Virus record (IMG/VR): IMGVR_UViG_3300015371_000031
Location: 1-62,494 of that record
DNA length: 62,494 nt
From: a virus
Reading direction: 5' to 3' (one strand)
Below are positions 1 through 62,494 of the stretch, in pieces (the first letter of the stretch is position 1; every line of letters begins with the position of its first letter). A program made the translations under genes and the position numbers. The notes under the pieces are model-generated. The model made no database searches and had not been told where the DNA came from. It saw only the letters and a list, made by a program, of their open reading frames with translations.

Positions 1-139
1 CAGGATCACCAGCGGAGCGCAGCCGACCCGAGTAGCACCTCCCCAGGGCGTGTACCTCGCGACGGGGAGACGGTCATCGGGTTGGAGCAGCCAAGCGCTC
101 CGCGAGTCTTGGCAGTAGGAAAACGCAGTTTTGAAGGAA

Positions 140-183
140 GCCGCGCACGGTAGAAGCTGGCCGGTTCGACTCCGGCCCGGGGC
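140..183 (+). ncRNA. tRNA-like minihelix A (degenerate acceptor stem)
   Basis: A T arm (GCCGG, loop TTCGACT, CCGGC at 160-176) is followed by CGGGGC at 178-183. This can pair with GCCGCG at 140-145 except for one G-G mismatch at the fourth pair. There is no D arm or anticodon arm, only a 14-base linker. The copy at the other contig end (62246-62287) has GCCCCG and pairs perfectly, so the mismatch here may be a contig-end error or a variant. It lies upstream of a small hairpin (217-229) and the first early gene. Confidence 0.55.
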
Positions 184-216
184 CTTGAGCAGCACGCACG
201 ACCAACCGCAACCGCC

Positions 217-229
217 GGCGCTCCGCGCC
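217..229 (+). promoter_or_regulatory. Hairpin between minihelix A and the RBS
   Basis: GGCGC (217-221), loop TCC, GCGCC (225-229) form a short perfect stem just upstream of the ribosome binding site AGAAGGAGGA of the gene at 249. The same order (minihelix, short hairpin, RBS) recurs at 3797-3811 and 6497-6513. Confidence 0.45.
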
Positions 230-248
230 AGGCAGAAGGAGGAGCGCA

Positions 249-419
249 ATGACCGCTCTCGCACTCACCCAGCACGGCCTGCTCCACCGCGTCCTGAGCG
301 TCGTCGCCGATCGCGCCGAGTGGCTGTTCGACGCGCCGCTCCACATGCACCCCGTCGTCGCGGCCATGCTGGTCGTCGAGATGGTCGCCCACGTCGTCCA
401 CGAGCACGTCAGCCACTGA
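249..419 (+). CDS. Small hypothetical protein (56 aa)
   Basis: ATG start with a strong ribosome binding site (AGAAGGAGGA, 6-7 bases upstream). The product is 56 residues, with a moderately hydrophobic, possibly amphipathic second half rich in His and Val and a His-rich end (HVVHEHVSH). No family is recognised. It is the first gene after minihelix A. A second, truncated copy runs off the right contig end (from 62353), differing at four residues, which reflects the terminal redundancy of the assembly. Confidence 0.7.
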   Translation: MTALALTQHGLLHRVLSVVADRAEWLFDAPLHMHPVVAAMLVVEMVAHVVHEHVSH

Positions 420-446
420 CACTCCTTTTCCTTCCAGCCCACAACG

Positions 447-462
447 GCCGGCTCGAGCCGGC
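447..462 (+). promoter_or_regulatory. Palindromic hairpin upstream of RBS
   Basis: GCCGGCTCGAGCCGGC is a perfect 16-base palindrome directly before the AGGAGG of the gene at 476. A near-identical arrangement (GCCCGC-TCGAG-GCGGGC then AGGAAGG) is found at 6497-6513. It may be an mRNA structure that affects initiation or processing, or a DNA-binding site; the sequence does not decide between these. Confidence 0.4.
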
Positions 463-475
463 AGGAGGCTTCACG

Positions 476-691
476 ATGAACCCGCTCTATTGCGTAGCGG
501 CACACTGCGTGCCCGTTAGCTTCGCCGCCCTGCCGATGGTTGCTGCCGCCTTCGGGCTGCTGCCCGAGGGTCGCGTCGCGTTCGAGAGCACGACCCTGTT
601 CCTGGTCGCCACGGTCGCCCTGGTCGCGGTCATGGCGCTTGTTGTCGGAGCCGGCCTCGTGAGCGCGCTCCGCGCTGAGAGGAGTGAGTGA
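476..691 (+). CDS. Small membrane protein (71 aa)
   Basis: ATG start with AGGAGG upstream. Two hydrophobic stretches (about residues 13-29 and 40-63) predict two membrane spans with a short charged turn (PEGR) between them and a cytoplasmic-looking tail. The last codons (ERSE, stop) are built from the 19-base junction motif GAGAGGAGTGAGTGACATG, which also supplies the RBS and start of the next gene. The function is unknown; a membrane-acting early host-takeover role is only a guess. Confidence 0.75.
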   Translation: MNPLYCVAAHCVPVSFAALPMVAAAFGLLPEGRVAFESTTLFLVATVALVAVMALVVGAGLVSALRAERSE

Positions 692-692
692 C

Positions 693-896
693 ATGGCCAC
701 CACGACTAGGCGCACCTACTGCTGCGGCCAGTGCGGCCGCGAGCTCAAGAACGAGCACTGGATTTACTCCCGCTTCACCGGCGCGCGGTACTGCTGGCCA
801 GGCGAGGGTTGCGCGACCAAGCGCGAGTTCGACAAGCGCATGGCTCGCGCCGCGAAGCACCACGCAGAGCGCGAGCGCGCGGAGCAGCAGAGCTGA
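693..896 (+). CDS. Zinc-ribbon small protein (67 aa)
   Basis: The start was set at ATG 693 rather than the in-frame GTG 684, because GAGGAG lies at proper spacing before it. The N-terminal half carries YCCGQCG (about residues 9-15) and YCWPGEGC (about 33-40), which look like the two knuckles of a compact zinc ribbon. The C-terminal half is a basic/acidic helix (ARAAKHHAERERAEQQS). It probably binds nucleic acid or protein; the precise role is unknown. Confidence 0.75.
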   Translation: MATTTRRTYCCGQCGRELKNEHWIYSRFTGARYCWPGEGCATKREFDKRMARAAKHHAERERAEQQS

Positions 897-903
897 TGAA
901 CGA

Positions 904-945
904 GACCCTGGACGGCCACGGCCGGTTCGACTCCGGCGCAGGGTC
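904..945 (+). ncRNA. tRNA-like minihelix B
   Basis: GACCCTG (904-910) pairs fully with CAGGGTC (939-945) as a seven-pair acceptor stem. A T arm, GCCGG-TTCGACT-CCGGC (921-937), stacks on it with one spare base. Only ten bases (GACGGCCACG) replace the D arm, anticodon arm and variable loop. It starts seven bases after the stop codon of the preceding gene. It is far too short (42 nt) to be a decoding tRNA. Confidence 0.7.
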
Positions 946-946
946 A

Positions 947-1014
947 TGCGCTGGCCTGGTCAAGCCTGTACGTGCAGGTGGCCGTTGACGGCGGTTCGAT
1001 TCCTCCCCGGCGCA
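947..1014 (+). ncRNA. tRNA-like element C, longer and degenerate
   Basis: TGCGCTG (947-953) pairs with CGGCGCA (1008-1014), including one G-U. A T arm with the loop TTCGATT (995-1001) has one mismatch in its stem (GGCGG/CCTCC). The intervening 36 bases contain CCTG-TACGTG-CAGG, which could be a shortened anticodon-like hairpin, but no normal D arm or seven-base anticodon loop can be drawn. It lies one base after minihelix B. It could be a decayed tRNA or a larger member of the same minihelix class. Confidence 0.5.
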
Positions 1015-1045
1015 CATCGAAAGAGAAGAGAGAGAGGAGTACGAG

Positions 1046-1534
1046 ATGAAGGTTTTGCTGACATCGCTGGTCGCTGCGCTCGCGCTGGCGAGCACGGCCA
1101 CGGGAGCTCCGGCTCCTACCCACCCGGCCACGAGCCGGATGGGCTGGTACTGGAACGAGATCGCGTCGTACTACGCGGGCCGCCCCATGACGGTCGCGTT
1201 CACGACGACCACCTCGAGCGCGTACACGGACGGGTTCGGTCACGCCTACCTGGGCGAAGTCGCCAAGGACAAGCTGACGTGGCTGTTCCTCCATGCGCGC
1301 GACCCGAAGCGCGGCCCGCAGGGCGGCGTCGTCGGGATCATGAGCCTCGTCCACGAGGCGCTTCACAACCGCGACCGCGACATGAGCGAGCGGCAGGTCG
1401 GCATCCTCGGGTGCCAGCTGGTGCCTGACGCGCTCGAGCGCTTCTTCGGAGTGCCGCAGTCGTCCCAGCTCGGCCGGCGCTACGCGGCGCTTGCTGAGGA
1501 GTGCGCCCAGCCGTGGCTGGCGCGAGAGGAGTGA
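1046..1534 (+). CDS. Exported protein with HExxH metalloprotease-like motif (162 aa)
   Basis: ATG start after a purine-rich RBS (AGAGAGAGGAG). Residues 1-20 form a clear signal peptide (MKVLLTSLVAALALASTATG, Ala-rich cleavage region). The mature part is polar and contains VHEALHNRD near residue 107, an HExxH zinc-binding motif as in zincin metallopeptidases, followed by a Cys-containing helix. No third zinc ligand can be assigned with certainty. An exported early hydrolase or surface-acting protein is a reasonable inference; a chance HExxH cannot be excluded. Confidence 0.65.
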   Translation: MKVLLTSLVAALALASTATGAPAPTHPATSRMGWYWNEIASYYAGRPMTVAFTTTTSSAYTDGFGHAYLGEVAKDKLTWLFLHARDPKRGPQGGVVGIMSLVHEALHNRDRDMSERQVGILGCQLVPDALERFFGVPQSSQLGRRYAALAEECAQPWLAREE

Positions 1535-1539
1535 GCAAC

Positions 1540-1884
1540 ATGAGCGACAAGATGACGGTCGAGGTCACGCTTTTCGGTGAGACTCGTCCCGTTCAGTTCT
1601 GGGCCGTCGAGGCGGACAGGATCGACCTCCGTTCAACCGGCACGGTCGTGGTGGGGCGATTCCCCACCGGCACGAAGCTGCACCGCTCGATCCTGACGCT
1701 GTGGAAGCGTCACCAGGAGCGCGGCGACAAGGTGTACAGCATGCGCGGCGAGACCGCGGCAGTGGTCAACGGCGAGGAGTACGTCGCTGACTTCACGCTC
1801 TACACGCACAACCGCAACGTCGGCCGCATCGTCGGCTGGTACGACAGCGAGATCGTCCCGTCGGGCGTCGTCGCCCGCTGGTAG
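1540..1884 (+). CDS. Hypothetical protein (114 aa)
   Basis: Starts at ATG 1540 in the recurrent junction GAGAGGAGTGAGCAACATG, whose TGA ends the previous gene. The protein has alternating polar and hydrophobic segments suggesting a mostly beta fold, with KLHRSILTLWKRHQ as a likely helix in the middle. No cysteine cluster, signal or membrane span is seen. The family is not recognised. Confidence 0.75.
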   Translation: MSDKMTVEVTLFGETRPVQFWAVEADRIDLRSTGTVVVGRFPTGTKLHRSILTLWKRHQERGDKVYSMRGETAAVVNGEEYVADFTLYTHNRNVGRIVGWYDSEIVPSGVVARW

Positions 1885-1901
1885 GGAGAGGAGTGAGCGA
1901 C

Positions 1902-2096
1902 ATGCTGACCAAGGAGGAGCAGGAGCGCGTCGACGAGATGCGCAGCGAGTTCGGCGATCGCGCAGCAGACGTCCTCGAGGCGTCGCTCCACGCGACCCGC
2001 GTGTTCAACGAGACTTCCGGCGGCGAGTTCACCGCCGAGTCGTGGACGGCAGGACTCACGGAGCTGTTCAGCCGCCTGCCCGAGAGGAGTGAGTGA
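1902..2096 (+). CDS. Small helical protein (64 aa)
   Basis: ATG 1902 follows GAGAGGAGTGAGCGACATG. Highly charged and probably all-helical, beginning MLTKEEQERVDEMRSEFGDR. The final ERSE codons again come from the junction motif that starts the next gene. The function is unknown. Confidence 0.7.
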   Translation: MLTKEEQERVDEMRSEFGDRAADVLEASLHATRVFNETSGGEFTAESWTAGLTELFSRLPERSE

Positions 2097-2097
2097 C

Positions 2098-2508
2098 ATG
2101 TACGGACGCGAGTATCGGTTGGGCCGGTGCCCGAACTGCTCGATCCGGCCGGCGTTCGCCTGGCTGGCGAGCACGGGCCTGCGCCTCGAGGACGTGCGCT
2201 GCCCGCGCTGCGACTACCCGCTCCAGCTGACGAGCCGGATGGTCTACAACGTCCGGTCGCTGACGGACGACGAAGTCGTGGACGCGCTCCGGAGCGCGGA
2301 GGCTCGCGCGTTCGAGCTGCACAAGGATCACTGCGAGATGGTCGAGGCGTGGGAGCGCGACCTCACGGCTGTTCGCACGACGAACGGCGACAGCATGGAG
2401 GAGTACAAGGCGCGGCTGAACCGCGACCGCTACGCCGAGGCGGCTGAGCACCAGCGCAAGCGGCTGGCACGGCTGCGCAAGGGTCTGGCCAAGCTGCAGA
2501 CCGCGTGA
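2098..2508 (+). CDS. Zinc-ribbon protein with coiled coil (136 aa)
   Basis: ATG 2098 lies two bases after the stop of the previous gene. CPNC (about residues 10-13) and CPRC (about 34-37) form a classic four-cysteine zinc ribbon. The C-terminal half (residues about 70-136) is a long charged helix, likely a coiled coil, rich in Arg, Lys and Glu. It probably binds nucleic acid or acts as a small adaptor. The family is unknown. Confidence 0.75.
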   Translation: MYGREYRLGRCPNCSIRPAFAWLASTGLRLEDVRCPRCDYPLQLTSRMVYNVRSLTDDEVVDALRSAEARAFELHKDHCEMVEAWERDLTAVRTTNGDSMEEYKARLNRDRYAEAAEHQRKRLARLRKGLAKLQTA

Positions 2509-2516
2509 CGTACGTA

Positions 2517-2557
2517 GCCCCGATCGGAGATCAGCGGGTTCGACTCCCGCACGGGGC
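2517..2557 (+). ncRNA. tRNA-like minihelix D
   Basis: GCCCCG (2517-2522) pairs with CGGGGC (2552-2557) and encloses a perfect T arm GCGGG-TTCGACT-CCCGC (2534-2550). An 11-base linker ATCGGAGATCA takes the place of the D and anticodon arms. It begins nine bases after the stop of the zinc-ribbon gene. Further down, GTCCGG...CCGGAC at 2611-2630 adds another hairpin before the next gene's RBS. Confidence 0.7.
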
Positions 2558-2650
2558 CATGGTGCTCGACTGGCGCGACGCCGGCCGAGTCAGAACCGAG
2601 TCCGGCGGATTCCCCGGACGAGCCAATCGCGGAAGAGAGAGGAGAGAACG

Positions 2651-3076
2651 ATGCACGCCGTATTCGTGACGCTCCAGGATTTCGATCGTCTGCGCGTCAC
2701 CGCGTGGACGAACTGGGACGTGGCGCAGGACGAGTGGACGCGACTCGACGACCGGAGGCGAGCGGGCGAGCTCCCGCACGTCAGGTTCTTCGAAGTGCGC
2801 TCCTCGGACGATCCGAACTACAACCGCTCGCCGTTCGAGCCGTTCCTGTCGCTCCCTCCGGCCGAGAGGCCGCAGTGGGTGACGCTGACCAAGGGCGAGC
2901 GGCACGACCTGCTCGCGCTCGGTCGCAAGGCTGGCAACCTCGAGGACGCAGCCAGCGCCATGTTCTCCGAGCTGGCATCCAGCTATCGGTGGGAGCACCT
3001 GCCCGCCGTAGACATCAGCGACTACACCTGGGCGGCCGCGCGCTTCTGTTTCCCGCGCGAAGCCGAGACCTGGTGA
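2651..3076 (+). CDS. Hypothetical protein (141 aa)
   Basis: ATG start after GAGAGAGGAGAGAACG. The sequence is rich in Trp and acidic residues, without cysteine clusters or membrane spans. It includes YRWEHLPAVDISDYTW near the C-terminus. It follows minihelix D. The family is not recognised. Confidence 0.75.
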   Translation: MHAVFVTLQDFDRLRVTAWTNWDVAQDEWTRLDDRRRAGELPHVRFFEVRSSDDPNYNRSPFEPFLSLPPAERPQWVTLTKGERHDLLALGRKAGNLEDAASAMFSELASSYRWEHLPAVDISDYTWAAARFCFPREAETW

Positions 3077-3093
3077 GAAGGAAGGTGGACGAG

Positions 3094-3393
3094 ATGACGC
3101 AGCCGCTCGAGAAGCTGGAGCTGCGCGAGTCAACGGTGCGCGCGACGTTCAGCCGCGAGCTCTACAACGAAGAGGCCGAGAACCTGGGCCAGCGAGTGGC
3201 CGAGGCTCTCGACGAAGGCGACCGCTACGGCGAGCGCTGGGAGGTGCTGTACGGCGGCAAGAGCAGCGTCGATCTCGGGTGGGCGATCACCGGAGTCGAG
3301 GCGCGCGGACTGTCGCTCGACGAGGTGCGCGCGTTCACCGACTGCGTGACGCAGTTCCTGGACGACGCCGACGAGATCGAGAGGGGTGAGTGA
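3094..3393 (+). CDS. Hypothetical protein (99 aa)
   Basis: ATG 3094 is preferred to earlier in-frame codons because GAAGGAAGG precedes it. Charged, mixed alpha/beta; its end, EIERGE, overlaps a GGGG variant of the recurrent junction motif that starts the next gene. No family is recognised. Confidence 0.7.
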   Translation: MTQPLEKLELRESTVRATFSRELYNEEAENLGQRVAEALDEGDRYGERWEVLYGGKSSVDLGWAITGVEARGLSLDEVRAFTDCVTQFLDDADEIERGE

Positions 3394-3394
3394 C

Positions 3395-3730
3395 GTGGCG
3401 AACAGCTACCAGCTGATGCAGCGACTCGGTCGCGCTCTGTGCGAGAGCGAGGCGGGCGAGGTGTTCGAGGCGGATCGTAGCCTGCTCGTCTGGAGCGCCG
3501 CTCGGCGCTCTGAGTGGGACGGCGAGCGCGCTCCGTCGATGGTGTGGGAGTCCGGCCCGTACGGCTGGACGTTCGCGTTCACGGGTCACGGCGGGCAGTT
3601 CCTCGGAGACGAGGAAGGCAACCTGCTCGAGACCGACCAGGCGACGCGTGACGCTTACGCGGCCTTCCTGGCCGCGGGCTACTACCTCGAGTGCGAGACC
3701 GGCTACATGCTGGCCGCGTACCGAGCGTGA
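3395..3730 (+). CDS. Hypothetical protein (111 aa)
   Basis: GTG start at the end of GAGAGGGGTGAGTGACGTG, two bases after the previous stop. Contains SMVWESGPYGWTFAF and an Ala/Tyr-rich C-terminal helix. No motif points to an activity. Confidence 0.7.
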   Translation: MANSYQLMQRLGRALCESEAGEVFEADRSLLVWSAARRSEWDGERAPSMVWESGPYGWTFAFTGHGGQFLGDEEGNLLETDQATRDAYAAFLAAGYYLECETGYMLAAYRA

Positions 3731-3741
3731 AGGATGAACGA

Positions 3742-3788
3742 GACCCCGACAGGATGTATGCGAGGCGGTTCGACTCCGTCCCGGGGTC
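3742..3788 (+). ncRNA. tRNA-like minihelix E
   Basis: GACCCCG (3742-3748) pairs fully with CGGGGTC (3782-3788). The T arm is GGCGG-TTCGACT-CCGTC (3764-3780), with one G-U pair. The 15-base linker is ACAGGATGTATGCGA. The ten bases before minihelices B and E are alike (GATGAACGA). A hairpin GGCGC-ACGGA-GCGCC (3797-3811) and an RBS follow, repeating the cassette order seen elsewhere. Confidence 0.7.
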
Positions 3789-3839
3789 ATGTACGCGGCG
3801 CACGGAGCGCCACGGAGAGCACGAGGAGGCGGAAGGACG

Positions 3840-3908
3840 ATGCCTAGGGTCAAGACGCAGGTCAAGAGCGCTCGCGGTCGCGAGTACACCTGCAACGGGT
3901 GCGGCTAG
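3840..3908 (+). CDS. Micropeptide, truncated zinc-knuckle (22 aa)
   Basis: ATG with GAGGCGGAAGG upstream. The 22-residue product begins MPRVKTQVKSARGREYTC and ends CNGCG, stop. The N-terminus looks like that of small actinophage zinc-ribbon proteins, but only the first CxxC is present. The TAG stop overlaps the RBS (TAGGAGGA) of the next gene. It may be a remnant of a longer zinc-ribbon gene or a functional micropeptide. Confidence 0.5.
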   Translation: MPRVKTQVKSARGREYTCNGCG

Positions 3909-3916
3909 GAGGAATC

Positions 3917-4276
3917 ATGTTCGGCGCAGACGACAAGTTGAGCCGCGCGGCAAGCGCCGTGTGGGAGATCGAGTCGCACTCGTGGATGGACTTTGCGATG
4001 GACGGCTCCGGCGAGCTGGGCGACCGGATCGCCAAGCACCACAACGACTGCAAGTTGGCGGCCGTGCGAGCAGCCGGGTTCGCGCCGGCCGAGTACAACA
4101 ACGCGCTCCGCGATCGCCTGGTCAACGAGGACGGCACGATGTCCTACCGCGTCCACCAGCTCCTCTGCACGCTCGAGGTGGAGGACGAGGTCGAGTACCA
4201 CCTGAACCACACCTACGTCGTCACGTGCGGCGAGCTCAGCTCGCTCGCATACCTGACAGGAGGCGATCAGTCATGA
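3917..4276 (+). CDS. Hypothetical protein (119 aa)
   Basis: ATG 3917 sits six bases after TAGGAGGA. Acidic, probably helical in the first two thirds (AASAVWEIESHSW, AAVRAAGFAPAEYNN), with no recognised domain. Its stop overlaps the next start (ATGA), implying translational coupling. Confidence 0.75.
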   Translation: MFGADDKLSRAASAVWEIESHSWMDFAMDGSGELGDRIAKHHNDCKLAAVRAAGFAPAEYNNALRDRLVNEDGTMSYRVHQLLCTLEVEDEVEYHLNHTYVVTCGELSSLAYLTGGDQS

Positions 4277-4572
4277 GCGCACCGAAGCTGACATTCGAGT
4301 TCGTCGGCTACCACTGGCCGTGGAGCGGCGACCTGTTCTACATGACCAACGAGGACAACCTGGAGGCCCGCGTACTCGTGGACAGCCTCGGCGAGACGTG
4401 GGTGGACGTCCGCGCGATCCCCGAGGGCGGGTTCTTCCACAGCGAGCGGGTCGTGGCCTATCGCAGCTACGACACCGCCGACCGGATCGCGGAGAAACTG
4501 GCTGCGTGCGGGTTCGGAAACCGCAAGGAAGCCTACGGCGCAGCGGGCCGCGTTCAGCAGAAGGGGGTGTGA
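4273..4572 (+). CDS. Hypothetical protein (99 aa)
   Basis: ATG overlaps the previous TGA by four bases. A beta-rich N-terminal part (LTFEFVGYHWPWSGDLFYM) is followed by a C-terminal helix (YDTADRIAEKLAACGFGN). The function is unknown; length and position fit a typical phage early accessory protein. Confidence 0.75.
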   Translation: MSAPKLTFEFVGYHWPWSGDLFYMTNEDNLEARVLVDSLGETWVDVRAIPEGGFFHSERVVAYRSYDTADRIAEKLAACGFGNRKEAYGAAGRVQQKGV

Positions 4573-4575
4573 GAC

Positions 4576-4782
4576 GTGGCCATCGGCAACGGGAACCCGG
4601 CCGTGTACGAGCGCGGCACGGAGCACGACTTCAGCGTGTACCAGGGCAGCTACCTGGTCGCGAACGTATGGCACTCCGACAAAGGCGAGTGGACTGTCGA
4701 GCTGCCAGACGGCCAGCTCTACCGCGAACCCAACCGGGTCGCGGCCGTCAACCGCTGCGTGCTGATCGCAGCGCGAAGGTGA
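4576..4782 (+). CDS. Hypothetical protein (68 aa)
   Basis: GTG start three bases after the preceding stop, with AAGGGGG upstream. A small beta-rich protein (YQGSYLVANVWHSDKGEWTV) ending in a short helix (NRCVLIAARR). No family is recognised. Confidence 0.65.
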   Translation: MAIGNGNPAVYERGTEHDFSVYQGSYLVANVWHSDKGEWTVELPDGQLYREPNRVAAVNRCVLIAARR

Positions 4783-4799
4783 AGGGAGGAGTGATCGAC

Positions 4800-5213
4800 A
4801 TGCCGCTCACGTGGAACGTGGAGCACGTCGAGAACCACCAGGAGGTCACCACCCTCCACACGGACGAGGGCGACCAGTGGCACCCGGTCACCATGGCGCT
4901 CGTCTACCTGACGATGTCGACCGGGATCGGTCGCATCACGGAGGCCAACGCGGGCGAGTTCTACGCTCGCACCAACCTCCTCGAGCGGCTGGTCGGCCCG
5001 CAGCTGATCCGGCCGGAGGGAGAGGACGGCGAGCGCCCCACGGGCTACGCCGCCTTCATCACGCCAGACGAGGTGCGAGCTCACGTCGGACTTGCGACCA
5101 ACGCCTGCTTCAAGGACGAGCCGCGGAGTAAGTGGCTCAAGCGGGTTCTCGATCGCGAGATGAGCACCGTTGTGGCGCGCTACGGAAAGGCAGTCGTCAC
5201 CACGGCTGCGTAG
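4800..5213 (+). CDS. Hypothetical protein (137 aa)
   Basis: ATG 4800 follows GGGAGGAGTGATCGAC. Mixed alpha/beta protein; NVEHVENHQEVTTLHTDEGD at the N-terminus and a basic C-terminal helix (KWLKRVLDREMSTVVARYG). No motif found. Confidence 0.75.
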   Translation: MPLTWNVEHVENHQEVTTLHTDEGDQWHPVTMALVYLTMSTGIGRITEANAGEFYARTNLLERLVGPQLIRPEGEDGERPTGYAAFITPDEVRAHVGLATNACFKDEPRSKWLKRVLDREMSTVVARYGKAVVTTAA

Positions 5214-5224
5214 GGTCGCGTTCG

Positions 5225-5251
5225 GTCGCACCTCTCACGGGGGTGCGGCCG
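5225..5251 (+). promoter_or_regulatory. Stable hairpin in early intergenic gap
   Basis: GGTCGCACC pairs with GGTGCGGCC over nine pairs (one G-U), enclosing a nine-base loop. It lies in the 68-base gap before the gene at 5282. No U-run follows, so it is not a normal intrinsic terminator; it may be an mRNA processing or stability element. Confidence 0.4.
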
Positions 5252-5281
5252 TGGCAATCCTGCCCAGACCAAGGAGGAGTC

Positions 5282-5740
5282 ATGGACGCGGTTACGCACG
5301 TGACGAAAGTCACGATGCCAGCCGGCGAGTATTTCGTCGGCGACCCTTGCTACTCGGTTCCAGACGCGCGCTGGAGCGAGTGGCTGAGCAAGGCCGGGAT
5401 CGACGAGGAGCCGATCCCGCAGTTCATGGTCGCGAGCCTGGACGGCATGGCCGTGCTGGGCATCGGCACCGACCACGGCGACGGCGTCTACTTCGACCAG
5501 GAGCGCCGCGAGTACCCAGTGGACGCGGGAATGATCGGCCTCGTGCCGGTCGAGCTCGTCGACCTGGGCAACAAGCCGGAGCCGTTCGGCACGCACCGCA
5601 TGACGTGGGACGCGCCGTTCACCTGCACGTACGACGAGTCGGGCGGCACGATCGTGCTCGGCTCAGTTCGCATCCCGACCGACTGGGACGCGATCGAGGA
5701 GGACTTGGACGACTGGTCAGACGACGACGAGGAGGACTGA
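5282..5740 (+). CDS. Conserved phage protein with GDPCY motif (152 aa)
   Basis: ATG 5282 after AAGGAGGAGTC. The N-terminal segment AGEYFVGDPCYSVPDARW matches, from memory, a phage-conserved family in which GDPCY is followed by an aromatic/acidic stretch and GDG(V/I)Y. HGDGVYFDQ is present near residue 73. The tail is extremely acidic (DDWSDDDEED). The activity of the family is not known to me. Confidence 0.75.
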   Translation: MDAVTHVTKVTMPAGEYFVGDPCYSVPDARWSEWLSKAGIDEEPIPQFMVASLDGMAVLGIGTDHGDGVYFDQERREYPVDAGMIGLVPVELVDLGNKPEPFGTHRMTWDAPFTCTYDESGGTIVLGSVRIPTDWDAIEEDLDDWSDDDEED

Positions 5741-5743
5741 GCG

Positions 5744-5965
5744 GTGGACGTTCCCTACGACACGCTGCCTTATCGGATCCTGCACGACCCGTCCGGCGAC
5801 GAGGCCGAGGCGGCAACCAGGAACGCGGCGATCACTGCCGCGCGCACCCTGCTCGAGGACAACCAGGGCGACGGGCAGTGCCGCATCTTTCGCGGCCGCT
5901 GGGTCGTCGACATGGTGTGGCTCCACGACGAGGTGCTCAAGCACACGGACATGAAGGAGAGGTGA
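5744..5965 (+). CDS. Hypothetical protein (73 aa)
   Basis: GTG start three bases after the previous stop. Predicted alpha/beta; central helix AATRNAAITAARTLLED and C-terminal WVVDMVWLHDEVLKH. No recognised domain. Confidence 0.65.
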   Translation: MDVPYDTLPYRILHDPSGDEAEAATRNAAITAARTLLEDNQGDGQCRIFRGRWVVDMVWLHDEVLKHTDMKER

Positions 5966-5970
5966 GAGCG

Positions 5971-6444
5971 ATGGAGGCGTCCGGCTCCATGAAGTGCGAG
6001 CGCTGCTCTGTGTACGGCCGCGATCGGTACGCCACGACGCGGCAGGCGTGGCGGGAGTCGGGCGACTCAGACCACTGGCCCGATCGCGTGACCTACCGCT
6101 GCGACGAGTGCGCAGCCGCGCTGCGCGACCATGCCAAGCTGGTCAGCATCACCATCACGTCCGACGCGCCGCTCGCGACACCTCGAGGAGCGCCGCGCGA
6201 GGTCGAGCGCCGCAAGGCCAGGACGACCGGCACCTACGTCGTCCTCTACGACCGCGGCCGTTCCGACCCGGAGCGCGCAGAGGCGAAGGAGCAGGGCTAC
6301 GAGTGGCTGCGCTGGGAGACGATCTGCGAGGAGCACGGCAGCGTCTGCAGCCACCCGACGCAGCGACTGGCGCGGTCGTTCATGGCTGCGCCGGAGGAGT
6401 GGTGCGAGGCGTGCGGCGAGCTCGTGGCCGTCGCCAGCAAGTGA
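5971..6444 (+). CDS. Multi-cysteine putative zinc-binding protein (157 aa)
   Basis: ATG with GAAGGAGAGGTGAGAGCG upstream. CERC (about residues 9-12) and CDEC (about 38-41) form one zinc ribbon. A second group of Cys/His (CEEHGSVCSH and WCEACG near the C-terminus) could form another. The TGA stop is part of the first acceptor strand of minihelix F. It probably binds nucleic acid; the role is unknown. Confidence 0.75.
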   Translation: MEASGSMKCERCSVYGRDRYATTRQAWRESGDSDHWPDRVTYRCDECAAALRDHAKLVSITITSDAPLATPRGAPREVERRKARTTGTYVVLYDRGRSDPERAEAKEQGYEWLRWETICEEHGSVCSHPTQRLARSFMAAPEEWCEACGELVAVASK

Positions 6445-6486
6445 CCCCGATCGGATCCAGGGCGGGTTCGACTCCCGCCCGGGGTC
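6443..6486 (+). ncRNA. tRNA-like minihelix F
   Basis: GACCCCG (6443-6449) pairs perfectly with CGGGGTC (6480-6486), with the T arm GCGGG-TTCGACT-CCCGC (6462-6478) and a 12-base linker ATCGGATCCAGG. The first bases overlap the stop codon of the upstream gene (TGA at 6442-6444). A hairpin with a TCGAG loop (6497-6513) and a strong RBS follow before the gene at 6529. The linker starts ATCGGA, as in minihelix D. Confidence 0.72.
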
Positions 6487-6496
6487 ATCCAACGAC

Positions 6497-6513
6497 GCCC
6501 GCTCGAGGCGGGC
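6497..6513 (+). promoter_or_regulatory. TCGAG-loop hairpin before RBS
   Basis: GCCCGC-TCGAG-GCGGGC lies between minihelix F and AGGAAGGAGGG. It is the counterpart of the palindrome at 447-462 and of the short hairpins at 217-229 and 3797-3811. Confidence 0.45.
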
Positions 6514-6528
6514 AGGAAGGAGGGAGTC

Positions 6529-6840
6529 ATGACGACTTCCAAGCCGCGGCAGATGCCGCTCGAGGCCGAGAAGAGGATGGGGCCGACGTGCTCCGTCTTC
6601 AACTGCCACGTGAACAACGCCGGCCGCCGCGCCGACGAGGAGTTCGTGGCGCTGTTCGGCCAGAAGCGGTTCGACCGCCACATCCGGCCGTACCACGTCG
6701 AGGGCATCATGTCGCTGTTCCAGTGCAAGCCGAACAAGTGGCAGCTGGTCTGGGTCGCGCTCGTCTCGGCGTTCGTGAACGAGGACAGGCGACCGCACTA
6801 CGGGTCGTCCCCCGACGACACGTGCGCGTTCGGGGAGTGA
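6529..6840 (+). CDS. Hypothetical protein (103 aa)
   Basis: ATG with a very strong RBS (GGAAGGAGGGAGTC). Contains paired Cys (GPTCSVFNCHVNN) near residue 20 and a Trp/Phe-rich centre (MSLFQCKPNKWQLVWVALV). No membrane span long enough to be sure; the function is unknown. Confidence 0.75.
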   Translation: MTTSKPRQMPLEAEKRMGPTCSVFNCHVNNAGRRADEEFVALFGQKRFDRHIRPYHVEGIMSLFQCKPNKWQLVWVALVSAFVNEDRRPHYGSSPDDTCAFGE

Positions 6841-6845
6841 GAGCG

Positions 6846-7070
6846 ATGCCCAGCCAGACCCTGTACAGGTTCCAGCCTGTCGGCTGGGACGTATTCGATC
6901 GTCGCGAGAACCAGCCTGAGACTGGCACGCTCGTCGTGAAGTGCCAGCCTGCCGGGTGTCCTCGCAACGGCACGATGGGCCACTGCTTTGTCGAGGACGC
7001 TGACACGGGTCACTTCTACGGACTCGTCCAGGTTGCGTCGCTCGAGCGCGTGGGCCGAAGGATCAGGTGA
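6846..7070 (+). CDS. Hypothetical protein (74 aa)
   Basis: ATG five bases after the previous stop. Contains CQPAGCPRNGTMGHC, a possible metal-binding loop, in an otherwise beta-rich small protein. The family is unknown. Confidence 0.65.
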   Translation: MPSQTLYRFQPVGWDVFDRRENQPETGTLVVKCQPAGCPRNGTMGHCFVEDADTGHFYGLVQVASLERVGRRIR

Positions 7071-7075
7071 GCAGG

Positions 7076-7360
7076 ATGTACGAGTACGACTACGACGAGT
7101 GGGAGGAGCGCGTTGAGCGCTTCGCCGACCCGGGCGGTGAGAGCGCCCTGTACGCAGCAGACAAGGACAACCCGCGCGACCTGCCGTGCCCGACCTGCGG
7201 TTGGCCGAACCAGCTGACCGCGCGCGACGAGGCGGCCGGCTACCAGTGCGACGCCTGTGCGAACGCCGCCGAGCGCGGCCACGACGTCCAGTTCTACGAC
7301 CCCGCGATCCACGGGACGCCGGAGGAGTGGGAGAAGGAGGAGCAGGGAGATGCAGACTGA
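7076..7360 (+). CDS. Zinc-ribbon protein (94 aa)
   Basis: ATG 7076 chosen; an in-frame GTG at 7067 is possible. The N-terminus is very acidic and Tyr-rich (MYEYDYDEWEERVERF). CPTCGW and CDACAN in the middle form a four-Cys zinc ribbon. The 3' end overlaps the next gene by 11 bases, so the two are probably translationally coupled. Confidence 0.75.
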   Translation: MYEYDYDEWEERVERFADPGGESALYAADKDNPRDLPCPTCGWPNQLTARDEAAGYQCDACANAAERGHDVQFYDPAIHGTPEEWEKEEQGDAD

Positions 7361-7703
7361 GCTGACAATCCAAGGTCGGCGCTACGCCGAGCTCATGAGC
7401 GACAGCAGCCCGGTCGCGAGGGTGGCGCTTCGCGGCCAGGAGTACGGCTGGCCGCCCGATCACGTGGCGGTTGCGATCGGCCTGTGCAACACAGCTGCCG
7501 ACGACAGGACGATCGGAACGTGCGTCCTGTGCGGAGAGCCGGTCATGTCGCTCGAGGGTGACGACCCGGCCGAGATGCACGACCCGAACATGTTCGACCC
7601 GGAACTGACCGAGGACGAGCGCATGGTCGCGCAGGAGCGCGTACCGTCCAACGGCGTGTGCCACGCGCAGTGCGGACTCGATCGCGGATGGGTGGTGAGC
7701 TGA
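7350..7703 (+). CDS. Hypothetical protein with CxxC (117 aa)
   Basis: ATG 7350 with GAAGGAGGAGCAGGGAG upstream, overlapping the previous gene. TCVLCGEPVM and a distal NGVCHAQCG suggest a split zinc site (C-C...C-H-C). The central part is acidic. The function is unknown. Confidence 0.75.
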   Translation: MQTELTIQGRRYAELMSDSSPVARVALRGQEYGWPPDHVAVAIGLCNTAADDRTIGTCVLCGEPVMSLEGDDPAEMHDPNMFDPELTEDERMVAQERVPSNGVCHAQCGLDRGWVVS

Positions 7704-7704
7704 G

Positions 7705-7890
7705 ATGAACAACAAGCAGTACCGACAGCTCGAGACGCTCAAGCGGCGGCAGCGCCGGCTTGAGGAGCGACTGGCTGGGAACTTCCGCGGCGACCCGGAG
7801 CCGACCAAGCGAGAGCTGTCGGCGCTCCGGTGGGCGATCCGCGTCATCGAGAACTGCGACGCCGCAGACATTCTCAAGGAGGTGGGCTGA
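7705..7890 (+). CDS. Small basic helical protein (61 aa)
   Basis: ATG one base after the previous stop. Strongly basic N-terminal helix (LKRRQRRLEERLAGNF) and a second helix with a Trp. It could bind nucleic acid. No family is recognised. Confidence 0.65.
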   Translation: MNNKQYRQLETLKRRQRRLEERLAGNFRGDPEPTKRELSALRWAIRVIENCDAADILKEVG

Positions 7891-7891
7891 C

Positions 7892-8101
7892 ATGCTGCCT
7901 GCGAAGGGAGACAGGGTCGAGCTAGTGACTTGCAACGACGAGTACACCCGGCTCAAGCCGGGAACCTTCGGCACGGTGACCCTGGTCAACGTCACGTCGT
8001 TCGGTACCACGGTGTTCGTGGACTGGGACGACGGGTCGCGCCTGGGCCTGTGCCCGGACAACGGCGACGCCTGGCGTGTCGTCGGAACGGAGGAGTCGTG
8101 A
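7892..8101 (+). CDS. DUF4314-like protein (69 aa)
   Basis: ATG one base after the previous stop, with AAGGAGGTGGG upstream. The whole chain fits the small DUF4314 pattern as I remember it: KGDRVELV, a DEYTRLKPGTFGTV turn, then VDWDDGSRLGL and GDAWRVV. Probably an SH3-like beta barrel; the function is unknown. Coupled by GTGA overlap to the next gene. Confidence 0.7.
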   Translation: MLPAKGDRVELVTCNDEYTRLKPGTFGTVTLVNVTSFGTTVFVDWDDGSRLGLCPDNGDAWRVVGTEES

Positions 8102-8301
8102 CCAAGAAGGATTACGAGCTGGTGGGCAACGTCGTGCGAGCGCTGCCCGTCAAGATCAACCGCTCCATGGTCGCGGCACGCTTCGCCCACGCGCTCGCGG
8201 CAGACAACCCGCGCTTCAACGAGGTGCGGTTTCTCAACTACTGCCTGAACGAGTCCGCCGTCTCGAAGGCGATGGGCGCGGGCGGGGAGGGCGAGTCATG
8301 A
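8098..8301 (+). CDS. Conserved small actinophage protein (67 aa)
   Basis: GTG overlapping the previous TGA. The pattern KKDYELVGNVVRALPVK ... ADNPRFNEVRFLNYC resembles a small helical family seen in many actinophages and some host genomes. It has no known catalytic motif. Its stop overlaps the next ATG. Confidence 0.7.
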   Translation: MTKKDYELVGNVVRALPVKINRSMVAARFAHALAADNPRFNEVRFLNYCLNESAVSKAMGAGGEGES

Positions 8302-8597
8302 CCGACGACGACTTCACGCTCGTGCGCGACCAGCCGAGCGGTGCCTACCGACGAGCCGGCGACCACCCCGAGCGCCCGTTCACGGTGTTCGTGTTCTACC
8401 CGTTCGACCCGGCAGCTGCTGCGTTGGACGTGGACGGACTCGAGGCGGTGGACGGGTCGCTCGAGGAGATCGACGTACTCGCCAGGAACGAGAACGACGC
8501 AGAAGCGATCGCCCGCGAGGCGCTCGCGCAGGACTACCAGGACGGCGGCACGATCGTCGCTGTCGAGGAGCGCCACCCCGGCGTCCTCTACATCTGA
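8298..8597 (+). CDS. Hypothetical protein (99 aa)
   Basis: ATG overlapping the previous TGA. Beta-rich centre (RPFTVFVFYPFDPAAAAL) followed by an acidic region (NENDAEAIAREALAQDYQD). No domain is recognised. Confidence 0.7.
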   Translation: MTDDDFTLVRDQPSGAYRRAGDHPERPFTVFVFYPFDPAAAALDVDGLEAVDGSLEEIDVLARNENDAEAIAREALAQDYQDGGTIVAVEERHPGVLYI

Positions 8598-8609
8598 GAA
8601 GGAGGAGTC

Positions 8610-9143
8610 ATGAGCGACAAGCTGGAGCAGCGAAGTCGCAGACAGGCCGAAGCCCACAAGTGGGGAAGCCAGCTGCGACGCGAGATCGACGCGCTGGTGC
8701 GCGCCACCGAGGGCATGGGAGCAACGTCGCTCCTCGAGGCGCTCGTCACCGAGGCGGTGATCGCTGACAACGGCGAGCTCGTTGACAAGCGCGGCAACAA
8801 GGGTTTTGCGTGGAACCCGGAGGTGTACGCACGCAAGACCGTCGGCCAGAGCGCCGCAGCGCGCGAGCGTGTCAAGAGCGCAGGCGCGTCCCTCGGACGC
8901 GTCCTGGTCGGCGGGCATCCAGACCATCGCACCTACCTGGCCTATCTCCAGGCGCTGTACGTCGTCGCGACGCAGCAGGACTACGACGTGACGGAGCGCA
9001 TCGAGCTCCTGTGGGATCAGATGGTGTTCGACGAGGAGCAGGAGCCGGAGCTCGACGAGCCGGCTCGCAGGCGCTCGTTCCTCGGACGCATCTGGGACGT
9101 GTTCCGCACGTGGTGGCTCGGATCGGCGGGAGGCATGCTGTGA
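8610..9143 (+). CDS. Hypothetical helical protein (177 aa)
   Basis: ATG with GAAGGAGGAGTC upstream. Predominantly helical and charged; an acidic patch (DEEQEPELDEPA) near residue 145 precedes a basic/aromatic C-terminus with a short hydrophobic helix (RIWDVFRTWWLGSAGGML). That C-terminus could associate with membrane. Coupled to the next gene by a four-base overlap. Confidence 0.75.
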   Translation: MSDKLEQRSRRQAEAHKWGSQLRREIDALVRATEGMGATSLLEALVTEAVIADNGELVDKRGNKGFAWNPEVYARKTVGQSAAARERVKSAGASLGRVLVGGHPDHRTYLAYLQALYVVATQQDYDVTERIELLWDQMVFDEEQEPELDEPARRRSFLGRIWDVFRTWWLGSAGGML

Positions 9144-9574
9144 TCGACTTCGTCTACAACGACGGCGGCCGCGCTGACGCGGGCTACCGCGGCACCACGG
9201 GTGACTGCGTGACCAGGGCGGCGGCGATCGCGGCCGGCCGTCCGTACCAGGACGTGTACGACCTGGTGAACGAGGTGTCCAGGGAGGAGCGGCCTCGCCG
9301 CTCCTCCCGCTCGAGCGCGCGCACCGGCGTGAACAAGCCGACCACGCGCAAGGTCATGGCGGCGCTCGGAGGAACATGGACGCCGACCATGTTCGTCGGG
9401 TCGGGCTGCAACGTCCACCTCCGGGCGGACGAGCTCCCGCAGGGACGGCTGGTCGTCCAGCTGTCCAGGCACGTCGCTGCTGTGATGGACGGCGTGCTCC
9501 ACGACATCTACGACGGGTCGCGGGACGGCACGCGATGCGTCTACGGCTACTGGACGTTCGAGGAGGAGTCATGA
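9140..9574 (+). CDS. Putative cysteine-peptidase-like protein (144 aa)
   Basis: GTG overlapping the previous stop. Carries GTTGDCVTRAAAIA (Cys near residue 20), then RHVAAVMDG (His near 114) and HDIYD. This Cys-His-Asp order is typical of papain-like or C39-like folds, and a related family is common in actinophages. No signal peptide. A thiol peptidase or amidase role is inferred and not shown. Confidence 0.6.
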   Translation: MIDFVYNDGGRADAGYRGTTGDCVTRAAAIAAGRPYQDVYDLVNEVSREERPRRSSRSSARTGVNKPTTRKVMAALGGTWTPTMFVGSGCNVHLRADELPQGRLVVQLSRHVAAVMDGVLHDIYDGSRDGTRCVYGYWTFEEES

Positions 9575-9813
9575 GCGAGAACGAGTGGGAAGACGCCGAG
9601 TGCCTGGACTCCCACAAGGGCGGCTGCGCGGGCGAGGTGCTCCTGCGTCCGTCGCTCACGGGTACGGGCTTGGCCATTGCGCGGTGCGACGCGCACTGGC
9701 AGGCGCGGCTCGAGTGGCAAGAGGAGCACGTGAAGGTGTATCCGGACTCGTCGACGCCGCCGGACTGGTTTGACCCGGCCGCAGCGGGCGAGCGCTGGGA
9801 CGACGAGTATTAG
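9571..9813 (+). CDS. Conserved small protein (80 aa)
   Basis: ATG in an ATGA overlap. CLDSHKGGCAGEVLLRPSL ... IARCDAHW is a conserved-looking Cys/His arrangement that could hold one zinc. The C-terminus is acidic (DPAAAGERWDDEY). Function unknown. Confidence 0.7.
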   Translation: MSENEWEDAECLDSHKGGCAGEVLLRPSLTGTGLAIARCDAHWQARLEWQEEHVKVYPDSSTPPDWFDPAAAGERWDDEY

Positions 9814-9824
9814 GAGGTGACGTT

Positions 9825-10295
9825 GTGACGACCGATCCGTACGGCAAGCTGCCGTGGCTGTTGACCGCGCCGCGCGGCGAGAACTTGCCGATCACGTGCG
9901 AATACCCGTTCAGCCGCGGGAAGTCCACGCCGGATGCGCGGGACATTCCTGACTACTGGGCGCAGCAGTGGCTACCGTCCGACGACCCAGACGGCGAGGC
10001 GACGGCCGCAGGGTTCGTGTTCGCGGCTGCGTACGTCGTCGAGGAGAACGGAAAGCGCTACCTGACCAACAACCCCGCAGAGTCGCAGGGCGACGCGCTC
10101 GCCTACTGCTACCTGCGAAACGCCGACGGCGTCCTCGTGGCCACGTGGGACGAGGGACGATGGTGGACGCCGGAGGAGTCGGCCGCGTTCAGGCTGATGC
10201 TCCAGGTTCCAGACACCTACGTCGTCGCAGAAGGGTTCCGACAACAGAGCCTGCCCAGGCGCGAACGCCGGCGCAGGCGGAAGGGAGAGTCGTGA
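9825..10295 (+). CDS. Hypothetical protein (156 aa)
   Basis: GTG with TAGGAGGTGACGTT upstream. Alpha/beta character; a Trp-rich stretch ([12 protein letters not shown]) and an extremely basic C-terminus ([12 protein letters not shown]) that may bind nucleic acid. No family is recognised. Confidence 0.7.
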
Positions 10296-10471
10296 AGAAA
10301 GCGGACGTAAGGATCGGCGGGGTGTACCTCGCGAAAGTCTCCGGGCGGGTCGTGAAGGTCAGGATCGAGCACGTCTCGGCGCTGGGCGGCTGGGGCGCAA
10401 CCAACCTCAAGACGGGCCACGCTGTTCGCATCAAGACGGCGCAGCGGCTCAGGTCGGAGGTGACGTCATGA
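10292..10471 (+). CDS. Conserved small basic protein (59 aa)
   Basis: GTG overlapping the previous stop. [18 protein letters not shown] ... [17 protein letters not shown] resembles a small beta-barrel family frequent in actinophages. Basic, probably nucleic-acid binding. The following gene begins inside its stop. Confidence 0.7.
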
Positions 10472-10680
10472 CCTACGAGGCTAGGGCGCTCGTGCCGATG
10501 GAGCGGGACGCGATCTTGGACGCCGTCGAGCGGATCAGAGAGCTCGCCCACGTGGAGTTCCTGATCACGTTCGAGAACGTCTCGCTCGAGGAGAGGCAGT
10601 CGCTGCGAGACGACCTCAACATGGAGCTCCAGGCGCTGGGCGGCTCGCCGCTCACGCCGGCCAAGCAGGTGAGGTCGTGA
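10468..10680 (+). CDS. Hypothetical protein (70 aa)
   Basis: ATG in an ATGA overlap. Mostly helical and acidic ([17 protein letters not shown]). No recognised motif. Confidence 0.65.
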
Positions 10681-10874
10681 GCGGCCACGACGACCACTTC
10701 CCCGCCGTACCGGGCGTCGACCATCCGGTTACGCCGGAGATGCTGGACAAGGGCGTCGTCCTCAAGCGCTCGTTCGACCTGACCGAGCGCATGATGGAAG
10801 CGTGGATGTGGCGACTGGTCGAGGCTGTGACCGACCCCGACTTCCGATCGAGGTCGCACAGGCTCGCGTCGTGA
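10677..10874 (+). CDS. Hypothetical protein (65 aa)
   Basis: GTG in a GTGA overlap. Begins with a His/Asp-rich segment ([15 protein letters not shown]) followed by an amphipathic helix (MMEAWMWRLVEAVTD). Unknown function. Confidence 0.6.
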   Translation: MSGHDDHFPAVPGVDHPVTPEMLDKGVVLKRSFDLTERMMEAWMWRLVEAVTDPDFRSRSHRLAS

Positions 10875-11089
10875 ACGAGGAGCTGGCGCGCCGCGTCCGG
10901 CCTGAGCGCTTCGTGGTGAGTCCGACGGGAACCATTCACCTGAGCGGAACGCCGCGAGCGTACGGCCGGCGCGGGCCGGCTCGGTGCCTGAGAGGTGCCG
11001 TGGGCGTCGTCCGTGGCTCGGATCAGGTGCTCGAAATCAGGGGGGCGCGCTGGTGTTCGACGTGCTTCCCAGAGAGGAGCGAGGAGTGA
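10871..11089 (+). CDS. Hypothetical protein (72 aa)
   Basis: GTG overlapping the previous stop. Basic, with three Cys (ARCLRG, WCSTCF near the end) that may hold metal. Ends in ERSEE from an AGAGAGGAGCGAGGAGTG junction. Family unknown. Confidence 0.55.
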   Translation: MNEELARRVRPERFVVSPTGTIHLSGTPRAYGRRGPARCLRGAVGVVRGSDQVLEIRGARWCSTCFPERSEE

Positions 11090-11484
11090 GACACACCCTG
11101 GACGACGCCGTTCGCTTGGTCGCCTACCAGCAGCTGGGAGCCGTGCTCGGCGACGCCGTGACCGCTGAGGGAGCAGGCGTGCAGACGGCACTCGAGTACG
11201 TCGTGGAGCGCGTGCGCGCGGTTCCGGATCTCGGGGTCGCGCTGGGCGAGCTCACGGCGTCGCTCGGCGACCGGCTGACCCCCGAGCCGCGAGCGGTAGC
11301 GATTCGGCGCTACTTGATCGAGTACGGCGCGGTGTCCCTGCCGATCGAGTCGCCGTACAAGTTCCGCGACGTACAGCGGGCCAGGTCGGCGATCGTCACG
11401 GCCGCCAAGGGCGGCGGAATCGAAGTCACAACCCGCCGCGTCGGAGACTTCGTCACCGGCACGGTGGTAGAGAAGGAGGACTGA
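11086..11484 (+). CDS. Hypothetical helical protein (132 aa)
   Basis: GTG in a GTGA overlap. Leucine/alanine-rich helices in the first 80 residues; the C-terminal third is basic with alternating beta residues (VTTRRVGDFVTGTVVEKED). Possible DNA-binding protein, but no helix-turn-helix could be defined. Confidence 0.65.
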   Translation: MRHTLDDAVRLVAYQQLGAVLGDAVTAEGAGVQTALEYVVERVRAVPDLGVALGELTASLGDRLTPEPRAVAIRRYLIEYGAVSLPIESPYKFRDVQRARSAIVTAAKGGGIEVTTRRVGDFVTGTVVEKED

Positions 11485-12173
11485 TGGCAACGATCACCAC
11501 CGTGGTCGACTCCCTCCGCGGGTGCGGGTGGAGGAAGCCCGGCGGCATCTACCTGATGAGCGACGGGATCGGCGTCGAGTGCTTGGCGCTCCCGATTCCG
11601 CTCCACGTGTGCCCGACCTGCGGGCACGGCGTCAAGCCGGCTCGCGGTCTCACGTGGGTCGAGCCGGACGCGCTCCTGGCCGGCCGCCACCACACGCAGG
11701 TCGATCTCCCTCACGCCGGCTGCCCGTTGAACGAGCCGGGACTGATGGGCGACCGAGCCGGCCTGCTCTGGGTCGGCGAGTCGTTCTACGCCAGCCCGAA
11801 CGAGTGGCTCAGCGAGGGACGCCGGATGGGGTTCAGCCGGCGACTCAACGCGGTACCGCGCGGGTTCGTCGTAGGTGAGACGTGGGTGCTGACCGCGCAC
11901 CGCAAGGCCGTGCCGGTCGGCTGGCTCGCTCCCGACGGGAACGTCCACGAGTCGTTCCTCGAGGCGGAGGCCGAGCTGGTCGCGTCAGGCGGGGGCGAGC
12001 TTTCCCCCGTGTTCGAGCCGGGCATCTTCCACGTCTGGCGACCCGATCGGATCGAGTACGTCGTCACGGGCGACGAGACCGAGGAGGAGCTGGACAAGCT
12101 GGAGCGTCGCGGCCTGACGCTCGTGAAGGTGGAGCGCGCAGAGCAGCGCGTGTTCGACCCGGTTCCGGCGTAG
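11484..12173 (+). CDS. Conserved phage protein with CxxCGxG motif (229 aa)
   Basis: ATG in a TGATG overlap. LRGCGWRKPGGIYLMSDG at the N-terminus and CPTCGHGVKPARGLTW near residue 44 match, from memory, a phage protein family found in several host groups. The Cys pair with HH and PHAGCP further on may form a zinc site. The family has no known biochemical activity to my knowledge. Last gene before the operon terminator. Confidence 0.75.
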   Translation: MATITTVVDSLRGCGWRKPGGIYLMSDGIGVECLALPIPLHVCPTCGHGVKPARGLTWVEPDALLAGRHHTQVDLPHAGCPLNEPGLMGDRAGLLWVGESFYASPNEWLSEGRRMGFSRRLNAVPRGFVVGETWVLTAHRKAVPVGWLAPDGNVHESFLEAEAELVASGGGELSPVFEPGIFHVWRPDRIEYVVTGDETEEELDKLERRGLTLVKVERAEQRVFDPVPA

Positions 12174-12194
12174 GTCGGAGCGGCCAACTACCAA

Positions 12195-12225
12195 GCGGGG
12201 CCCTTCGGGGCCCCGCTTTTTTTTT
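12195..12225 (+). terminator. Intrinsic terminator of the early operon
   Basis: GCGGGGCCC (12195-12203), tetraloop TTCG, GGGCCCCGC (12208-12216) followed by nine T residues. It is a textbook rho-independent terminator placed 22 bases after the last early gene and just before a new promoter. Confidence 0.95.
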
Positions 12226-12246
12226 GCGCTCGTTCCGAAAACTCGC

Positions 12247-12275
12247 TTGGCGCTTCGTGGAAACGGTGCTAGGGT
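12247..12275 (+). promoter_or_regulatory. Candidate sigma70-type promoter
   Basis: TTGGCG (12247-12252) and TAGGGT (12270-12275) are separated by exactly 17 bases, between the early terminator and the nuclease gene. It fits the TTGnnn/TAnnnT form common in actinobacteria and would drive the DNA-metabolism operon. Confidence 0.6.
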
Positions 12276-12344
12276 GGCTCGCTGGTAGCAGGCAGGGCCG
12301 TCAGAGAGATAGTCCTCGCAACACCACCAGGAGGGCGCACAAGG

Positions 12345-13151
12345 ATGAGTGAACCTACGGCCGAGCGCGGCGACTTCGACGACCGTCTCTGGGGAGTCAC
12401 GACGCTAGGCAAGCTGGGCGCACCGGGGAACCCGGACGCCCTGATCGGGTGGGCGTGCAACCAGGTGGGCCGCAAGGCCGTCTCGAGCCTGCCCGTGCTC
12501 AGCTCCATGATCGCCAACGGCCAGGAGGACGACGCCGTACGCATGCTCGTGTCCGCGCGCTGGGAATCGAACAAGCTGGCGATCCAGCGCGGACGAGACC
12601 TCCACGACGCAGCAGAGATGCTGGGACTCGGACAGCCGCTCGAGGACGATCGCGAGACTCCGTACGTGGAGCAGTATCGCCGTTTCCTCGAGGACTTCGC
12701 TCCGAAGTTCGAGATGGTGGAGGCTCCCGTCTACAACCTGACCTACCGCTACGCGGGAACGCTCGACACGATCGCGGTCGTGCAAGACATGCGCCTGCTC
12801 TGGGACGTCAAGACGACGGACAAGAGGCCGACCGCTGACAACCGCCCGCCCTACCCGGAGACGGCGCTCCAGCTGGTTGCGTATCGGCGCGCCGAGCTCG
12901 TCGGCCTGTCGCCGGCGCTCCAGCGTGAGTGGGGCGGGCGGCGCTACTACGTGTACGACCCCGTCGCCCCCTACGCCGAGATGCCAGAGGTGGACGGCGC
13001 AGCCGTGCTCGTGGTGAGCCCCTACGACTACCAGCTCGTGCCCGTGCGCGCAGACGACGAGGTGTGGCAGTCGTTCCTCTACGTGCGAGAGGTGGCGCGC
13101 TGGTCTGCGGACGTCAGCAAGCGCGTCATCGGCCCGCCGATCACGCCGTGA
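12345..13151 (+). CDS. RecB/Cas4-like PD-(D/E)XK exonuclease (268 aa)
   Basis: ATG after CAGGAGGGCGCAC. Motifs in order: GRDLHDAAE (about residues 83-91, the His of RecB-type nucleases), YAGTLDTIA (about 136-144, catalytic Asp), LLWDVKTT (about 151-158, the DxK motif) and ALQLVAYRRAE (about 170-180, the QxxxY motif). This is the standard arrangement of single-domain RecB/Cas4-like nucleases encoded by many actinophages. Four Cys for an iron-sulphur cluster are not seen, which argues against true Cas4. It probably processes DNA ends in recombination or replication. Confidence 0.85.
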   Translation: MSEPTAERGDFDDRLWGVTTLGKLGAPGNPDALIGWACNQVGRKAVSSLPVLSSMIANGQEDDAVRMLVSARWESNKLAIQRGRDLHDAAEMLGLGQPLEDDRETPYVEQYRRFLEDFAPKFEMVEAPVYNLTYRYAGTLDTIAVVQDMRLLWDVKTTDKRPTADNRPPYPETALQLVAYRRAELVGLSPALQREWGGRRYYVYDPVAPYAEMPEVDGAAVLVVSPYDYQLVPVRADDEVWQSFLYVREVARWSADVSKRVIGPPITP

Positions 13152-13453
13152 CCAGCGAACGACAGATCGAGCAGTTGCGGTCTGTCCTGTACGAGCTCGA
13201 CCTGCAGGCCGGGCAACTGCTCGTCGAGCGCGTGGCGACCGTGCGCGCGCTCTGGCGGATCAAGCTGGGGCAACACGAACCGATTCGCGACATCGGCCAG
13301 GAGTACAAGCGCACGTGCCAGCTGACTGACGATCTCTCCGGTCGGTTGTCTGCGCCCGTTGCTCGAGCGCTGGTACGCGAGCTCATGAGACTGACCAGGG
13401 AGGAGCTGCTCGCCGACGGCTCTCCTCCGCCACCTGACATGGAGGCGTTCTGA
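13148..13453 (+). CDS. Hypothetical helical protein (101 aa)
   Basis: GTG in a GTGA overlap. Charged and helical throughout, possibly a coiled coil (RQIEQLRSVLYELDLQAGQ). Sits between the nuclease and the Gp3-like protein. No family is recognised. Confidence 0.7.
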   Translation: MTSERQIEQLRSVLYELDLQAGQLLVERVATVRALWRIKLGQHEPIRDIGQEYKRTCQLTDDLSGRLSAPVARALVRELMRLTREELLADGSPPPPDMEAF

Positions 13454-14673
13454 TGCCGATCATCGACCTGCAGCGCCGACTGCCCGAGGTGGGCAGGCTG
13501 CGGATGGGAACGAGCAAGCCGGGCAAGCGAGGCGGCAAGCTGCCCGTGAGACTCGAGACCTGGCGCGTCACGAGCCAGGACGAGGAGCGCGTGCGCGAGA
13601 TCGCCGAGCGCTACGGCGGCGACGTGAAGCCGTGGGACGAGCGCGAGGGGTTCTTCGAGGTGATTACGGAGGCGACCCAGCTTCCGATCCTGCTCGTGCC
13701 CGGGCAGGCGCTTTCGCAGTGGTGGGAGATGTGGACGCAGCCGGCGGAGAACCAGCCCATGGTCTGTACGCGCCGCTGCGACGGAGTCACGGAGCAGATC
13801 TCCGGCGGGCCGTGCGTGTGTCCCGTCTACGACGAGCGCCGCGAACTGGCGACCGACGGGAAGGCGTGCTCGGCGCACTCTCGCCTGAGCGTCGTGCTCT
13901 CCGAGATCCCGGGAATCGGGCACTACCGACTCGAGACGAAGGGCTACTACGCGGCCGTGGAGCTCCAGGCGACCGTGGGGTTGCTCGAGGAGGCGACCAG
14001 GCGCGGCATGCTGTTCCCGGCCGTTCTCCGCATCGACTGGCGACGCGGCGTACAGAACGGGTCGCGTACCACCTACCCCGTGCCCGTCGTGGACGTGGCC
14101 GTGCGCGCGCCAGAGATCATGACTATCGCCGGCGGACGCGAGGCGGCCGAGCTCATCACAGGAGTCGCGGGAGCTCTGCCGCGCCCGCAGTACGAGCCGG
14201 TGCCCGCCGGCGAGACGGGCGGTGTTTCGCTGCGGCAGGGACTGGAAACGGTAGAACGTCAGAGCGCGCCTGCCGTGAAAACGGCCAGGAGCGCCGCACC
14301 GCTGGGGGAGCTAACCCCGGCACCGGAGCCTGCGGCGTCCCCGCTCACTGGGGCGGCACCGACGGCAGCTGATCCCCCTGTGGTAGACGTCGCTCCTCCG
14401 GTCGCACCCCCGCCCCCGCAGGTCGAACCGCCGCCCGTGGGAGAGCAGGTCGCCGGCGACGCTCGCCTGATCTCTGACGCGCAGAGACGACGCCTGTGGG
14501 CGATCATCAGCGAGCGCCAGGTGCCAGAGGACTACGTGCGCCAGGTGCTCCTCGAAGTGACTGACCAGGACTCCAGCAAGGGCATCCCGCGAGAGCTGTA
14601 CGACGCCGTGGTCACGTGTGTCATGTCGTACGCCGCGCCCGCGTCTACGCCAGAGGAGCACGAGGAGCCGTGA
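13453..14673 (+). CDS. Gp3-like protein (phiC31 RDF family) (406 aa)
   Basis: ATG in a TGATG overlap. MPIIDLQRR at the start, YGGDVKPW, QWWEMW, the Cys cluster CTRRC ... CVCP ... CSAH (residues about 105-140) and YYAAVELQATVG match the family of phiC31 Gp3, the recombination directionality factor of that phage, as remembered. The family also occurs in phages without serine integrases, where it is thought to serve replication or recombination. After a Pro/Ala-rich linker (about 280-345) comes a C-terminal helical domain (ISDAQRRRLWAIISERQ). No integrase is encoded here, so a true RDF role is doubtful. Confidence 0.75.
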   Translation: MPIIDLQRRLPEVGRLRMGTSKPGKRGGKLPVRLETWRVTSQDEERVREIAERYGGDVKPWDEREGFFEVITEATQLPILLVPGQALSQWWEMWTQPAENQPMVCTRRCDGVTEQISGGPCVCPVYDERRELATDGKACSAHSRLSVVLSEIPGIGHYRLETKGYYAAVELQATVGLLEEATRRGMLFPAVLRIDWRRGVQNGSRTTYPVPVVDVAVRAPEIMTIAGGREAAELITGVAGALPRPQYEPVPAGETGGVSLRQGLETVERQSAPAVKTARSAAPLGELTPAPEPAASPLTGAAPTAADPPVVDVAPPVAPPPPQVEPPPVGEQVAGDARLISDAQRRRLWAIISERQVPEDYVRQVLLEVTDQDSSKGIPRELYDAVVTCVMSYAAPASTPEEHEEP

Positions 14674-15089
14674 TCACCGCAGAGGACTTCGACAACGTCG
14701 AGCTGGCCGGCCTGTACACGCCTCCTCCCGACGACCCGACCGCGCTCGACATCGAGGGGATCCGCGCTCGAGCAAAGTCGAAGTGGCAGGAGATCGGCGT
14801 TGACTTCGAGGCGCTCGAGACGTGGGCGCTCGAGGAGGCGAACTCTGACGTACACCAGTACGGACTGATCGGAATGCCGTACGCGCTCGTCAACGTCGTG
14901 ATTGCTGCGCTGGCCACCGCGCACGAGTTCGGATTCGCGGTCGGCTGGGAGCTGGGTAAGCGCTCTAGCGAGATCGACGACGGCATCAAGAGGATTCGCA
15001 CCGAGCCTGACACCGAGGCGCAAGCCGCCGCTGACTCAAGCGGCGAGGATACGTCCCCGACGGAAGGAACGGAGTCATCAGAGTCGTGA
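14670..15089 (+). CDS. Hypothetical protein (139 aa)
   Basis: GTG in a GTGA overlap. One hydrophobic stretch (PYALVNVVIAALATAHEFGF) may be a membrane or buried helix; the C-terminal 35 residues are low-complexity Glu/Ser/Thr. No family is recognised. Confidence 0.7.
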   Translation: MITAEDFDNVELAGLYTPPPDDPTALDIEGIRARAKSKWQEIGVDFEALETWALEEANSDVHQYGLIGMPYALVNVVIAALATAHEFGFAVGWELGKRSSEIDDGIKRIRTEPDTEAQAAADSSGEDTSPTEGTESSES

Positions 15090-15823
15090 TCGCAGGAGTG
15101 GTCATACTCGCAACACTCGCCACGGGCGCGACGCTCCGTGGCTCGACTGTGGACGCGGCCACCGGGGCCGCAGACCAAACCTCGTCCGTGCAACCGACTA
15201 GTGATGCGCGTACAGAGGCCGATGGCCGCGTCTGCAGAGGTGCCCGCGCAGGACTCAGGTGGTACATGCGCTGGGCGAACCACTGGCACGTGCTCATGGG
15301 TGCGTCCACCGCGCGGCCATACGCAGGCGCACTCTCCTGCCCCAGCTATCTCGCCCGTCTGTGGCGGACAAGGGCGCAGGCTGCGCGTGCCAGATACCGC
15401 CGCTGGCTAGAGGAGCGGACGCTCGAGGACGTTCGCTCCTGGCCGGCCGCGGTAAGGATCGTGCAGGTGATCTTCCCTGGAACCGAGAGCTGGCTGCTCT
15501 CCTGCTCGGACGCCGAGGGCTACAACCGAGGAGCACCGACCGCGTTCGTGATGTACGGCGGTGTCCCGTTCAACCTGTCCGACTACTGGGCGAACACCGT
15601 CGGAGGCCCGCTGCAGTTTCGGCGCACGACGTTCCAGTACATGTACGCCGCAGGTCTCAAGTTCCTCGTCGGTCGCGGCTACCACGTGCCGCAACACCTG
15701 CGCGTGCACACGACCACGACCGCGTTCCGCTCGATGCTGGCGCAGGCCATCGCGGGCGGCTGGGCGCGGTACACAGGCAACGACGATTCCCACTGGAGCG
15801 CGTCGTGGGGGAGAGGCTGCTGA
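15086..15823 (+). CDS. Exported transglycosylase-like protein (245 aa)
   Basis: GTG start. Residues 1-24 form a signal peptide (VVILATLATGATL). The C-terminal half contains WLLSCSDAEGYNRGA and NTVGGPLQFRRTTFQYM, resembling the catalytic-Glu region and the GGPLQF(M)..TF element of soluble lytic transglycosylases. An exported peptidoglycan hydrolase encoded among replication genes would be unusual; it may act on the wall of the infected cell or during release. Coupled to the methyltransferase gene by a TGATG overlap. Confidence 0.65.
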   Translation: MIAGVVILATLATGATLRGSTVDAATGAADQTSSVQPTSDARTEADGRVCRGARAGLRWYMRWANHWHVLMGASTARPYAGALSCPSYLARLWRTRAQAARARYRRWLEERTLEDVRSWPAAVRIVQVIFPGTESWLLSCSDAEGYNRGAPTAFVMYGGVPFNLSDYWANTVGGPLQFRRTTFQYMYAAGLKFLVGRGYHVPQHLRVHTTTTAFRSMLAQAIAGGWARYTGNDDSHWSASWGRGC

Positions 15824-17748
15824 TGGGATTCCTGGACTCCAACGTCGTCGAGACGAACCACGAGTGCCCGCGCTGCAAGTACAAGTGGCGTGGTCAGTGC
15901 GAAGGCAACGGTGTGGCCCCAGGTCAGGGGTCGCTCCTGGAACCGGACACCGACGCGCTCGAGCTCCCGACACCGGAGTCCGACCCTCCTGCGACGTCCG
16001 CCGTTGATCTCGGCCCAGTAACTCCCCAGCAGGGATCGACGGAAGTGCTGGAGTCCCCCTCTCAGCCGGACGTCGCAGGAGTACCTGCGCAGACCGAGGA
16101 GCCAGGTGCCGAGGGTGGCATCTTCCACGCCAAGGGCACGCGCTCGCGCGGCAAGACGCACGGGTTCGACGAGCCGTCCCCGACGCTTATGGCCCACGGG
16201 ATCGCGGACAACAAGATGTCGTCCGTTCTTGTCAAACCGGAGACGGAGGAGGAGCCGAAAGCGAAGGAGCCAGCTGTCGAGCAGACGGCGCTGACCTTCG
16301 TGGAGTCCAAGCCGCCGTATCGCATCCCGTCCATGGACGAGATCCGATCGGTCGAGCGCAACGGACTGACCGTGGTCAGCACGTTCTCCGGCTGCGGCGG
16401 CTCCTCGCTCGGCTTCAAGTGGGCGGGGTTCCGTTCCCTGTTCGCGAGCGAGTTCGTCCCGGCCGCGGCCGACACGTACCACGCGAACTTCCCCGACGTG
16501 CCTCTCGGCATCCAGGACGTGCGCGAACTCGAGCCTGCGCTGCTCATGGAGCGGCTCGGACTCGAGCGCGGCGAGCTCGACGTGCTCGAGGGTTCTCCGC
16601 CGTGCGCGTCGTTCTCGATGGCGGGCAAGCGCGACAAGCACTGGGGCGAGGTGAAGAAGTACAGCGACGTGAAGCAGCGCACCGACGACCTGCTGATGGA
16701 GTACGTCCGGCTCGTGGACGGGTTCCAGCCGCGCGCCTTCGTGATGGAGAACGTGTACGGCCTGACGATCGGCGTGGCGGCCGGCTACCTGAACGAGATC
16801 ATCCGCGCGCTCACAGAGTGCGGCTACCGCGTCTGGTGGAAGGTGCTCGACGCGCAGTGGCTTGGCGTGCCCCAGCGCCGGCGGAGGGTCATCGTAGTCG
16901 GCTTCCGGAACGACGTAGCAGCCGGCTCGCCGTTCACCTGGTACCCGGAGCCGCTGACCTACCGCTACTCGATTCGCGACGCGCTGCCCTGGCTGTCCAG
17001 GGTCAAAGCCGCTACGTCCCACGGCCCGAACAGCTGGGACACGGGCGAGTCGCTCCTGCTCGACGCACCTGCTCCGAGCGTGGCCACGTCGGGCGAGTCA
17101 GCTGCGTGGTATCAGCACGAGGTGGAGGGGCCGCAGGTGGAGCTCGTCGTCGACAGGGAGACGAGCTGGAAGGCTCCGATCCAGCCGAGCCTGGACGACC
17201 CGATCGACACGATCACGAGCCACGGCGTCTCGAGCGACGCCAAGCACGACTGGAAACTGCACTTTCGCGGCCAGGGTGCAGGCGGTCTCCACGCCGAGCG
17301 CGAGCGCACCATGGACGACGTGGCACCGACGATTGCCGCGGACGGGATCGGCTCCGGCGGCATCCACCAGCACAGGCTCGAGCCGACGCCGGAGGAGCTG
17401 GAGGAGGCGAACATCGAGCGCTTCGCGATCGGGCGCGAGTGGGAGGAGATCGGGGAGGGCGGCCAGTCAGACAAGTACCTGAACCTCATCCGTCCGGACT
17501 CAGACGAACCGTCGCCCACCGTGACCCAGATGGGAGGCGTGCTCGGAGCCGCGTCGGTCACTCATCCGACGGAGCCGCGCAAGTTCACGATCGCAGAGCT
17601 CAAGCGGCTGTGCGGGTTCCCTGACGACTTCGAGTTGACCGGCTCCTACAGGCAGCAGTGGGAACGGATGGGACGCGCCGTGCCGCCGCCGATGATGCGC
17701 GCGGTCGCGGAGTCCGTGGCGCGCGTGCTCCTCCGGGCGGACGAGTAG
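15823..17748 (+). CDS. dcm: DNA (cytosine-5) methyltransferase (641 aa)
   Basis: ATG in a TGATG overlap. A zinc-knuckle-like CPRC opens a 180-residue N-terminal extension. Then come the m5C methyltransferase motifs: TFSGCGGSSLGFKWAGF (motif I, about 186), GSPPCASFS (motif IV, catalytic Cys about 257), VMENVYGL (motif VI, about 308), VPQRRRRVIVVGF (motif VIII, about 349) and LKRLCGFPDDF plus a C-terminal helix (motifs IX-X, about 595-640). Between VIII and IX, and once in the N-terminal extension, a DEPSPT..G-type motif recurs. It modifies cytosines, most likely to protect phage DNA from restriction; the target site cannot be read. Confidence 0.93.
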   Translation: MGFLDSNVVETNHECPRCKYKWRGQCEGNGVAPGQGSLLEPDTDALELPTPESDPPATSAVDLGPVTPQQGSTEVLESPSQPDVAGVPAQTEEPGAEGGIFHAKGTRSRGKTHGFDEPSPTLMAHGIADNKMSSVLVKPETEEEPKAKEPAVEQTALTFVESKPPYRIPSMDEIRSVERNGLTVVSTFSGCGGSSLGFKWAGFRSLFASEFVPAAADTYHANFPDVPLGIQDVRELEPALLMERLGLERGELDVLEGSPPCASFSMAGKRDKHWGEVKKYSDVKQRTDDLLMEYVRLVDGFQPRAFVMENVYGLTIGVAAGYLNEIIRALTECGYRVWWKVLDAQWLGVPQRRRRVIVVGFRNDVAAGSPFTWYPEPLTYRYSIRDALPWLSRVKAATSHGPNSWDTGESLLLDAPAPSVATSGESAAWYQHEVEGPQVELVVDRETSWKAPIQPSLDDPIDTITSHGVSSDAKHDWKLHFRGQGAGGLHAERERTMDDVAPTIAADGIGSGGIHQHRLEPTPEELEEANIERFAIGREWEEIGEGGQSDKYLNLIRPDSDEPSPTVTQMGGVLGAASVTHPTEPRKFTIAELKRLCGFPDDFELTGSYRQQWERMGRAVPPPMMRAVAESVARVLLRADE

Positions 17749-19163
17749 TGTGCGGCGTCGCAGCATCGGTGGGTGCGTGGGACGCCGTTGCCGGGATCGA
17801 GGCGCTCCTCCACCGCGGGCCTGACGCCTGCGGCGCGTGGACTGGCGGCTCTGTCGCGCTGGCCCACACGCGCCTGGCGATCCTTGACCTGGACGACCGC
17901 TCCAACCAGCCCTTCCGAGCCGGCTCGACAGTGGTCAGCTACAACGGCGAGCTGTGGAACCACGCCGAGGTGCGCGACGTTCTCGAGCGTGCGGGCCGCC
18001 AGTTCGGCACGACGGGCGACACGGAGGTGGTGGCGGCTGCGCTCGACGAGTGGGGCACGGGCGCGCTCCGCCGGATGAACGGCATGTTCGCTGTCGCGTG
18101 GACGTCCGACGGCCGCCACCTGTTCGCTGCGCGCGACCGGTACGGTGAGATGCCGCTCCACCTGGCGCGCCGACCGGGTGGGGCGGTCGTTGCGTCTGAG
18201 CTCAAGGCGATCGAGGCGATCACGGGTTCGCCGGCGGCCGAGTGGGTCGAACCTGGCGAGGTGGTGACCGTGGACGCGAGCGGCCGCCTGGAGCGAGAGT
18301 TCTGGTATCGAACCCCGGCGCATCCAGGAGCGATCCGAACGCGCGAGGAGGCCGCGAGTCGTGCGAGAGAGCTGATCGCGCTGGGGTGCCGGGAGCGAGC
18401 CATTTCCGACGTGCCCGTCTGCGCGCTCCTCTCCGGCGGCGTGGACTCGAGCGCCGTCCTGCTCCACCTGCGAGAGCACGTGCCGGGCCTGGTCGCATTC
18501 ACGGCTGTCCTCGACGAACGCTCGCGCGACCTGCGGTGCGCGCGGGCGGTCGCGGACGAGCTGGACGTCGAACTGGTCGAGGTGTCCGTGTTCCCGCCGA
18601 CTGCGCGCGACCTGGAGGAGGTCGTGGACGTGATCGAGATGCCGCACAAGGCACAGGTGGAGATCGCCTGGCCGTGCCTGGCGCTCGCGCGTGAGATGCG
18701 CGACCGCGGCTTCAAGGTCGTGTTCTCCGGCGAGGGGTCGGACGAGCTGTGGGGCAGCTACGGGTTCGCCTGGCACGCGGTCAACGCCGGCCGCAACTGG
18801 CACCACTACCGCCGCGAACTGTTCCTCACTCAGCACCGCAAGAACTTCGCGCGCTGCAACAAGGTGTTCATGGCGCACGGCGTCGAGTGCCGCCTGCCGT
18901 TCCTCCACCCGCCCCTGGTCGAGTTCGCGCTGTCGGTTCCGGCTGCGCTCTGCTTCGACAACCGTCCCGTGGACAAGGCGCTCCTGCGCTCCGCGTACGA
19001 GGGGCTACTGCCGGAGGAGGTGACGCGCCGCAGCAAGCAGGCGTTCCAGGACGGACTCGGACTCAAGCAGCTGATAGCCGAGACGATCCCTGACGCCCGC
19101 CAGCTCTACGCTGAGGAGTACCGCCGCAGGTTCGAGCCGGACGACCAGCTGGAGCTGGTGTGA
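17748..19163 (+). CDS. asnB: Asparagine synthase, glutamine-hydrolysing (471 aa)
   Basis: The start is GTG 17748, overlapping the TAG of the methyltransferase, because it puts Cys at position 2, the N-terminal nucleophile of class II glutamine amidotransferases. Following motifs: HRGPD, SYNGELWNH, TTGDTEV, ARDRYGEMPL (glutaminase domain), then the PP-loop LLSGGVDSS (about 227-235), SGEGSDELWGSYGF and VECRLPFLHP (synthetase domain). Length is slightly short for AsnB. It should transfer glutamine nitrogen to aspartate or to an unknown carboxylate. Its place beside a DNA methyltransferase suggests a host-metabolism or modification role. Confidence 0.9.
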   Translation: MCGVAASVGAWDAVAGIEALLHRGPDACGAWTGGSVALAHTRLAILDLDDRSNQPFRAGSTVVSYNGELWNHAEVRDVLERAGRQFGTTGDTEVVAAALDEWGTGALRRMNGMFAVAWTSDGRHLFAARDRYGEMPLHLARRPGGAVVASELKAIEAITGSPAAEWVEPGEVVTVDASGRLEREFWYRTPAHPGAIRTREEAASRARELIALGCRERAISDVPVCALLSGGVDSSAVLLHLREHVPGLVAFTAVLDERSRDLRCARAVADELDVELVEVSVFPPTARDLEEVVDVIEMPHKAQVEIAWPCLALAREMRDRGFKVVFSGEGSDELWGSYGFAWHAVNAGRNWHHYRRELFLTQHRKNFARCNKVFMAHGVECRLPFLHPPLVEFALSVPAALCFDNRPVDKALLRSAYEGLLPEEVTRRSKQAFQDGLGLKQLIAETIPDARQLYAEEYRRRFEPDDQLELV

Positions 19164-19348
19164 GCCGCATCAACATACCGTTCGACGACACGACTGACAT
19201 ACCGATCGGGAAGGTCGGCGGCACAGGTGCGGCGAGCACGCTTCACATGACCGACGAGGAGCAGAAGGCGGCGCTCGAGCGCGAGAAGCGCAAGCCTGTG
19301 TTCGGCTTCGGCGGCGCAGCCAAGCGGCGTAGGAGGAAGCGCGCGTGA
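19160..19348 (+). CDS. Small basic-tailed protein (62 aa)
   Basis: GTG in a GTGA overlap. Acidic/polar N-terminal half and a very basic C-terminus (GAAKRRRRKRA). Unknown; may bind nucleic acid. Confidence 0.65.
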   Translation: MSRINIPFDDTTDIPIGKVGGTGAASTLHMTDEEQKAALEREKRKPVFGFGGAAKRRRRKRA

Positions 19349-19863
19349 GGACGATCCTGTACGGGCAGGCTCCGAGCCGACGCAGCGGCGGCAAGATCGC
19401 GTTCGTGGGCGCGCCGAACGGCACGCTGCTGGCTGAGCTCGCCGGCGTACCAGCGGACACGTTCCACGAGCTGGTCGACTGCCGCAACCTGCTGACCGAG
19501 TACCCGGGACGCTCCGGCCCGAAGGGCGACGACTTCCCCATGGCCAAGGCGCGCTCCGCTGCGGCGATCGAGCGCGGCACGTGGGGCGCGCACGACGTGG
19601 TTCTGTTCGCAGGCCGATCGGTCGCGAGCGCGTTCAGGTTCGGCACGCTCGACTGGTTCGAGTGGACGCGCGCGCAGGACGGCCAGCTGGTGGTGTTGAT
19701 CCCGCATCCGTCCAGGGTGAACCACATGTGGAACGACCCTGCCGTCCACGCTGCGGCTGCGCGCGTGCTCCGCGACGCGATCGCCGGCTCCAGGGTGCGC
19801 GCTCTGGAGGTGCAGGTCGAGAGAATCGAGCAAGAGCTCGTGAGACGAGGGAGGAGCGAATGA
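19345..19863 (+). CDS. Uracil-DNA-glycosylase-fold-like protein (172 aa)
   Basis: GTG in a GTGA overlap. LYGQAPSRRSGG near residue 5 is in the place of the GE(A)PG motif of UDG families, and VLIPHPSRVNHMWND (about 119-133) matches the HPS(x)xN motif that contacts DNA. The catalytic residue in motif A is not clear. It may remove or sense damaged or modified bases. The UDG superfamily assignment is by motif only. Confidence 0.55.
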   Translation: MRTILYGQAPSRRSGGKIAFVGAPNGTLLAELAGVPADTFHELVDCRNLLTEYPGRSGPKGDDFPMAKARSAAAIERGTWGAHDVVLFAGRSVASAFRFGTLDWFEWTRAQDGQLVVLIPHPSRVNHMWNDPAVHAAAARVLRDAIAGSRVRALEVQVERIEQELVRRGRSE

Positions 19864-20126
19864 CGGAGGAACCCTACGAGCACCTCGACCCTTGGCTGGC
19901 GACGGCAATCGCCGGCCAGGTGTCGGCGGGCCTGACGCCGGGGGACGGCCAGCAGGAGCGCTGCTACGGCGCGCTGGTCGCCATCGGGCTGATGGTCTAC
20001 AACGCCTGCCCGGACGACATCGTGCGCGAGGTGTTGGAGGCGCACGAGTGGTCTGTTGTCGAACGATCGCCTGAGGGCGGTTGGCAGACGACGTATCGAC
20101 CGCCTAAGCGACTGGGGGTGGACTGA
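19860..20126 (+). CDS. Hypothetical protein (88 aa)
   Basis: ATG overlapping the previous TGA. A central hydrophobic helix (CYGALVAIGLMVYNACPDDIV) and a polar C-terminus. No family is recognised. Confidence 0.65.
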   Translation: MTEEPYEHLDPWLATAIAGQVSAGLTPGDGQQERCYGALVAIGLMVYNACPDDIVREVLEAHEWSVVERSPEGGWQTTYRPPKRLGVD

Positions 20127-20848
20127 TGGAGGAGACGACTCCGCGCGACACCGGCTACACAGCCGACAACTGGGAGTTCGACCCAGAGGTGACGCGCGTG
20201 TTCGACGACATGCTAGAGCGCAGCATCCCGAAGTACGAGGAGATGCGGTCGCTCGTGACCGACGTGGCTGCGGCGTTCGTGCGTCCGTTCCACTCGGTCG
20301 TCGACCTGGGCTGCTCGCGCGGCGAGGCGCTGGCCAGGGTGATCGAGGACTCGCAGCAGCCGGAGCAGATCGAGTTCGTGGGAGCAGAGATCTCGGAACC
20401 CATGCTGGCAGCCGCCCGTGAGCGGCTCGGCTCGAGCGCGACCGTCGTCGAGTGGGACTTGCTAGCCGGCTACCCGCCGCACACGAGGTCGGTGGCGCTC
20501 ACGCTGTCCGTGCTGACGCTCATGTTCGTGCCGGTCAACTACCGGCTGCAGCTCCTCTCCGCCGCGGCCGAGGCTACGAATCGGGGGGGCGGCCTGATCC
20601 TGGTGGAGAAGGTGATGGGCGCGAGCGGCAGGATCGACGACGTGCTGCAGGCGAACTACCACCGGCTCAAGGTGACCAACGGCTACGACCCGGACGACGT
20701 GAACCGAAAGCGGCTTGCGCTCGAGGGAGTGCTCGTGCCTCTCACCGCAGGGTGGAACGAGTCCATGCTCCGGGCGGCCGGCTTCGACGAGCTCGACTGC
20801 TTCTGGGCCTGGGGGCCGTTCCGCGCGTGGCTGGCGGTGAAGCGATGA
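20126..20848 (+). CDS. SAM-dependent methyltransferase, CmoA-like (240 aa)
   Basis: ATG in a TGATG overlap. FDDMLERSIPKYEEM, then SVVDLGCSRGEAL (SAM motif I, about 55-67), FVGAEISEPMLAAAR (motif II) and VEWDLLAG are arranged as in class I methyltransferases of the CmoA type. RKRLALEGVLVPL near residue 195 and WNESMLRAAGF are typical of a group common in actinophages. The substrate is unknown; a small molecule, tRNA or glycan is possible. Confidence 0.75.
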   Translation: MEETTPRDTGYTADNWEFDPEVTRVFDDMLERSIPKYEEMRSLVTDVAAAFVRPFHSVVDLGCSRGEALARVIEDSQQPEQIEFVGAEISEPMLAAARERLGSSATVVEWDLLAGYPPHTRSVALTLSVLTLMFVPVNYRLQLLSAAAEATNRGGGLILVEKVMGASGRIDDVLQANYHRLKVTNGYDPDDVNRKRLALEGVLVPLTAGWNESMLRAAGFDELDCFWAWGPFRAWLAVKR

Positions 20849-20961
20849 GACGCGTCCTGTGCTCGCTGTTCGGTCATCGCTGGTGCGCGTACAGCGAGGT
20901 GCTCGACAGGTGCGCTCGCTGCTTCGCCTGCCGCGTCGCGCAGAGGGCGTACCGGCCGTGA
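20845..20961 (+). CDS. Cys/His-rich micropeptide (38 aa)
   Basis: ATG in an ATGA overlap. MRRVLCSLFGHRWCAY followed by CARCFACRV provides Cys and His for a small zinc knuckle. Similar short proteins occur in actinophages. It ends inside the start of the RuvC-like gene. Confidence 0.6.
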   Translation: MRRVLCSLFGHRWCAYSEVLDRCARCFACRVAQRAYRP

Positions 20962-21476
20962 GCCAGGTCATGGGAGTGGACTACTCGACCAACTGCGTCG
21001 ACGTCGTTGCGATCGAAGAGCTCGTCGATCCGCGCTGGGTCGAGCCGCGCTGGTTCTCGTTCCCGCTGTTCGGCCTGCGCACGAACGTCGCCAGCGGCTC
21101 CTGGGAACGCACGCGCAACGTCCAGCTGGCCGTGCCCGGCCCGATGGCCTACTTCTGGGAACCAGCCAGGCTGGTTGCGATCGAGATCCCGCACGGCCAC
21201 GCGGAGCGCTACCTGAACCGCGTGCTGGGCGCGATCATCGTCCGCATCCCGATGAAGGTGGACGTCATGGGAGTGACGCCGCACCAGTGGAAGAAGGCGC
21301 TGGGCCTGGGCGGCAACTGCAAGCCGCCGGAGTACCGTGAGTGGGCGCTGGCCGACGGCTGGAAGCTGCTCGAGAACGACGAAGTGACCGACGACGCAGC
21401 GGCCGCGTACTGCATCGCGCGGGCGGCCCGACTGATCACCGAACGAGACGAGGAGGAGCAAGATGCCCGACCGTGA
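20958..21476 (+). CDS. RuvC-like Holliday junction resolvase (172 aa)
   Basis: GTG in a GTGA overlap. Starts VMGVDYSTNCVDVVAI (first catalytic Asp at residue 8); RLVAIEIPHG supplies the Glu (about 75), and EVTDDAAAAYCIARAA (about 143-157) the distal Asp pair of the RNase H-fold RuvC/RusA-functional group. TPHQWKKALGLGG fits the substrate-binding loop seen in phage RuvC-like enzymes. It probably resolves branched DNA before packaging. Confidence 0.8.
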   Translation: MSQVMGVDYSTNCVDVVAIEELVDPRWVEPRWFSFPLFGLRTNVASGSWERTRNVQLAVPGPMAYFWEPARLVAIEIPHGHAERYLNRVLGAIIVRIPMKVDVMGVTPHQWKKALGLGGNCKPPEYREWALADGWKLLENDEVTDDAAAAYCIARAARLITERDEEEQDARP

Positions 21477-21792
21477 GCACCTGGACGACGACGCCCAGGA
21501 CGAGATGTTCGACGGATCCATCTACGACGACCCGGCGCTCGTGCTCGAGCACTCCGGCAGGAGGGTGGACGCGATCCGCGTGACGTTCGGCGGCGGAGTC
21601 CAGCTCGAGCGCTGGCAGGTGTCGGACGTCGACATGTTCAAGGAGCTCAAGGAGGGGCAGGAGGTCGAGTTCCTCGTGACCGGAGTCGTGCGCTCGAACA
21701 GTTTCGCAATGAAGAAGGCGACGGCCAAGCGCGGAGCGCAGCTGCACCAGACCAAGACGATCGACGTCCACTCGCTCGAGCAGCGCTCGTGA
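21463..21792 (+). CDS. Hypothetical protein (109 aa)
   Basis: ATG with GAGGAGGAGCAAG upstream, overlapping the resolvase end by 14 bases. Acidic N-terminus (DREHLDDDAQDEMFD) and a beta-rich centre (GQEVEFLVTGVVRSNSFAMKK). Unknown function. Confidence 0.7.
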   Translation: MPDREHLDDDAQDEMFDGSIYDDPALVLEHSGRRVDAIRVTFGGGVQLERWQVSDVDMFKELKEGQEVEFLVTGVVRSNSFAMKKATAKRGAQLHQTKTIDVHSLEQRS

Positions 21793-22076
21793 TCGCCGTA
21801 CGTGCGTGGCTCGGCAGGTACGTCACCTGGTGCCACGACCTGGAGCGCCGGCGCGGAGCGCTCAATGTCGAGCGCGACGGCATCCTCGACCTACACGACC
21901 TGATCGCGGCCACGTGCCGCGGACTGGGCTGCGAGCCGAACAACGTCGCGTTGATCGAGTGGGTGCCGGGCAGCGTGCGCGCGGTCGTCTACAAGACGAA
22001 CAGCAAGGGCCAGAAGTACATCGGCAACGACGGCGAGCCTGAGCAGTACGAGATCCGAGTGCGGGCTATCACGTGA
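21789..22076 (+). CDS. Hypothetical protein (95 aa)
   Basis: GTG in a GTGA overlap. Basic N-terminal helix (AVRAWLGRYVTWCHDLERRR) followed by an alpha/beta part (SVRAVVYKTNSKGQKYIGN). No family is recognised. Confidence 0.65.
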   Translation: MIAVRAWLGRYVTWCHDLERRRGALNVERDGILDLHDLIAATCRGLGCEPNNVALIEWVPGSVRAVVYKTNSKGQKYIGNDGEPEQYEIRVRAIT

Positions 22077-22079
22077 CCC

Positions 22080-22277
22080 GTGGACGAGCCTCGTCAGCTT
22101 GGATTCCTCGAGGAACCGCCGCCGCGGTGCGAGGAGTGCGGCGCAGCCGATCCGCTCGACTGCGGCGCGTCGAAGGCGGCCAGGGAGGACGGCGTCCTGC
22201 TCAGAGCACGCGAGAGGCCCGCTCGCTGCCTGATCGCCCTGATGCCGGACTCGTTTGCCTGGCCGCCGGGGTTCTGA
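22080..22277 (+). CDS. Small Cys-containing protein (65 aa)
   Basis: GTG three bases after the previous stop. CEECGAADPLDCG and a later Cys could form a zinc site. No strong RBS is seen, so expression probably depends on coupling. Confidence 0.55.
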   Translation: MDEPRQLGFLEEPPPRCEECGAADPLDCGASKAAREDGVLLRARERPARCLIALMPDSFAWPPGF

Positions 22278-22320
22278 CACGATCTCGCAGGCTCTCGCCG
22301 TGTCGGGCACGGGGGTGCAG

Positions 22321-22632
22321 GTGAGCAGTCGCACCCCTGAACAGCCGCCAGAGGAGCCACGAGATCGTGCCGTCTGCGCTCGAGACGGCTGCGACAAGCT
22401 GGTTCCCCAGGTGGCGCTCCTCCACGGCGACCCGTACTGCTCGACCTGGTGCTGCCGGTCGGCGCTCGGACTCGCAGACGGGCCGCCGCCCAGGCCGAAC
22501 CCTCGGAACGCCGAGCACTGCTCGAGGTGCGGCGTACCCATCGACGAGTACGACCCGGCCTGCCCGACGTGCGTGGGACGCGAGTCGTCTCGGCGCAAGC
22601 ACGGCTGGCACGGCGGGCGGATACGCGCGTGA
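22321..22632 (+). CDS. Double zinc-finger protein (103 aa)
   Basis: GTG 22321 chosen, since GGGGGTG precedes it; the reading frame is open further upstream. Two Cys groups are visible: CARDGC ... YCSTWCC (residues about 20-45) and CSRCG ... CPTC (about 66-86). A basic His-rich tail (RRKHGWHGGRIRA) follows. Likely nucleic-acid binding. Downstream overlap couples it to the next gene. Confidence 0.65.
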   Translation: MSSRTPEQPPEEPRDRAVCARDGCDKLVPQVALLHGDPYCSTWCCRSALGLADGPPPRPNPRNAEHCSRCGVPIDEYDPACPTCVGRESSRRKHGWHGGRIRA

Positions 22633-22925
22633 CCCCGAACGGACACGAGGCTCACACTCGAGCTCACACGCGCAGGCTCCACGAGGAGCGCGCTGCCAAC
22701 GGGAACGTGCCGCCCGACGTGCGCTCCGACCCGGAGCTCAGGAGCGCGTACCACTCGCTCCAGCTCCACTGGCTCAGCACGGTGCCCGGCTACCGGGCGC
22801 TGGTGAAGGAGCGCGTCTCGGACGCGCGCAAGCGACAGCGCGACACCGACGAGCGAATCTACAGAGGCTTCCTCCAGCGTCGCGACGTCGACAACCTCGG
22901 ACGAGAAACGGAGGGGTGCGGATGA
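22629..22925 (+). CDS. Small charged helical protein (98 aa)
   Basis: GTG in a GTGA overlap. Many Arg, Asp and Glu; helical (VKERVSDARKRQRDTDERIY). No domain is recognised. Confidence 0.65.
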   Translation: MTPNGHEAHTRAHTRRLHEERAANGNVPPDVRSDPELRSAYHSLQLHWLSTVPGYRALVKERVSDARKRQRDTDERIYRGFLQRRDVDNLGRETEGCG

Positions 22926-22957
22926 CCGCATTCGTTCGTCCGAGCGCTGGGCGCTGA
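22922..22957 (+). CDS. Possible 11-residue leader ORF of the primase gene
   Basis: ATG with a good RBS (ACGGAGGGGTGCGG) opens an 11-codon frame (MTAFVRPSAGR) that stops one base before the GTG of the primase-helicase gene, which itself has no RBS. This suggests the short ORF delivers ribosomes to the primase start. It could also be a chance ORF. Confidence 0.4.
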   Translation: MTAFVRPSAGR

Positions 22958-22958
22958 C

Positions 22959-24746
22959 GTGCTCACCGCAGCCGACCTGATCGACGCGATCGAGGCGCAC
23001 ACGGGCCGCGGCGGCCGGCGCGTCGGACGGAACACGCGGCTGCTGTGCCCCGCCCACGACGACCACGAGCCGAGCCTGGACGTAGCGGAGGGAGACACGA
23101 CGGCCGTGGTCGTCAACTGCCGCTCCAGGGGCTGCACGTTCGAGCAGATTTGCGAGGCGGTAGGACTCGAGCCGCGCGAATTCATGCCCGACGATCCCGG
23201 GGCGGGAGAGTGGACTCCGCGCGGGCCTGCCGTTGCGACGTACGAGTACGTCGACGCCGCACGCAAGCTCCTGTTCCGCGTGTGCCGCACAGCTGACAAG
23301 CAGTTTTCTCAGAGCCGTCCCGACCCGTCGACCAAGAGCGGCTGGAAGTGGAACCTGGAGGGCGTCGAGCGCGTCCTGTACCGACTGCCCGAGGTGCTCG
23401 AGGCGGCGCGCTCAGGCGGTACCGTCTACGTCACCGAGGGCGAGAAGGACGTTCACGCGCTCGAGCGCATCGGACTGGTCGCGACGTGCAACCCCGGAGG
23501 GGCGGGCAAGTGGCGGCGCACCTACAACCGCTGGCTGATGGGCGCGGAGCGTGTCGTCGTGGTTGCGGACGACGACCCTGCCGGACGAGCGCACGCGAAA
23601 GAGGTGACGCGCTCGCTGATCGAGGATCTCGAGGAGGCAGCCTGCACCGTCGAGCTCGTCCGCTCAGGGGCGGGGAAGGATCCGCACGACCACGTGACGG
23701 CAGGACTCGGAGCTGACGACTTCCTGCCGCTCGACCCGGAGACCGAGGCGGGACTCCTGCGCTGGGTGACCATGAGCTCGTTCGCCAGCGTGGACGAGCA
23801 GGCGTCGTCGCCCCTGGCCGTGGACGCGGACGGCGGCACGGTGATCCCGGCCGACGGATTCGTGATCGTCTACGGAGACGGCGGCGCTGGCAAGACGACC
23901 CTGTGCGTCGACATGTGCTGCCACCTGGCGTCAGGCAAGCCGTGGCTGGGACTCGTCGAGCCGAGCAGGGAGCTCAGGATCGCGCTCGTCGAGAACGAGG
24001 GGCCGCGCCCGATGTTCCGGCTCAAGCTGCGCGCCAAGCTGGAGCACGGCTGGAACGGCGTCGGCGAGCGTGTCGTCGTGCTCGAGGAGCCGTGGCAGGG
24101 GCTCGACTTTCGCGAGGAGCTCCACCGTGCCGAGCTGGTGCGCACGCTGGGCGACCTGGAGGTGGACATCCTGGTCGCCGGCCCGCTCACCAGGCTGGGA
24201 ATGTCGGGGGCGGGGTCGCTCGAGGACGTCGGCGGGTTCGCAGCGCACGTCGCGGACGTCCAGCGTCGCCTGGACACGCCGCTCACGGTCGTCCTCGTCC
24301 ACCACGAGTCGAAGGCGGGGCGCGTCTCAGGCGCGTGGGAGGGAGTGCCCGACACGCTCGTCCACGTCCAGACCGCCGGCCACGGGCGCACGCGCATGCA
24401 CTGGCAGAAGTGCCGGTGGTCGAGCGCGCTCCACCTCAAGACGACCCACCTGAACTGGACGGAGGGCGAGTCGTTCGAGGTGGACGAGCGCGAGGAGCTG
24501 ACGCCGGAGGCGATCTACGACTCGATGGCCGCCTACGTCCTCAAGAACGGCGGCTGCACGTGGAACGACCTCAAGAAAGCCGTGAAGGGGCGCGAGGAGC
24601 TCGTGCGCTCGACCCGCGACCGCCTGATCTCGGAGAAGGTCGTGCTGAACAAGGGGAAGGGCCGCGCGTTCAGCCTGTGGCACCGCGAGGATCAGTCCAG
24701 GCCGCGCGGGATCGACGACATCACCGACGACGACATCCCGTTTTGA
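22959..24746 (+). CDS. DNA primase-helicase (595 aa)
   Basis: GTG start, apparently coupled to the leader ORF before it. CPAH (C30, H33) with NCRSRGC (C54, C59) forms the primase zinc finger. VYVTEGEKD (about 156-164) and VVADDDPAG (about 202-210) are the TOPRIM motifs. VYGDGGAGKTTL (about 304-315) is a Walker A of RepA/RecA-like helicases, followed by a Walker B-like VDILVAGPL and VVLVHHESK. The C-terminal part looks like a winged helix plus an acidic tail (DDITDDDIPF). One protein would thus prime and unwind at the fork. No phage DNA polymerase was found, so the host polymerase is presumably recruited. Confidence 0.88.
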   Translation: MLTAADLIDAIEAHTGRGGRRVGRNTRLLCPAHDDHEPSLDVAEGDTTAVVVNCRSRGCTFEQICEAVGLEPREFMPDDPGAGEWTPRGPAVATYEYVDAARKLLFRVCRTADKQFSQSRPDPSTKSGWKWNLEGVERVLYRLPEVLEAARSGGTVYVTEGEKDVHALERIGLVATCNPGGAGKWRRTYNRWLMGAERVVVVADDDPAGRAHAKEVTRSLIEDLEEAACTVELVRSGAGKDPHDHVTAGLGADDFLPLDPETEAGLLRWVTMSSFASVDEQASSPLAVDADGGTVIPADGFVIVYGDGGAGKTTLCVDMCCHLASGKPWLGLVEPSRELRIALVENEGPRPMFRLKLRAKLEHGWNGVGERVVVLEEPWQGLDFREELHRAELVRTLGDLEVDILVAGPLTRLGMSGAGSLEDVGGFAAHVADVQRRLDTPLTVVLVHHESKAGRVSGAWEGVPDTLVHVQTAGHGRTRMHWQKCRWSSALHLKTTHLNWTEGESFEVDEREELTPEAIYDSMAAYVLKNGGCTWNDLKKAVKGREELVRSTRDRLISEKVVLNKGKGRAFSLWHREDQSRPRGIDDITDDDIPF

Positions 24747-24755
24747 CGGAGGACT

Positions 24756-25730
24756 CTAGGCAGCGCCGCGCGCCACTGCGACGATCCGGTCGCAGTCCGG
24801 GTTGTCGCGCTCCGCCAGGTACACGTCGATCGGACGGTTCCTCGAGCCGGCCACCCTCGCGCCGGCCGCGATCGCCGTCCACTCGTCCACGGGACGCGCA
24901 AGCGACACGGGACGGGTCATGTCCAGGCCGCAGCGCATGCGCTTGTACTCCGCGCGTCCCATAAGCAGCCCGACCAGCTTGCCCGCGCCCTCGTCGCGCC
25001 GCCAGAGGTCGCGCGACACGACCCTGTAGCCCCAGTTGCGAGAGGGGTCGGGGTCGCGGAGCGCCACGGGAAAGAACGTGTCGAACTTGTGCTTGAACGA
25101 GTCGTAGCGAGCCGTGAGACCCGACACGGACACCCGTCCCCAGCCGTAGACGTTCCCGACGTGCGCACGATACTGCCACCCCGACAGGACGAACGACGAC
25201 TGGTAGAGCTCGCGCATCCCGTCCGGCGGGGGAGGACCCTCGCCCGTGTCGAAGTAGCACTGCCACGACACCTGGAAGCCGGTCAGGTCGAGCGCGCGAT
25301 AGTCGTACTCGACGTGGCTGGCGCTCGAGCCGGCCAGTGTCGCCCGGCGCGGCTTGCCGGTGTCCCTGGCCGCGTTTGCGAGCGCGCTGAGGGGGGCACC
25401 CTTCGACCAGTCGCCCTCGACGTCCAACATCCAGCCGGACGGGTTCAACGACTTGTCCAGGCTTGCGATCGCGACCGCCTGGGTGAGAGCGTCGCCGTCT
25501 GCGATGTTCAGCCAGGCCCACAAGGGCACCTGTGCGTCCGCGCGCCACCTCGCCCACGCGCGACGGTTCTCCTGGGGCACGGGCGGGTTGGGCGGCCTGT
25601 AGTCCGGCCACACGAGCGCGTACACGGCCTCGATCGGCGGCAGGTTCTCGCGGCGCAGGCGCTCCTGAAGGCGCACCATCCGATCGGCCGGGAACGAGCT
25701 CAGGTTCTCGCAGAACAGCGCGACACTCAC
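24756..25730 (-). CDS. Possible TIM-barrel glycoside-hydrolase-like protein (324 aa)
   Basis: Minus strand; GTG at 25730 overlapping the previous stop. Contains VPLWAWLNIADGD, a conserved-looking WMLDVEGDW (residues about 106-114), FQVSWQCYF and WQYRAHVGN. This order of strand-end acids and aromatics resembles glycoside-hydrolase TIM barrels, but the family cannot be named. No signal peptide. It is the last gene of the minus operon, its stop only nine bases from the stop of the convergent primase gene. It could be a wall-active enzyme or a virion protein. Confidence 0.55.
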   Translation of the reverse strand: MSVALFCENLSSFPADRMVRLQERLRRENLPPIEAVYALVWPDYRPPNPPVPQENRRAWARWRADAQVPLWAWLNIADGDALTQAVAIASLDKSLNPSGWMLDVEGDWSKGAPLSALANAARDTGKPRRATLAGSSASHVEYDYRALDLTGFQVSWQCYFDTGEGPPPPDGMRELYQSSFVLSGWQYRAHVGNVYGWGRVSVSGLTARYDSFKHKFDTFFPVALRDPDPSRNWGYRVVSRDLWRRDEGAGKLVGLLMGRAEYKRMRCGLDMTRPVSLARPVDEWTAIAAGARVAGSRNRPIDVYLAERDNPDCDRIVAVARGAA

Positions 25731-25963
25731 ACCTCTGCGCTCGCAGGTATGCCGAGGTCGATCCAGCCGTAGTGGGGGTATTGGCCGGCGTTCCCGGTGT
25801 AGTACACGCGGCAGCGATACCAGTGGCCGTCCGGCCAGGCCAGGATCTGCCCGACGTTGTAGCGCGTGCACAGGGAGTTCGACGGGCCTGCCTGCGCCGA
25901 GCCGGCCAGTAGCGCGAGCGCGACCACTGCGAGCGCGACGACTGCTGCGATCATCTCCTTCAC
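25727..25963 (-). CDS. Small secreted protein (78 aa)
   Basis: GTG 25963 with a perfect RBS (TAGGAGGAGG). Residues 1-25 form a signal peptide ending SAQA. The mature 53 residues hold two Cys (LCTRYN, WYRCRVYY) that could make one disulfide, and many aromatics. Unknown; an exported effector or wall-binding peptide is possible. Confidence 0.7.
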   Translation of the reverse strand: MKEMIAAVVALAVVALALLAGSAQAGPSNSLCTRYNVGQILAWPDGHWYRCRVYYTGNAGQYPHYGWIDLGIPASAEV

Positions 25964-25975
25964 GACGACCTCCTC

Positions 25976-26056
25976 CTAGTAGGTGTAGTGCTGACCGAGC
26001 CACATGGCCAGGACGACCAGCGCCACGAACGCGATCGTGAGCGGTCGGTTTCTCAC
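25976..26056 (-). CDS. Membrane micropeptide (26 aa)
   Basis: GTG 26056 overlapping the previous TGA, with GAGGAGGAG directly upstream. The 26-residue product (RNRPLTIAFVALVVLAMWL core) is a basic N-terminus followed by one membrane helix. Its TAG stop overlaps the RBS of the next gene. Confidence 0.6.
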   Translation of the reverse strand: MRNRPLTIAFVALVVLAMWLGQHYTY

Positions 26057-26244
26057 TCCTCCTCCTCGAGCAAGGCCAGCGTCGCGTCCAGGTCGGTCGC
26101 GCACTGGCGCAGGTGGGGGGTGGACGGATGCGACTTCTGAGCCGCCCTGAACTGGCGCGCCTGGACGGCGGCGCGCTCGAGGAGTTGGTTGCGCGTCGGG
26201 TGGAGTATGTCAGTAACGCTGGTAGCCGGCTGCGGGTTGGTCAC
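26053..26244 (-). CDS. Hypothetical helical protein (63 aa)
   Basis: GTG 26244 chosen because it overlaps the stop of the gene upstream (GTGA), the rule throughout this operon. Polar, helical, ending in a run of acids (LDATLALLEEEE). Unknown. Confidence 0.6.
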   Translation of the reverse strand: MTNPQPATSVTDILHPTRNQLLERAAVQARQFRAAQKSHPSTPHLRQCATDLDATLALLEEEE

Positions 26245-26408
26245 TCTGTAAACCCCGAGAACTCGAGCAGGAAGTGTTGGGCCATCTGCCACGTCGCGCT
26301 GCCTCCTGGATATAGGAAGAACGCTCCCGTGGTGTCTGTGATGGCGATTTCAAATCCGGGTTTGTCCCAGTAGCCGAAGAACTCCATGAGTAGCCAGCGG
26401 GGACTCAT
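26241..26408 (-). CDS. Hypothetical small protein (55 aa)
   Basis: ATG 26408 overlaps the previous TGA, and its own TGA overlaps the next GTG. Aromatic-rich (PRWLLMEFFGYWDKPGFEI). Bases here are less GC-rich than the surroundings. Unknown function. Confidence 0.6.
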   Translation of the reverse strand: MSPRWLLMEFFGYWDKPGFEIAITDTTGAFFLYPGGSATWQMAQHFLLEFSGFTE

Positions 26409-26773
26409 TGGTCGGGTGCCTTCGGGTACGGCCCCTTGTAGTCAGCCTGACCGGGCCAGTAGGCGGGATCGTCCAGGGCGGCACTGGCGCACACGGGGCA
26501 CTTATCCCCCACGAGCGCGTTGTCCATGACGCCGACGGCGTGATGCTCGGAGATCAGCGCCTCTAGCTGCTGCACCCTGGCCTCAAGCCTCTTGACTTCC
26601 TTCGCCGCAAGTCGATCCCAGGCGGGCGTCTTCAGCCGCTCGATCTCCTCGTCCTGCCGCTGCTGGCGTTCAAGAAGAAGGTCTAGCGCCTTCTCGCCTC
26701 GGTCACGATCACGGCCGTTGTTCGCCCACAGACCCTTTCGGATCAGTTCCACGTCCTGTGCGCCCGCGCTCAC
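26405..26773 (-). CDS. Coiled-coil protein with CxxC (122 aa)
   Basis: GTG 26773 overlapping the previous stop. Residues about 25-75 are a long charged coiled coil (LLLERQQRQDEEIERLK, EVKRLEARVQQLEALI). DKCPVCAS (about 90-97) is a single CxxC. Probably oligomeric. Unknown function. Confidence 0.7.
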   Translation of the reverse strand: MSAGAQDVELIRKGLWANNGRDRDRGEKALDLLLERQQRQDEEIERLKTPAWDRLAAKEVKRLEARVQQLEALISEHHAVGVMDNALVGDKCPVCASAALDDPAYWPGQADYKGPYPKAPDQ

Positions 26774-27054
26774 GCCTGCTCCTCATCGAGAGCGCGGAGG
26801 GCATCCCAGAGCAGAGCTGTTTCGTTTGAGACTCGGTAGTGGCCTGCGTATGCCACGTTGCGCGCTGCTTCTGCTACGGCTTCCAGACGGGCGAGATCGG
26901 CCACGGCGTCCAAGTAGGTCTTGGTGTACGTATGCGGACGGGAGAACAGCGCCTCCCGCACCCGTTCTCCTGCCGCGCTCACAGCCTCCACCACCAGTCC
27001 AGGCCGGGCCTCGATCTCTGCCCGGTCGCCTTTGCGCTTGCCGGGGCCGGTCAC
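26770..27054 (-). CDS. Tandem paralogue 2 (94 aa)
   Basis: GTG in a GTGA overlap. Shares SAAGERVREA, LARLEAVA and the C-terminal ALDEEQA with the neighbouring 93-residue protein, and DNA identity is visible in the shared blocks. The N-terminal 25 residues are extra. The pair arose by tandem duplication. Helical, charged; function unknown. Confidence 0.7.
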   Translation of the reverse strand: MTGPGKRKGDRAEIEARPGLVVEAVSAAGERVREALFSRPHTYTKTYLDAVADLARLEAVAEAARNVAYAGHYRVSNETALLWDALRALDEEQA

Positions 27055-27332
27055 GCCTGCTCCTCATCGAGAGCGCGGGCCGCAGCGATCGCTTCAAGCA
27101 GAAACGCGCTTGCCTCTTCACCGACCGCGTGCTTCGCGGCAAAGTCTTCGCGTGCGCTCATCGCGTCCCACCGGGAGACGGCGTCGTCGTACTGGATCAG
27201 CTTCGCTGCTACGGCTTCCAGACGGGCGAGAGCGGCCATGTCTTTTACGTGCTCCTCGTAGGGAAGATCCCAGTGTGAAGCCAGCCAACTGCGATCGACC
27301 GCCTCCCGCACTCGTTCTCCTGCCGCGCTCAC
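27051..27332 (-). CDS. Tandem paralogue 1 (93 aa)
   Basis: GTG 27332 in a GTGA overlap. Starts SAAGERVREAVDR and ends AARALDEEQA; see paralogue 2. Between the conserved ends the middle has diverged (SHWDLPYEEHVKDMA). Function unknown. Confidence 0.7.
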   Translation of the reverse strand: MSAAGERVREAVDRSWLASHWDLPYEEHVKDMAALARLEAVAAKLIQYDDAVSRWDAMSAREDFAAKHAVGEEASAFLLEAIAAARALDEEQA

Positions 27333-27517
27333 CAGCGCACCTCAACAGGCAACACGCGTCTGCGCAGCCTGTGCGTCCACCAGTGCTGCCAGCACCACCA
27401 CCAACCCGCGCCGTCCCTGCCGAGCAGGTGCGTTCGCGTGCAGGACGGCACCCAGCACGTCATTCGTCGGTCAGCTGCGGCCTCCTGCGGTTCTCCCGAC
27501 CTCGGATCGTGCGTCAC
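27329..27517 (-). CDS. Trp/Cys/His-rich small protein (62 aa)
   Basis: GTG 27517 overlaps the stop of the membrane micropeptide upstream. CWVPSCTRTH and WWWCWQHWWTH give three Cys and three His, plausibly a zinc finger with a Trp-rich face. Ends basic. An alternative start is the ATG 19 codons in. Unknown function. Confidence 0.6.
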   Translation of the reverse strand: MTHDPRSGEPQEAAADRRMTCWVPSCTRTHLLGRDGAGWWWCWQHWWTHRLRRRVLPVEVRW

Positions 27518-27603
27518 TTCGACCCCCAGGCGATCGCACGCGCGACCAGGAGCGCCAACACGCACGAGCCGACCAGGAACCCGACCACGAACGAGCAGGT
27601 CAC
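27514..27603 (-). CDS. Membrane micropeptide (29 aa)
   Basis: GTG 27603 overlaps the previous TGA, and its own TGA overlaps the next GTG. One membrane helix (FVVGFLVGSCVLALLVARA) followed by a short basic tail. It is in step with the operon-wide coupling, which supports it as a real gene despite its size. Confidence 0.6.
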   Translation of the reverse strand: MTCSFVVGFLVGSCVLALLVARAIAWGSK

Positions 27604-27821
27604 GACTCCGTCAACTGGATCGGCGAGAAGTCGATGCTGAGGTGCCCCTGGAACGAGTCGCCGACCGCCAGCCACTGCTCCGACGTCTCCTCGCCGATGC
27701 GCATCCTCACCAGCACGGAAGGGTAGCGGAACAGACGCAGCTTGCGTTTCGTCTCGATCCTGAGCACCTCGAACTCCGCCGCGCCCCTCACGTCCACCTT
27801 CCCCGTAACCTCCGGTCTCAC
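27600..27821 (-). CDS. Hypothetical beta-rich protein (73 aa)
   Basis: GTG 27821 with AGAGAGGAGCGCGATC upstream. Predicted beta-rich (VDVRGAAEFEVLRI, PSVLVRMRIG). No family is recognised. Confidence 0.6.
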   Translation of the reverse strand: MRPEVTGKVDVRGAAEFEVLRIETKRKLRLFRYPSVLVRMRIGEETSEQWLAVGDSFQGHLSIDFSPIQLTES

Positions 27822-28075
27822 GATCGCGCTCCTCTCTCGTGGTCTCGTTCCCACTCCTCGAGTGCGCGCAGCGCGTCCTGCCACGCGCACCACGCCAGCG
27901 CCTCGGCCATGTGCACGCACCCGCTCGCCACCACGGCGTCGCAGTCGTCGCAGGAGAACTCGTCGTGCAGGCGAACCGCCGAGTGCGCCAGCGCGAGCTC
28001 CGGGTCGGCGTGCTGCACGACCGGACGCTTGCGCTTGCCAGGGAACCTGATCAGGACGTCCACCGGATCGTTCAC
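27818..28075 (-). CDS. First gene of the minus operon, Cys-containing (85 aa)
   Basis: GTG 28075 is preferred to GTG 28081 because the GGAGG would otherwise overlap the start. FSCDDCDAV and GCVHMAEALAWC supply Cys/His for a metal site; the C-terminus is a charged helix. It lies next to the palindrome-rich divergent region and might be a regulator, but no helix-turn-helix is evident. Confidence 0.6.
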   Translation of the reverse strand: MNDPVDVLIRFPGKRKRPVVQHADPELALAHSAVRLHDEFSCDDCDAVVASGCVHMAEALAWCAWQDALRALEEWERDHERGARS

Positions 28076-28210
28076 ACCCACCTCCAGCCCTCGGAGAAAA
28101 GAGCCGCCCCGTCCTCAGTCCGGTGGGTGGGTGGTCGTCGGACGAGGCGGCAGGCGAGCGACTCTAGCAGACCGGCCCCGGGACGACTTAGTAACACGCT
28201 GTAACTATGT

Positions 28211-28228
28211 GACTCCCAGTTGGGATTC
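28211..28228. promoter_or_regulatory. Operator-like palindrome 1
   Basis: GACTCCCAGTTGGGATTC: two eight-base arms around GT, with one mismatch from perfect symmetry. Matches palindrome 3 in both arms. Confidence 0.6.
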
Positions 28229-28279
28229 TCGCGGGATTCCAAGCGCGCCACCTCCTGCTCTGCGACGCCGAGACGAGGT

Positions 28280-28327
28280 GAATCCCACGGGGGGAGAGAG
28301 ATCGGTAGATCTCTCCCCACGGGATTC
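28280..28327. promoter_or_regulatory. Long inverted repeat (operator-like element 2)
   Basis: GAATCCCA (28280-28287) and GGGATTC (28321-28327) flank GA-rich and TC-rich arms (GGGGAGAGAGAT / ATCTCTCCCC) that also pair. It could be two half-sites bridged by a DNA or RNA hairpin. Confidence 0.55.
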
Positions 28328-28364
28328 TCGTCGTCGGGCGGAGGTCGGACGCCGAACCCCGGAT

Positions 28365-28382
28365 GAATCCCACCTGGGATTC
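28365..28382. promoter_or_regulatory. Operator-like palindrome 3 (perfect)
   Basis: GAATCCCACCTGGGATTC has perfect eight-base arms around CC. It abuts the candidate -35 box of the gene at 28419, an ideal place for a repressor to block it. Confidence 0.65.
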
Positions 28383-28412
28383 TCGACTCTCCGAGGGCAC
28401 GAACGATACGAT
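28383..28412 (+). promoter_or_regulatory. Candidate promoter giving a leaderless mRNA
   Basis: TCGACT (28383-28388) and TACGAT (28407-28412) are 18 bases apart. A start of transcription seven bases after the -10 would fall on the GTG at 28419, which has no RBS. Leaderless genes are common in actinobacteria. Confidence 0.45.
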
Positions 28413-28418
28413 GCCGGC

Positions 28419-28952
28419 GTGACCCAGACCACGGCCTCTCGAGCCACCTCGAGAACCGAGCTCGTCAGGCTCCTGCTCGACCAGTACGTGGACGTCGAAC
28501 GAGGCATCCAGGAGTCCAGGGGAGACGACCCGCTCGCACTCATGTGCCGAGCCTGGAACCACCCGTCGTTCCAACGGCTCATCAGGCTCAGGCTCCAGCT
28601 CCGAGACGAGAGGCCCGACCTCTACTGGCACGTCGCCGAGACGTACCTACGGTGCGGGTTCGCTCGAGCGCTCGAGTGCCCGGACTGCGACCGGCTCGAG
28701 TCCACCCACTCAGGACGAACCCATCACACCCACGGCACCCGCGTACGACCGCGGCTCGTCCAGCTCACCCTCAAGCGCGTCAGAGTCGTTCGATCGGGGG
28801 TGGATCTCGAGAAGGTGGAGGAGGGGATCTCGTGGATCGCTCAGAACTGGGAGGAGCCGTCAGAACGACCCCCCGGGGGCAGACGAAACGAGGTGCCGGG
28901 GGATCTCGCCTGGTTCCTCGGGGGGGACCAACTCCGGGTGGTACCGGCCTGA
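28419..28952 (+). CDS. Hypothetical protein next to operators, possible regulator (177 aa)
   Basis: GTG without an RBS, possibly leaderless. Mostly helical first 90 residues (TELVRLLLDQYVDVERGIQ, FQRLIRLRLQLRDERPDLY), a CPDCDR motif near residue 88, and a basic segment (RVRPRLVQLTLKRVRVVR). The operator-like palindrome next to its promoter makes autoregulation plausible. A DNA-binding role is inferred from context and charge only. Confidence 0.65.
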   Translation: MTQTTASRATSRTELVRLLLDQYVDVERGIQESRGDDPLALMCRAWNHPSFQRLIRLRLQLRDERPDLYWHVAETYLRCGFARALECPDCDRLESTHSGRTHHTHGTRVRPRLVQLTLKRVRVVRSGVDLEKVEEGISWIAQNWEEPSERPPGGRRNEVPGDLAWFLGGDQLRVVPA

Positions 28953-29030
28953 CGTCCGGCGTCACATCGCGAGCGCACAGTACATTCGTCTCCGTAGTGT
29001 GATGAAGTGCGCCCTTGCGGGGAGGAAGCC

Positions 29031-29384
29031 ATGAGCCAGTACGGCCTCTGCTCGGCTCGAGACTCGGAGGGCAGGGTGTGCGGCAGGACGGTACCGCTAG
29101 GGACGCGGCACTGCCCAGCCCACGCGCTCGCAGAACGAGATCGCAGAGCGAGGCTCAACCAGGAGCAAGGACGTACGAGCGCTCACTGGCGGAGGGTGAG
29201 GCAGGCGGTGCTGGAGAGGGACGGCCATGCCAGTGTCCTCTCTGGCAGCACCCACGACCTCACGGTTCACCTCGACCCAGCCCTGCACGGCGACCACTAC
29301 CGTGCCACACCAGACGACTGCGTCACGGTCACACGAAGCGAACACGGAACGATCGACGCACCACGAGCTCACAGGCCGCGATGA
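29031..29384 (+). CDS. HNH-endonuclease-like protein with lost zinc cysteines (117 aa)
   Basis: ATG with GGGGAGGAAGCC upstream. Residues 5-30 hold CSARDSEGRVCG ... HCPAH, an N-terminal zinc site. HWRRVRQAVLERDGH, DLTVHLDPALHGDH and DDCVTVTRSEHGTIDAPR follow the order of actinophage HNH nucleases placed before the terminase. In the related sequences I recall, the second part has CxxC pairs where this one has SVLS and TRSE, so the structural zinc site seems lost. The protein may still cut or assist packaging, or be a degenerate copy. Confidence 0.65.
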   Translation: MSQYGLCSARDSEGRVCGRTVPLGTRHCPAHALAERDRRARLNQEQGRTSAHWRRVRQAVLERDGHASVLSGSTHDLTVHLDPALHGDHYRATPDDCVTVTRSEHGTIDAPRAHRPR

Positions 29385-29392
29385 TCGTGGAG

Positions 29393-29413
29393 TACGGGGG
29401 GGCGGGGGTGTCG
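29393..29413 (+). other. G-rich tract upstream of terminase, possible cos region
   Basis: TACGGGGGGGCGGGGGTGTCG lies in the 107-base gap between the HNH gene and the small gene before the terminase. Cohesive ends of many actinophages are GC-rich single strands close to these genes. Nothing in the sequence proves a cut site here. The remainder of the gap shows only the RBS GGAGGAGG. Confidence 0.25.
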
Positions 29414-29491
29414 CGCGAGACGACATCGTGCTTCGGCAGCCCACGCCAGGCGATTTTCCATGGGGTCATGTTCAACGGAGGAGGGCCTGCC

Positions 29492-29692
29492 GTGCCCACC
29501 AACTACGAACGCGCGCTTGCCGCCGGGATCAAGTCGCTGCGCCGCCGTGCTGCCGGAGAGCACACGGTGAGCGCCGCCGTGCTGGCGGCCGCGTTCGCTT
29601 CGGAGTGGAAGCTGGCCCCGATGAACGTGGCGAAGCTCAAGCGCGAGCTCCTGGCTGAGCAGCGCCGACTCGAGGAGCTGCTGCGTGGCTAG
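29492..29692 (+). CDS. Small protein upstream of terminase (66 aa)
   Basis: GTG 29492 with CGGAGGAGGGCCTGCC upstream. Helical, with a basic N-terminal half (YERALAAGIKSLRRRAAGEH) and a helix-turn-helix-like middle. Overlaps the terminase start by eight bases. It might serve as a small terminase subunit, but it is much shorter than usual and no family is recognised. Confidence 0.6.
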   Translation: MPTNYERALAAGIKSLRRRAAGEHTVSAAVLAAAFASEWKLAPMNVAKLKRELLAEQRRLEELLRG

Positions 29693-31439
29693 GGCGAAGA
29701 CGGCGGAGGCGACGAAGTCGTGGGGCGGCCGGCGCGAGGGTGCTGGTGCCAAGCCGTTGACCGACGAGGAGCGGCTCCGGCGCAAGCTGGCGCGCGAGAA
29801 CGAGCAGCCGCCGGCCGACGATCCCGTCGAGGAGACGGCGAAGCTGATCGGCGTGTCGCCGAGGGTGGCGCGTCTCCACCCGGAGCTGGCGGAGCGCTAC
29901 GAGCTCGTGTCGCCCGGCGACCACGTGGCCAGGTTCGCGCGCACCTACTGCCGGTACACGCAGCTGGGCGAGGTCGATGCGGACGGGCCGCGGCTCGGCG
30001 ATCCGTACGAGCTGGAGGAGCACGAGCGCGAGATCCTGGACGAGGGGCTTGCGTGCGACGACGAGGGCCGACGGTTGTTCACGACGGTCGGTCTCGTGAT
30101 CCCACGCAAGAACCGCAAGACGACGACGGGCGCTGTGCTGAGCCTGTACTTCGGCTCGCCGGCCGACGGGGAGCACGCGCCGGACGTCATCCAGGCGGCC
30201 GGCGTGAAGGATCAGGCGGGCAAGCTGTACAACACGACGCGATCGTTCGTGGACGACCCTCGCTACGGGTCGCGGCTCCTGCGCCAGATGTTCGTCCCCT
30301 CGACTTCGACGATCGTCTGTCCTTCGATCCGCGGCACGATCATGCGCGTCGCCGGAGACGGCGACAACAACCACTCCCTCGACCCGCACGTCGTGTTCTG
30401 CGACGAGCTCCACGCCTGGAAGACGCCGAAGCAGGTCGAGAACTGGAAGGCGCTGACGACGGCCGGCGGCGGGCGCTCCGACCCGTTCGTGATCTTCATG
30501 AGCACGGAGGGCGACGGCGACGACAACGAGCTGGCGCGGCTGATGGAGCGCGTCGAGAACCACCCTGCGACGGAGGTGGAGCAGCGCCGGCCGGGGCTGA
30601 CCGTCCACCGCAACCTCGAGGCGGGCCTGCTCATCTTCCGCTACGCGATCGCGGCGAAGGCGACCGTGGACGACGTGGACGCCTTCGTCCTGGCCAACCC
30701 GGCACCCTGGCGAACGCCGGAGCGGATCAGGCGCGACCTGACCGACCCGAAGCAGGACACGCCGACGAAGCTGAGGCTGTACGGGAACCGGCGAGGCGGA
30801 GGAGCCGCCCGCTGGATCTCGGACGACGCCTGGGACGAGTGTCGCGACCGGGAACCGATCCCGGACGGCGCGACGGTCACCCTGGCGGCAGACGGCGCTC
30901 GGACTCGAGACACGACGTCCATCGCCTGGGTGTGGGAGAACGACCTCGGGCAGCTGGTCGTGCGCTCGAGGGTGTGGAGCACTCGCCCGGAGGTCGCCCA
31001 CGACGTGCTGGTCGGCGGCCGGCTGAACAACGACGACGCTCGAGACTTCGTCCGCGACGTGTTGATCCCGACGTACCAGGTGCGCGGACTGTTCTACGAC
31101 GAGCGCTACTTCTACCAACAGGCCACCGATCTCTCCGAGGAGGACGGGCTGGTGGTCGTCGAGATGCACCAGGGGTCGCCGCCGATGCAGGAGGGCTGGG
31201 ACGACTTCTACGGGCGCATCCACGAGGGCCGTACGCCGCGCATCCTTCACTCGGGCGATCGAGTCCTGCGAGCGCACGTCCAGGCGGCCGCGGGAGTCAA
31301 GACGGAGCGGGGGTGGAAGGTGTCCAAGATCAAGAGCGAGCGACCGATCGACGCGCTGGCGGCCTGCGTCATGGGCTGCTGGGGGGCGACGCACGAGCTG
31401 CCCGACGAGTCGATCGAGCCGATGGCGGTGTTCGCCTGA
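29685..31439 (+). CDS. terL: Terminase large subunit (584 aa)
   Basis: GTG inside the end of the previous gene. Opens with KSWGGRREGAGAKPL, a motif normally seen at the start of small terminases or of terminase operons. The ATPase has GLVIPRKNRKTTTGA (Walker A, about 135-149) and HVVFCDELHAWK (Walker B plus catalytic Glu, about 233-245). The nuclease has LAADGARTRDTT (about 397-408) and a distal DALAAC (about 553). Cuts and pumps DNA into proheads. Confidence 0.93.
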   Translation: MARAKTAEATKSWGGRREGAGAKPLTDEERLRRKLARENEQPPADDPVEETAKLIGVSPRVARLHPELAERYELVSPGDHVARFARTYCRYTQLGEVDADGPRLGDPYELEEHEREILDEGLACDDEGRRLFTTVGLVIPRKNRKTTTGAVLSLYFGSPADGEHAPDVIQAAGVKDQAGKLYNTTRSFVDDPRYGSRLLRQMFVPSTSTIVCPSIRGTIMRVAGDGDNNHSLDPHVVFCDELHAWKTPKQVENWKALTTAGGGRSDPFVIFMSTEGDGDDNELARLMERVENHPATEVEQRRPGLTVHRNLEAGLLIFRYAIAAKATVDDVDAFVLANPAPWRTPERIRRDLTDPKQDTPTKLRLYGNRRGGGAARWISDDAWDECRDREPIPDGATVTLAADGARTRDTTSIAWVWENDLGQLVVRSRVWSTRPEVAHDVLVGGRLNNDDARDFVRDVLIPTYQVRGLFYDERYFYQQATDLSEEDGLVVVEMHQGSPPMQEGWDDFYGRIHEGRTPRILHSGDRVLRAHVQAAAGVKTERGWKVSKIKSERPIDALAACVMGCWGATHELPDESIEPMAVFA

Positions 31440-31519
31440 TGCCCGCGTGGGCGTGGCTCGTCCTGGGCTGGGTGCTCGGCCAGCTGACGGCCGCCGTGTT
31501 CGGGGTGCCGCAGCTGTGA
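31439..31519 (+). CDS. Membrane micropeptide (26 aa)
   Basis: ATG in a TGATG overlap with the terminase stop. One hydrophobic helix (WAWLVLGWVLGQLTAAVFG). The coupling to both neighbours supports it. Function unknown. Confidence 0.55.
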   Translation: MPAWAWLVLGWVLGQLTAAVFGVPQL

Positions 31520-31692
31520 CCGAGATCACCAACACGTTCGTGGACGACGAGGATCGTCAGTGCCGCGGCAAGGTCGCGTTCTCGAACAAGGGAAGGGCCA
31601 AGCGCGTCGCTCGACGCCACGGAGCTCATCGCAAGCTGCGCGCGTACAGGTGCGCGCACTGCGGCCTGTTCCACCTGGGCAGGCGGCCGTGA
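31516..31692 (+). CDS. Small basic zinc-knuckle protein (58 aa)
   Basis: GTG in a GTGA overlap. Very basic middle (KGRAKRVARRHGAHRK) and YRCAHCGLFHLG at the end, with an earlier Cys (QCRGK): a C-C-C-H zinc knuckle. Similar short proteins appear near terminase and portal genes in actinophages. Confidence 0.7.
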   Translation: MTEITNTFVDDEDRQCRGKVAFSNKGRAKRVARRHGAHRKLRAYRCAHCGLFHLGRRP

Positions 31693-31853
31693 GCAACGTC
31701 GGGCTGCGCCTGCTCTCACTCGCGGTCGGCTGCGCGCTGTTCACCGTCGGCCTGGCGGCCATCTACTGGCCGCTCTCGCTCGTCTTCGCCGGACTCGTGC
31801 TCTCGGCAAGCGCTCTGCTGATCGACTTCGACAGGTTCGACAAGGAGGCGTGA
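31689..31853 (+). CDS. Two-span membrane protein (54 aa)
   Basis: GTG in a GTGA overlap. Two membrane helices (LLSLAVGCALFTVGLAAIY and LSLVFAGLVLSASALLI) and a short acidic tail. A holin-like or early membrane protein; position beside packaging genes gives no firm role. Confidence 0.65.
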   Translation: MSNVGLRLLSLAVGCALFTVGLAAIYWPLSLVFAGLVLSASALLIDFDRFDKEA

Positions 31854-32050
31854 TGGGTGCCAAGATCCTCGCGACGTGGACGGTGATCGTCGGCGCGGCC
31901 GGCGTGTTCTACGCGCTGCTCGCGGCGTTCGGCGTCGAGCTCAGCCAGTCCCAGCAGGACGCCGTCACGGGCGTGCTCGGCCTGACCCTGGTCATCGCCG
32001 GCATCTGGCTCCACCCGTCCGTGCCGATCGGCCCGACGGACGACAAGTAA
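31853..32050 (+). CDS. Two-span membrane protein, holin-like (65 aa)
   Basis: ATG 31853 fits the AAGGAGG spacing better than GTG 31850. Two membrane helices (LATWTVIVGAAGVFYALLAAF and AVTGVLGLTLVIAGIWL) separated by a short polar turn, with a C-terminal polar tail. Topology and size resemble small phage holins. A competing holin candidate lies beside the endolysin at 61 kb. Confidence 0.65.
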   Translation: MGAKILATWTVIVGAAGVFYALLAAFGVELSQSQQDAVTGVLGLTLVIAGIWLHPSVPIGPTDDK

Positions 32051-32087
32051 CACCCCCGCCCGCTCGAGCTGACAGAGGGAGGTCGTC

Positions 32088-33446
32088 GTGAACCTACTCC
32101 GCCGCCTGATGGGCGAGCGCGACATCCCGCTGTCGCTCGACGACTACGCGGCGCTGTTCAACTACCAGGGCAACCTCTACCAGCTGCTCGGCAGTCAGAC
32201 GCTGGGCGGCGCGGAGGAGCAGATCGGTCGCGACTTCGAGGGGTTCGTCCAGGGTGCGTACAAGCGCAACGGCGTCGTGTTCGCGTGCATGCTCGCGCGC
32301 TTCGCGTTGTTCAGCCAGGCGCGCTTCCAGTTCCAGCAGATGAACCAGGGTCAGCCTGGCAAGCTGTTCGGCAACCGCGACCTGGCGCTGTTCGAGACGC
32401 CGTGGGAGGGCGCGACGACCGGCGACTGGCTGAGCAGGATGATCACCGACGCCGACCTGTCAGGCAACCACTTCGCGACCGTCCGCCAGGCCGAGATCCG
32501 CCGGCTGCGACCGGATTGGGTGTCGATCGTCGTCGGGAGTCCGACTGATCGGGACGTGGAGCTCGGCGACCTGGACGCGCGCGTGCTCGGCTACATCTAC
32601 CAGCCCGGAGGCCCCGGCTCGGGGAAGGACTCCGTGCCGCTCCTGGCCAACCAGGTCGCGCACTTCGCCCCCGTGCCCGACCCGTCTGCGTGGTTCCGCG
32701 GGATGAGCTGGCTCCAGCCGATCGTGGACGAGGTGATGGCGGACAAGGCGACCACGCGGCACAAGCTCAAGTTCTTCGAGCAGGGCGCGACGCCGAACAT
32801 GGTCGTGAGCATGGACGCCGCGATCAAGCGCGAGGACTTCGAGGCGTGGGTGCGACTCTTCCGCGAGCAGGAGGAGGGCCTCGAGAACCGCTACAAGACC
32901 CTGTTCCTCGGCGCGGGCATGAAGCCCGAGGTCGTCGGCGCGAACTTCCGGCAGGTCGACTTCAAGGCGACGCAGGGCGCGGGCGAGACGAGGATCGCTG
33001 CTGCGGCCGGCGTCCCGCCCGTGATCGTCGGACTCTCCGAGGGGCTGCAGGCGGCCACCTATTCCAACTACGGGCAGGCGCGCAGGCGCTTCGCCGACGG
33101 CACGATGCACCACCTCTGGCAGAACATGGCCGGCTCGACGCAGAAGCTCGTGCGGACGATGCCGCCTGGAGCACGGCTCTGGTACGACGCACGGCACATC
33201 CCCTTCCTGCGCGAGGACGAGAAGGACGCCGCGGAGATCATCCAGACGAAGTCGATCGCGATCAGGCAGCTGACCGACGCGGGATACACCGCCCAGTCGG
33301 TCGTGGCCGCGGTCGAGGCGGGCGACTTGACGCTCCTCGAGCACACGGGGCTGTTCAGCGTCCAGCTCATGCCGCCGGGAACGACGGCCGACGCCAACGG
33401 CTCGAGCAACGGCGTACCGTCAGACGCGAACGCGAACGCGAACTAG
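32088..33446 (+). CDS. Portal protein, HK97-type (452 aa)
   Basis: GTG with AGAGGGAGGTCGTC upstream. Features of HK97-family portals: an N-terminal helical part with RNGVVFACMLARFALFS, the wing/stem region with QVAHFAPVPDP and GMSWLQPIVDEV, FFEQGATPNMVV and AAAAGVPPVIVGL, SYSNYGQARRRF-like TYSNYGQARRRF. Length is usual. C-terminal 25 residues are low-complexity Asn/Ala. Forms the dodecameric gate for DNA at one capsid vertex. Confidence 0.9.
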   Translation: MNLLRRLMGERDIPLSLDDYAALFNYQGNLYQLLGSQTLGGAEEQIGRDFEGFVQGAYKRNGVVFACMLARFALFSQARFQFQQMNQGQPGKLFGNRDLALFETPWEGATTGDWLSRMITDADLSGNHFATVRQAEIRRLRPDWVSIVVGSPTDRDVELGDLDARVLGYIYQPGGPGSGKDSVPLLANQVAHFAPVPDPSAWFRGMSWLQPIVDEVMADKATTRHKLKFFEQGATPNMVVSMDAAIKREDFEAWVRLFREQEEGLENRYKTLFLGAGMKPEVVGANFRQVDFKATQGAGETRIAAAAGVPPVIVGLSEGLQAATYSNYGQARRRFADGTMHHLWQNMAGSTQKLVRTMPPGARLWYDARHIPFLREDEKDAAEIIQTKSIAIRQLTDAGYTAQSVVAAVEAGDLTLLEHTGLFSVQLMPPGTTADANGSSNGVPSDANANAN

Positions 33447-33468
33447 CAAACGAACCGGGAGCGACGCG

Positions 33469-36018
33469 ATGGCAGTGACAGAGCAGGAACCAGACCGCAA
33501 GACGGATCCGTTCCCTCGAGACGGACTCGTGCGCGCGCTCGCGCCGGGCATCGAGATCCGCGAGGGCGACGGAGGCGACGGAGGAGACGGCGACGGCGGA
33601 GGCGACTCGCAGCCGACCATGGAGGGACACTTCTCCGTCTTCAACGAGTGGACGGAGATCGACTCCTTCTTCGAGGGCAACTTCATGGAGCGCATCTCCC
33701 CCGGCTCGTTCAAGAAGACCTTCAGGGAGCAGCGCGACTCGATGCGCGTGCTCTTCCAGCACGGACGCGACCCGTCGATCGGCAACAAGGTGCTCGGCTC
33801 GATCGCGGACGTGCGTGAGGACTCGACCGGGGCGTTCTACACGGTGCCGCTGTTCGACACCTCCTACGTGCGCGACCTGATCCCCGGCTTGAAGGCCGGA
33901 CAGTACGGCTCCTCCTTCCGCTTCCGCGTCATGAAGGAGGAGGTCTCGATGGAGCCGCGCGCGAGCGCGACCAACCCGAAGGCGCTGCCCGAGCGCACCA
34001 TCAAGGAAGTCCAGGTCATGGAGTTCGGGCCGGTGACGTTCCCGGCATACGCGAGCGCCACCGCGGGCATCCGCTCGCTGACCGACGACTTCCTCTCCGA
34101 ATCGGAGCGCATTGCGCTGTTCGAGGCGGCCGGCATCGACCACCGCACGGGTCAGCCGCTCGACCCGACGGAGCGCGTCGGAGTCGCGAGTTACGGCGGG
34201 TTCAACGTGCCCGACGAGGGACTGCCCGCCTCGAGCGTGCCGTCCGAGGACGAGCAACTCGAGACCGTGTTCGCCGAGGCGGCGCGCGAGGACTTCGCGG
34301 AGAACAGCACCACGGTCTGGCTCGCAGACGAGCAGATCACCGCGACTGCGTCCGCCCCGAACGTGACGCTCACCACGAACACCACGAACGTGACCACCAG
34401 CGATCGAGAGCACTCCGACCAGGAGCCGGGCGACGCGCCCACTCCCGAGGACGGAGCCGCACGAGACGACGACCCAGACAGCGCACTGTCAGACGGAGCC
34501 GGCGCAAGCCACTCCGAGCCGACCAGCCGCGCGCCAGCCGACGACCAGCCGGTCGTCACGAACGAAAGGAGCTCTCCGATGCCAGTCATCGAGGAGCTGG
34601 AGGCGCGCAAGTCCGAAGTGACCGCGCGGCTCCAGGAGATCACCGCGGAGAACCCCGGCGTCACGCTCGAGCCGGCGCTCCGCGACGAGTGGGACGCGCT
34701 GACCGCGGAGCACAAGGAGCTCGTCTCGGCGATCCGTGAGGACGCCGAGAGGCGCGAGTTCCTGGCCGACGCGGCACGCGACGAGGGCCGCCGCGTCGAG
34801 CCGGCCTCACCGCGCGATCGAACCGCCTACATGCGGCCGACGCGCTCCCAGCTCCCGGCGGACATCTTCGCCGTCGAGGAGTACCGCATGCTCGCACGCG
34901 ACGCCGACGACCTGCCCGTCCTCTACCGCGAGGGCGCGATGCGCGCCGTCGACGTCACGACGTTCCCGCACCCGCGGGCGCGCCGCGAGGACGTGCAGGA
35001 GCACATCGCGCGTCTGCTCGACCGCGACACGGAGGGCGAGATCGCCAAGCGCATCCTCGCCACCGGCCGGCCCGCGTACACGCGCGCGTTCGGCAAGATG
35101 TGGGCGGGCCTGCCACTCTCCCCGGAGGAGCAGCGCGCACTGTCGCTCACGACCACGGCCGGCGGCTTCGCCGTCCCGTACCAGCTCGACCCGACCATCA
35201 TCCCGACGAGCAACGGATCGGTCAACCCGTTCCGCCAGATCGCGCGGGTGGAGTCGGTCACGTCGAACGAGTGGCGCGGCGTCACGTCCGCCGGCGTCAT
35301 CGCGAACTACCGGGCAGAGGGAGCGGAGACGACCGACGACGCTCCGACGCTCGGCCAGCCGACCGCCAACCCCGAGCGCGCGGACGTGTTCATCCCGTTC
35401 TCGGTCGAGGTCGGTCAGGACTGGGGAGGTCTCCAGGTCGAAATGGCGCGCCTCGTGCAGGACGCCAAGGACGACCTCGAGGCCGACAAGTTCGTCAACG
35501 GCATCGGGCACGCGGCCAACCAGCCGGAGGGCCTGTACACAGGCGCAACCGCGGTCGTGGCGACCGCCGCAGCGACCACCCTCGCACGCGGCGACGTCTA
35601 CGGCCTCGACACGGCGCTGCCGCCCAGGTTCCGGCCGCGGGCCAGCATCGTGGGCAACCGCCTGCAGTACAGCCGCGTCCGCCAGCTCGACACGGCGGGC
35701 GGCGCGGATCTCTGGATCCGCATCGGCGACGGCCTCCGCAACTCCCAGACGGGAGCGCTCGGAGAGGCACTGCTCGGCTATCCGACGTACGAGGCGTCGG
35801 CCATGACGAGCGCGCTGACGTCCGGCGCGTCCATCATCACCATCGGCGACTTCACGAACTTCCTGATCGCCGACCGCGTGGGAATGAACGCGGAGGTCAT
35901 CCCGCACCTGCTCGGTTCCAACCGCCGGCCGACCCTCCAGCGGGGCCTGGTCTTCTGGTGGAGGAACACCAGCAAGGTGCTCGCCTGGCAGGCGTTCCGC
36001 ACGCTCAAGGTCACGTAG
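33469..36018 (+). CDS. Fused prohead protease and HK97-type major capsid protein (849 aa)
   Basis: ATG with GGGAGCGACGCG upstream. Residues about 45-210 are an HK97-type U35 protease (MEGHFSVFNEWTEIDS, FQHGRDPSIG with the catalytic His, SSFRFRV with Ser, EFGPVTFPAYASA). A 150-residue linker rich in Thr, Asn and Asp follows. From about residue 371 comes a scaffold-like coiled coil (EELEARKSEVTARLQEIT), then the capsid fold (SLTTTAGGFAVPYQLDP, RVESVTSNEWRG, EIGQDW-like VEVGQDWGGLQVEMARL, GNRLQYSRVRQLD). There is no stop between the two parts, but an internal start can also make the capsid part alone. Confidence 0.9.
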   Translation: MAVTEQEPDRKTDPFPRDGLVRALAPGIEIREGDGGDGGDGDGGGDSQPTMEGHFSVFNEWTEIDSFFEGNFMERISPGSFKKTFREQRDSMRVLFQHGRDPSIGNKVLGSIADVREDSTGAFYTVPLFDTSYVRDLIPGLKAGQYGSSFRFRVMKEEVSMEPRASATNPKALPERTIKEVQVMEFGPVTFPAYASATAGIRSLTDDFLSESERIALFEAAGIDHRTGQPLDPTERVGVASYGGFNVPDEGLPASSVPSEDEQLETVFAEAAREDFAENSTTVWLADEQITATASAPNVTLTTNTTNVTTSDREHSDQEPGDAPTPEDGAARDDDPDSALSDGAGASHSEPTSRAPADDQPVVTNERSSPMPVIEELEARKSEVTARLQEITAENPGVTLEPALRDEWDALTAEHKELVSAIREDAERREFLADAARDEGRRVEPASPRDRTAYMRPTRSQLPADIFAVEEYRMLARDADDLPVLYREGAMRAVDVTTFPHPRARREDVQEHIARLLDRDTEGEIAKRILATGRPAYTRAFGKMWAGLPLSPEEQRALSLTTTAGGFAVPYQLDPTIIPTSNGSVNPFRQIARVESVTSNEWRGVTSAGVIANYRAEGAETTDDAPTLGQPTANPERADVFIPFSVEVGQDWGGLQVEMARLVQDAKDDLEADKFVNGIGHAANQPEGLYTGATAVVATAAATTLARGDVYGLDTALPPRFRPRASIVGNRLQYSRVRQLDTAGGADLWIRIGDGLRNSQTGALGEALLGYPTYEASAMTSALTSGASIITIGDFTNFLIADRVGMNAEVIPHLLGSNRRPTLQRGLVFWWRNTSKVLAWQAFRTLKVT
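34579..36018 (+). CDS. Alternative product: major capsid protein from internal start (479 aa)
   Basis: Within the fused ORF, ATG 34579 (codon 371) is preceded by GAAAGGAGCTCTCCG, a good ribosome binding site. It lies exactly at the expected N-terminus of an HK97-type capsid precursor with its scaffolding delta domain (MPVIEELEARKSEV). Internal initiation would provide the hundreds of capsid copies, while the full-length chain gives a few protease-bearing subunits. Confidence 0.55.
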   Translation: MPVIEELEARKSEVTARLQEITAENPGVTLEPALRDEWDALTAEHKELVSAIREDAERREFLADAARDEGRRVEPASPRDRTAYMRPTRSQLPADIFAVEEYRMLARDADDLPVLYREGAMRAVDVTTFPHPRARREDVQEHIARLLDRDTEGEIAKRILATGRPAYTRAFGKMWAGLPLSPEEQRALSLTTTAGGFAVPYQLDPTIIPTSNGSVNPFRQIARVESVTSNEWRGVTSAGVIANYRAEGAETTDDAPTLGQPTANPERADVFIPFSVEVGQDWGGLQVEMARLVQDAKDDLEADKFVNGIGHAANQPEGLYTGATAVVATAAATTLARGDVYGLDTALPPRFRPRASIVGNRLQYSRVRQLDTAGGADLWIRIGDGLRNSQTGALGEALLGYPTYEASAMTSALTSGASIITIGDFTNFLIADRVGMNAEVIPHLLGSNRRPTLQRGLVFWWRNTSKVLAWQAFRTLKVT

Positions 36019-36108
36019 TTCCGACAGGTCGGAAGCAGGGGCCACAGGGGCTACGGCCCACCACGGAAACCCGTGCTCGGTGCTGCAACCCCTGCATTCC
36101 GTCTCACA

Positions 36109-36142
36109 GTGAGGGGCGGTTTTCCTCGGAGCCGCCCCTCAC
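36109..36142 (+). terminator. Strong hairpin after the capsid gene
   Basis: GTGAGGGGCGG (36109-36119) pairs perfectly with CCGCCCCTCAC (36132-36142) over 11 pairs, loop 12 bases. It sits in the 147-base gap after the capsid gene. There is no U-run, so it may act as an attenuator, a processing site or an mRNA 3' stabiliser for the abundant capsid message. Confidence 0.6.
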
Positions 36143-36165
36143 GACGATCCGAGGGAGGAAACACG

Positions 36166-36432
36166 ATGGCAACCAAGAAGGACACGATCTACATCGCGCG
36201 CGAGACGTTCACGACCGTCCTGGCGGACGGCACGGAGCACGTCGTCACGCGCGGCGTCACTCGCGTGCGCCACGGGCACGAACTGCTCAAGGGCCGCGAG
36301 CAGATGTTCGAGGAGCTCGACGTCCACTACGACGTGGAGGACGCCTCGGCCGATCCCGGTCGCAAGCGCGGAGAGGACGACGCCGAGCCGGCCAAGTCCT
36401 CGACGACGCGCTCGAGTTCTCGCAAGTCGTGA
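36166..36432 (+). CDS. Small protein after the capsid gene (88 aa)
   Basis: ATG with CGAGGGAGGAAACACG upstream. TIYIARETFTTVLADGTEH and GVTRVRHGHELLKGRE resemble a short family found directly downstream of actinophage capsid genes. The C-terminal third is acidic then Ser/Arg-rich (KSSTTRSSSRKS). Possibly a decoration or head-completion protein. Confidence 0.7.
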   Translation: MATKKDTIYIARETFTTVLADGTEHVVTRGVTRVRHGHELLKGREQMFEELDVHYDVEDASADPGRKRGEDDAEPAKSSTTRSSSRKS

Positions 36433-37607
36433 AGATCCTCTGGCACTCCAACGCTCCGTTTGCGGCGACCGGGTACGGCGCGCAGACGGGCCTGTTCGTC
36501 CCGCGGATCGCAGCGCTGGGTCACGACGTGGCGATCAGCTGCTTCTACGGAGTCGAGGGGGCGATGCTCGACTGGCGCGGCCACCGGCTGTACCCGACCG
36601 ACTACACGCGGTTCGGTCGCGCCATGGTTCCGCAGTACGCCAAGCACTGGGCTGAGGGCCAGCCGCTCCTGGTCATCACGTTGATGGACGTGTGGGCGAC
36701 CGGCCTGGGCTGGCGCGACCTGGACGTTGCGAGCTGGTGCCCGATCGACCACTGGCCAGTCCAGCCGCGCACGCTCCAGTACTTCTTTCGCAGCGGCGCT
36801 CGAGCGATCGCCATGAGCAAGTACGGACTCGAGGAGCTGGCCAACTCGGAGATCGAAGCGCTGTACGTGCCGCACGGCGTCGACACCGAGACGTTCCGGC
36901 GCTGGCCAGACGGCGACAGGCTCGAGATCAGGGAGGCGCTCGGCATCCCGCCCAGCGCGTTCGTGGTCGGCATGGTCGCGAACAACAAGGGCGACGCTCC
37001 TCCGCGCAAGGCGTTCCCGCAGGTGTTCCAGGCGTTCAGCGAGCTGCTCAAGGTCAAGCACGACGCCTTCCTCTACCTGCACTCTGAGATCCACGGCATG
37101 GACAAGGGCATCAACCTGCTCGCGCTTGCGGAGGTGTGCGGCATCCCGCGCGAGCGGATCGGGAGCACCAACCAGCTGGCCTACCACCTCGGCGCGACCG
37201 AGGAGCAGATGGCCGCCATGTACAGCGCGTTCGACGTCCTGGCGAACCCGTCCTACGGCGAGGGGTTCGGCATCCCGATCGTCGAGGCGCAGTCGTGCGG
37301 TTGCCCGGTGATCGTGACCGACTGGACGGCCATGACCGAGCTCTGCGGCGCAGGGTGGCTCGTCCAGGGCGACCCGTTCTATGATCCGCCGCACGGTGCG
37401 TTCTACAAGTGCCCATCAGTGGCAGAGATCTACGACGCGCTCCTCGAGGCGTACGACAAGGCAGGCGGTCTGGCAGACCAGGCGCGCGAGTTCGCCCTGC
37501 AGTACGACGTCGAGCGCGTCACGGCCGAGCACTGGGTGCCGGTGATGGACGAGCTGACCAAGCCGCGCGAGGTGGCTCCGCTCAAGCTCGAAGCGGTCGC
37601 GTCGTGA
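36429..37607 (+). CDS. GT4-type glycosyltransferase (392 aa)
   Basis: GTG in a GTGA overlap. N-terminal Rossmann part (KILWHSNAPFAATGYG, a glycine-rich acceptor loop); YVPHGVDTETFRRWPD marks the domain junction; the C-terminal domain has VGMVANNKG and NPSYGEGFGIPIVEAQSCGCPVI-type donor-binding sequence with the E-x7-E motif (EGFGIPIVE). This is a GT-B, family 4-like retaining transferase. First of a glycan-gene cluster placed within structural genes; the likely target is a virion protein or host surface glycan. Confidence 0.88.
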   Translation: MKILWHSNAPFAATGYGAQTGLFVPRIAALGHDVAISCFYGVEGAMLDWRGHRLYPTDYTRFGRAMVPQYAKHWAEGQPLLVITLMDVWATGLGWRDLDVASWCPIDHWPVQPRTLQYFFRSGARAIAMSKYGLEELANSEIEALYVPHGVDTETFRRWPDGDRLEIREALGIPPSAFVVGMVANNKGDAPPRKAFPQVFQAFSELLKVKHDAFLYLHSEIHGMDKGINLLALAEVCGIPRERIGSTNQLAYHLGATEEQMAAMYSAFDVLANPSYGEGFGIPIVEAQSCGCPVIVTDWTAMTELCGAGWLVQGDPFYDPPHGAFYKCPSVAEIYDALLEAYDKAGGLADQAREFALQYDVERVTAEHWVPVMDELTKPREVAPLKLEAVAS

Positions 37608-38266
37608 AGGTCTCGATCGTCGTGCCCTGGCTCGACCACCACGAGCTGTGGGGCGACTTCTACGGCGCGCTCCGCGGCGAGACGCCGCACGAGGTGATCG
37701 TCGTCGACAACGCCTCCACGCCGCCGCTCAGGTTCGTCGCGAACAAGCTGAACCTGCGCGTCGTGCGCCAGAAGCACAACCTGGGATTCGCCGCCGGCTG
37801 CAACGCCGGCTTCGAGGAGACGACGGGCGACGCCGTGCTCTTCCTGAACAACGACGTCACGGCCGACGAGTCAGGCTGGCTCAAGAGACTGGCCGACCAG
37901 ATGGAGCCGGGAGTGCTGGTCGGAGCTCAGTTGCGCTACGACGACCACGGCTGGGTGGACGGCAAGCCGTACCCGTACCTGGACGGCTGGTGCATGGGCG
38001 GCCTGCGCGACGAGCTCGCACAGTTCGGGCCGTTCGACGACGACTACGAGGAGCCTGGGTACTTCACGGACAACGACCTGTGCGTTCGCGCTCGGGCCGC
38101 CGGCATGCGGCTGCGCGAGGTGCGCCTGCCCATGCTCCACCACATGGTGTCGACCACGAGCGGGCCGGTGGACGACGAGCGGCTCCGCCTGCTCGACGCC
38201 AACCAGGAGCGCTACCAGGAGGTCGTGAGGGAGATCGTCGGACAGCCAGAGCCGGTCGTGTCGTGA
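37604..38266 (+). CDS. GT2-type glycosyltransferase (220 aa)
   Basis: GTG in a GTGA overlap. KVSIVVPWLDHHELW, VIVVDNASTPPL, NLGFAAGCNAGFEETTGD and FLNNDV (the DxD-like donor/metal site, about residues 83-88) define a family 2 GT-A enzyme. The later PGYFTDNDLCVRARAAG resembles the catalytic-base region of rhamnosyl- or galactosyl-transferases. It would add a sugar from an activated nucleotide sugar. Confidence 0.87.
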   Translation: MKVSIVVPWLDHHELWGDFYGALRGETPHEVIVVDNASTPPLRFVANKLNLRVVRQKHNLGFAAGCNAGFEETTGDAVLFLNNDVTADESGWLKRLADQMEPGVLVGAQLRYDDHGWVDGKPYPYLDGWCMGGLRDELAQFGPFDDDYEEPGYFTDNDLCVRARAAGMRLREVRLPMLHHMVSTTSGPVDDERLRLLDANQERYQEVVREIVGQPEPVVS

Positions 38267-38838
38267 GCGCGCTCGAGCCTGGTATCGGGCCGCCCGCTCC
38301 CGTTCCGATCCTGCAGTGGCAGCGAGAGTTCGAGACGCTGCTCCAGCTGTTCGACCGGCTCGAGCCGCGGCGCGTCCTCGAAGTCGGCACCTACCACGGC
38401 GGCACCCTCTACCACTGGCTCCAAAACGCACGGGCCGGGACGACTGTCGTATCGGTTGACTCCTACGCGGCCGGCGTGGACAACCGCCACCTGTACTACG
38501 AGTGGCCGCGAAACGACGACGTGGAGGTCATCCCGATCGAGGGCGACTCCCACGCCGAGCAGACCGTCAAGAAGGCGGCCGCGTTCGGCCCGTACGACTG
38601 GACGTTCATCGACGCCGGTCACTACTACTCGGAGGTCGAGTGGGACTGGCGCAACTACCGCGCGCTGACGAGTTCGCCAGGAGTCGTCTGCCTCCACGAC
38701 ATCATCCTGCGTCCCGACGTCCACCCGGAGATCGAGGTCGGACTGCTCTGGGAGGAGATCAGGGCCGAGCACCGCACGCTCGAGATCGTGGCCGACCGCG
38801 AAGCGCCGTGGGGCGGGATCGGCGTGGTGCTGCTGTGA
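38263..38838 (+). CDS. SAM-dependent methyltransferase (191 aa)
   Basis: GTG in a GTGA overlap. RRVLEVGTYHGGTLYHWL (motif I, about 36-53), TTVVSVDSYAAG (motif II) and YDWTFIDAGHYYSEVEWD (motif IV) are typical of class I methyltransferases of the Methyltransf_24 kind, which often methylate sugars or cephalosporin-like substrates. In this cluster an O-methylated sugar is a fair guess. Confidence 0.8.
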   Translation: MSALEPGIGPPAPVPILQWQREFETLLQLFDRLEPRRVLEVGTYHGGTLYHWLQNARAGTTVVSVDSYAAGVDNRHLYYEWPRNDDVEVIPIEGDSHAEQTVKKAAAFGPYDWTFIDAGHYYSEVEWDWRNYRALTSSPGVVCLHDIILRPDVHPEIEVGLLWEEIRAEHRTLEIVADREAPWGGIGVVLL

Positions 38839-39476
38839 CCCACGTCCTGCACACCGTGCTCGTGTCCTACGAACGACCGCACCTGCTCAAGCGCACGGTC
38901 AAGTCGTACCTGCGCACGGTCACGCTGCCGCACCACCTGGTCGTGGTCGACAACGGCTCCTCGGACGACGTGCGGCGCTGGCTGGACAAGGCGTTCACGG
39001 ACGGCCGGCTCGACGAGGTGCTCATGTTGCCGCGGAACTGCTACCCCGGCTATGCGACCAACCGCGGGTGGGAGCTCGCGGACGAGCGCGTCACGCTCCT
39101 CCACCGATCAGACAACGACGTGTACTACCACCCAGGCTGGTGCGACGAAGTCGTGGAGCGGTTCAGCGACCCGACGCTCGGACAGCTGGGCATGCGCACG
39201 CTCGAGGAGGAGGGGCCGCACGCTGCCGTCGGCGGCAACTGCGTCGTCCGTCGCCAGCTCTGGGACGAGGGGCTGCGCTACGACGAACGTCCGTGGACGG
39301 AGGCTCCGTTCGAGGACTCGATCGTCAGCCAGCGCGTCCTCGAGCACGGCTACAGGTGGGAGCGAGTGCTCCGGCCTTGCATCGACCACATCGGACTTGC
39401 GTCGAGCACTGACCCCTACTACCAGCGCACGTTCGCCGAGCGCGGCATCACCTTCCAGCAGTGGGGAATCAAGTGA
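38835..39476 (+). CDS. GT2-type glycosyltransferase (213 aa)
   Basis: GTG in a GTGA overlap. HTVLVSYERPHLLKRTVKSY, HHLVVVDNGSSDDV, NCYPGYATNRGWELA and HRSDNDVYYHPGW (DxD-like, about 93-97) mark a GT-A family 2 fold. Shorter than many but with a complete core. Acts with the other transferases of the cluster. Confidence 0.82.
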   Translation: MTHVLHTVLVSYERPHLLKRTVKSYLRTVTLPHHLVVVDNGSSDDVRRWLDKAFTDGRLDEVLMLPRNCYPGYATNRGWELADERVTLLHRSDNDVYYHPGWCDEVVERFSDPTLGQLGMRTLEEEGPHAAVGGNCVVRRQLWDEGLRYDERPWTEAPFEDSIVSQRVLEHGYRWERVLRPCIDHIGLASSTDPYYQRTFAERGITFQQWGIK

Positions 39477-40324
39477 GGGTGCTCGTCACGGGTGCTGCCG
39501 GGTTCATCGGCTCGCACGTGTGCGAGCGACTCGGCCGGAGCGGACACAACGTGCGCGGCCTGGACACGTTCCTGACCGGGCGGCGCGACACGGTCGCAGG
39601 CTGGACGGCACCAGTGGTCGAGACGGACGTGCGGTTCGTCGGGGCGATGCCAGCGGCCGAGCTCATCGTCCACTGCGCCGCGTCGTACTCGGATCCGGGC
39701 GACTGGCGGCGCGACATCTCGACCAACACGGTCGGGACGGCGATGGTCGCACGCGCCGCGGTCGCCTGGGGGGCCAGGGTCATCTACTTCCAGACTTCGC
39801 TGCCAGCGGTCTCGAGCTACGCGGCCAGCAAGATCGCCGGCCAGCACTACCTCGAGTTCAGCGGAGCTCCGTACGTCGTCCTGCGCCTGGCCAACGTGTA
39901 CGGCCCGCGCAACCTGTCCGGCCCGATCCCGACCTTCTACAAGCGGCTCGACGCCGGCCAGCCCTGCACGGTCGTTGACACGGAGCGGGACTGGGTGTAC
40001 GTGGACGACCTGATCGACCTGGTTGATGTCGTCGCGCACGACGAGCGCGCGAGCGGACTCTACGACGTGTGTTCCGGGCGCGCACTGCGCATCCGAGAGC
40101 TCTACGACGCCGTCGCGCACGCCATGCAGGTTCACGCGTCGGCGAGCGAGATCCCGCCTCCCCCCGACGACGTGGACAAGATGGAGCTCGACCCACGGCG
40201 CGCAGCAGACGAGCTGGGCTGGACTCCGACCACGCCGCTCGAGGAGGGAGTGGCGGCCGCCGTACGCTGGTACGAGCAGCACGGGGTCGCCGAGACGTAC
40301 ACGCACCTCGCACTGAAAGGATGA
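39473..40324 (+). CDS. NAD-dependent sugar epimerase/dehydratase (283 aa)
   Basis: GTG in a GTGA overlap. VLVTGAAGFIGSHV (NAD-binding GxxGxxG, residues about 3-16), IVHCAASYSDP, the catalytic YAASKIAG (Tyr-x3-Lys, about 122-129), LRLANVYGPRN and RDWVYVDDLIDLV place it in the extended short-chain dehydrogenase family with UDP-sugar epimerases. It likely makes a nucleotide sugar used by the neighbouring transferases. Confidence 0.9.
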   Translation: MRVLVTGAAGFIGSHVCERLGRSGHNVRGLDTFLTGRRDTVAGWTAPVVETDVRFVGAMPAAELIVHCAASYSDPGDWRRDISTNTVGTAMVARAAVAWGARVIYFQTSLPAVSSYAASKIAGQHYLEFSGAPYVVLRLANVYGPRNLSGPIPTFYKRLDAGQPCTVVDTERDWVYVDDLIDLVDVVAHDERASGLYDVCSGRALRIRELYDAVAHAMQVHASASEIPPPPDDVDKMELDPRRAADELGWTPTTPLEEGVAAAVRWYEQHGVAETYTHLALKG

Positions 40325-41190
40325 CCATGCAGGCAGATCCGAGGCACCTGCGCAACCTGATCCGCGACGCAGTGCGCGACGCGATCGACCCGGCAGTCCG
40401 AACAGGCGTGCTCCTCTCAGGAGGAGTCGACTCGTCCACCGTGGCGGCGTTCGCGGCCCACCTGCCCGCGTTCACCGGCTGGTACGAAGGCGACGCCTAC
40501 GACGAGCGGCCGTGGGCACGCATCGCGGCAGGGAGCATGCGCGAACACCACGAGATCCAGATCACGCCGGACGACTTCGTCGAGCACTTCGACGACTTCG
40601 TCCACGAGACGGGAGCAACCACCGAGGGCCCCGGCGCATTCGGCCAGTACATGGTGGCCAGCTACGTGAGCGGCCAGGGCATGGAGCGCATCCTGTCTGG
40701 CGAGGGAGGAGACGAGCTCTTCGGCGGCTACGCGCGCGTCATGAGAGTGGCCGGCCGCGAGCTGCCGGTGGGCTACGAGGACTTCGTCCTGCCCGACGAC
40801 TACCCGCGCGACCTCGAGGCGGCGCTCGAGCGGGAGTGGGAGCACCTGTTCGCGCTCCTCGAGCTGGACGAGCGAATCAACGCCGCCTTCAATCTCGTGG
40901 CGATTGCGCCGATGACCGACCAGCGTGTCGTCGAGTACGTCCTGCAGCAGCCGGCGATCGAGCGGGTGGGCAAGGACATGCTGCGCGCGGCCGTGCGCGA
41001 GGACGTCCCGTTCGCGATCCTGGCGCGCCGTGACAAACGCGGATTTCCGGTGCCGTTCGTCGAGTGGGCACAGAGGAATCCCGTCAAGACTTTCGTGGCA
41101 GAACGGATCGGATACGTGCCCGACGCAAGCCAGCCGTGGTCGCGCGAGTGGTGGAACGACATGTGCGAGGCCGTCGCGGTCGGAGCATGA
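40321..41190 (+). CDS. Stand-alone asparagine-synthase domain protein (289 aa)
   Basis: ATG in an ATGA overlap with GAAAGG upstream. GVLLSGGVDSSTVAAFAA (PP-loop, about 30-47), LSGEGGDELFGGYARV (about 121-136) and RDKRGFPVPFVEW match the synthetase domain of asparagine synthase. The N-terminal glutaminase domain is absent, so it must use free ammonia, take ammonia from a partner, or form another amide or adenylate bond. In a glycan cluster it may amidate a uronic acid sugar, as known for related enzymes in surface-polysaccharide loci. Confidence 0.82.
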   Translation: MTMQADPRHLRNLIRDAVRDAIDPAVRTGVLLSGGVDSSTVAAFAAHLPAFTGWYEGDAYDERPWARIAAGSMREHHEIQITPDDFVEHFDDFVHETGATTEGPGAFGQYMVASYVSGQGMERILSGEGGDELFGGYARVMRVAGRELPVGYEDFVLPDDYPRDLEAALEREWEHLFALLELDERINAAFNLVAIAPMTDQRVVEYVLQQPAIERVGKDMLRAAVREDVPFAILARRDKRGFPVPFVEWAQRNPVKTFVAERIGYVPDASQPWSREWWNDMCEAVAVGA

Positions 41191-41852
41191 GCCTGGCAGA
41201 GTCGATCGCGCACTGGTCGGAGCACCAGGTCGCCGATCTCCCGCTCGACATCACCGCCGAGCAGTCGCTCGCCAGCATGGAACTCCGCAACGCGACCTAC
41301 CCCGGACTCCTCGAGCTCATGCCGATCGACCAGCCCGGCAAGGTCGTGCTCGACTTCGGCTGCGGGCCTGGTCACGACGTCGTCGGCTTCCTGCTGAGCG
41401 GCGCGAAGTACGTCTACGCCTACGACGTGTCGCCGAAGGCTCGAGCGATGACGCTGGCGCGCGTCCAGGCTCACGGCTTCGAGAACTGCACGGTCGGGAT
41501 GATCCCGGCGGCCATGGACTACGACCACATCCACTGCGCCGGAGTTCTGCACCACATCCCAGAGCCGCACGAGACGTTGAAGCTCATGCGCGCGCTCCTC
41601 AAGCCGGACGGCGAGATCCGTCTGATGGTCTACTCGAGCGAGTCGGACTTCTACCTGAACGTCGCGGAGGGAGTGCCGTCCGTGTTCGCGCGCATGGCAG
41701 ACGGCGACGCGCCGATCACGGTCGCCTGGACGCAGGAGGAGGTCGTGGCGCTCGCGCGTCTGGCCGACCTCGAGGCCGAGTACCTGGGCGGGTACATGCA
41801 CCAGGGCGAGGAGAAAGGCCCGGGCCTGTCCAGTTGCTGGCGGCTGACGTGA
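41187..41852 (+). CDS. SAM-dependent methyltransferase (221 aa)
   Basis: ATG in an ATGA overlap. KVVLDFGCGPGHDVVGF (motif I, about 52-68), YVYAYDVSPKARAM (motif II) and HCAGVLHHIPEPHETLKLMRALLKPDG-type motifs IV-V describe a UbiE/COQ5-like class I methyltransferase. Only the fold is sure; a sugar or lipid-like target is possible. Confidence 0.82.
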   Translation: MSLAESIAHWSEHQVADLPLDITAEQSLASMELRNATYPGLLELMPIDQPGKVVLDFGCGPGHDVVGFLLSGAKYVYAYDVSPKARAMTLARVQAHGFENCTVGMIPAAMDYDHIHCAGVLHHIPEPHETLKLMRALLKPDGEIRLMVYSSESDFYLNVAEGVPSVFARMADGDAPITVAWTQEEVVALARLADLEAEYLGGYMHQGEEKGPGLSSCWRLT

Positions 41853-42433
41853 CGCTCGGCATCGTGATCCCGACGATCGCCGGCCGCGAGGACTCGCTCA
41901 AGCGGTGCATGGACTCCTACAAGGCAACGTCGCCGACCGAGACGATCGTGACCGTCGTCCACGACATGGCCAACTGGCCGACCGCGTGCAACGAGGGCGC
42001 GCGCCGTCTCTTTCAGTCGGACGTGGACACGATCCACTTCACGGCCGACGACCTGGAGGCGCTGCCTGGATGGCACGAGGAGGCCGTACCGTGGCTCGAG
42101 GCGCACCAGGAGCTCCCTGCGCCGGTCGTCATGAACCACTCAGCCGACGGAGTCTGGGACAACGCAGTCGACGGAGCCGATCGAGCGCTCACCCACTTCA
42201 CGCGCATCCCGCTCATGACCCGCGACCAGTGGGAGCTGATCGGGCCGTGGCCGGAGATCGACTACGGCGCAGACGTCTGGCTGTCCGTTGTCGCGCGCAC
42301 CTACGGAATCCAGACGCGCATGATCCACTCGTACAGGTTCGTCCACCACTGGAACCAGGTCGGCCGGCTCGACTCGCCAGAGCGGCTCAAGGCGTCGCAC
42401 GACGCGCTCAACGACCTGCTGGACGCGCTGTGA
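41849..42433 (+). CDS. Glycosyltransferase-like protein, GT2-related (194 aa)
   Basis: GTG in a GTGA overlap. GIVIPTIAGREDSLKRCMDSY and HFTADDLEALPGWHEE (DD at the place of the donor site) follow GT-A folds. The usual GT2 sequence between them is shortened. C-terminal YRFVHHWNQVGRL is similar to transferases of viral glycan islands. Probably a transferase; the family is less certain than for its neighbours. Confidence 0.6.
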   Translation: MTLGIVIPTIAGREDSLKRCMDSYKATSPTETIVTVVHDMANWPTACNEGARRLFQSDVDTIHFTADDLEALPGWHEEAVPWLEAHQELPAPVVMNHSADGVWDNAVDGADRALTHFTRIPLMTRDQWELIGPWPEIDYGADVWLSVVARTYGIQTRMIHSYRFVHHWNQVGRLDSPERLKASHDALNDLLDAL

Positions 42434-42957
42434 GGCTCCACGTCCTCACGGCCGTCTCGAGGCCGGCGGACATGGGCCAGGTCGGCGAGAGCCTGGCCAT
42501 CGCAGCGGCGCTTGCGCCGGAGGTGGAGATCCACTGGCACTGGCGCTTCGACCTGGCGCGTCAGCACGTGGGCGGCCAGAAGCTCAAGAACGACATGCTG
42601 GACGCGATCGAGGACGGGTGGGTGTGGGTGCTGGACGACGACACGCTCGCCTACGAGGAGGTGCTGCGCCGAGTGGTGCCGCACCTCAGGCTCCGCGACA
42701 CCCAGGCGGTGGTCGTGTCCCAGCTGCGCTCGAGCGGACGAGTGCTCGAGGCCGCGCCGGAGCACGCGCACCCTGGCGCGATAGACGTCGGCCAGGCGTT
42801 CCTGCGCCGCGAGCTCATCGGAGCCGCGCGCATCCCCGAGGAGTACGACGGCGACGGCTGGTGGCTCCTCGAGCTACTGCGCGACGCGCGCGTCACCTGG
42901 GTGCCCGAAGTGCTGTCGCTCCACAACGCACTGTCGGGCGTCGAAGTCAGAATCTGA
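42430..42957 (+). CDS. Glycosyltransferase-like protein (175 aa)
   Basis: GTG in a GTGA overlap. VRLHVLTAVSRPADMG at the start, GWVWVLDDDTLAYEEVLR (DDD donor/metal motif, about 64-72) and VGQAFLRRELIG, then YDGDGWWLLEL. A short GT-A-like fold with the expected acids. Last of the glycan-synthesis genes. Confidence 0.6.
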   Translation: MRLHVLTAVSRPADMGQVGESLAIAAALAPEVEIHWHWRFDLARQHVGGQKLKNDMLDAIEDGWVWVLDDDTLAYEEVLRRVVPHLRLRDTQAVVVSQLRSSGRVLEAAPEHAHPGAIDVGQAFLRRELIGAARIPEEYDGDGWWLLELLRDARVTWVPEVLSLHNALSGVEVRI

Positions 42958-42966
42958 GGAGGACAC

Positions 42967-43242
42967 ATGTCGGGCATCGAGATCGTGCTCAGCGGGAGCG
43001 CGGCGATCTACTGCGTCCACGATCGGCAGAAGCGCCAGGTGCTCACGCCGGACGACTGCCTACGGATCGCCTACGCCGCCGGTCTGACGCCGATGGTCGG
43101 CGCAAAGTTCCAGACGTGCGGTTGCTGCGAGAACGTGTTCGCGACGATGACCGACGTTCCGCACCTCTGCCCGAAGTGCTCCGGCTCGAACGTCCACGCT
43201 CTCGGCGGCCCCCTGTCAGAACCGATCGAAGGAGTGCTGTGA
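42967..43242 (+). CDS. Zinc-ribbon protein (91 aa)
   Basis: ATG with TGAGGAGGACAC upstream. TCGCCENVF and LCPKCSGSN (about residues 51 and 68) form a four-Cys zinc ribbon; the N-terminal part looks like a small beta domain. Function unknown; sits between glycan and surface-protein genes. Confidence 0.7.
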   Translation: MSGIEIVLSGSAAIYCVHDRQKRQVLTPDDCLRIAYAAGLTPMVGAKFQTCGCCENVFATMTDVPHLCPKCSGSNVHALGGPLSEPIEGVL

Positions 43243-43520
43243 TGGCCAAGAAGTTTCTCTGCGAGACCCCCGCCTGCACGCTCGGCACCGCCGGGAACCC
43301 CGGACGCTTCACGGGCGGGATCACGAAGGATCAGCTGAACGTACTCACCGGCGCTCCCATCGACCAGATGAAGTCCGGCGAGCACTTCGGCGCAGGGTTC
43401 TGCCCGAACTGCGGCGTGCAAGGTCGCGAGCTGACGGCAGAGGACGTGAAACAGGCCGCGCTGGACGACGCGAAGGCGGCGTACGAGGCTCAGGTGGCCG
43501 CGATCAACGGAGGCGTGTGA
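43242..43520 (+). CDS. Zinc-binding small protein (92 aa)
   Basis: ATG in a TGATG overlap. FLCETPACTLG and FCPNCGVQG supply four Cys; the C-terminal part is an Ala-rich helix (DAKAAYEAQVAAI). Unknown function. Confidence 0.7.
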   Translation: MAKKFLCETPACTLGTAGNPGRFTGGITKDQLNVLTGAPIDQMKSGEHFGAGFCPNCGVQGRELTAEDVKQAALDDAKAAYEAQVAAINGGV

Positions 43521-43521
43521 C

Positions 43522-43956
43522 ATGGCCCAGATGTGCCCCGACGAGGGACTCGACCTCTGGCTCGGTCAGTTCCCGCTCAACACCGCGAAGTACACGTCGC
43601 CGCTGTCGCTCAAGCTGTTCACGTCGCAGACAGCGTCGACGGTGATCACGCACGCGCAGACGATTGCGAACATCACTGAGACGACCTACACGTCGTATGC
43701 CGACCAGGCGCTGGCAGCGGCGACCTGGGGCGCGCTCGCAGAACGTCCGACCAACCTCGGACGCCAGACCACCTACCCGCAGGTGACGTTCCCGACCGTC
43801 GGTGCGTCGGGTGCGACGATCAACGGCTTCTACATCACGAACAACGCCGAGACCGTCCTGTTCCCAGGTCAGGCAAACTTCGACGACACCACCGCGGTCG
43901 TCCTCGTGACGAACGACGTGATCAAGGTGACGCCGACCATCGCGCTGCTCCACTAG
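43522..43956 (+). CDS. Conserved virion-associated protein (144 aa)
   Basis: ATG one base after the previous stop. Beta-rich, Thr/Ala-rich chain (YTSPLSLKLFTSQTAS ... FPTVGASGATINGFYIT) of the kind found in phage head or tail decoration proteins. The start motif DLWLGQ is common in a phage family encoded beside tail-fibre genes. No enzymatic motif. Confidence 0.6.
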   Translation: MAQMCPDEGLDLWLGQFPLNTAKYTSPLSLKLFTSQTASTVITHAQTIANITETTYTSYADQALAAATWGALAERPTNLGRQTTYPQVTFPTVGASGATINGFYITNNAETVLFPGQANFDDTTAVVLVTNDVIKVTPTIALLH

Positions 43957-43966
43957 GGAGGGCCAC

Positions 43967-45688
43967 ATGAGATACGCCGCTGTTGCCGTGTGCCTGGCGG
44001 TCGTCACCCTTGCTGTCGTCACGGGTGCTGCGGCCAACATCGTGGGATGGCACGTCGTGTCCCAGACCGAGACGACCATCACCTACGGGTGGACGCCCGA
44101 GCCGGAGTCCAACTCGGACGGCTACAGGTTCTACGTCAACGGCGCGCGAGTCTCGAACAGCGCTGATCCGTTGCTCTCGTCGGTGACGTTCCAGAAGGTG
44201 CCCGACGCGAAGTACGGGATCACGGAGCTCTTCCGCGGCCCGCTGTTCGAGGATCAGCCGACTCCTCCGACTCCTCCTCCGACTCCTCCTCCGCCACCGC
44301 CACCGTCAGGCGAACCGGGGCCGATCGCAGGCCAGGGATACGGCGAGGTGTTCCGCGACGACTTCGACGGCACTGCTCTCGACTCCACGAGCTGGAACCC
44401 CAAGGAGTTCTGGGAGTCGGAGCCGCGACCCGGAGCCATCGTGGTGTCCAACGGCTCGGTGAAAATCAACAACACGCGTCCGTACCTTGACGACCAGTCG
44501 ATCTCGACGGGGCCGTACTGGGGCGGTGAACCCGGCAAGCGCTCCTGGCAGTTCGGCTACTTCGAGGCGCGCATGAAGTTCACCGACGCGGTGGGTTCGT
44601 GGCCGGCGTTCTGGATGATCTCGAGGGCGCACGCGTCCTTCCCGAACTGGCCAGACTGCCCGGAGCCTGACCTGAACTTTGAGCTCGACGTCATGGAGTA
44701 CCAGGGCGACGAGCCGGGTCGCTTCTACGGCACCGAGCACCGCAACACGGGCGACGTGTGCGGCACCCCGAACCAGACACGGAGCGTCATCACGAACCCT
44801 GGCGGCCGGCTCGCCAACGAGTGGCACACCTACTCGGTGAAGTGGACTCCCGCCAACCTGACGTGGTACGTGGACGGCGTACAGCAGGGGCAACCGCAGG
44901 CGCTGTGGGACTCTGGCGACCAGGAGATGTACCTGTCGCTGACGATGCAGGCGTGCGGCTGGGACGGATCGAACGGCTGCTCGAGCGCCACACCTGACAC
45001 GCTCACGACCGAGGTGGACTACGTGACCGTGTGGCAGCAGGCCGTGCCTACTCCCCCGCCTGCTCCCCCGCCCCCGCCTCCGCCTCCGCACACCGGCGAC
45101 CAGGTGATCAGGGTGAACCAGAACTGGACGTGCAACGGCCCGGTCGACCTGGCGCTCGTCCGCGTCACGGGAGCGTTCGCCGGCGACGCCGTGAACTTCC
45201 GATCGGGCTGCACGGGACACATCCAGCGGCTCGAGGTGTCCGGCAGTTTCAACGACTGCATCAAGGTCAACCCGCCAGCGCCAGCGCCGCACGACATCAC
45301 GATCGAGTCGGGCTACTGCCGGAGCTCCAGCGGATCCGGCGGCCACTTCGACGGCATCCAGATGGGAGGCGGCCGCGACATCACGATCCGCAACTTCGTG
45401 ATGGATTGGTGCTGCACCGGAGGCGGCAACGTGTTCGTCCAGTCGTTCAACGGCGGCACTCCGATCAACTTCCTGTGCGACCACTGCGCGTTCGGGCCGC
45501 GCCACGCCAACCAGATCAGGACGCCGTTCGACGCGAGCTCCGGAGTCCGCAACAGCCGCGTGTGCAAGCCGTCGAGCGGGCGCGCCGTCTACATCCCGCT
45601 GACCGGCGACAAGGGCGGCAACGTCAGCCCGGAGGCCAACAGTCCGCTCTGCACGTTCGACAGCCTGCTGGCGTACGCGACTGGATGA
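43967..45688 (+). CDS. GH16 glycanase with C-terminal beta-helix (573 aa)
   Basis: ATG with AGGGAGGGCCAC upstream. Residues 1-24 look like a signal peptide or hydrophobic anchor. After a Pro-rich linker (about 97-112), residues about 120-355 form a GH16 domain: FRDDFDGTALD, QFGYFEARMKF, WPAFWMISRA and the catalytic FELDVMEYQGD (ExDxxE). A second Pro-rich linker (about 357-370) leads to a right-handed beta-helix-like domain with many Cys and DITI(E/R) repeats. It probably cuts a host polysaccharide; the signal-like start is odd for a virion protein. Confidence 0.82.
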   Translation: MRYAAVAVCLAVVTLAVVTGAAANIVGWHVVSQTETTITYGWTPEPESNSDGYRFYVNGARVSNSADPLLSSVTFQKVPDAKYGITELFRGPLFEDQPTPPTPPPTPPPPPPPSGEPGPIAGQGYGEVFRDDFDGTALDSTSWNPKEFWESEPRPGAIVVSNGSVKINNTRPYLDDQSISTGPYWGGEPGKRSWQFGYFEARMKFTDAVGSWPAFWMISRAHASFPNWPDCPEPDLNFELDVMEYQGDEPGRFYGTEHRNTGDVCGTPNQTRSVITNPGGRLANEWHTYSVKWTPANLTWYVDGVQQGQPQALWDSGDQEMYLSLTMQACGWDGSNGCSSATPDTLTTEVDYVTVWQQAVPTPPPAPPPPPPPPHTGDQVIRVNQNWTCNGPVDLALVRVTGAFAGDAVNFRSGCTGHIQRLEVSGSFNDCIKVNPPAPAPHDITIESGYCRSSSGSGGHFDGIQMGGGRDITIRNFVMDWCCTGGGNVFVQSFNGGTPINFLCDHCAFGPRHANQIRTPFDASSGVRNSRVCKPSSGRAVYIPLTGDKGGNVSPEANSPLCTFDSLLAYATG

Positions 45689-46392
45689 TCGCGCCGACGC
45701 TCCAGGCCGAGGGTTCCCTCAACATCGTCACAACGGGCACGCTGACGCTTACGCTGCCTGCGCACCAGCAGAACGACATCCTCGTCTGCGTGCTGAACTA
45801 CTGGCTGCCGAACACGGCGGGCGCGGCAGCCGTGATCCCGAACCTGACGGGCTGGACGAAAACTGGGTCGCTGCAGTTCGCAGCAGGGCCGGACGGTGAG
45901 GCTGCTCTGTTCTGGCGACGCGCCGACACGAACGCCGAGTCGAACCCGGTGTTCACGCGCGGCGCGTCCTGGGACACCGGCGTCGACGGCCAGTACTCCG
46001 GGCAGCCGTTCGTGATCCGCGGCTGCTACCCGTCGGGCAACCCGTGGGACGACTTCCAAACGTCCTCTGCCATCACGGCCGCGAACGGGAACGTCCCTGC
46101 GGTCACCGTGTCAGGGACGAACCGCCTGGTCATGCAGTTCTTCACTGCGACAGACGACTTCACGACCGCTCCCACCCTGACGGGGTGGACGGCTGGTACG
46201 GCAGTCGAGTCCACGACCGGGACGGACACGCAGTTCATGAACTGGCGCAAGGACAACCAGGGTTCGAGCACGACCGCGGACGCGACCACCAGCGAGGCTC
46301 CTGCCACCGGAGCCAAGGTGATCTTCGGGGTGTCGTTCAAGCCGATGCCAGACGACTTGCCCCTTCCATTCGTTGTTTCGGCCAGGAGATAG
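45685..46392 (+). CDS. Putative surface or tail-fibre protein (235 aa)
   Basis: ATG in an ATGA overlap. Beta-sandwich character with many Thr, Gly and Trp (NDILVCVLNYWLPN, TGWTKTGSLQF, NRLVMQFFTATDDF). Similar modules occur in phage tail fibres and appendages. No catalytic motif is visible. Follows the GH16 gene and probably belongs to the same structure. Confidence 0.6.
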   Translation: MIAPTLQAEGSLNIVTTGTLTLTLPAHQQNDILVCVLNYWLPNTAGAAAVIPNLTGWTKTGSLQFAAGPDGEAALFWRRADTNAESNPVFTRGASWDTGVDGQYSGQPFVIRGCYPSGNPWDDFQTSSAITAANGNVPAVTVSGTNRLVMQFFTATDDFTTAPTLTGWTAGTAVESTTGTDTQFMNWRKDNQGSSTTADATTSEAPATGAKVIFGVSFKPMPDDLPLPFVVSARR

Positions 46393-46401
46393 GAGCACCC
46401 A

Positions 46402-46836
46402 ATGGCAAGATGCGCAGCAGCAGGACGAACCTCCGCGGTGCCGACGTCGCTCCGCGGGCCGAGCCTCTACTCGACCGCGGCGCTCAAGCCGCAGATCAGG
46501 CTCATCGAGGTGTACAACACGACCGCGGTCGAGGCCGCCGTCGCCGTTGTGCGTGCCACTGCAACGGGCACGCAGGGCACGGGTCTGACGGAGATTTGTA
46601 CGTCCGACGACACGCGGACGATCGTGGGCACCGCTTTCAACACGCACACTGCCGACGCGACCGTCAGCGCTCCGATCAGGCAGGCGACCGTCGGTGCCGC
46701 GAAGGGCGCGGGTGTCATCTGGACGTGGGGGCCAGGCGAGTTCATCCTCGACAACGCCACGACCTCGGGCGTCGTGATCATCTGTCCGACCGGAACCGGT
46801 CAGCATCTCGACTTCAGCATCGAATGGGATGAGTGA
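46402..46836 (+). CDS. Putative surface/tail protein (144 aa)
   Basis: ATG with ATAGGAGCACCC upstream. A beta-rich chain (IRLIEVYNTTAVEAAVAVVR ... GEFILDNATTSGVVI) like the compact decoration proteins of phages. No motif for activity. Coupled to the next gene. Confidence 0.6.
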   Translation: MARCAAAGRTSAVPTSLRGPSLYSTAALKPQIRLIEVYNTTAVEAAVAVVRATATGTQGTGLTEICTSDDTRTIVGTAFNTHTADATVSAPIRQATVGAAKGAGVIWTWGPGEFILDNATTSGVVIICPTGTGQHLDFSIEWDE

Positions 46837-48197
46837 TGCCGGCCGCCGCTGTCGGGCGCGGCGCGGGGAATCGGGGCGCAACTAGCAGGTCGCGCGTCGG
46901 GGGAACCCGCAGCACCATGCGGATTGCTCAGTCGGCTGCGCTGGCCGTGCCAGCGTGGATCGGTGAGACCGCTGCCCGCGACAACAACACGGACACGAAC
47001 AACGGCGGCGTTCTCCTGGCGTCGCGCGCCACGCTCGAGAGCCGCTTCGGCACGAGCACGGTCAAGTCGTTCGGCATCTACGTGTTCACCGTCAGCGGCA
47101 CCCTGGTGCTCGGCCTGTACGACAACGACGGGCCATCCGGCGGCCCGGGCACGTTGATCTGCCAGACGGCGCAGTTCACTCCCGTGGTGGGCTGGAACGA
47201 GGTGGTCGTGCAGGTCGAGACGGACGTCGCCCCCGGCGAGTATTGGGTGTGCCACCACCCGTCCTCGAGCAGCCTCGTGTACAGCGGCGCGAACGGCGTC
47301 ACCGGGAGCTCGCGGTTCTACAGCCGCGCGTACAACGCGACCCTGCCGACGACGTTCTCCGCGTCGCCCACCATCTTTGACGGCCGCTGGGCGGTGTTCT
47401 GCAAGCTCGAGTCCAAGAGCGCGACGTACACCGTGTCGTCGTTCCCTGGCACGCCGGCCCCGATCTCCGGCCTGGGCTACTCGGTCGTGTTCCAGGATCA
47501 CTTCGACTACTACAACCGGCGCGCGTGGTCGCAGAACGCTCACTGGGAGGCGGCAGCGTTGCCCGACCAGCAGTACGCAGCCGGCTCGGTGATGACGCTC
47601 AACTCGCGCAACTCGGAGGGACACCCGGACGTCCACATCACGACCGCCACGGAGCTCGTCGACGGAGCTGTCGTCCAGCAGTTCCAGTATGGGTACTTCG
47701 AGGCGAAGATGAAGCACAACTACGTCACGGGGATGCTGCCCGCTTTCTGGCTCTCTGCGTCTGCCGACGCGACGAACCCGTCCTGGCCTGCGCTTCCTGC
47801 CAGCCCGCCGTGCGAGTGCTCACCGTGCTGGAACGGCGAGATCGACATCATGGAGTGCGTCTTCGACGGCAACACGAACGTCCACGGCACCCTCCACAAG
47901 AACACGGGTGACAAGTACAGCGTCGCGGACGACATCAACGCAAACGCCATCTACGACTCCGGCGTGAACCTGTCTGCCGACTGGCACGTGTACGGCATCC
48001 TGTGGAAGTCCGACGAGATGCGCTGGTACCTGGACGGGTCGGAGATCCACAACATGAACCCGCCGTTCGCTTCGAGCCAGCAGTCGATGTATCTGTTCTT
48101 CTCGCAGATGCCGCAGAACTCCTGGGAGGGCGACCCGTCCGGGACGAGCGCGGACATCGTCACCGAGATCGACTACGTCAGGGTGTGGCAACAGTAA
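46836..48197 (+). CDS. Second GH16 glycanase (453 aa)
   Basis: ATG 46836 overlaps the previous stop. Residues about 30-190 are a jelly-roll-like binding module. Residues about 205-453 are GH16: FQDHFDYYNRRAW, QYGYFEAKMKHN, LPAFWLSASAD, catalytic WNGEIDIMECVFDG (ExDxxE), DWHVYGILWKSDEMRWYLDG and EIDYVRVWQQ. No signal peptide. Two different GH16 enzymes in one phage imply a polysaccharide barrier on the host, perhaps a beta-glucan or galactan. Confidence 0.85.
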   Translation: MPAAAVGRGAGNRGATSRSRVGGTRSTMRIAQSAALAVPAWIGETAARDNNTDTNNGGVLLASRATLESRFGTSTVKSFGIYVFTVSGTLVLGLYDNDGPSGGPGTLICQTAQFTPVVGWNEVVVQVETDVAPGEYWVCHHPSSSSLVYSGANGVTGSSRFYSRAYNATLPTTFSASPTIFDGRWAVFCKLESKSATYTVSSFPGTPAPISGLGYSVVFQDHFDYYNRRAWSQNAHWEAAALPDQQYAAGSVMTLNSRNSEGHPDVHITTATELVDGAVVQQFQYGYFEAKMKHNYVTGMLPAFWLSASADATNPSWPALPASPPCECSPCWNGEIDIMECVFDGNTNVHGTLHKNTGDKYSVADDINANAIYDSGVNLSADWHVYGILWKSDEMRWYLDGSEIHNMNPPFASSQQSMYLFFSQMPQNSWEGDPSGTSADIVTEIDYVRVWQQ

Positions 48198-48917
48198 ATG
48201 GCCGACTCGGTTCTGTTCACGCCAGCCAGCTCGGGTCGCATCGAGTGCAACAAAGGGGGCTGGAGCGGCACCGGTGCGATCACGCTCGCTGCGGTGATGA
48301 AGCACACCACAGGAACCGACCAGGGTGTGTGCGGACTCCATTCCGGAGCGTTCAACCTCGGTGCGTGTATCAGCATGGACTCGTCCGGCAACGTTACGTT
48401 CGAGTCGAATGTTGGTGGAACATTCGACGTGGGCGACGCGATCACGACTGCGAACGGGTGGGTGATCGTGGCGATCAGTCGGGCAGCGGGTTCCTCGATC
48501 CCCCGCGTTCACATCTATCGTGACCCTACGTGGCGTCACGCGGACATGGGCGGCGCGGTCGGGGACGCCACTTCCACCACAGGGTTCGTGATCGGCGCGT
48601 TGGATCCGGGCGAAGCGTTTCTGAACGGCAACGTCCTGATCGCCGCGGGTTGGGACAGTGCGTTGTCTGACGGCGCGATTGTGAACCTGAAGGACGGTTA
48701 TCAGGCGTGGATTGACGCTGCCCCGGTGGAATTGATCCGTTGCAACGCCGCGTCCGGTCTCGTGTCGACCGCAACTGGCGGAAGCATGTCTGAGACGGGA
48801 CGCACGAACACGTCCGTGGCCACGGGCGACGTACCGTCCTGGTGGAGCGACACGCTGTCCGGCAGCGGGCCTGGGCCTGCGCTCCGCGTAAACCGCTCCG
48901 GCCTGGTGTGGCGATGA
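48198..48917 (+). CDS. LamG/concanavalin-like surface protein (239 aa)
   Basis: ATG directly after the TAA of the GH16 gene. Beta-sandwich with WVIVAISRAAGSSIPRVHIYRD, FLNGNVLIAAGWDSALSD and LKDGYQAWID, typical of the jelly-roll lectin-like domains in phage tail fibres and appendages. No acids of a glycanase are seen; likely a binding module. Confidence 0.7.
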   Translation: MADSVLFTPASSGRIECNKGGWSGTGAITLAAVMKHTTGTDQGVCGLHSGAFNLGACISMDSSGNVTFESNVGGTFDVGDAITTANGWVIVAISRAAGSSIPRVHIYRDPTWRHADMGGAVGDATSTTGFVIGALDPGEAFLNGNVLIAAGWDSALSDGAIVNLKDGYQAWIDAAPVELIRCNAASGLVSTATGGSMSETGRTNTSVATGDVPSWWSDTLSGSGPGPALRVNRSGLVWR

Positions 48918-50287
48918 GCTCCTACGTCCGGGTCGCAGCGCCACGACGAAACCTCCAGCAGGAGCGCGGCAGGACGCTGATCATCGGCGGCCTCGAGATC
49001 GGCGCTGGCGCGACCTACGACAAGACCGGCTCGCTCACGGCAGGAACGGTCGCAAGCGGCGCGGACGTCGCGGAGCACGCGCACGCCGGCTCGCTCACAC
49101 CTCGCACGACGGTAAGCGGAGCAGATGTCGCCGAGCACGCCGAGACCGGCGCGCTGATCGCAGGCGCGGTCGTCTCAGGCGCAGACGTCGCGGAGCACGC
49201 GGAGACGGGGTCGCTCGTCGCGGACACGGAACTGTCGGGAACGTCGGCGCGCGTGGCAGCAGGCAAGACCGGCTCGCTCACGGCCGGCGCGGTCGTCTCC
49301 GGAGCAGATGTCGCTGAGCACGTCGAGACGGGATCGCTCGTCCCAGGTGCAGTCGTGTCCGGCGCGGACGTCGCCGAGCACGCAGAGACGGGATCGCTGG
49401 TCGCCGACACCGAGCTCTCCGGCGCAGACGTTGCAGAGCACGCCGAGACGGGGTCGCTCGTCGCAGGCGCGGTCGTCTCCGGGGTGTCGCAGCAGATCAC
49501 CGGCGCGCTCGTGTTCGACGGCGTCATGCAGGCCGTCGATCGAAAGAACTTCCCTTACGTCAACGAGACCCGGATCGTCGGGCCGCTCGCTGCACCCCCG
49601 GCATCGTTCGACAAGACCGGCTCGCTCACCGCAGGGGCCTCCGTGTCCGGCGCAGACGTCGCGGAGCACGCGCACGCTGGCAGCCTGACGGGAGGAGCGT
49701 CGCTCTCAGGAGCGGATGTCGCCGAGCACGTTGAGACGGGCAGTCTGGTCGCAGACACGAGCGTTAGCGGGGCTGACGTCCACGAGAACGTGAAGGCTGG
49801 CAGTCTGACTGCTCAGTCCTCCCTCTCGGGCGCGGACGCCTTTACGGCCACGGAGAGCGGCTCGCTCGTGGCTGACACGAGCCTGTCCGGGCCGAGCGTG
49901 CGCGAGGGAGCAGGGAAGGCGGGATCGCTGTTCGCTGACACCGAGCTGTCCGGCGTCAAGAACCGCGAGCGGCTCCGAAGCGGCGAGCTTGTCGTCCGTG
50001 GGTCGCTCTCAGGTGCCGACGTGTTCATCGCAACCGAGACCGGCTCCATGACGACCGCGGGCATGCTCGCCGCGGCCGACGCATTCATTGCTTCCGAAAC
50101 AGGATCGCTGACTCCTCGAGCGCGGGCGGCCGGCGTTCAGCTCTTCATCGGCTCCGACTTCGCGGCCGACCCGATCACGAACGCCACGGGCACGACCGGG
50201 ATGAGCGGCGCTCTGCGCGCGGCCGGCCAGACCGGAGCCAAGCGAGCGCGCGCGACCAGCAGCGGGAAAACCGGCGTCCGAGGATAG
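48914..50287 (+). CDS. Repeat protein with 17 units of 20 residues (457 aa)
   Basis: ATG in an ATGA overlap. After 35 residues, the chain is built of a 20-residue repeat of the form TGSLVADTELSGADVAEHAE. I count eight units, then a 38-residue insert around DGVMQAVDRKNFPYVNE, then nine more that become less regular. Regular spacing of Gly-Ser-Leu and Ser-Gly-Ala suggests a beta-solenoid or trimeric fibre shaft. The DNA repeats are diverged by codon use. Probably an extended virion appendage. Confidence 0.8.
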   Translation: MSSYVRVAAPRRNLQQERGRTLIIGGLEIGAGATYDKTGSLTAGTVASGADVAEHAHAGSLTPRTTVSGADVAEHAETGALIAGAVVSGADVAEHAETGSLVADTELSGTSARVAAGKTGSLTAGAVVSGADVAEHVETGSLVPGAVVSGADVAEHAETGSLVADTELSGADVAEHAETGSLVAGAVVSGVSQQITGALVFDGVMQAVDRKNFPYVNETRIVGPLAAPPASFDKTGSLTAGASVSGADVAEHAHAGSLTGGASLSGADVAEHVETGSLVADTSVSGADVHENVKAGSLTAQSSLSGADAFTATESGSLVADTSLSGPSVREGAGKAGSLFADTELSGVKNRERLRSGELVVRGSLSGADVFIATETGSMTTAGMLAAADAFIASETGSLTPRARAAGVQLFIGSDFAADPITNATGTTGMSGALRAAGQTGAKRARATSSGKTGVRG

Positions 50288-50296
50288 GGGGCAGCG

Positions 50297-50635
50297 ATGC
50301 CAGCACCTGACTTCGTCATCAAGCTGGGCGACAAGCTGTCGGCGCTCCAGCGCACCCTCGTGGACGAGGACGGCAACCCTGTCGACATCGGCGGGGCCAC
50401 AGTCGAGTTCCACGCCAGACTCATGGGTGGCACTCCTCTCATCGACGCTGCCGCGCAGAACCTCCAGTCGGGCGCGACCACGAACGTCGGTCTCGTTCAG
50501 TACAACTGGGGTACCGTGCCGCTCGAGTCTGGCATCTGGCTGGGAGAGTTCGAGGTGACGTTCATCTCGGGCAACAAGCAGACGTTTCCGAACAGCGGCC
50601 ACATGATCATCCGAGTGCCGGAGCAGATCGCATGA
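50297..50635 (+). CDS. BppU-like beta-sandwich protein (112 aa)
   Basis: ATG with GGGGGCAGCG upstream. IKLGDKLSALQRTLVDEDGNPVDI followed by GATVEFHARLMGG and GIWLGEFEVTFISG resembles the N-terminal Ig-like domain of baseplate upper proteins (BppU). Comparable short genes are found between capsid and connector genes in some phages. Structural role likely. Confidence 0.65.
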   Translation: MPAPDFVIKLGDKLSALQRTLVDEDGNPVDIGGATVEFHARLMGGTPLIDAAAQNLQSGATTNVGLVQYNWGTVPLESGIWLGEFEVTFISGNKQTFPNSGHMIIRVPEQIA

Positions 50636-51252
50636 GCGACACGAACAGCGAGTGGTACGCCACCATGGAGGAGCTCAAGTACGCGCTCGAGCTCACCAAC
50701 ACGGCGCACCTGGACGGCGACATCCCGCGCGCGCTCGAGGCCGCCGGTCAGGGGATCGACGAGGCGTGCGGGCGCACCTTCGTGCTCGACGGCGACTCCA
50801 CCCACGTGCGGTGGTACTCGCCCACGAACCCGCGCACGATCGAGATCGACGACCTGGCGGTCGTGACGAGCGTCATGACGGACGTAGACGGCAACGGCAC
50901 CTTCGAGACGACCTGGACGCGCAACACCGACTACGTGCTCGAGCCGCTCAACTCTGTCGAGGACGGCCGTCCGTTCGAGCGCCTGCGCGTCCACTCGCGC
51001 GGAGGGAAGGGGTGGTGGCCGTGCTGGGAGCGCTCCGTCCAGGTCACGGGCCAGTTCGGCTGGCCGAGGGTGCCGAAGTCGGTCAACCAGGCGTGCCTGA
51101 TAATCGCCACCAAGCTGATCCGGCGCATGAGAGACGCGCCGTTCGGCGTCGTGACGATCGGCCTCGACGGGGCGGCCGTGCACATCGCGCGGAACGATCC
51201 CGACGTCACGTTCCTCCTGGCCGCGTACACGCGGACGTACCCCTTCGCCTGA
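50632..51252 (+). CDS. Head-tail connector / adaptor (206 aa)
   Basis: ATG in an ATGA overlap. A helical N-terminus (MEELKYALELTNTAHLDGDIPRAL-type), RTIEIDDLAVVTSV and VNQACLIIATKLIRRMRDAP fit the gp6/gp15-type connector proteins that bind the portal. The gene order, right before terminator and tail tube genes, supports this. Confidence 0.78.
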   Translation: MSDTNSEWYATMEELKYALELTNTAHLDGDIPRALEAAGQGIDEACGRTFVLDGDSTHVRWYSPTNPRTIEIDDLAVVTSVMTDVDGNGTFETTWTRNTDYVLEPLNSVEDGRPFERLRVHSRGGKGWWPCWERSVQVTGQFGWPRVPKSVNQACLIIATKLIRRMRDAPFGVVTIGLDGAAVHIARNDPDVTFLLAAYTRTYPFA

Positions 51253-51671
51253 TGGCTGGCGCGAGGCAGATCAGGGACGCTCTCGCGGCTGCGCTCCAGC
51301 AGCTGCCAGGCTGCCAGGTGCTGGCGTACCCGCCGGCGCAGCCGCAGTACCCGTGCATCTACGTGCTCGGCCCGGAGATCGACTACGACCGCGCGCTGCA
51401 TCGCGGGGTGGACGAGTGGACGTTTACCATCCAGGCGCTCTGCTCGCTCGCAACGGTCGAGGGCGGCACGTTTCGCATGGACGAGTTCATGGAGTCGTCC
51501 GGCCCCGGCTCGGTCAAGGCCGTGCTGGAGCAGGACACGACCCTCGGTGGCGCGGTCGACGACCTGCGCGTCACTCGAGGAAGGGCGGATCAAATCGCCA
51601 CTATTCCGGGGACGCAGGTACAGGTTGTCGTCGGCGAGTGGACGGTAACAGTCATCAGCGAAGGAGCGTGA
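51252..51671 (+). CDS. Putative tail terminator (139 aa)
   Basis: ATG in a TGATG overlap. RQIRDALAAALQQLPGCQVLAYPP and DEWTFTIQALCSLATVEGG are like proteins that end tail tubes (gpU-like size and place). Identification rests on gene order and length. Confidence 0.65.
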   Translation: MAGARQIRDALAAALQQLPGCQVLAYPPAQPQYPCIYVLGPEIDYDRALHRGVDEWTFTIQALCSLATVEGGTFRMDEFMESSGPGSVKAVLEQDTTLGGAVDDLRVTRGRADQIATIPGTQVQVVVGEWTVTVISEGA

Positions 51672-51675
51672 CGGA

Positions 51676-52089
51676 ATGGCCAAGTTCATCGTCAAGCTGT
51701 CGGCGATCAAGGTCGGCGGCAACGACATCTCAGACCACTGCCGCGAGATCACTGTCTCCTTGTCGGCGCCCCCGGTGGACGTGCGCGCGATGGGAACAGC
51801 AGGACGAGAGGTGGTGCAGGGACTCCGTGAGGACGAGTTCAGCCTGACGGCTTACTCGGACTTCGCGGCCAACTCGATCGACCAGATCATGTGGCCGCTG
51901 TTCAGCGCGGGCACGCCGTTCCTGGTCGAAGCGTGGGCGGCAGGAACCACGTCGAGCGCGACCAACCCGAAGTACAGCGGCTCGTGCATCCTCACGGAGT
52001 ACCAGCCGATCGCGGGAGAGGTCGGCGACGCGGCCATGACGCCGCTGACGATGCCCGTCAACGGGTTCGTCTCCCGCGCCACGACGTAA
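51676..52089 (+). CDS. Major tail tube protein (137 aa)
   Basis: ATG with AAGGAGCGTGACGG upstream. GGNDISDHCREITVSL, the centre EDEFSLTAYSDFAANS and TMPVNGFVSRA have the beta-rich character and length of short siphovirus tube proteins. Lies between the terminator and the chaperone pair, as expected. Confidence 0.75.
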   Translation: MAKFIVKLSAIKVGGNDISDHCREITVSLSAPPVDVRAMGTAGREVVQGLREDEFSLTAYSDFAANSIDQIMWPLFSAGTPFLVEAWAAGTTSSATNPKYSGSCILTEYQPIAGEVGDAAMTPLTMPVNGFVSRATT

Positions 52090-52092
52090 GCC

Positions 52093-52515
52093 GTGGCAGT
52101 CGGCGAGGGAACCGTCCACGTCGTCGGACTGCGAGAGCTCCAGCGCGACTTCAAGCGCATGTCGCGGGAGCTCTCGCGCCGCATCGACCGGACGCTCAAG
52201 GAGGCGGCAGACGTCGTCCGCGACGAGGCGCAGCAGCGCGCCGCGGGCAAGTCGCCGCCGTTCAACCCCGCCACCGTGTCGGGCTACCGCTCGAGGGTGC
52301 GCGGGTTCGGACGCTCCTACGTGGAGCAGTCGCGCGGCAAGACCACCGGGAAGCGCGCCGACTGGGGAGTCATCCAGATGAAGAAGGTGCTGCTGCCAGC
52401 GCTATACGCAAAGGGGGACGAGATCGAGGGCAAGATCGACGAGATGCTGGACAGGCTGGGCAACGACTACGGGTTCCCCGAGTACAGTCCGCTGAACTAC
52501 ATGCGCGGCATCTAG
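52093..52515 (+). CDS. HK97 gp10-like neck/tail-completion protein (140 aa)
   Basis: GTG three bases after the tube gene. VVGLRELQRDFKRMSRELSRR and DVVRDEAQQRAAGKSPP fit the HK97 gp10 family start; the rest is basic. In most phages it precedes the tube gene, whereas here it follows. Role in neck or tail completion. Confidence 0.75.
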   Translation: MAVGEGTVHVVGLRELQRDFKRMSRELSRRIDRTLKEAADVVRDEAQQRAAGKSPPFNPATVSGYRSRVRGFGRSYVEQSRGKTTGKRADWGVIQMKKVLLPALYAKGDEIEGKIDEMLDRLGNDYGFPEYSPLNYMRGI

Positions 52516-52538
52516 CCGCGAATCCGAGGAGGAGGAGC

Positions 52539-52973
52539 ATGGCCAAGGTCATCATCACGGACGCGGGATCGCTGAACGGCGAGTACCCGCTCGAGCTGGA
52601 CTCGTTCACGAACCGCGATCTCAACATCATCAAGCGCGAGGCTGGCGTGCGAGCCGGCGAGATGCAGGAGGCGGTGCGGCGCGGAGACAACGACCTGTTC
52701 GTCGCGCTCGCGATGATCGCGCTCAGACGCGCCGGCCGCGAGCCGCTGACGTCTGACGCGCTGTGGGACTTGGACGTCGGCAAGATCATCATCGACGTGA
52801 CCGAGGACGACGAAGGAGAGGCGGCGGCCGAAGCGGCCCTCCCCCCGCCGAGCGGGCCAGACTCGCCCGCAAGCGAGACAACGACTACAGACAGTGGCTC
52901 CAGGGATTCCGAGAGCACTGGGGGTGCGAGCCAGGAGACTGGCCTCCGGAGCGTTTCTGGAAGCCAGAGCTAG
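52539..52973 (+). CDS. Tail assembly chaperone, short product (144 aa)
   Basis: ATG with GAGGAGGAGGAGC upstream. Small helical domain (LDSFTNRDLNIIKREAGVR, LFVALAMIALRRAGREPL) and an acidic, Ser/Thr-rich tail. Position before the tape measure and the slippery sequence at 52841-52847 identify it as the upstream chaperone. Confidence 0.85.
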   Translation: MAKVIITDAGSLNGEYPLELDSFTNRDLNIIKREAGVRAGEMQEAVRRGDNDLFVALAMIALRRAGREPLTSDALWDLDVGKIIIDVTEDDEGEAAAEAALPPPSGPDSPASETTTTDSGSRDSESTGGASQETGLRSVSGSQS

Positions 52974-53077
52974 CCCACTACTGCGCGCTGCGTCCGTCCG
53001 ACCTGGGAGACATGACGCCAGTCCAGATGGACGACGCGCTGATCTTCGCGCACACGCTGAGAAAGCACGGGAGGTGA
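52539..53077 (+). CDS. Tail assembly chaperone, -1 frameshift product (179 aa)
   Basis: The upstream chaperone frame meets C CCC CCG at 52841-52847 (codons CTC CCC CCG), a possible -1 slippery heptamer. After the slip the frame runs RLARKRDNDYRQWLQGF ... HTLRKHGR to 53077, one base before the tape measure start. The product joins about 103 residues of the short protein to 76 new ones, as in lambda gpG/gpGT and its relatives. The extension recruits tail tube to the tape measure. Confidence 0.8.
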
Positions 53078-53078
53078 A

Positions 53079-56000
53079 GTGGGCCGCGAGCTGAGAGTCG
53101 AGATCGTCGGCGACCCGCGGTCGCTCGAGGCGGCGTTCGGTAGGGCCTCGGCGGCCGCGAACACCTTCGGCGGTCAGATGCGTAGGGTCGGCGAAAGCAT
53201 GCGCCACGTAGGGCGGCGCTTGTCCATGTTCGTCACCGCTCCGATCATCGGTGTGGGTGTCCTCGCCACGAAGTCGGCCATGGAGTTCGGCGAGGCCATG
53301 ACCATGATCGAGACGCAGGCGGGCGCGGCGGCCGGCGAAGCGGAGAAGCTCGGCGACTCCGTCCTCGAGCTGTCCAAGCACACCACGCAGGGGCCGATCG
53401 CGTTGGCCAACGCGCTGTTCTACGTCGAGTCGGCAGGGTTCCGAGGAGCCAAGGCGATGAACATCCTCGAGCAAGCGTCGTACGGCGCGACCGTCGGCCA
53501 GGCCGACCTCGGAGAAGTCACCAACGCGCTCACGGCCGCGCTCAAGACCGGCGTGAAGGGCACTGAGGACTTCGAGAAGGCGATGGGAACGATCAACGCG
53601 ACCGTCGGCGCGGGCCAGATGCACTTCGAGGATCTCACCGAGTCGCTGGGCACCGGCGTGCTCAACACGTTCCGCGCGCTCGGCCTGTCGCTGACCGACT
53701 TCGGCGCGGCGCTCGCCACCATGACCGCTCGAGGCGAGAACTCGTCCACGGCTGCCAACCGCCTGAACATGGCGCTCATCAAGATGGTCGCTCCGACGAA
53801 GGCGGCCAAGGGAGCGATCAAGGAGCTCGGACTCGGACAGAACGAGCTGTTCGACGCGATGCAAGGGCCGCGTGGTCTGCCCACGGCGATCAAGCTGCTC
53901 AAGGAGCACTACGACGACCTCGTCAAGAAGGTCGGGAAGGCAGAGGCGTTCAAGGCCATCGCCACCATGTTCCCGCGCGGCGCGGTCAAGACGATCTTCG
54001 AACTCATGAACGCCACCGACGACCTGGGCGGCAAGTTCGACCAGATCAAGGGCAAGTCTGGCGACTTCATGGAATCGGTCGCGCAGTCGATGGACGAGCC
54101 GATCAACAAGATCCGTAAGTCGTGGTCGAGCCTCCAGGCGTCCATGATCCAGATGGGTGTGATCCTTGCTCCGATCGCTGCTGCCATTGCGGAGAAGATG
54201 GCGGCAATCGGCGATGCGTTCGACGGGCTGTCTCCTCGAGGGAAGCAGATCGTGATCATCATCGCTGCCGTCGCGGCTGCAGTCGGCCCGCTCCTGATCG
54301 TGCTGGGAACGCTGGCAACGTCGATCGCTGCGCTCCTCCCGGTGCTTGCGGTGATTGCCACGCCGGTCGGAGCGATCGTGGTCGCGCTCGTCGCGCTCGG
54401 CGTCGCGATCGCCGCGGCCGTGCTCTGGCCGGACAAGCTCAAGCAGGCGCTGATGCGGATGGGCCTGAGCGCCAAGGACGCCGAGACTGTCGTGAAGAGC
54501 TTGCAGCAGGCATTCCAGGCGATCAAGGCGGTCGTGGAGACGGTCTGGCCGGCGATGCAGCGAATCATCGTGAACGCGCTCACGGTCATCAAGGGGATCG
54601 CGAACGTGGTCATGGGCCTCCTCCAGGGCGACTGGGATCGAGTCTGGAAGGGGATGAAGCAGATCGTGGACGGCGCAGTCAGGGGAATCGTCGCGATCGT
54701 GATCGCCATGCCGGCGACGCTCGGCAGGCTCGCGATCCTGGCGGGGAAGGCTCTGTACAACGGACTCAAGGACGAGGTGGCCAAGCTGCCCGGGTTCGTG
54801 AAGAACAAGCTGGGCGATCTCAAGGACGCCGTCATCGACGTGGCTAAGAAGGCACCCGCCTGGGGGGCCAAGATCGGCGAGGCGATCGCGCAGGGAGTCC
54901 TCGACGGCGTCACGAGCCTTCCTGGTGCGCTGGGCGACAAGCTGATCAGCATGGGCCAGGGAGCGATCGACAAGGCGCTGGGTGTGTTCGGCCACTCGCC
55001 GCAGGAGGAGATCGGCGTCGAACTCGTCAAGGGCACCGGGCGCGGCGTCGACAAGACCTCCTCGGCCGAGCTCGCGGAGAAGCTGGAGCAGAAGGTGAAG
55101 GACGCGATCGAGAAGGCCAAGGGTGCGGTGCGCGACGCACGGGGTGATTTCGCCAGCGAATTCGGCAACCTGGCCACGGAGGCCCTCAGCGCGTTCGACG
55201 CTGCGATGGCACAGTGGAAGCCGCCCGCGCTCAAGATCCTCGAGAAGGAGCAGCTGCAGCAGCAGAAGCAACAGATCAAGGACGACATCAAGTCGACCAC
55301 GGACGATCTCAAGTCGGCCAAGGACGATCTCGCGCAGGCGATCGCCGGCGGCGACCCGGAGGCGATCAAGGCCGCCCAGGACAAGGTGGCGCAGGCAGAG
55401 GACGCGTTCAACAACGCGCAGCGCGCCAAGCGCGAGTTCAACCTCCAGCAGCAGGCCAACCGCCAGCAGGCCCACCACGACCTGCTGATCGCGAAGCAGC
55501 GCGTCCACCTCCAGAACGAGCTCGAGCAGCTGCAGCGGTTCCTGGCCAAGCACCCGGAGGCCTACGAGCGCGTCCACGGTCGCATCAAGACGCTGCTCGG
55601 CCAGTTCGGAGTCGACATGAAGTTTTACGGCACGGCGGTGGGCGTCGCGTTCGCGGCAGGACTCAAGGACGCCGAGGAGACGGTCGTGGACGCGATGATC
55701 AGGCTCCTGCGCCGCCTCGAGGCGCTTGCCAAGCTGCACTCCGACGCCAAGAGAGGGCCGCTGTCCGACCTGAGCAAGTGGTGGAAGCCGTTCGTGCCGA
55801 CGCTGCTCGAGGGAGTCAACGAGCGCGAGCTGGAGCAGAAGGCGCAGCAGCTGGCCGGTGCGATGAAGATCCCCGTGCCGTCCGCTCCGCCGCAGTTCGC
55901 TGTCGCGATGGGCCAGGGGATGATGGGCGCAGGAGTGGCCGGCGCTCCTCCGCTGCCAGGCGCGGGCGCGATCGCCGGCGGCGCGCCCAACGTGTACGTC

Positions 56001-56111
56001 ACCGTCGAGGGGTCGGTCATCACTGAGCAGGATCTCGCGCTCCGCATCCGTGACGTGCTCACTCGTCGCGGCCAGGCGAACGGCGGCGGAATGTTCGGAG
56101 GTCAAGCGTGA
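53079..56111 (+). CDS. Tape measure protein (1010 aa)
   Basis: GTG one base after the frameshifted chaperone stop. Longest chain in the tail block after the tip protein. Residues about 55-345 follow the TP901-type core (GVLATKSAMEFGEAMTMIE, ALANALFYVESAGF, TARGENSSTAANRLNMAL). A hydrophobic stretch (about 390-460; IIIAAVAAAVGPLLIVLGT) may insert into membrane. Residues about 710-840 are a long coiled coil rich in Lys, Gln and Asp. It sets tail length and guides DNA into the cell. Confidence 0.93.
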   Translation: MGRELRVEIVGDPRSLEAAFGRASAAANTFGGQMRRVGESMRHVGRRLSMFVTAPIIGVGVLATKSAMEFGEAMTMIETQAGAAAGEAEKLGDSVLELSKHTTQGPIALANALFYVESAGFRGAKAMNILEQASYGATVGQADLGEVTNALTAALKTGVKGTEDFEKAMGTINATVGAGQMHFEDLTESLGTGVLNTFRALGLSLTDFGAALATMTARGENSSTAANRLNMALIKMVAPTKAAKGAIKELGLGQNELFDAMQGPRGLPTAIKLLKEHYDDLVKKVGKAEAFKAIATMFPRGAVKTIFELMNATDDLGGKFDQIKGKSGDFMESVAQSMDEPINKIRKSWSSLQASMIQMGVILAPIAAAIAEKMAAIGDAFDGLSPRGKQIVIIIAAVAAAVGPLLIVLGTLATSIAALLPVLAVIATPVGAIVVALVALGVAIAAAVLWPDKLKQALMRMGLSAKDAETVVKSLQQAFQAIKAVVETVWPAMQRIIVNALTVIKGIANVVMGLLQGDWDRVWKGMKQIVDGAVRGIVAIVIAMPATLGRLAILAGKALYNGLKDEVAKLPGFVKNKLGDLKDAVIDVAKKAPAWGAKIGEAIAQGVLDGVTSLPGALGDKLISMGQGAIDKALGVFGHSPQEEIGVELVKGTGRGVDKTSSAELAEKLEQKVKDAIEKAKGAVRDARGDFASEFGNLATEALSAFDAAMAQWKPPALKILEKEQLQQQKQQIKDDIKSTTDDLKSAKDDLAQAIAGGDPEAIKAAQDKVAQAEDAFNNAQRAKREFNLQQQANRQQAHHDLLIAKQRVHLQNELEQLQRFLAKHPEAYERVHGRIKTLLGQFGVDMKFYGTAVGVAFAAGLKDAEETVVDAMIRLLRRLEALAKLHSDAKRGPLSDLSKWWKPFVPTLLEGVNERELEQKAQQLAGAMKIPVPSAPPQFAVAMGQGMMGAGVAGAPPLPGAGAIAGGAPNVYVTVEGSVITEQDLALRIRDVLTRRGQANGGGMFGGQA

Positions 56112-59100
56112 GCGTAGGCAACCTCGGCGACCCGTACCCGCAGCTCCTCCTGGACATCAATTTCGAGGACGATCCGATCGCGTGCTACCGCGACATCGTC
56201 CTCTCGTTCAACCCGCTGCTCTACTACCGGCTCGACGAGCTCAGCGGGACGAGCGCGATCGACTCGAGCGCGAGCGGCTTCACGGGAACGTACACGGGCG
56301 GCTTCACGCTCAACCAGGCGTCCATCCTGGGCGACGGCAACCCGTGCGCGTCGTTCAACGGCTCGACGGGATACGTCGACGCCGGCTCGCACTCCGTCCT
56401 GCAGAGCCTGGTCTCTGCCTGGACGCTGGCGGCGTGGGTGTACCCCACGGCTACTCGAGCCGCAGCGTCGCCGGACGCAGCAGGCATCATCTGCTACGAA
56501 CGCACGGCGTCCCACATCCCGTTCGCGCTGGCCTACGGACTCGAGACTGGCACCGGCATTGCTGCGACGGCCAACCAGGTGTGGGCGGGCTACTTCGTGA
56601 CCAGCACCGGCTGGGAGGCCGTGATCGATCCGACGCCGCCTCCGTTGAACACGTGGACTCATTACGTCGTGACGCAGAACGACGCAGACAACCTCCTCGT
56701 GCTCTACAGGAACGGGATCGAGGTCGCGCGCCACATCGAGGCCAACAATCCGTCAAACAGCGCGAACCTGCTCAAGACGTTCATCGGGCGCAGGTGGGAC
56801 ACGGGCGCGACGGGCACGGACGAGTTCTTCCCCGGCCGCATCGACGATCCGTGCATCGTCGACTACACGATGAACGCCAGCCAGGTGTTCCTCCTGTACA
56901 CGTCGTCGTTCGTGAAGCGGTTCAAGGATCTCAACTACGTCCGCATTCCCGCCCGCACCGGCCAGCCGTCCCGCGTGCGCTCCTTCTCGCTGAGCCGCGG
57001 CAGGCAGAACAACGTGGATAGGATCGAGGCCGGCCAGGCAACGGTCGTCTGCGACAACCGCGACGCAGCGCTCACCCCTGATCCGATCGTCAACCTGGCA
57101 GCCAACCCCAGCTTCGAGACCGACACGGATAACTGGTCGGTCGTGAACGGCACCAAGACCCGCGACAGCACGCGCGCGAACGTCGGTACGTACTCCTGCA
57201 AGCTGAGCTCCACGGCCGGCTCGGTGGACGTCTACCTCACCGACGCCGTGGCCGGTCTGGGCAGCATGCGACCCGGCAAGACGTACACGGTTACCGCGTT
57301 CGTGTTCCTCCTGACCGGCGAGGGGATCACCGCGGCCGAGCACTTCATCCGCATCATCGACGAGGTGCAGGGCGACGTCCAGACCACGAACGGGAGCGAC
57401 CCCACGGCGCTGGACGCCTGGCAGCGTGTCGCGGTCACGGCCACCATCCGCGCGGACGCCGACAAGTCGTACCTGCGCATCGGCTTCGCGGCCGGCGCGT
57501 CCGGGGAGGACATGTGGATCGACAACATCCAGGTCGAGGAGGTGCCCGACAACGCCGGCGACGCGCCGCTCAACTTCGTGACCAACCCGTCGTTCGAGAC
57601 GGACACCAGCGGATGGACGGCCGACGGTTCAGTGACCCTGGCGCGTTCCACTGCTCAGGCTCACGACGGCACCGCAGCCATGTCGCTCGTGCCCACGGCC
57701 AACAACGCCACCTCGCGTGCCAAGACCGCCCTGGTGGGCGAGCCGTTCGTCGCAGGTGTGCGCTATCGCGCGTCCGTCTGGATTTACGCAACAGGCACCA
57801 GCGTGGGCAAGCTGTGCCAGCTCTTGATCAGCGAGACCGGAGGAGCCACCGGCGCGAGCAACGTCTCCAGCGTCCACCACACGCTGCTGGCCGGCTGGAA
57901 CGAGTACACGACCAACGGCCTGCTCGTCCAGTCCGACCGAACCAACATCGACTTCTACGTCGGCGGCAACAACACCACGAACTGGCAGACGACCGAGACG
58001 GTCTACGTGGACACGGTGCGTGTCTGGGCCGACGTTCAATACACGGACTACTGCGACGGCGACCAGGCCGACGGCCGCTGGTTCGACGAGGCGCACCGGA
58101 GCGTAAGCCACCGCAAGGTGAGCGGGTCGTACCGGAACATCCTTCCGATGCGCCAAGCCCGACTGATCGCGAAGTACGGCCCAGACCAGCTCGTGACCAA
58201 CGGCGGCTTCGAGAAGGGCACGCTGGCCGGCCACTCCGGGTGGACTCGCACGGCCGTGGGCGACGTCCCGGACTTCATCGAGATCGTGACGGGCGCGGGC
58301 GACCCCGCTCCTCGAGGGAAGTACCGCTGGCGCGTCGAGGGAGTCTCGAGCACCGAGTCGGTCAAGCTCGTCTCCGAGTACATCGTCATCGACGCATCGC
58401 AGATTTACGTCCTCGCGGCGCAGTTCTATCGCTCCACGGGAGGCGACACGCCGCAGTGCGACATTCGGCTGCTCTGCTACGACCAGTACAGGAACCTGCT
58501 CGGCTCCGTCTACTCCAACGAGACGGCGACCGGTGTCACGCGCAACACCGCCCCGTTCGACGTCACCTCGACCGCGACCTGGGAGTTCTTCGGCGGCCGG
58601 TACAACGGCCAGACCGGAACCGACGGCGGCTCGAGCGGCGGCTTCATTGCGGGCACCCGGTACGTCCAGGTCGAGCTCTGGGGCGCCAAGCTGCCGACCA
58701 CCCTGGCAGGGTTCGTCCGCATCGACGCCGTGCAGCTGACCAAGAGCTCCGCGAAGATCGTCGACGCCGACTACGCATCGACCGCCTACTACCCGCTCAT
58801 GGAGGGGTTCATCACCAGCTACGACCACGGCTGGCCTGGGGACGGCGTGGACGCAACCTGCACGCTCCAGATCACGGACGGGTTCCGGGCCATGAACGGT
58901 CTCGACCTGAGCGTGCTCAAGCGGCCGTCCGAGTCCGTGGCGGCGCGCGTGACAGCCACCCTCCAGGCGGGCGCTGTGCCGGCCGATCGGATCCACCTGG
59001 ACACGACCAAGATCGACTCGACGCTGCTCTCGTCGGTGCCGCTGGGCAGCCTGAGCGGAGAGCCCCTCCAGCACATCCGGCAGATCGAGGAGACGGAGCT

Positions 59101-60307
59101 CGGGCTGTTCTTCCAGCTGCCGGACGGCCACTACGTCTACCAGGGTCGTCTGACCCGCGACCGAGGACAACGCGAGCGCGCTGTCTTCGCAGACCACGAC
59201 CTGGCGACCAACGTGCCGTACTCGAGCACGACGCTCCAGTACGACGAGCAGAACATCGAGAACGACAAGCGCATCACCAACCCGTCCTTCGGCGTCGTGT
59301 TCAACCACCTGAGCGCGCCCAGCCAGCGACGCTACTTCCCGCGTACGGCGCAGTTGACGTCGCTCTGGGCGGCGAACACCGCGACGAGCAGGAACAGGTA
59401 CGAGCCGCTGCCCAGGTTCGAGCCGCTGTCGATCAAGCCGCGTCGCGACCCGCGCAGGCTCTGGCCGATAGTCCTTGACCTCGAGATCAGCGACCTGGTG
59501 CGCATCGACCGGACGTTCGGGCGCGAGTACACGCCGAACATCCTGCACTGGATCGAGGGCGTGTCGCACCAGGCGACGCCGAACGAGTGGATCGTAGGAT
59601 TCCCGACCACTCCGTCGCCGCCCGGAGGAGACACGATCTCAACGGGCGGGCCGACCGCTGTCGCGGTACCCACGGTGCGCCAGTTCGCAGACGGCGGAGG
59701 CGGCACGACCGACAGCATTCCGTCCATGACGTACAGCGCGGGCAAGCTGTACCTGATCCTCACCTTCCAGCAGCATGCTACGACCACGGTCACGGCCGTA
59801 CCCACCCTGTCCGGGTCGGGCGGTTGGGCGACCGGCAAGACCGCCTCGATCGACGTTCCCGCGAGCACGCGGTGGTGGCGGCACACGATCTTCTGGAAGA
59901 TCATCGGAGCCAGCGACGTCACCGAGGCGATCACGATCACAGCGGCCGGCGGTCAGTCGATGGAGGTCAGCTCGTTCGCCGTCATCGAGATCAGCTACGG
60001 GTTCGCAGGCAGCCCGATCGGCGTCACGGGAGAGGCCACCAACGGATCCGGAACCAGCATCACGCTCGACCTGGGTACGTTCACCACCGCGAAAGGACTC
60101 GGCATCATGATGTCGTCGTTCGGCGGGAGCGGCCCGAGCCAGGACACGACCTGGACGGGCGGCTACCAGGAGCTGGGTGACTTGCCGCCGGGCAACGGGA
60201 GCATGGCCGCAGCGTACGGTCTGAACGCAGGCGACTCCGTCGGCACGTCCAACAGCCCGAACGACACCAACCACGCGATCACGGGACTCGAGATCAAGGC
60301 AGGGTAG
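56108..60307 (+). CDS. Large tail protein with LamG and carbohydrate-binding modules (1399 aa)
   Basis: GTG in a GTGA overlap. Residues about 35-260 are a LamG-like jelly roll (YYRLDELSGTSAIDSSASG, NTWTHYVVTQND, GRIDDPCIVD). FKDLNYVRIPARTGQPSRV leads to three modules of the CBM_4_9 type starting at NPSFETDTDNW (about 331), NPSFETDTSGW (about 491) and NGGFEKGTLAG (about 696). About 895-1175 is a tail-tip domain (YPLMEGFITSYDHGWPG, the RDRGQRERAVFADHD segment) like the distal tail proteins of actinophages. The last 220 residues are a Gly/Thr-rich beta domain. Likely binds host surface sugars. Confidence 0.85.
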   Translation: MSVGNLGDPYPQLLLDINFEDDPIACYRDIVLSFNPLLYYRLDELSGTSAIDSSASGFTGTYTGGFTLNQASILGDGNPCASFNGSTGYVDAGSHSVLQSLVSAWTLAAWVYPTATRAAASPDAAGIICYERTASHIPFALAYGLETGTGIAATANQVWAGYFVTSTGWEAVIDPTPPPLNTWTHYVVTQNDADNLLVLYRNGIEVARHIEANNPSNSANLLKTFIGRRWDTGATGTDEFFPGRIDDPCIVDYTMNASQVFLLYTSSFVKRFKDLNYVRIPARTGQPSRVRSFSLSRGRQNNVDRIEAGQATVVCDNRDAALTPDPIVNLAANPSFETDTDNWSVVNGTKTRDSTRANVGTYSCKLSSTAGSVDVYLTDAVAGLGSMRPGKTYTVTAFVFLLTGEGITAAEHFIRIIDEVQGDVQTTNGSDPTALDAWQRVAVTATIRADADKSYLRIGFAAGASGEDMWIDNIQVEEVPDNAGDAPLNFVTNPSFETDTSGWTADGSVTLARSTAQAHDGTAAMSLVPTANNATSRAKTALVGEPFVAGVRYRASVWIYATGTSVGKLCQLLISETGGATGASNVSSVHHTLLAGWNEYTTNGLLVQSDRTNIDFYVGGNNTTNWQTTETVYVDTVRVWADVQYTDYCDGDQADGRWFDEAHRSVSHRKVSGSYRNILPMRQARLIAKYGPDQLVTNGGFEKGTLAGHSGWTRTAVGDVPDFIEIVTGAGDPAPRGKYRWRVEGVSSTESVKLVSEYIVIDASQIYVLAAQFYRSTGGDTPQCDIRLLCYDQYRNLLGSVYSNETATGVTRNTAPFDVTSTATWEFFGGRYNGQTGTDGGSSGGFIAGTRYVQVELWGAKLPTTLAGFVRIDAVQLTKSSAKIVDADYASTAYYPLMEGFITSYDHGWPGDGVDATCTLQITDGFRAMNGLDLSVLKRPSESVAARVTATLQAGAVPADRIHLDTTKIDSTLLSSVPLGSLSGEPLQHIRQIEETELGLFFQLPDGHYVYQGRLTRDRGQRERAVFADHDLATNVPYSSTTLQYDEQNIENDKRITNPSFGVVFNHLSAPSQRRYFPRTAQLTSLWAANTATSRNRYEPLPRFEPLSIKPRRDPRRLWPIVLDLEISDLVRIDRTFGREYTPNILHWIEGVSHQATPNEWIVGFPTTPSPPGGDTISTGGPTAVAVPTVRQFADGGGGTTDSIPSMTYSAGKLYLILTFQQHATTTVTAVPTLSGSGGWATGKTASIDVPASTRWWRHTIFWKIIGASDVTEAITITAAGGQSMEVSSFAVIEISYGFAGSPIGVTGEATNGSGTSITLDLGTFTTAKGLGIMMSSFGGSGPSQDTTWTGGYQELGDLPPGNGSMAAAYGLNAGDSVGTSNSPNDTNHAITGLEIKAG

Positions 60308-60323
60308 GGGAAGGGAGAAAGAC

Positions 60324-60902
60324 ATGGCAGAGGTGAAGCAGAAGCACTTGAGCGACGTCCAGAAGATGCGACTCAAGGGGCGCAACGTCCGGCTGTGGGC
60401 GCTCGAGCAGGCCAAGCTGTACGTCGGGGTGAAGGAGCACCCGGCCGGAACGAACCGCGGCCCGCACATCGACCGCTGGTGCAAGTGGGCGAACGGACTG
60501 ACCGGCTACCCGTGGTGCGCCGCGTTCGCCTGCGCGATGTACCGGGAGTCGCGCGGCCTGGTCGTGCCCACTCCGAAGCGGGCGTCGGTCGGATTCCTCG
60601 AGGCGTGGGCGAAGGAGGTCGGCGCGCTCCTCAAGCCTGGCGTCAGGCCGCGGAAGGGCGACCTCATCTGCTACCGCTTCGACGCGGACAACTGGCCAGA
60701 CCACGTGGGGTTCGTCGATCGAGTCCTCCACGCCGAGTGGGACGACGACGGCAACTTCGTCGGCTCGGTACGCACGGTGGAAGGAAACACCTCGGCCGGC
60801 GACGACGCGAACGGCGGGCAGGTGCAGGTTCGGTTCCGATCGGACATGCGCGTGCGTTTCATCCGTATCGACCGTCGCAAGCTGAGGCCGGTGGGAGTCT
60901 GA
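60324..60902 (+). CDS. CHAP-domain endolysin (192 aa)
   Basis: ATG with AGGGGAAGGGAGAAAGAC upstream. After a short basic helix, LEQAKLYVGVKEHPAG, the catalytic YPWCAAFACAMY (Cys about residue 64), KGDLICYRF, DHVGFVDRV (His about 126) and TVEGNTSAG (acid/Asn) form the CHAP amidase/endopeptidase triad. It cleaves peptidoglycan peptides at lysis. No export signal, so a holin is required. Confidence 0.87.
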   Translation: MAEVKQKHLSDVQKMRLKGRNVRLWALEQAKLYVGVKEHPAGTNRGPHIDRWCKWANGLTGYPWCAAFACAMYRESRGLVVPTPKRASVGFLEAWAKEVGALLKPGVRPRKGDLICYRFDADNWPDHVGFVDRVLHAEWDDDGNFVGSVRTVEGNTSAGDDANGGQVQVRFRSDMRVRFIRIDRRKLRPVGV

Positions 60903-60921
60903 TCGTTGGGAGCAAGGCTTC

Positions 60922-60945
60922 GGCGGGTTCGCGAGGGAACCCGCC
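60922..60945 (+). terminator. Hairpin after the endolysin gene
   Basis: GGCGGGTTC (60922-60930) and GAACCCGCC (60937-60945) pair perfectly over nine bases with the loop GCGAGG. No run of T follows. It may be a weak terminator or an mRNA stability element between lysin and the following membrane protein genes. Confidence 0.5.
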
Positions 60946-60960
60946 TGGGTAGGTTGGATC

Positions 60961-61080
60961 ATGGGCACAACTGCGGCTGCCCCTCGACTCCCTCGCCCGA
61001 AGGGACGAGGTAAGTGTGGAGGCTGCGAGGGATGGGATGGAGACCGCAGAGGAAGGACATCTTGTTCGTGGCGGGGTTGA
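60961..61080 (+). CDS. Possible small Cys-rich ORF (39 aa)
   Basis: ATG after TAGGTTGGATC opens a 39-codon frame with a basic PRLPRPKGRGKCGGCEG segment. It overlaps the start of the membrane protein gene at 61032 in another frame. The CGGC could be part of a metal knuckle. Coding status is uncertain. Confidence 0.3.
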   Translation: MGTTAAAPRLPRPKGRGKCGGCEGWDGDRRGRTSCSWRG

Positions 61081-61253
61081 TCGGGATCGCCTACGAGGCG
61101 TACAGCGGCTCAGAGCGCGCGACGTTGCTCCTCCTGTACGCCGCGATGATCGGCCTGCCCCTGGTGCTGCGAGCCGACGAGGCTCGCCAGGACGAGGAGA
61201 AGCGAGACGACCCGCCGTCGTCGGACAACACGGATCGGAGGAAGGACGAATGA
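61032..61253 (+). CDS. Holin candidate, two-span membrane protein (73 aa)
   Basis: ATG 61032 preferred to GTG 61014 for its GGAGG spacing. Two membrane helices (DILFVAGLIGIAYEAYSG and ATLLLLYAAMIGLPLVL), then a charged tail (RQDEEKRDDPPSSDNTDRRK). Size, topology and position after the endolysin are those of a class II-type holin. Function not proven. Confidence 0.65.
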   Translation: MGWRPQRKDILFVAGLIGIAYEAYSGSERATLLLLYAAMIGLPLVLRADEARQDEEKRDDPPSSDNTDRRKDE

Positions 61254-61354
61254 TCATGGTGGCATTCGTGCTCCGCTGGCTGTGGACGATCGGCTGGCTC
61301 GCAGCAGTAGCAAGCGCGTGGGTCGCCCACGCAGTCACGGGGTGGCTCGCGTGA
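61250..61354 (+). CDS. Membrane micropeptide (34 aa)
   Basis: ATG in an ATGA overlap. Nearly all hydrophobic with several Trp (LRWLWTIGWLAAVASAWV). Possibly a lysis accessory or second holin. Confidence 0.55.
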   Translation: MIMVAFVLRWLWTIGWLAAVASAWVAHAVTGWLA

Positions 61355-61680
61355 GAGCGCGCGAGTACCTGTGGCACAACCTGGTCTGCAGGCCGTGCGA
61401 GTTCGTCCGCGCTCGGCGGCAGTCGGTCGCCTACGTCATCGTCGCGGTGGCGTGCATCTTCGGGCTGCTGCGCGTCGAGCTGCTGGCGCGCCAGACGCAC
61501 GGGTCGTTCTGCGACTTGAAGCGATACCGCGAGCGCGAGCTCGCTCAGATGCAGGCGTACTACGAAATGGTCGCGGCCGGCCGGCGCGAGATCATCCCGG
61601 GCATCACGCTGGTCGAGTTGCGCGCGGCGATCGCGGACGAGCAGGATCTCCTGAACGCGCTCGCCGACCTGGACTGCTGA
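61351..61680 (+). CDS. Single-span membrane protein, spanin- or lysis-associated (109 aa)
   Basis: GTG in a GTGA overlap. Basic N-terminus with two Cys (LVCRPCEFVRARR), one membrane helix (VAYVIVAVACIFGLLRVELLA), then a helical outer part (ERELAQMQAYYEMVAAG). Last gene of the lysis block. It may connect holin action to the envelope; no family is recognised. Confidence 0.6.
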   Translation: MRAREYLWHNLVCRPCEFVRARRQSVAYVIVAVACIFGLLRVELLARQTHGSFCDLKRYRERELAQMQAYYEMVAAGRREIIPGITLVELRAAIADEQDLLNALADLDC

Positions 61681-61887
61681 CCGACTGACGCGCTCCTCCT
61701 GCGAGCTGGCTCGGGCCGGCTCCGATTGTCGCCGAGACGACCGCGATATAGCCGTGGTCAGTACCGCGGTGTCGCCGTGCGCGACCAGGCCGCCGTGGCT
61801 CCTCGAGCCGTGTCGACCAGGTAGCACACGCACGACTTTTGCAAGTGGCTGGGAAAGCCAGTAATAGAGCCAAAAGAAAATCGACGT

Positions 61888-61899
61888 TAGCACGTGTTA
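61888..61899. promoter_or_regulatory. Palindrome upstream of the early promoter
   Basis: TAGCACGTGTTA is symmetric about the central CACGTG apart from one base pair. It ends four bases before the -35 box, a normal place for an activator or repressor site. Confidence 0.4.
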
Positions 61900-61902
61900 C
61901 CC

Positions 61903-61931
61903 CTGGCATTTCCTGCTCCACACGCTAGGAT
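61903..61931 (+). promoter_or_regulatory. Candidate early promoter
   Basis: CTGGCA (61903-61908) and TAGGAT (61926-61931) are 17 bases apart. Transcription would run through the contig joint into the early genes, which otherwise lack a clear promoter at the left end. Confidence 0.55.
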
Positions 61932-62245
61932 GGAGGAGTACCAAGAAAGTCCAAAGCCAGATACGACGCGCTCCGCTCAAAGATTCACGAGCCGCTACGG
62001 AGGCGCCCCCCAGGAAAACAGGACAAGGGGGAAGGAACCGGTGGGAGCCGGGGAAAAGCAGAAAGCCCGTCGGCGCAGCCGAGATCAGGGTGGCAAGGAG
62101 ACGTCAGGCGCAGCCAAGTCTGCGCGCAGGCCGGTGAGCGAGTACAGCGGGTCGGACGAAGTCGAGTCAGTGCGAAAGGCTCGGCGGAGAGTCGAAGGCG
62201 AAGCAGCCGGAACCGCGCGCGACGAGACACGCCTGACAGGGAGCA

Positions 62246-62287
62246 GCCCCGCACGGTGAACTGGCCGGTTCGACTCCGGCCCGGGGC
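62246..62287 (+). ncRNA. tRNA-like minihelix G (right-end copy of A)
   Basis: GCCCCG (62246-62251) pairs perfectly with CGGGGC (62282-62287); the T arm is GCCGG-TTCGACT-CCGGC (62264-62280); the linker is CACGGTGAACTG. It is the repeat partner of minihelix A with an intact acceptor stem. Confidence 0.7.
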
Positions 62288-62352
62288 CTTGAGCAGCACG
62301 CACGACCAACCGCAACCGCCGGCGCTCCGCGCCAGGCAGAAGGAGGAGCGCA

Positions 62353-62494
62353 ATGACCGCTCTCGCACTCCCCCAGCACGGCCTGCTCCCCCGCGTCATG
62401 AAGGTCGTCGCCGATCGCGCCGAGTGGCTGTTCGACGCGCCGCTCCACATGCACCCCGTCGTCGCGGCCATGCTGGTCGTCGAGATGGTCGCCC
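62353..62494 (+). CDS. Partial second copy of first early gene
   Basis: ATG 62353 with AGAAGGAGGA upstream. Runs off the contig after 47 codons. Differs from the left copy at four residues (Thr to Pro, His to Pro, Leu to Met, Ser to Lys), nearly all from A/C exchanges. Most likely the same gene seen twice. Confidence 0.55.
   Translation, partial: MTALALPQHGLLPRVMKVVADRAEWLFDAPLHMHPVVAAMLVVEMVA

Follow-up and report, generated by a model that had tools for sequence, protein, structure and literature searches.

The window analysed here, the whole 62,494-nucleotide stretch of the viral record IMGVR_UViG_3300015371_000031, carries six tRNA-like minihelices in which an acceptor stem is stacked on a T arm and a short linker stands in place of the rest of a tRNA. 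We consider it probable, at roughly 60%, that these minihelices serve as tRNA-type processing punctuation of the early polycistronic phage RNA, with cleavage as the predicted event. They belong to a widely spread RNA family with a defined structure, covarying stems, a characteristic position between genes and a bias to one strand, and the family appears to be undescribed in Rfam and the open literature. An earlier interpretation of this DNA along the same lines is partly supported by our results, namely in regard to selection on the RNA, the GG motif of the linkers and the punctuating position.

Minihelices of the window and their operon

By our own gene calls, an operon of small ORFs of unknown function, punctuated by the minihelices, occupies positions 249-6840 of the plus strand; it is termed early on the basis of its position and small-gene content. 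All six elements are intergenic and lie on the transcribed (+) strand, within 1-2 nt of the places given for them in the preliminary description of this DNA. The first (139-184) is situated in the leader that precedes the first early gene. The next three follow stop codons, the second (904-945) at 7 nt (ORF 693-896), the third (2516-2558) at ~8 nt (ORF 2098-2508) and the fourth (3742-3788) at 11 nt (ORF 3395-3730), and the fifth (6443-6486) overlaps the stop codon that closes the ORF 5971-6444. The sixth (62245-62288) lies near the opposite end of the contig, on the 3' side of a non-coding leader of roughly 670 nt. Minihelices 1 and 6 are not independent, because they are near-copies within a repeated segment that the contig ends share (139-390 and 62245-62494); the acceptor of the former has one mismatch (GCCGCG versus CGGGGC), whereas that of the latter is perfectly paired.

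Acceptor and T stem together amount to 12-13 stacked positions, with a T stem of 5-6 bp rather than the uniform 5 bp initially described, and the junction between the two stems is mismatched in three copies (904, 2516 and 3742). The GG noted early in the linkers is present in every short copy of the window. Small hairpins come after minihelix 4 (GGCGC-ACGGA-GCGCC, 3797-3811, +, fold z -0.74) and minihelix 5 (GCCCGC-TCGAG-GCGGGC, 6497-6513, +, fold z -1.33), in each case ahead of the following ribosome-binding site; neither of them is significant alone. A longer variant had also been proposed at 947-1014 (+), in tandem with minihelix 2. It does have an acceptor of 8 bp (TGCGCTGG/CCGGCGCA) and an anticodon-arm-like hairpin, but its T stem contains a C.U mismatch, its fold z is -0.5 and a covariance model built from other phages recovers only the 3' part (980-1014, rank 8, E 1.5); we regard it as a weak candidate for a degenerate member.

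Evidence for a structured RNA under selection

A strict descriptor of the element matches five times in the window and not once in 60 dinucleotide-shuffled windows. The preliminary description had suggested a covariance-model search as a check, and the model from other phages (R2), which contained no sequence from the window or L008 and was run with filters off on both strands, places the six short elements of the window at ranks 1-6 (E 4e-6 to 0.13; for minihelices 1 to 6 in order, 0.0044, 0.0039, 1.5e-4, 0.13, 4.3e-6 and 6.3e-6). The first MAFFT alignment (A2) misregistered the ATGGTCG class, and the subsets A3 and A5 were therefore used for the models; within A3 taken by itself, the descriptor imposes part of the stem covariation. 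In a search that placed no constraint on the acceptor, 127 of 135 matches paired all six acceptor positions, with 26 different acceptor sequences, versus 41% in shuffles, and in a second linker class the acceptors were paired in 20 of 21 cases versus 2.4 expected. Matches of the pattern scan that represent real tRNAs were flagged with ARAGORN, and a match in a Treponema MAG was rejected on account of its failing acceptor pairing. Because the acceptors covary although they lay outside the search pattern, we conclude that the minihelices constitute a structured RNA family under selection, as the compensated stem differences within the window had first suggested.

The elements might otherwise be functionless remnants of tRNA genes, or chance GC-rich repeats, and both the high GC content of the window and an intermediate with an anticodon-like arm in the phage Indlulamithi could be read in this sense. 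We give this explanation hardly any credence, since the stems covary, the elements fill gaps on one strand and shuffled sequence yields none; for the family as a whole it is refuted, and it may apply to the variant at 947-1014. The idea of a recent mobile repeat was also rejected, because stems and linkers vary between the copies of one genome.

Consensus and distribution of the family

The family consensus consists of a 12-bp acceptor/T stack with G1-C72 (113/130) and R73-C74 (120/130), an invariant GG in the linker and the loop TTCRANY. An encoded CCA occurs in only 3 of 130 members, and its near-absence would leave RNase Z free to act. In longer copies a small hairpin resembling a D arm has the linker GG in its loop, which together with the invariance of the motif strengthens the earlier comparison of this GG with G18-G19 of the tRNA D loop; docking on the T loop would be the corresponding function.

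Members of the family are present in many actinophages and Actinomycetota genomes, with 16 copies in Gordonia phage VanLee, about 11 in Indlulamithi and 10 in Fowlmouth, and in each of 18 records examined the elements keep to a single strand (18/18). Streptococcus phage Javan207 has four copies, which separate non-coding segments. For the window itself, megablast of positions 1-7000 against named phages gave no match, and a terminase search for relatives returned only a 100% fragment (L009) and distant named phages.

Relationship to tRNA and to RNase P substrates

The 12-bp acceptor/T stack with its TTCRANY loop is shared with tRNA (RF00005), and the cloverleaf with an anticodon arm is absent from the elements, ARAGORN finding no tRNA genes in the window. 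At gathering cut-offs, Rfam (RF00005 included) has no match in the window, and Rfam 15 applied to the window plus 16 relative loci at gathering score reported a single true tRNA-Gln and nothing at the elements, bacterial Y RNA YrlA (a Ro-binding stem plus a tRNA-like module) included. The mascRNA-menRNA family (RF01684) scored 20.2 bits against a gathering value of 42.5 (E 2 in the window scan), so that the minihelices are not members. In mascRNA and menRNA, RNase P and RNase Z define the ends of the host transcript; these RNAs resemble the minihelices in being tRNA-like without a functional anticodon, and differ in forming the 3' ends of mammalian lncRNAs.

That RNase P can act on an acceptor plus a T arm, as the preliminary description stated, is confirmed by the literature: RNase P RNA cuts such model substrates at the tRNA site (PMC11143913). 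One of them, AT1, derived from tRNA-Phe, has the same acceptor stacked on a T arm, the same kind of T loop and no anticodon, but is synthetic (PMC11143913), whereas the minihelices are natural, reside in mRNA and have a conserved GG linker. The sequence determinants of the enzyme (G1-C72, R73-C74, the T loop and the 12-bp ruler) are found in the family as a whole, whose consensus matches both the ruler and the R73-C74-C75 contact (PMC11143913). The window's own copies end in C-A-T or C-T-T, and both the window and L008 have C-A/T-T as 3' nucleotides in place of R73-C74; this contact would thus be missing there unless an additional G(-1)-C73 pair, which three window copies possess, shifts the predicted cut. 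Phage RNAs known to be cut by host RNase P include the phi80 M3 RNA, the P1/P7 C4 antisense RNA and the T4 gene 32 mRNA (PMC11143913), which are single RNAs of another design and form no repeated intergenic series.

Position in operons and its interpretation

In VanLee all 16 elements lie in gaps and all 16 early gaps of at least 60 nt are filled; in Indlulamithi 11 of 12 gaps are filled. The median distances are 8 nt from the stop to the element and 41 nt from the element to the next start. The proposed punctuating position is thus borne out: directly 3' of stops, ahead of the next start, on one strand and, in the fullest case, in all gaps of an operon. Transcripts of animal mitochondria carry tRNA-shaped marks between genes at which the mRNAs are cut out, and the minihelices would mark the sites of cutting in the same manner; the mitochondrial marks, however, are functional tRNAs, whereas the minihelices have no anticodon arm and their cutting is predicted. 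Repeated elements next to right-arm gene starts are also known as SAS/ESAS in cluster K and CR1-CR4 in cluster M mycobacteriophages, but these have no T loop and consist of sequence repeats or plain stem-loops, and the ESAS authors argue against RNA pairing (PMC3203893). SAS is recognized by GGGATAGGAGCCC ahead of starts; identity with it was rejected, the window having two matches with two mismatches, which is chance level, and none at the elements.

The end product might instead be the released minihelix, serving as a stable sponge or decoy for tRNA-binding host enzymes or tRNA-targeting defences, with the operon as its carrier. The many copies per genome would suit such a role, as would the strong conservation of the linkers ATGGTCGNAGG and AAYGGTTTTC across phages of different hosts, which exceeds the needs of RNase P model substrates, and the toxicity of the L5 Pleft region to M. 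smegmatis (PMC5712189). We think it unlikely: one copy per gap at a near-constant distance from stop and start points to a role in cis, a hairpin and a ribosome-binding site come after the element, and anticodon nucleases would not be fooled by an RNA without an anticodon. Alternatively, the element might protect mRNA ends without any cutting by blocking exonucleases, giving each cistron its own stability. Its place directly past stop codons agrees with this, as do the plain stem-loops that occupy the equivalent place in cluster M gaps and the plain hairpins that replace minihelices in two gaps of the window; yet a plain hairpin would suffice for protection, and the T loop, the GG, G1-C72 and R73-C74 would be unneeded, which makes this explanation quite improbable.

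Under the processing interpretation that we prefer, the minihelix would fold into its stack of 12-13 positions, the linker GG probably docking on the T loop as G18-G19 do in tRNA. Host RNase P would probably cut on the 5' side, just past the stop of the upstream gene, and the 3' side would probably be handled by an enzyme of tRNA 3' maturation (RNase Z, or trimming by an exonuclease), so that the early polycistronic RNA would yield gene-sized mRNAs with defined ends. The hairpin that many phages have between the element and the ribosome-binding site would shield the 5' end newly created on the downstream mRNA; directly 3' of the element, such a hairpin is present in Fowlmouth (mean z -2.8) as well as in Papyrus and Indlulamithi, is weak in VanLee and does not reach significance in the window.

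The Pleft RNA of cluster A mycobacteriophages

The preliminary description knew of no phage system of this kind, and this holds in the searchable open literature, except that a diverged member of the family is very likely part of the Pleft RNA of cluster A mycobacteriophages. This RNA is abundant, with an end left unexplained (PMC5712189 and PMC4626039), and for L5 the former describes a processed RNA of 482-532 nt without an evident terminator at its end. With L5 coordinates mapped through D29 and SWU1, the distance between the putative Pleft start and the end of a tRNA-like structure with a covarying acceptor is 523 nt in D29 and 540 nt in SWU1. The Pleft RNAs of L5, D29, StarStuff and Kampy resemble the minihelices in an expected end at this structure, the covarying acceptor and an end of the A73-C74 type; they differ in that, in most copies from cluster A, a far longer insert replaces the linker, and no tRNA-like structure is reported in the accessible text of either paper.

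PMC5712189 reads the end of the L5 RNA as termination. L5 transcripts fall about 90% around the mapped position of the element (PMC5712189), and this drop, together with the location of every copy on the transcribed strand, might suggest a signal read by RNA polymerase, either an attenuator or a put-like antitermination site. We judge this very unlikely. An intrinsic terminator test (a stem, then a T run) detected none at the elements, so that this identity was rejected, and an ordinary terminator with a T run is found instead at 12193-12225 (+), delimited as 12193-12218 by the terminator test, and is probably the end of the operon; moreover, up to 16 serial attenuators would silence an operon, and it is features of tRNA ends that are conserved.

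Implications

Considered more broadly, the minihelices might represent a viral RNA family not described before, found in Actinomycetota phages and, with fewer cases to go on, in haloarchaeal viruses and phages of streptococci. Through it, host tRNA maturation would be put to general use in cutting polycistronic viral RNA and would also determine where the abundant Pleft RNA of L5-type mycobacteriophages has its 3' end, a proposition that could equally well prove right or wrong. The minihelix reading provides a testable explanation for 3' end formation of the very abundant L5/D29 Pleft RNA, and the elements are a marker able to correct the annotation of gene starts. If the processing interpretation is true, phage mRNA would possess a tRNA-punctuation system made from minimal tRNA mimics, which would be natural minimal substrates of RNase P, and this punctuation would span many phages whose hosts are used in medicine and industry and offer a new way of approaching the control of early genes.

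Anatomy of the minihelix family

The preliminary description had proposed that tRNA-like acceptor-plus-T-arm elements occur in the window, and both a reading of the sequence and a scan with a strict descriptor confirm them, all on the + strand of what is an entire IMG/VR record of 62,494 bases. The descriptor gives 5 matches in the window and none in 60 dinucleotide shuffles of it. A covariance model from 33 elements of the window and other phages (R1) finds six matches at E 2e-4 or better, the next coming only at E 0.33. Because R1 contains window copies, a second model (R2) was trained on 24 elements, all taken from other phages and none from the window or its relative L008; unfiltered and on both strands, it places the same six elements at ranks 1-6 (E 4e-6 to 0.13). 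The long variant proposed at 947-1014 fared less well, being matched weakly and in its 3' half only. The minihelices at 140 and 62246 are near-copies within one repeated end segment. The segment comprises the minihelix and the first gene; its 250 bp are nearly identical at both contig ends (139-390 and 62245-62494), and the flanks upstream of it are unrelated. It is either an end duplication or an assembly variant of a leader.

The family consensus opens with N(-1) and six acceptor pairs starting at G1-C72. A linker of some 8-16 nt follows, in two classes (ATGGTCGNAGG and AAYGGTTTTC), and the GG within it is invariant. Then come a T arm of six pairs with loop TTCRANY, the 3' strand of the acceptor, and finally R73 and C74. 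As in tRNA, the stacked helix spans 12 bp. In the lineage of the window and L008 an extra G(-1)-C73 pair is often added, and the 3' side reads C-A/T-T, with R73-C74 lost. Longer copies in Gordonia phage VanLee (e.g. CTC-TGGT-GAG) form a tiny hairpin that resembles a D arm and has the GG in its loop. CCA is encoded in only 3 of 130 members.

Identity with tRNA or mascRNA was rejected by the tests made here, and no Rfam family matches the elements. Matches in named phages lie mostly within unannotated intergenic DNA. As the preliminary description had supposed, full-text searches of the open-access literature yielded no account of such elements. An Indlulamithi structure with acceptor, T arm and anticodon-arm-like hairpin, and without a clear D arm (L129 10931-11079), may represent an intermediate stage from tRNA to minihelix. 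One VanLee minihelix (L134 25227-25317) is called tRNA-Val by ARAGORN, and false calls of this type may occur in phage annotation.

Covariation and distribution

In an alignment of a subset of elements (A3), whose sequences were partly chosen by descriptor, 99.5% of cells pair, versus 69.6% when shuffled and 37-56% when slid; the clean tests of covariation are those that leave the acceptor free. The first ran pattern ATGGTCGNAGGNNNGGTTCGANTCC against viral contigs and the genomes of 84,980 prokaryotes. Of its 135 usable matches, 127 have the complete set of six acceptor pairs (shuffles: 41%), and there are 26 different acceptors, such as GCCCCG/CGGGGC, GGGTGG/CCACCC and GTATAG/CTATAC. With the pattern AATGGTNTTCN{2,6}GGTTCGANTCC, at least 5 contiguous acceptor pairs form in 20 of 21 matches (2.4 expected); the stretches concerned have 26-58% G+C. 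Record titles assign 75 of the 76 genome matches of ATGGTCGNAGGNNNGGTTCGANTCC to Actinomycetota; in the remaining one, a Treponema MAG, the acceptor pairing is not formed.

Cases beyond the actinophages are few. Streptococcus phage Javan207 has four copies within a single 1.2-kb non-coding stretch, where two inter-minihelix segments (L283 3362-3935) are closed by complementary ends adjoining the elements (TATCACC/GGTGATA and TACACC/GGTGTA) and, judged by sequence, resemble small RNAs released by cutting at minihelices. In halovirus HSTV-2 a single copy separates genes 90 and 89, and a hairpin comes after it.

Position between early genes

Whole-record searches of 19 records gave matches in 18, in each on one strand only and mostly in one region: 11 elements in Indlulamithi (35.0-42.4 kb), 10 in Fowlmouth (33.8-40.6 kb), 16 in VanLee (15 of them at 72-81.5 kb), 9 in Papyrus and 10 in the record of L008. 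By the depositors' gene tables, all 16 VanLee elements are intergenic and occupy 16 of 16 gaps of at least 60 nt, in a span of which 18% is gap; occupied gaps number 11 of 12 in Indlulamithi and 7 of 11 in both Fowlmouth and Papyrus. Median spacing in these annotated phages is 8 nt from stop codon to element and 41 nt from element to next start; window elements lie -2 to 11 nt from the upstream stop. In mycobacteriophages a hairpin follows a few nt 3' of the element, 5' of the ribosome-binding site (mean fold z -2.8 in Fowlmouth, -2.4 in Papyrus, -1.6 in Indlulamithi); its fold is not significant in VanLee (z -0.6) or the window (z -0.2). In cluster M phage GenevaB15 (L278 8545-11956), the gaps that minihelices fill in other phages hold instead a plain stem-loop together with a small hairpin and a ribosome site of sequence CACACGGAGAAGGGA.

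Minihelices overlap the annotated coding sequences of Indlulamithi gp53 (L129 12938-12983) and Fowlmouth gp43, gp47 and gp56 (L130 4983-5022, 5845-5890, 9439-9489), so some of these starts are probably annotated too far upstream.

The Pleft leader of cluster A mycobacteriophages

A family member, usually with a longer insert, lies in the cluster A Pleft leader immediately 5' of the first early gene, and its acceptors covary (GGGTAG/CTACCC, GGGATGA/TCATCCC, GGGGCAG/CTGCCC, GGGTGG/CCACCC). The end of the element lies 523 nt from the putative Pleft start in D29 and 540 nt from it in SWU1. According to PMC5712189, the L5 Pleft RNA is roughly 500 nt long, very abundant, stable and processed; about 90% of the RNA from TSS 51,672 ends at 51,140-51,190, where a stem-loop terminator is not evident. 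Part of the region resisted deletion, and cloned segments were toxic. Coordinates carried over from relatives of L5 would place the element at this RNA end. In Kampy, the region of highest transcription is given as that upstream of gene 88 (in the account in PMC4626039), and just 5' of gene 88 we find a GGACAG/CTGTCC A-C structure whose loop is shortened. Three TTGACA-type promoter-like sites stand in series 5' of the tRNA-like element in the D29 leader (L136 reverse strand, 590-865, 1044-1148), and may account for three RNA peaks reported in L5.

Implications for early RNA processing

RNase P RNA cleaves acceptor-plus-T-arm model substrates, using a 12-bp ruler and pairing with R73-C74-C75 (PMC11143913). 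The family retains precisely these features, the CCA excepted. With CCA so rarely encoded, RNase Z could still act on the elements. A Ro-like RNA-binding protein is encoded (L134 10752-12368) in VanLee, which has more minihelices than any other phage analysed here; in bacteria, Ro binds Y RNAs that mimic tRNA.

The minihelices might alternatively serve as decoys, as passive end protection or as transcription signals. Their position and serial arrangement, together with the RNase P-type features, favour a reading in which the early polycistronic RNA is cut at the minihelices, in a system that works like tRNA punctuation.
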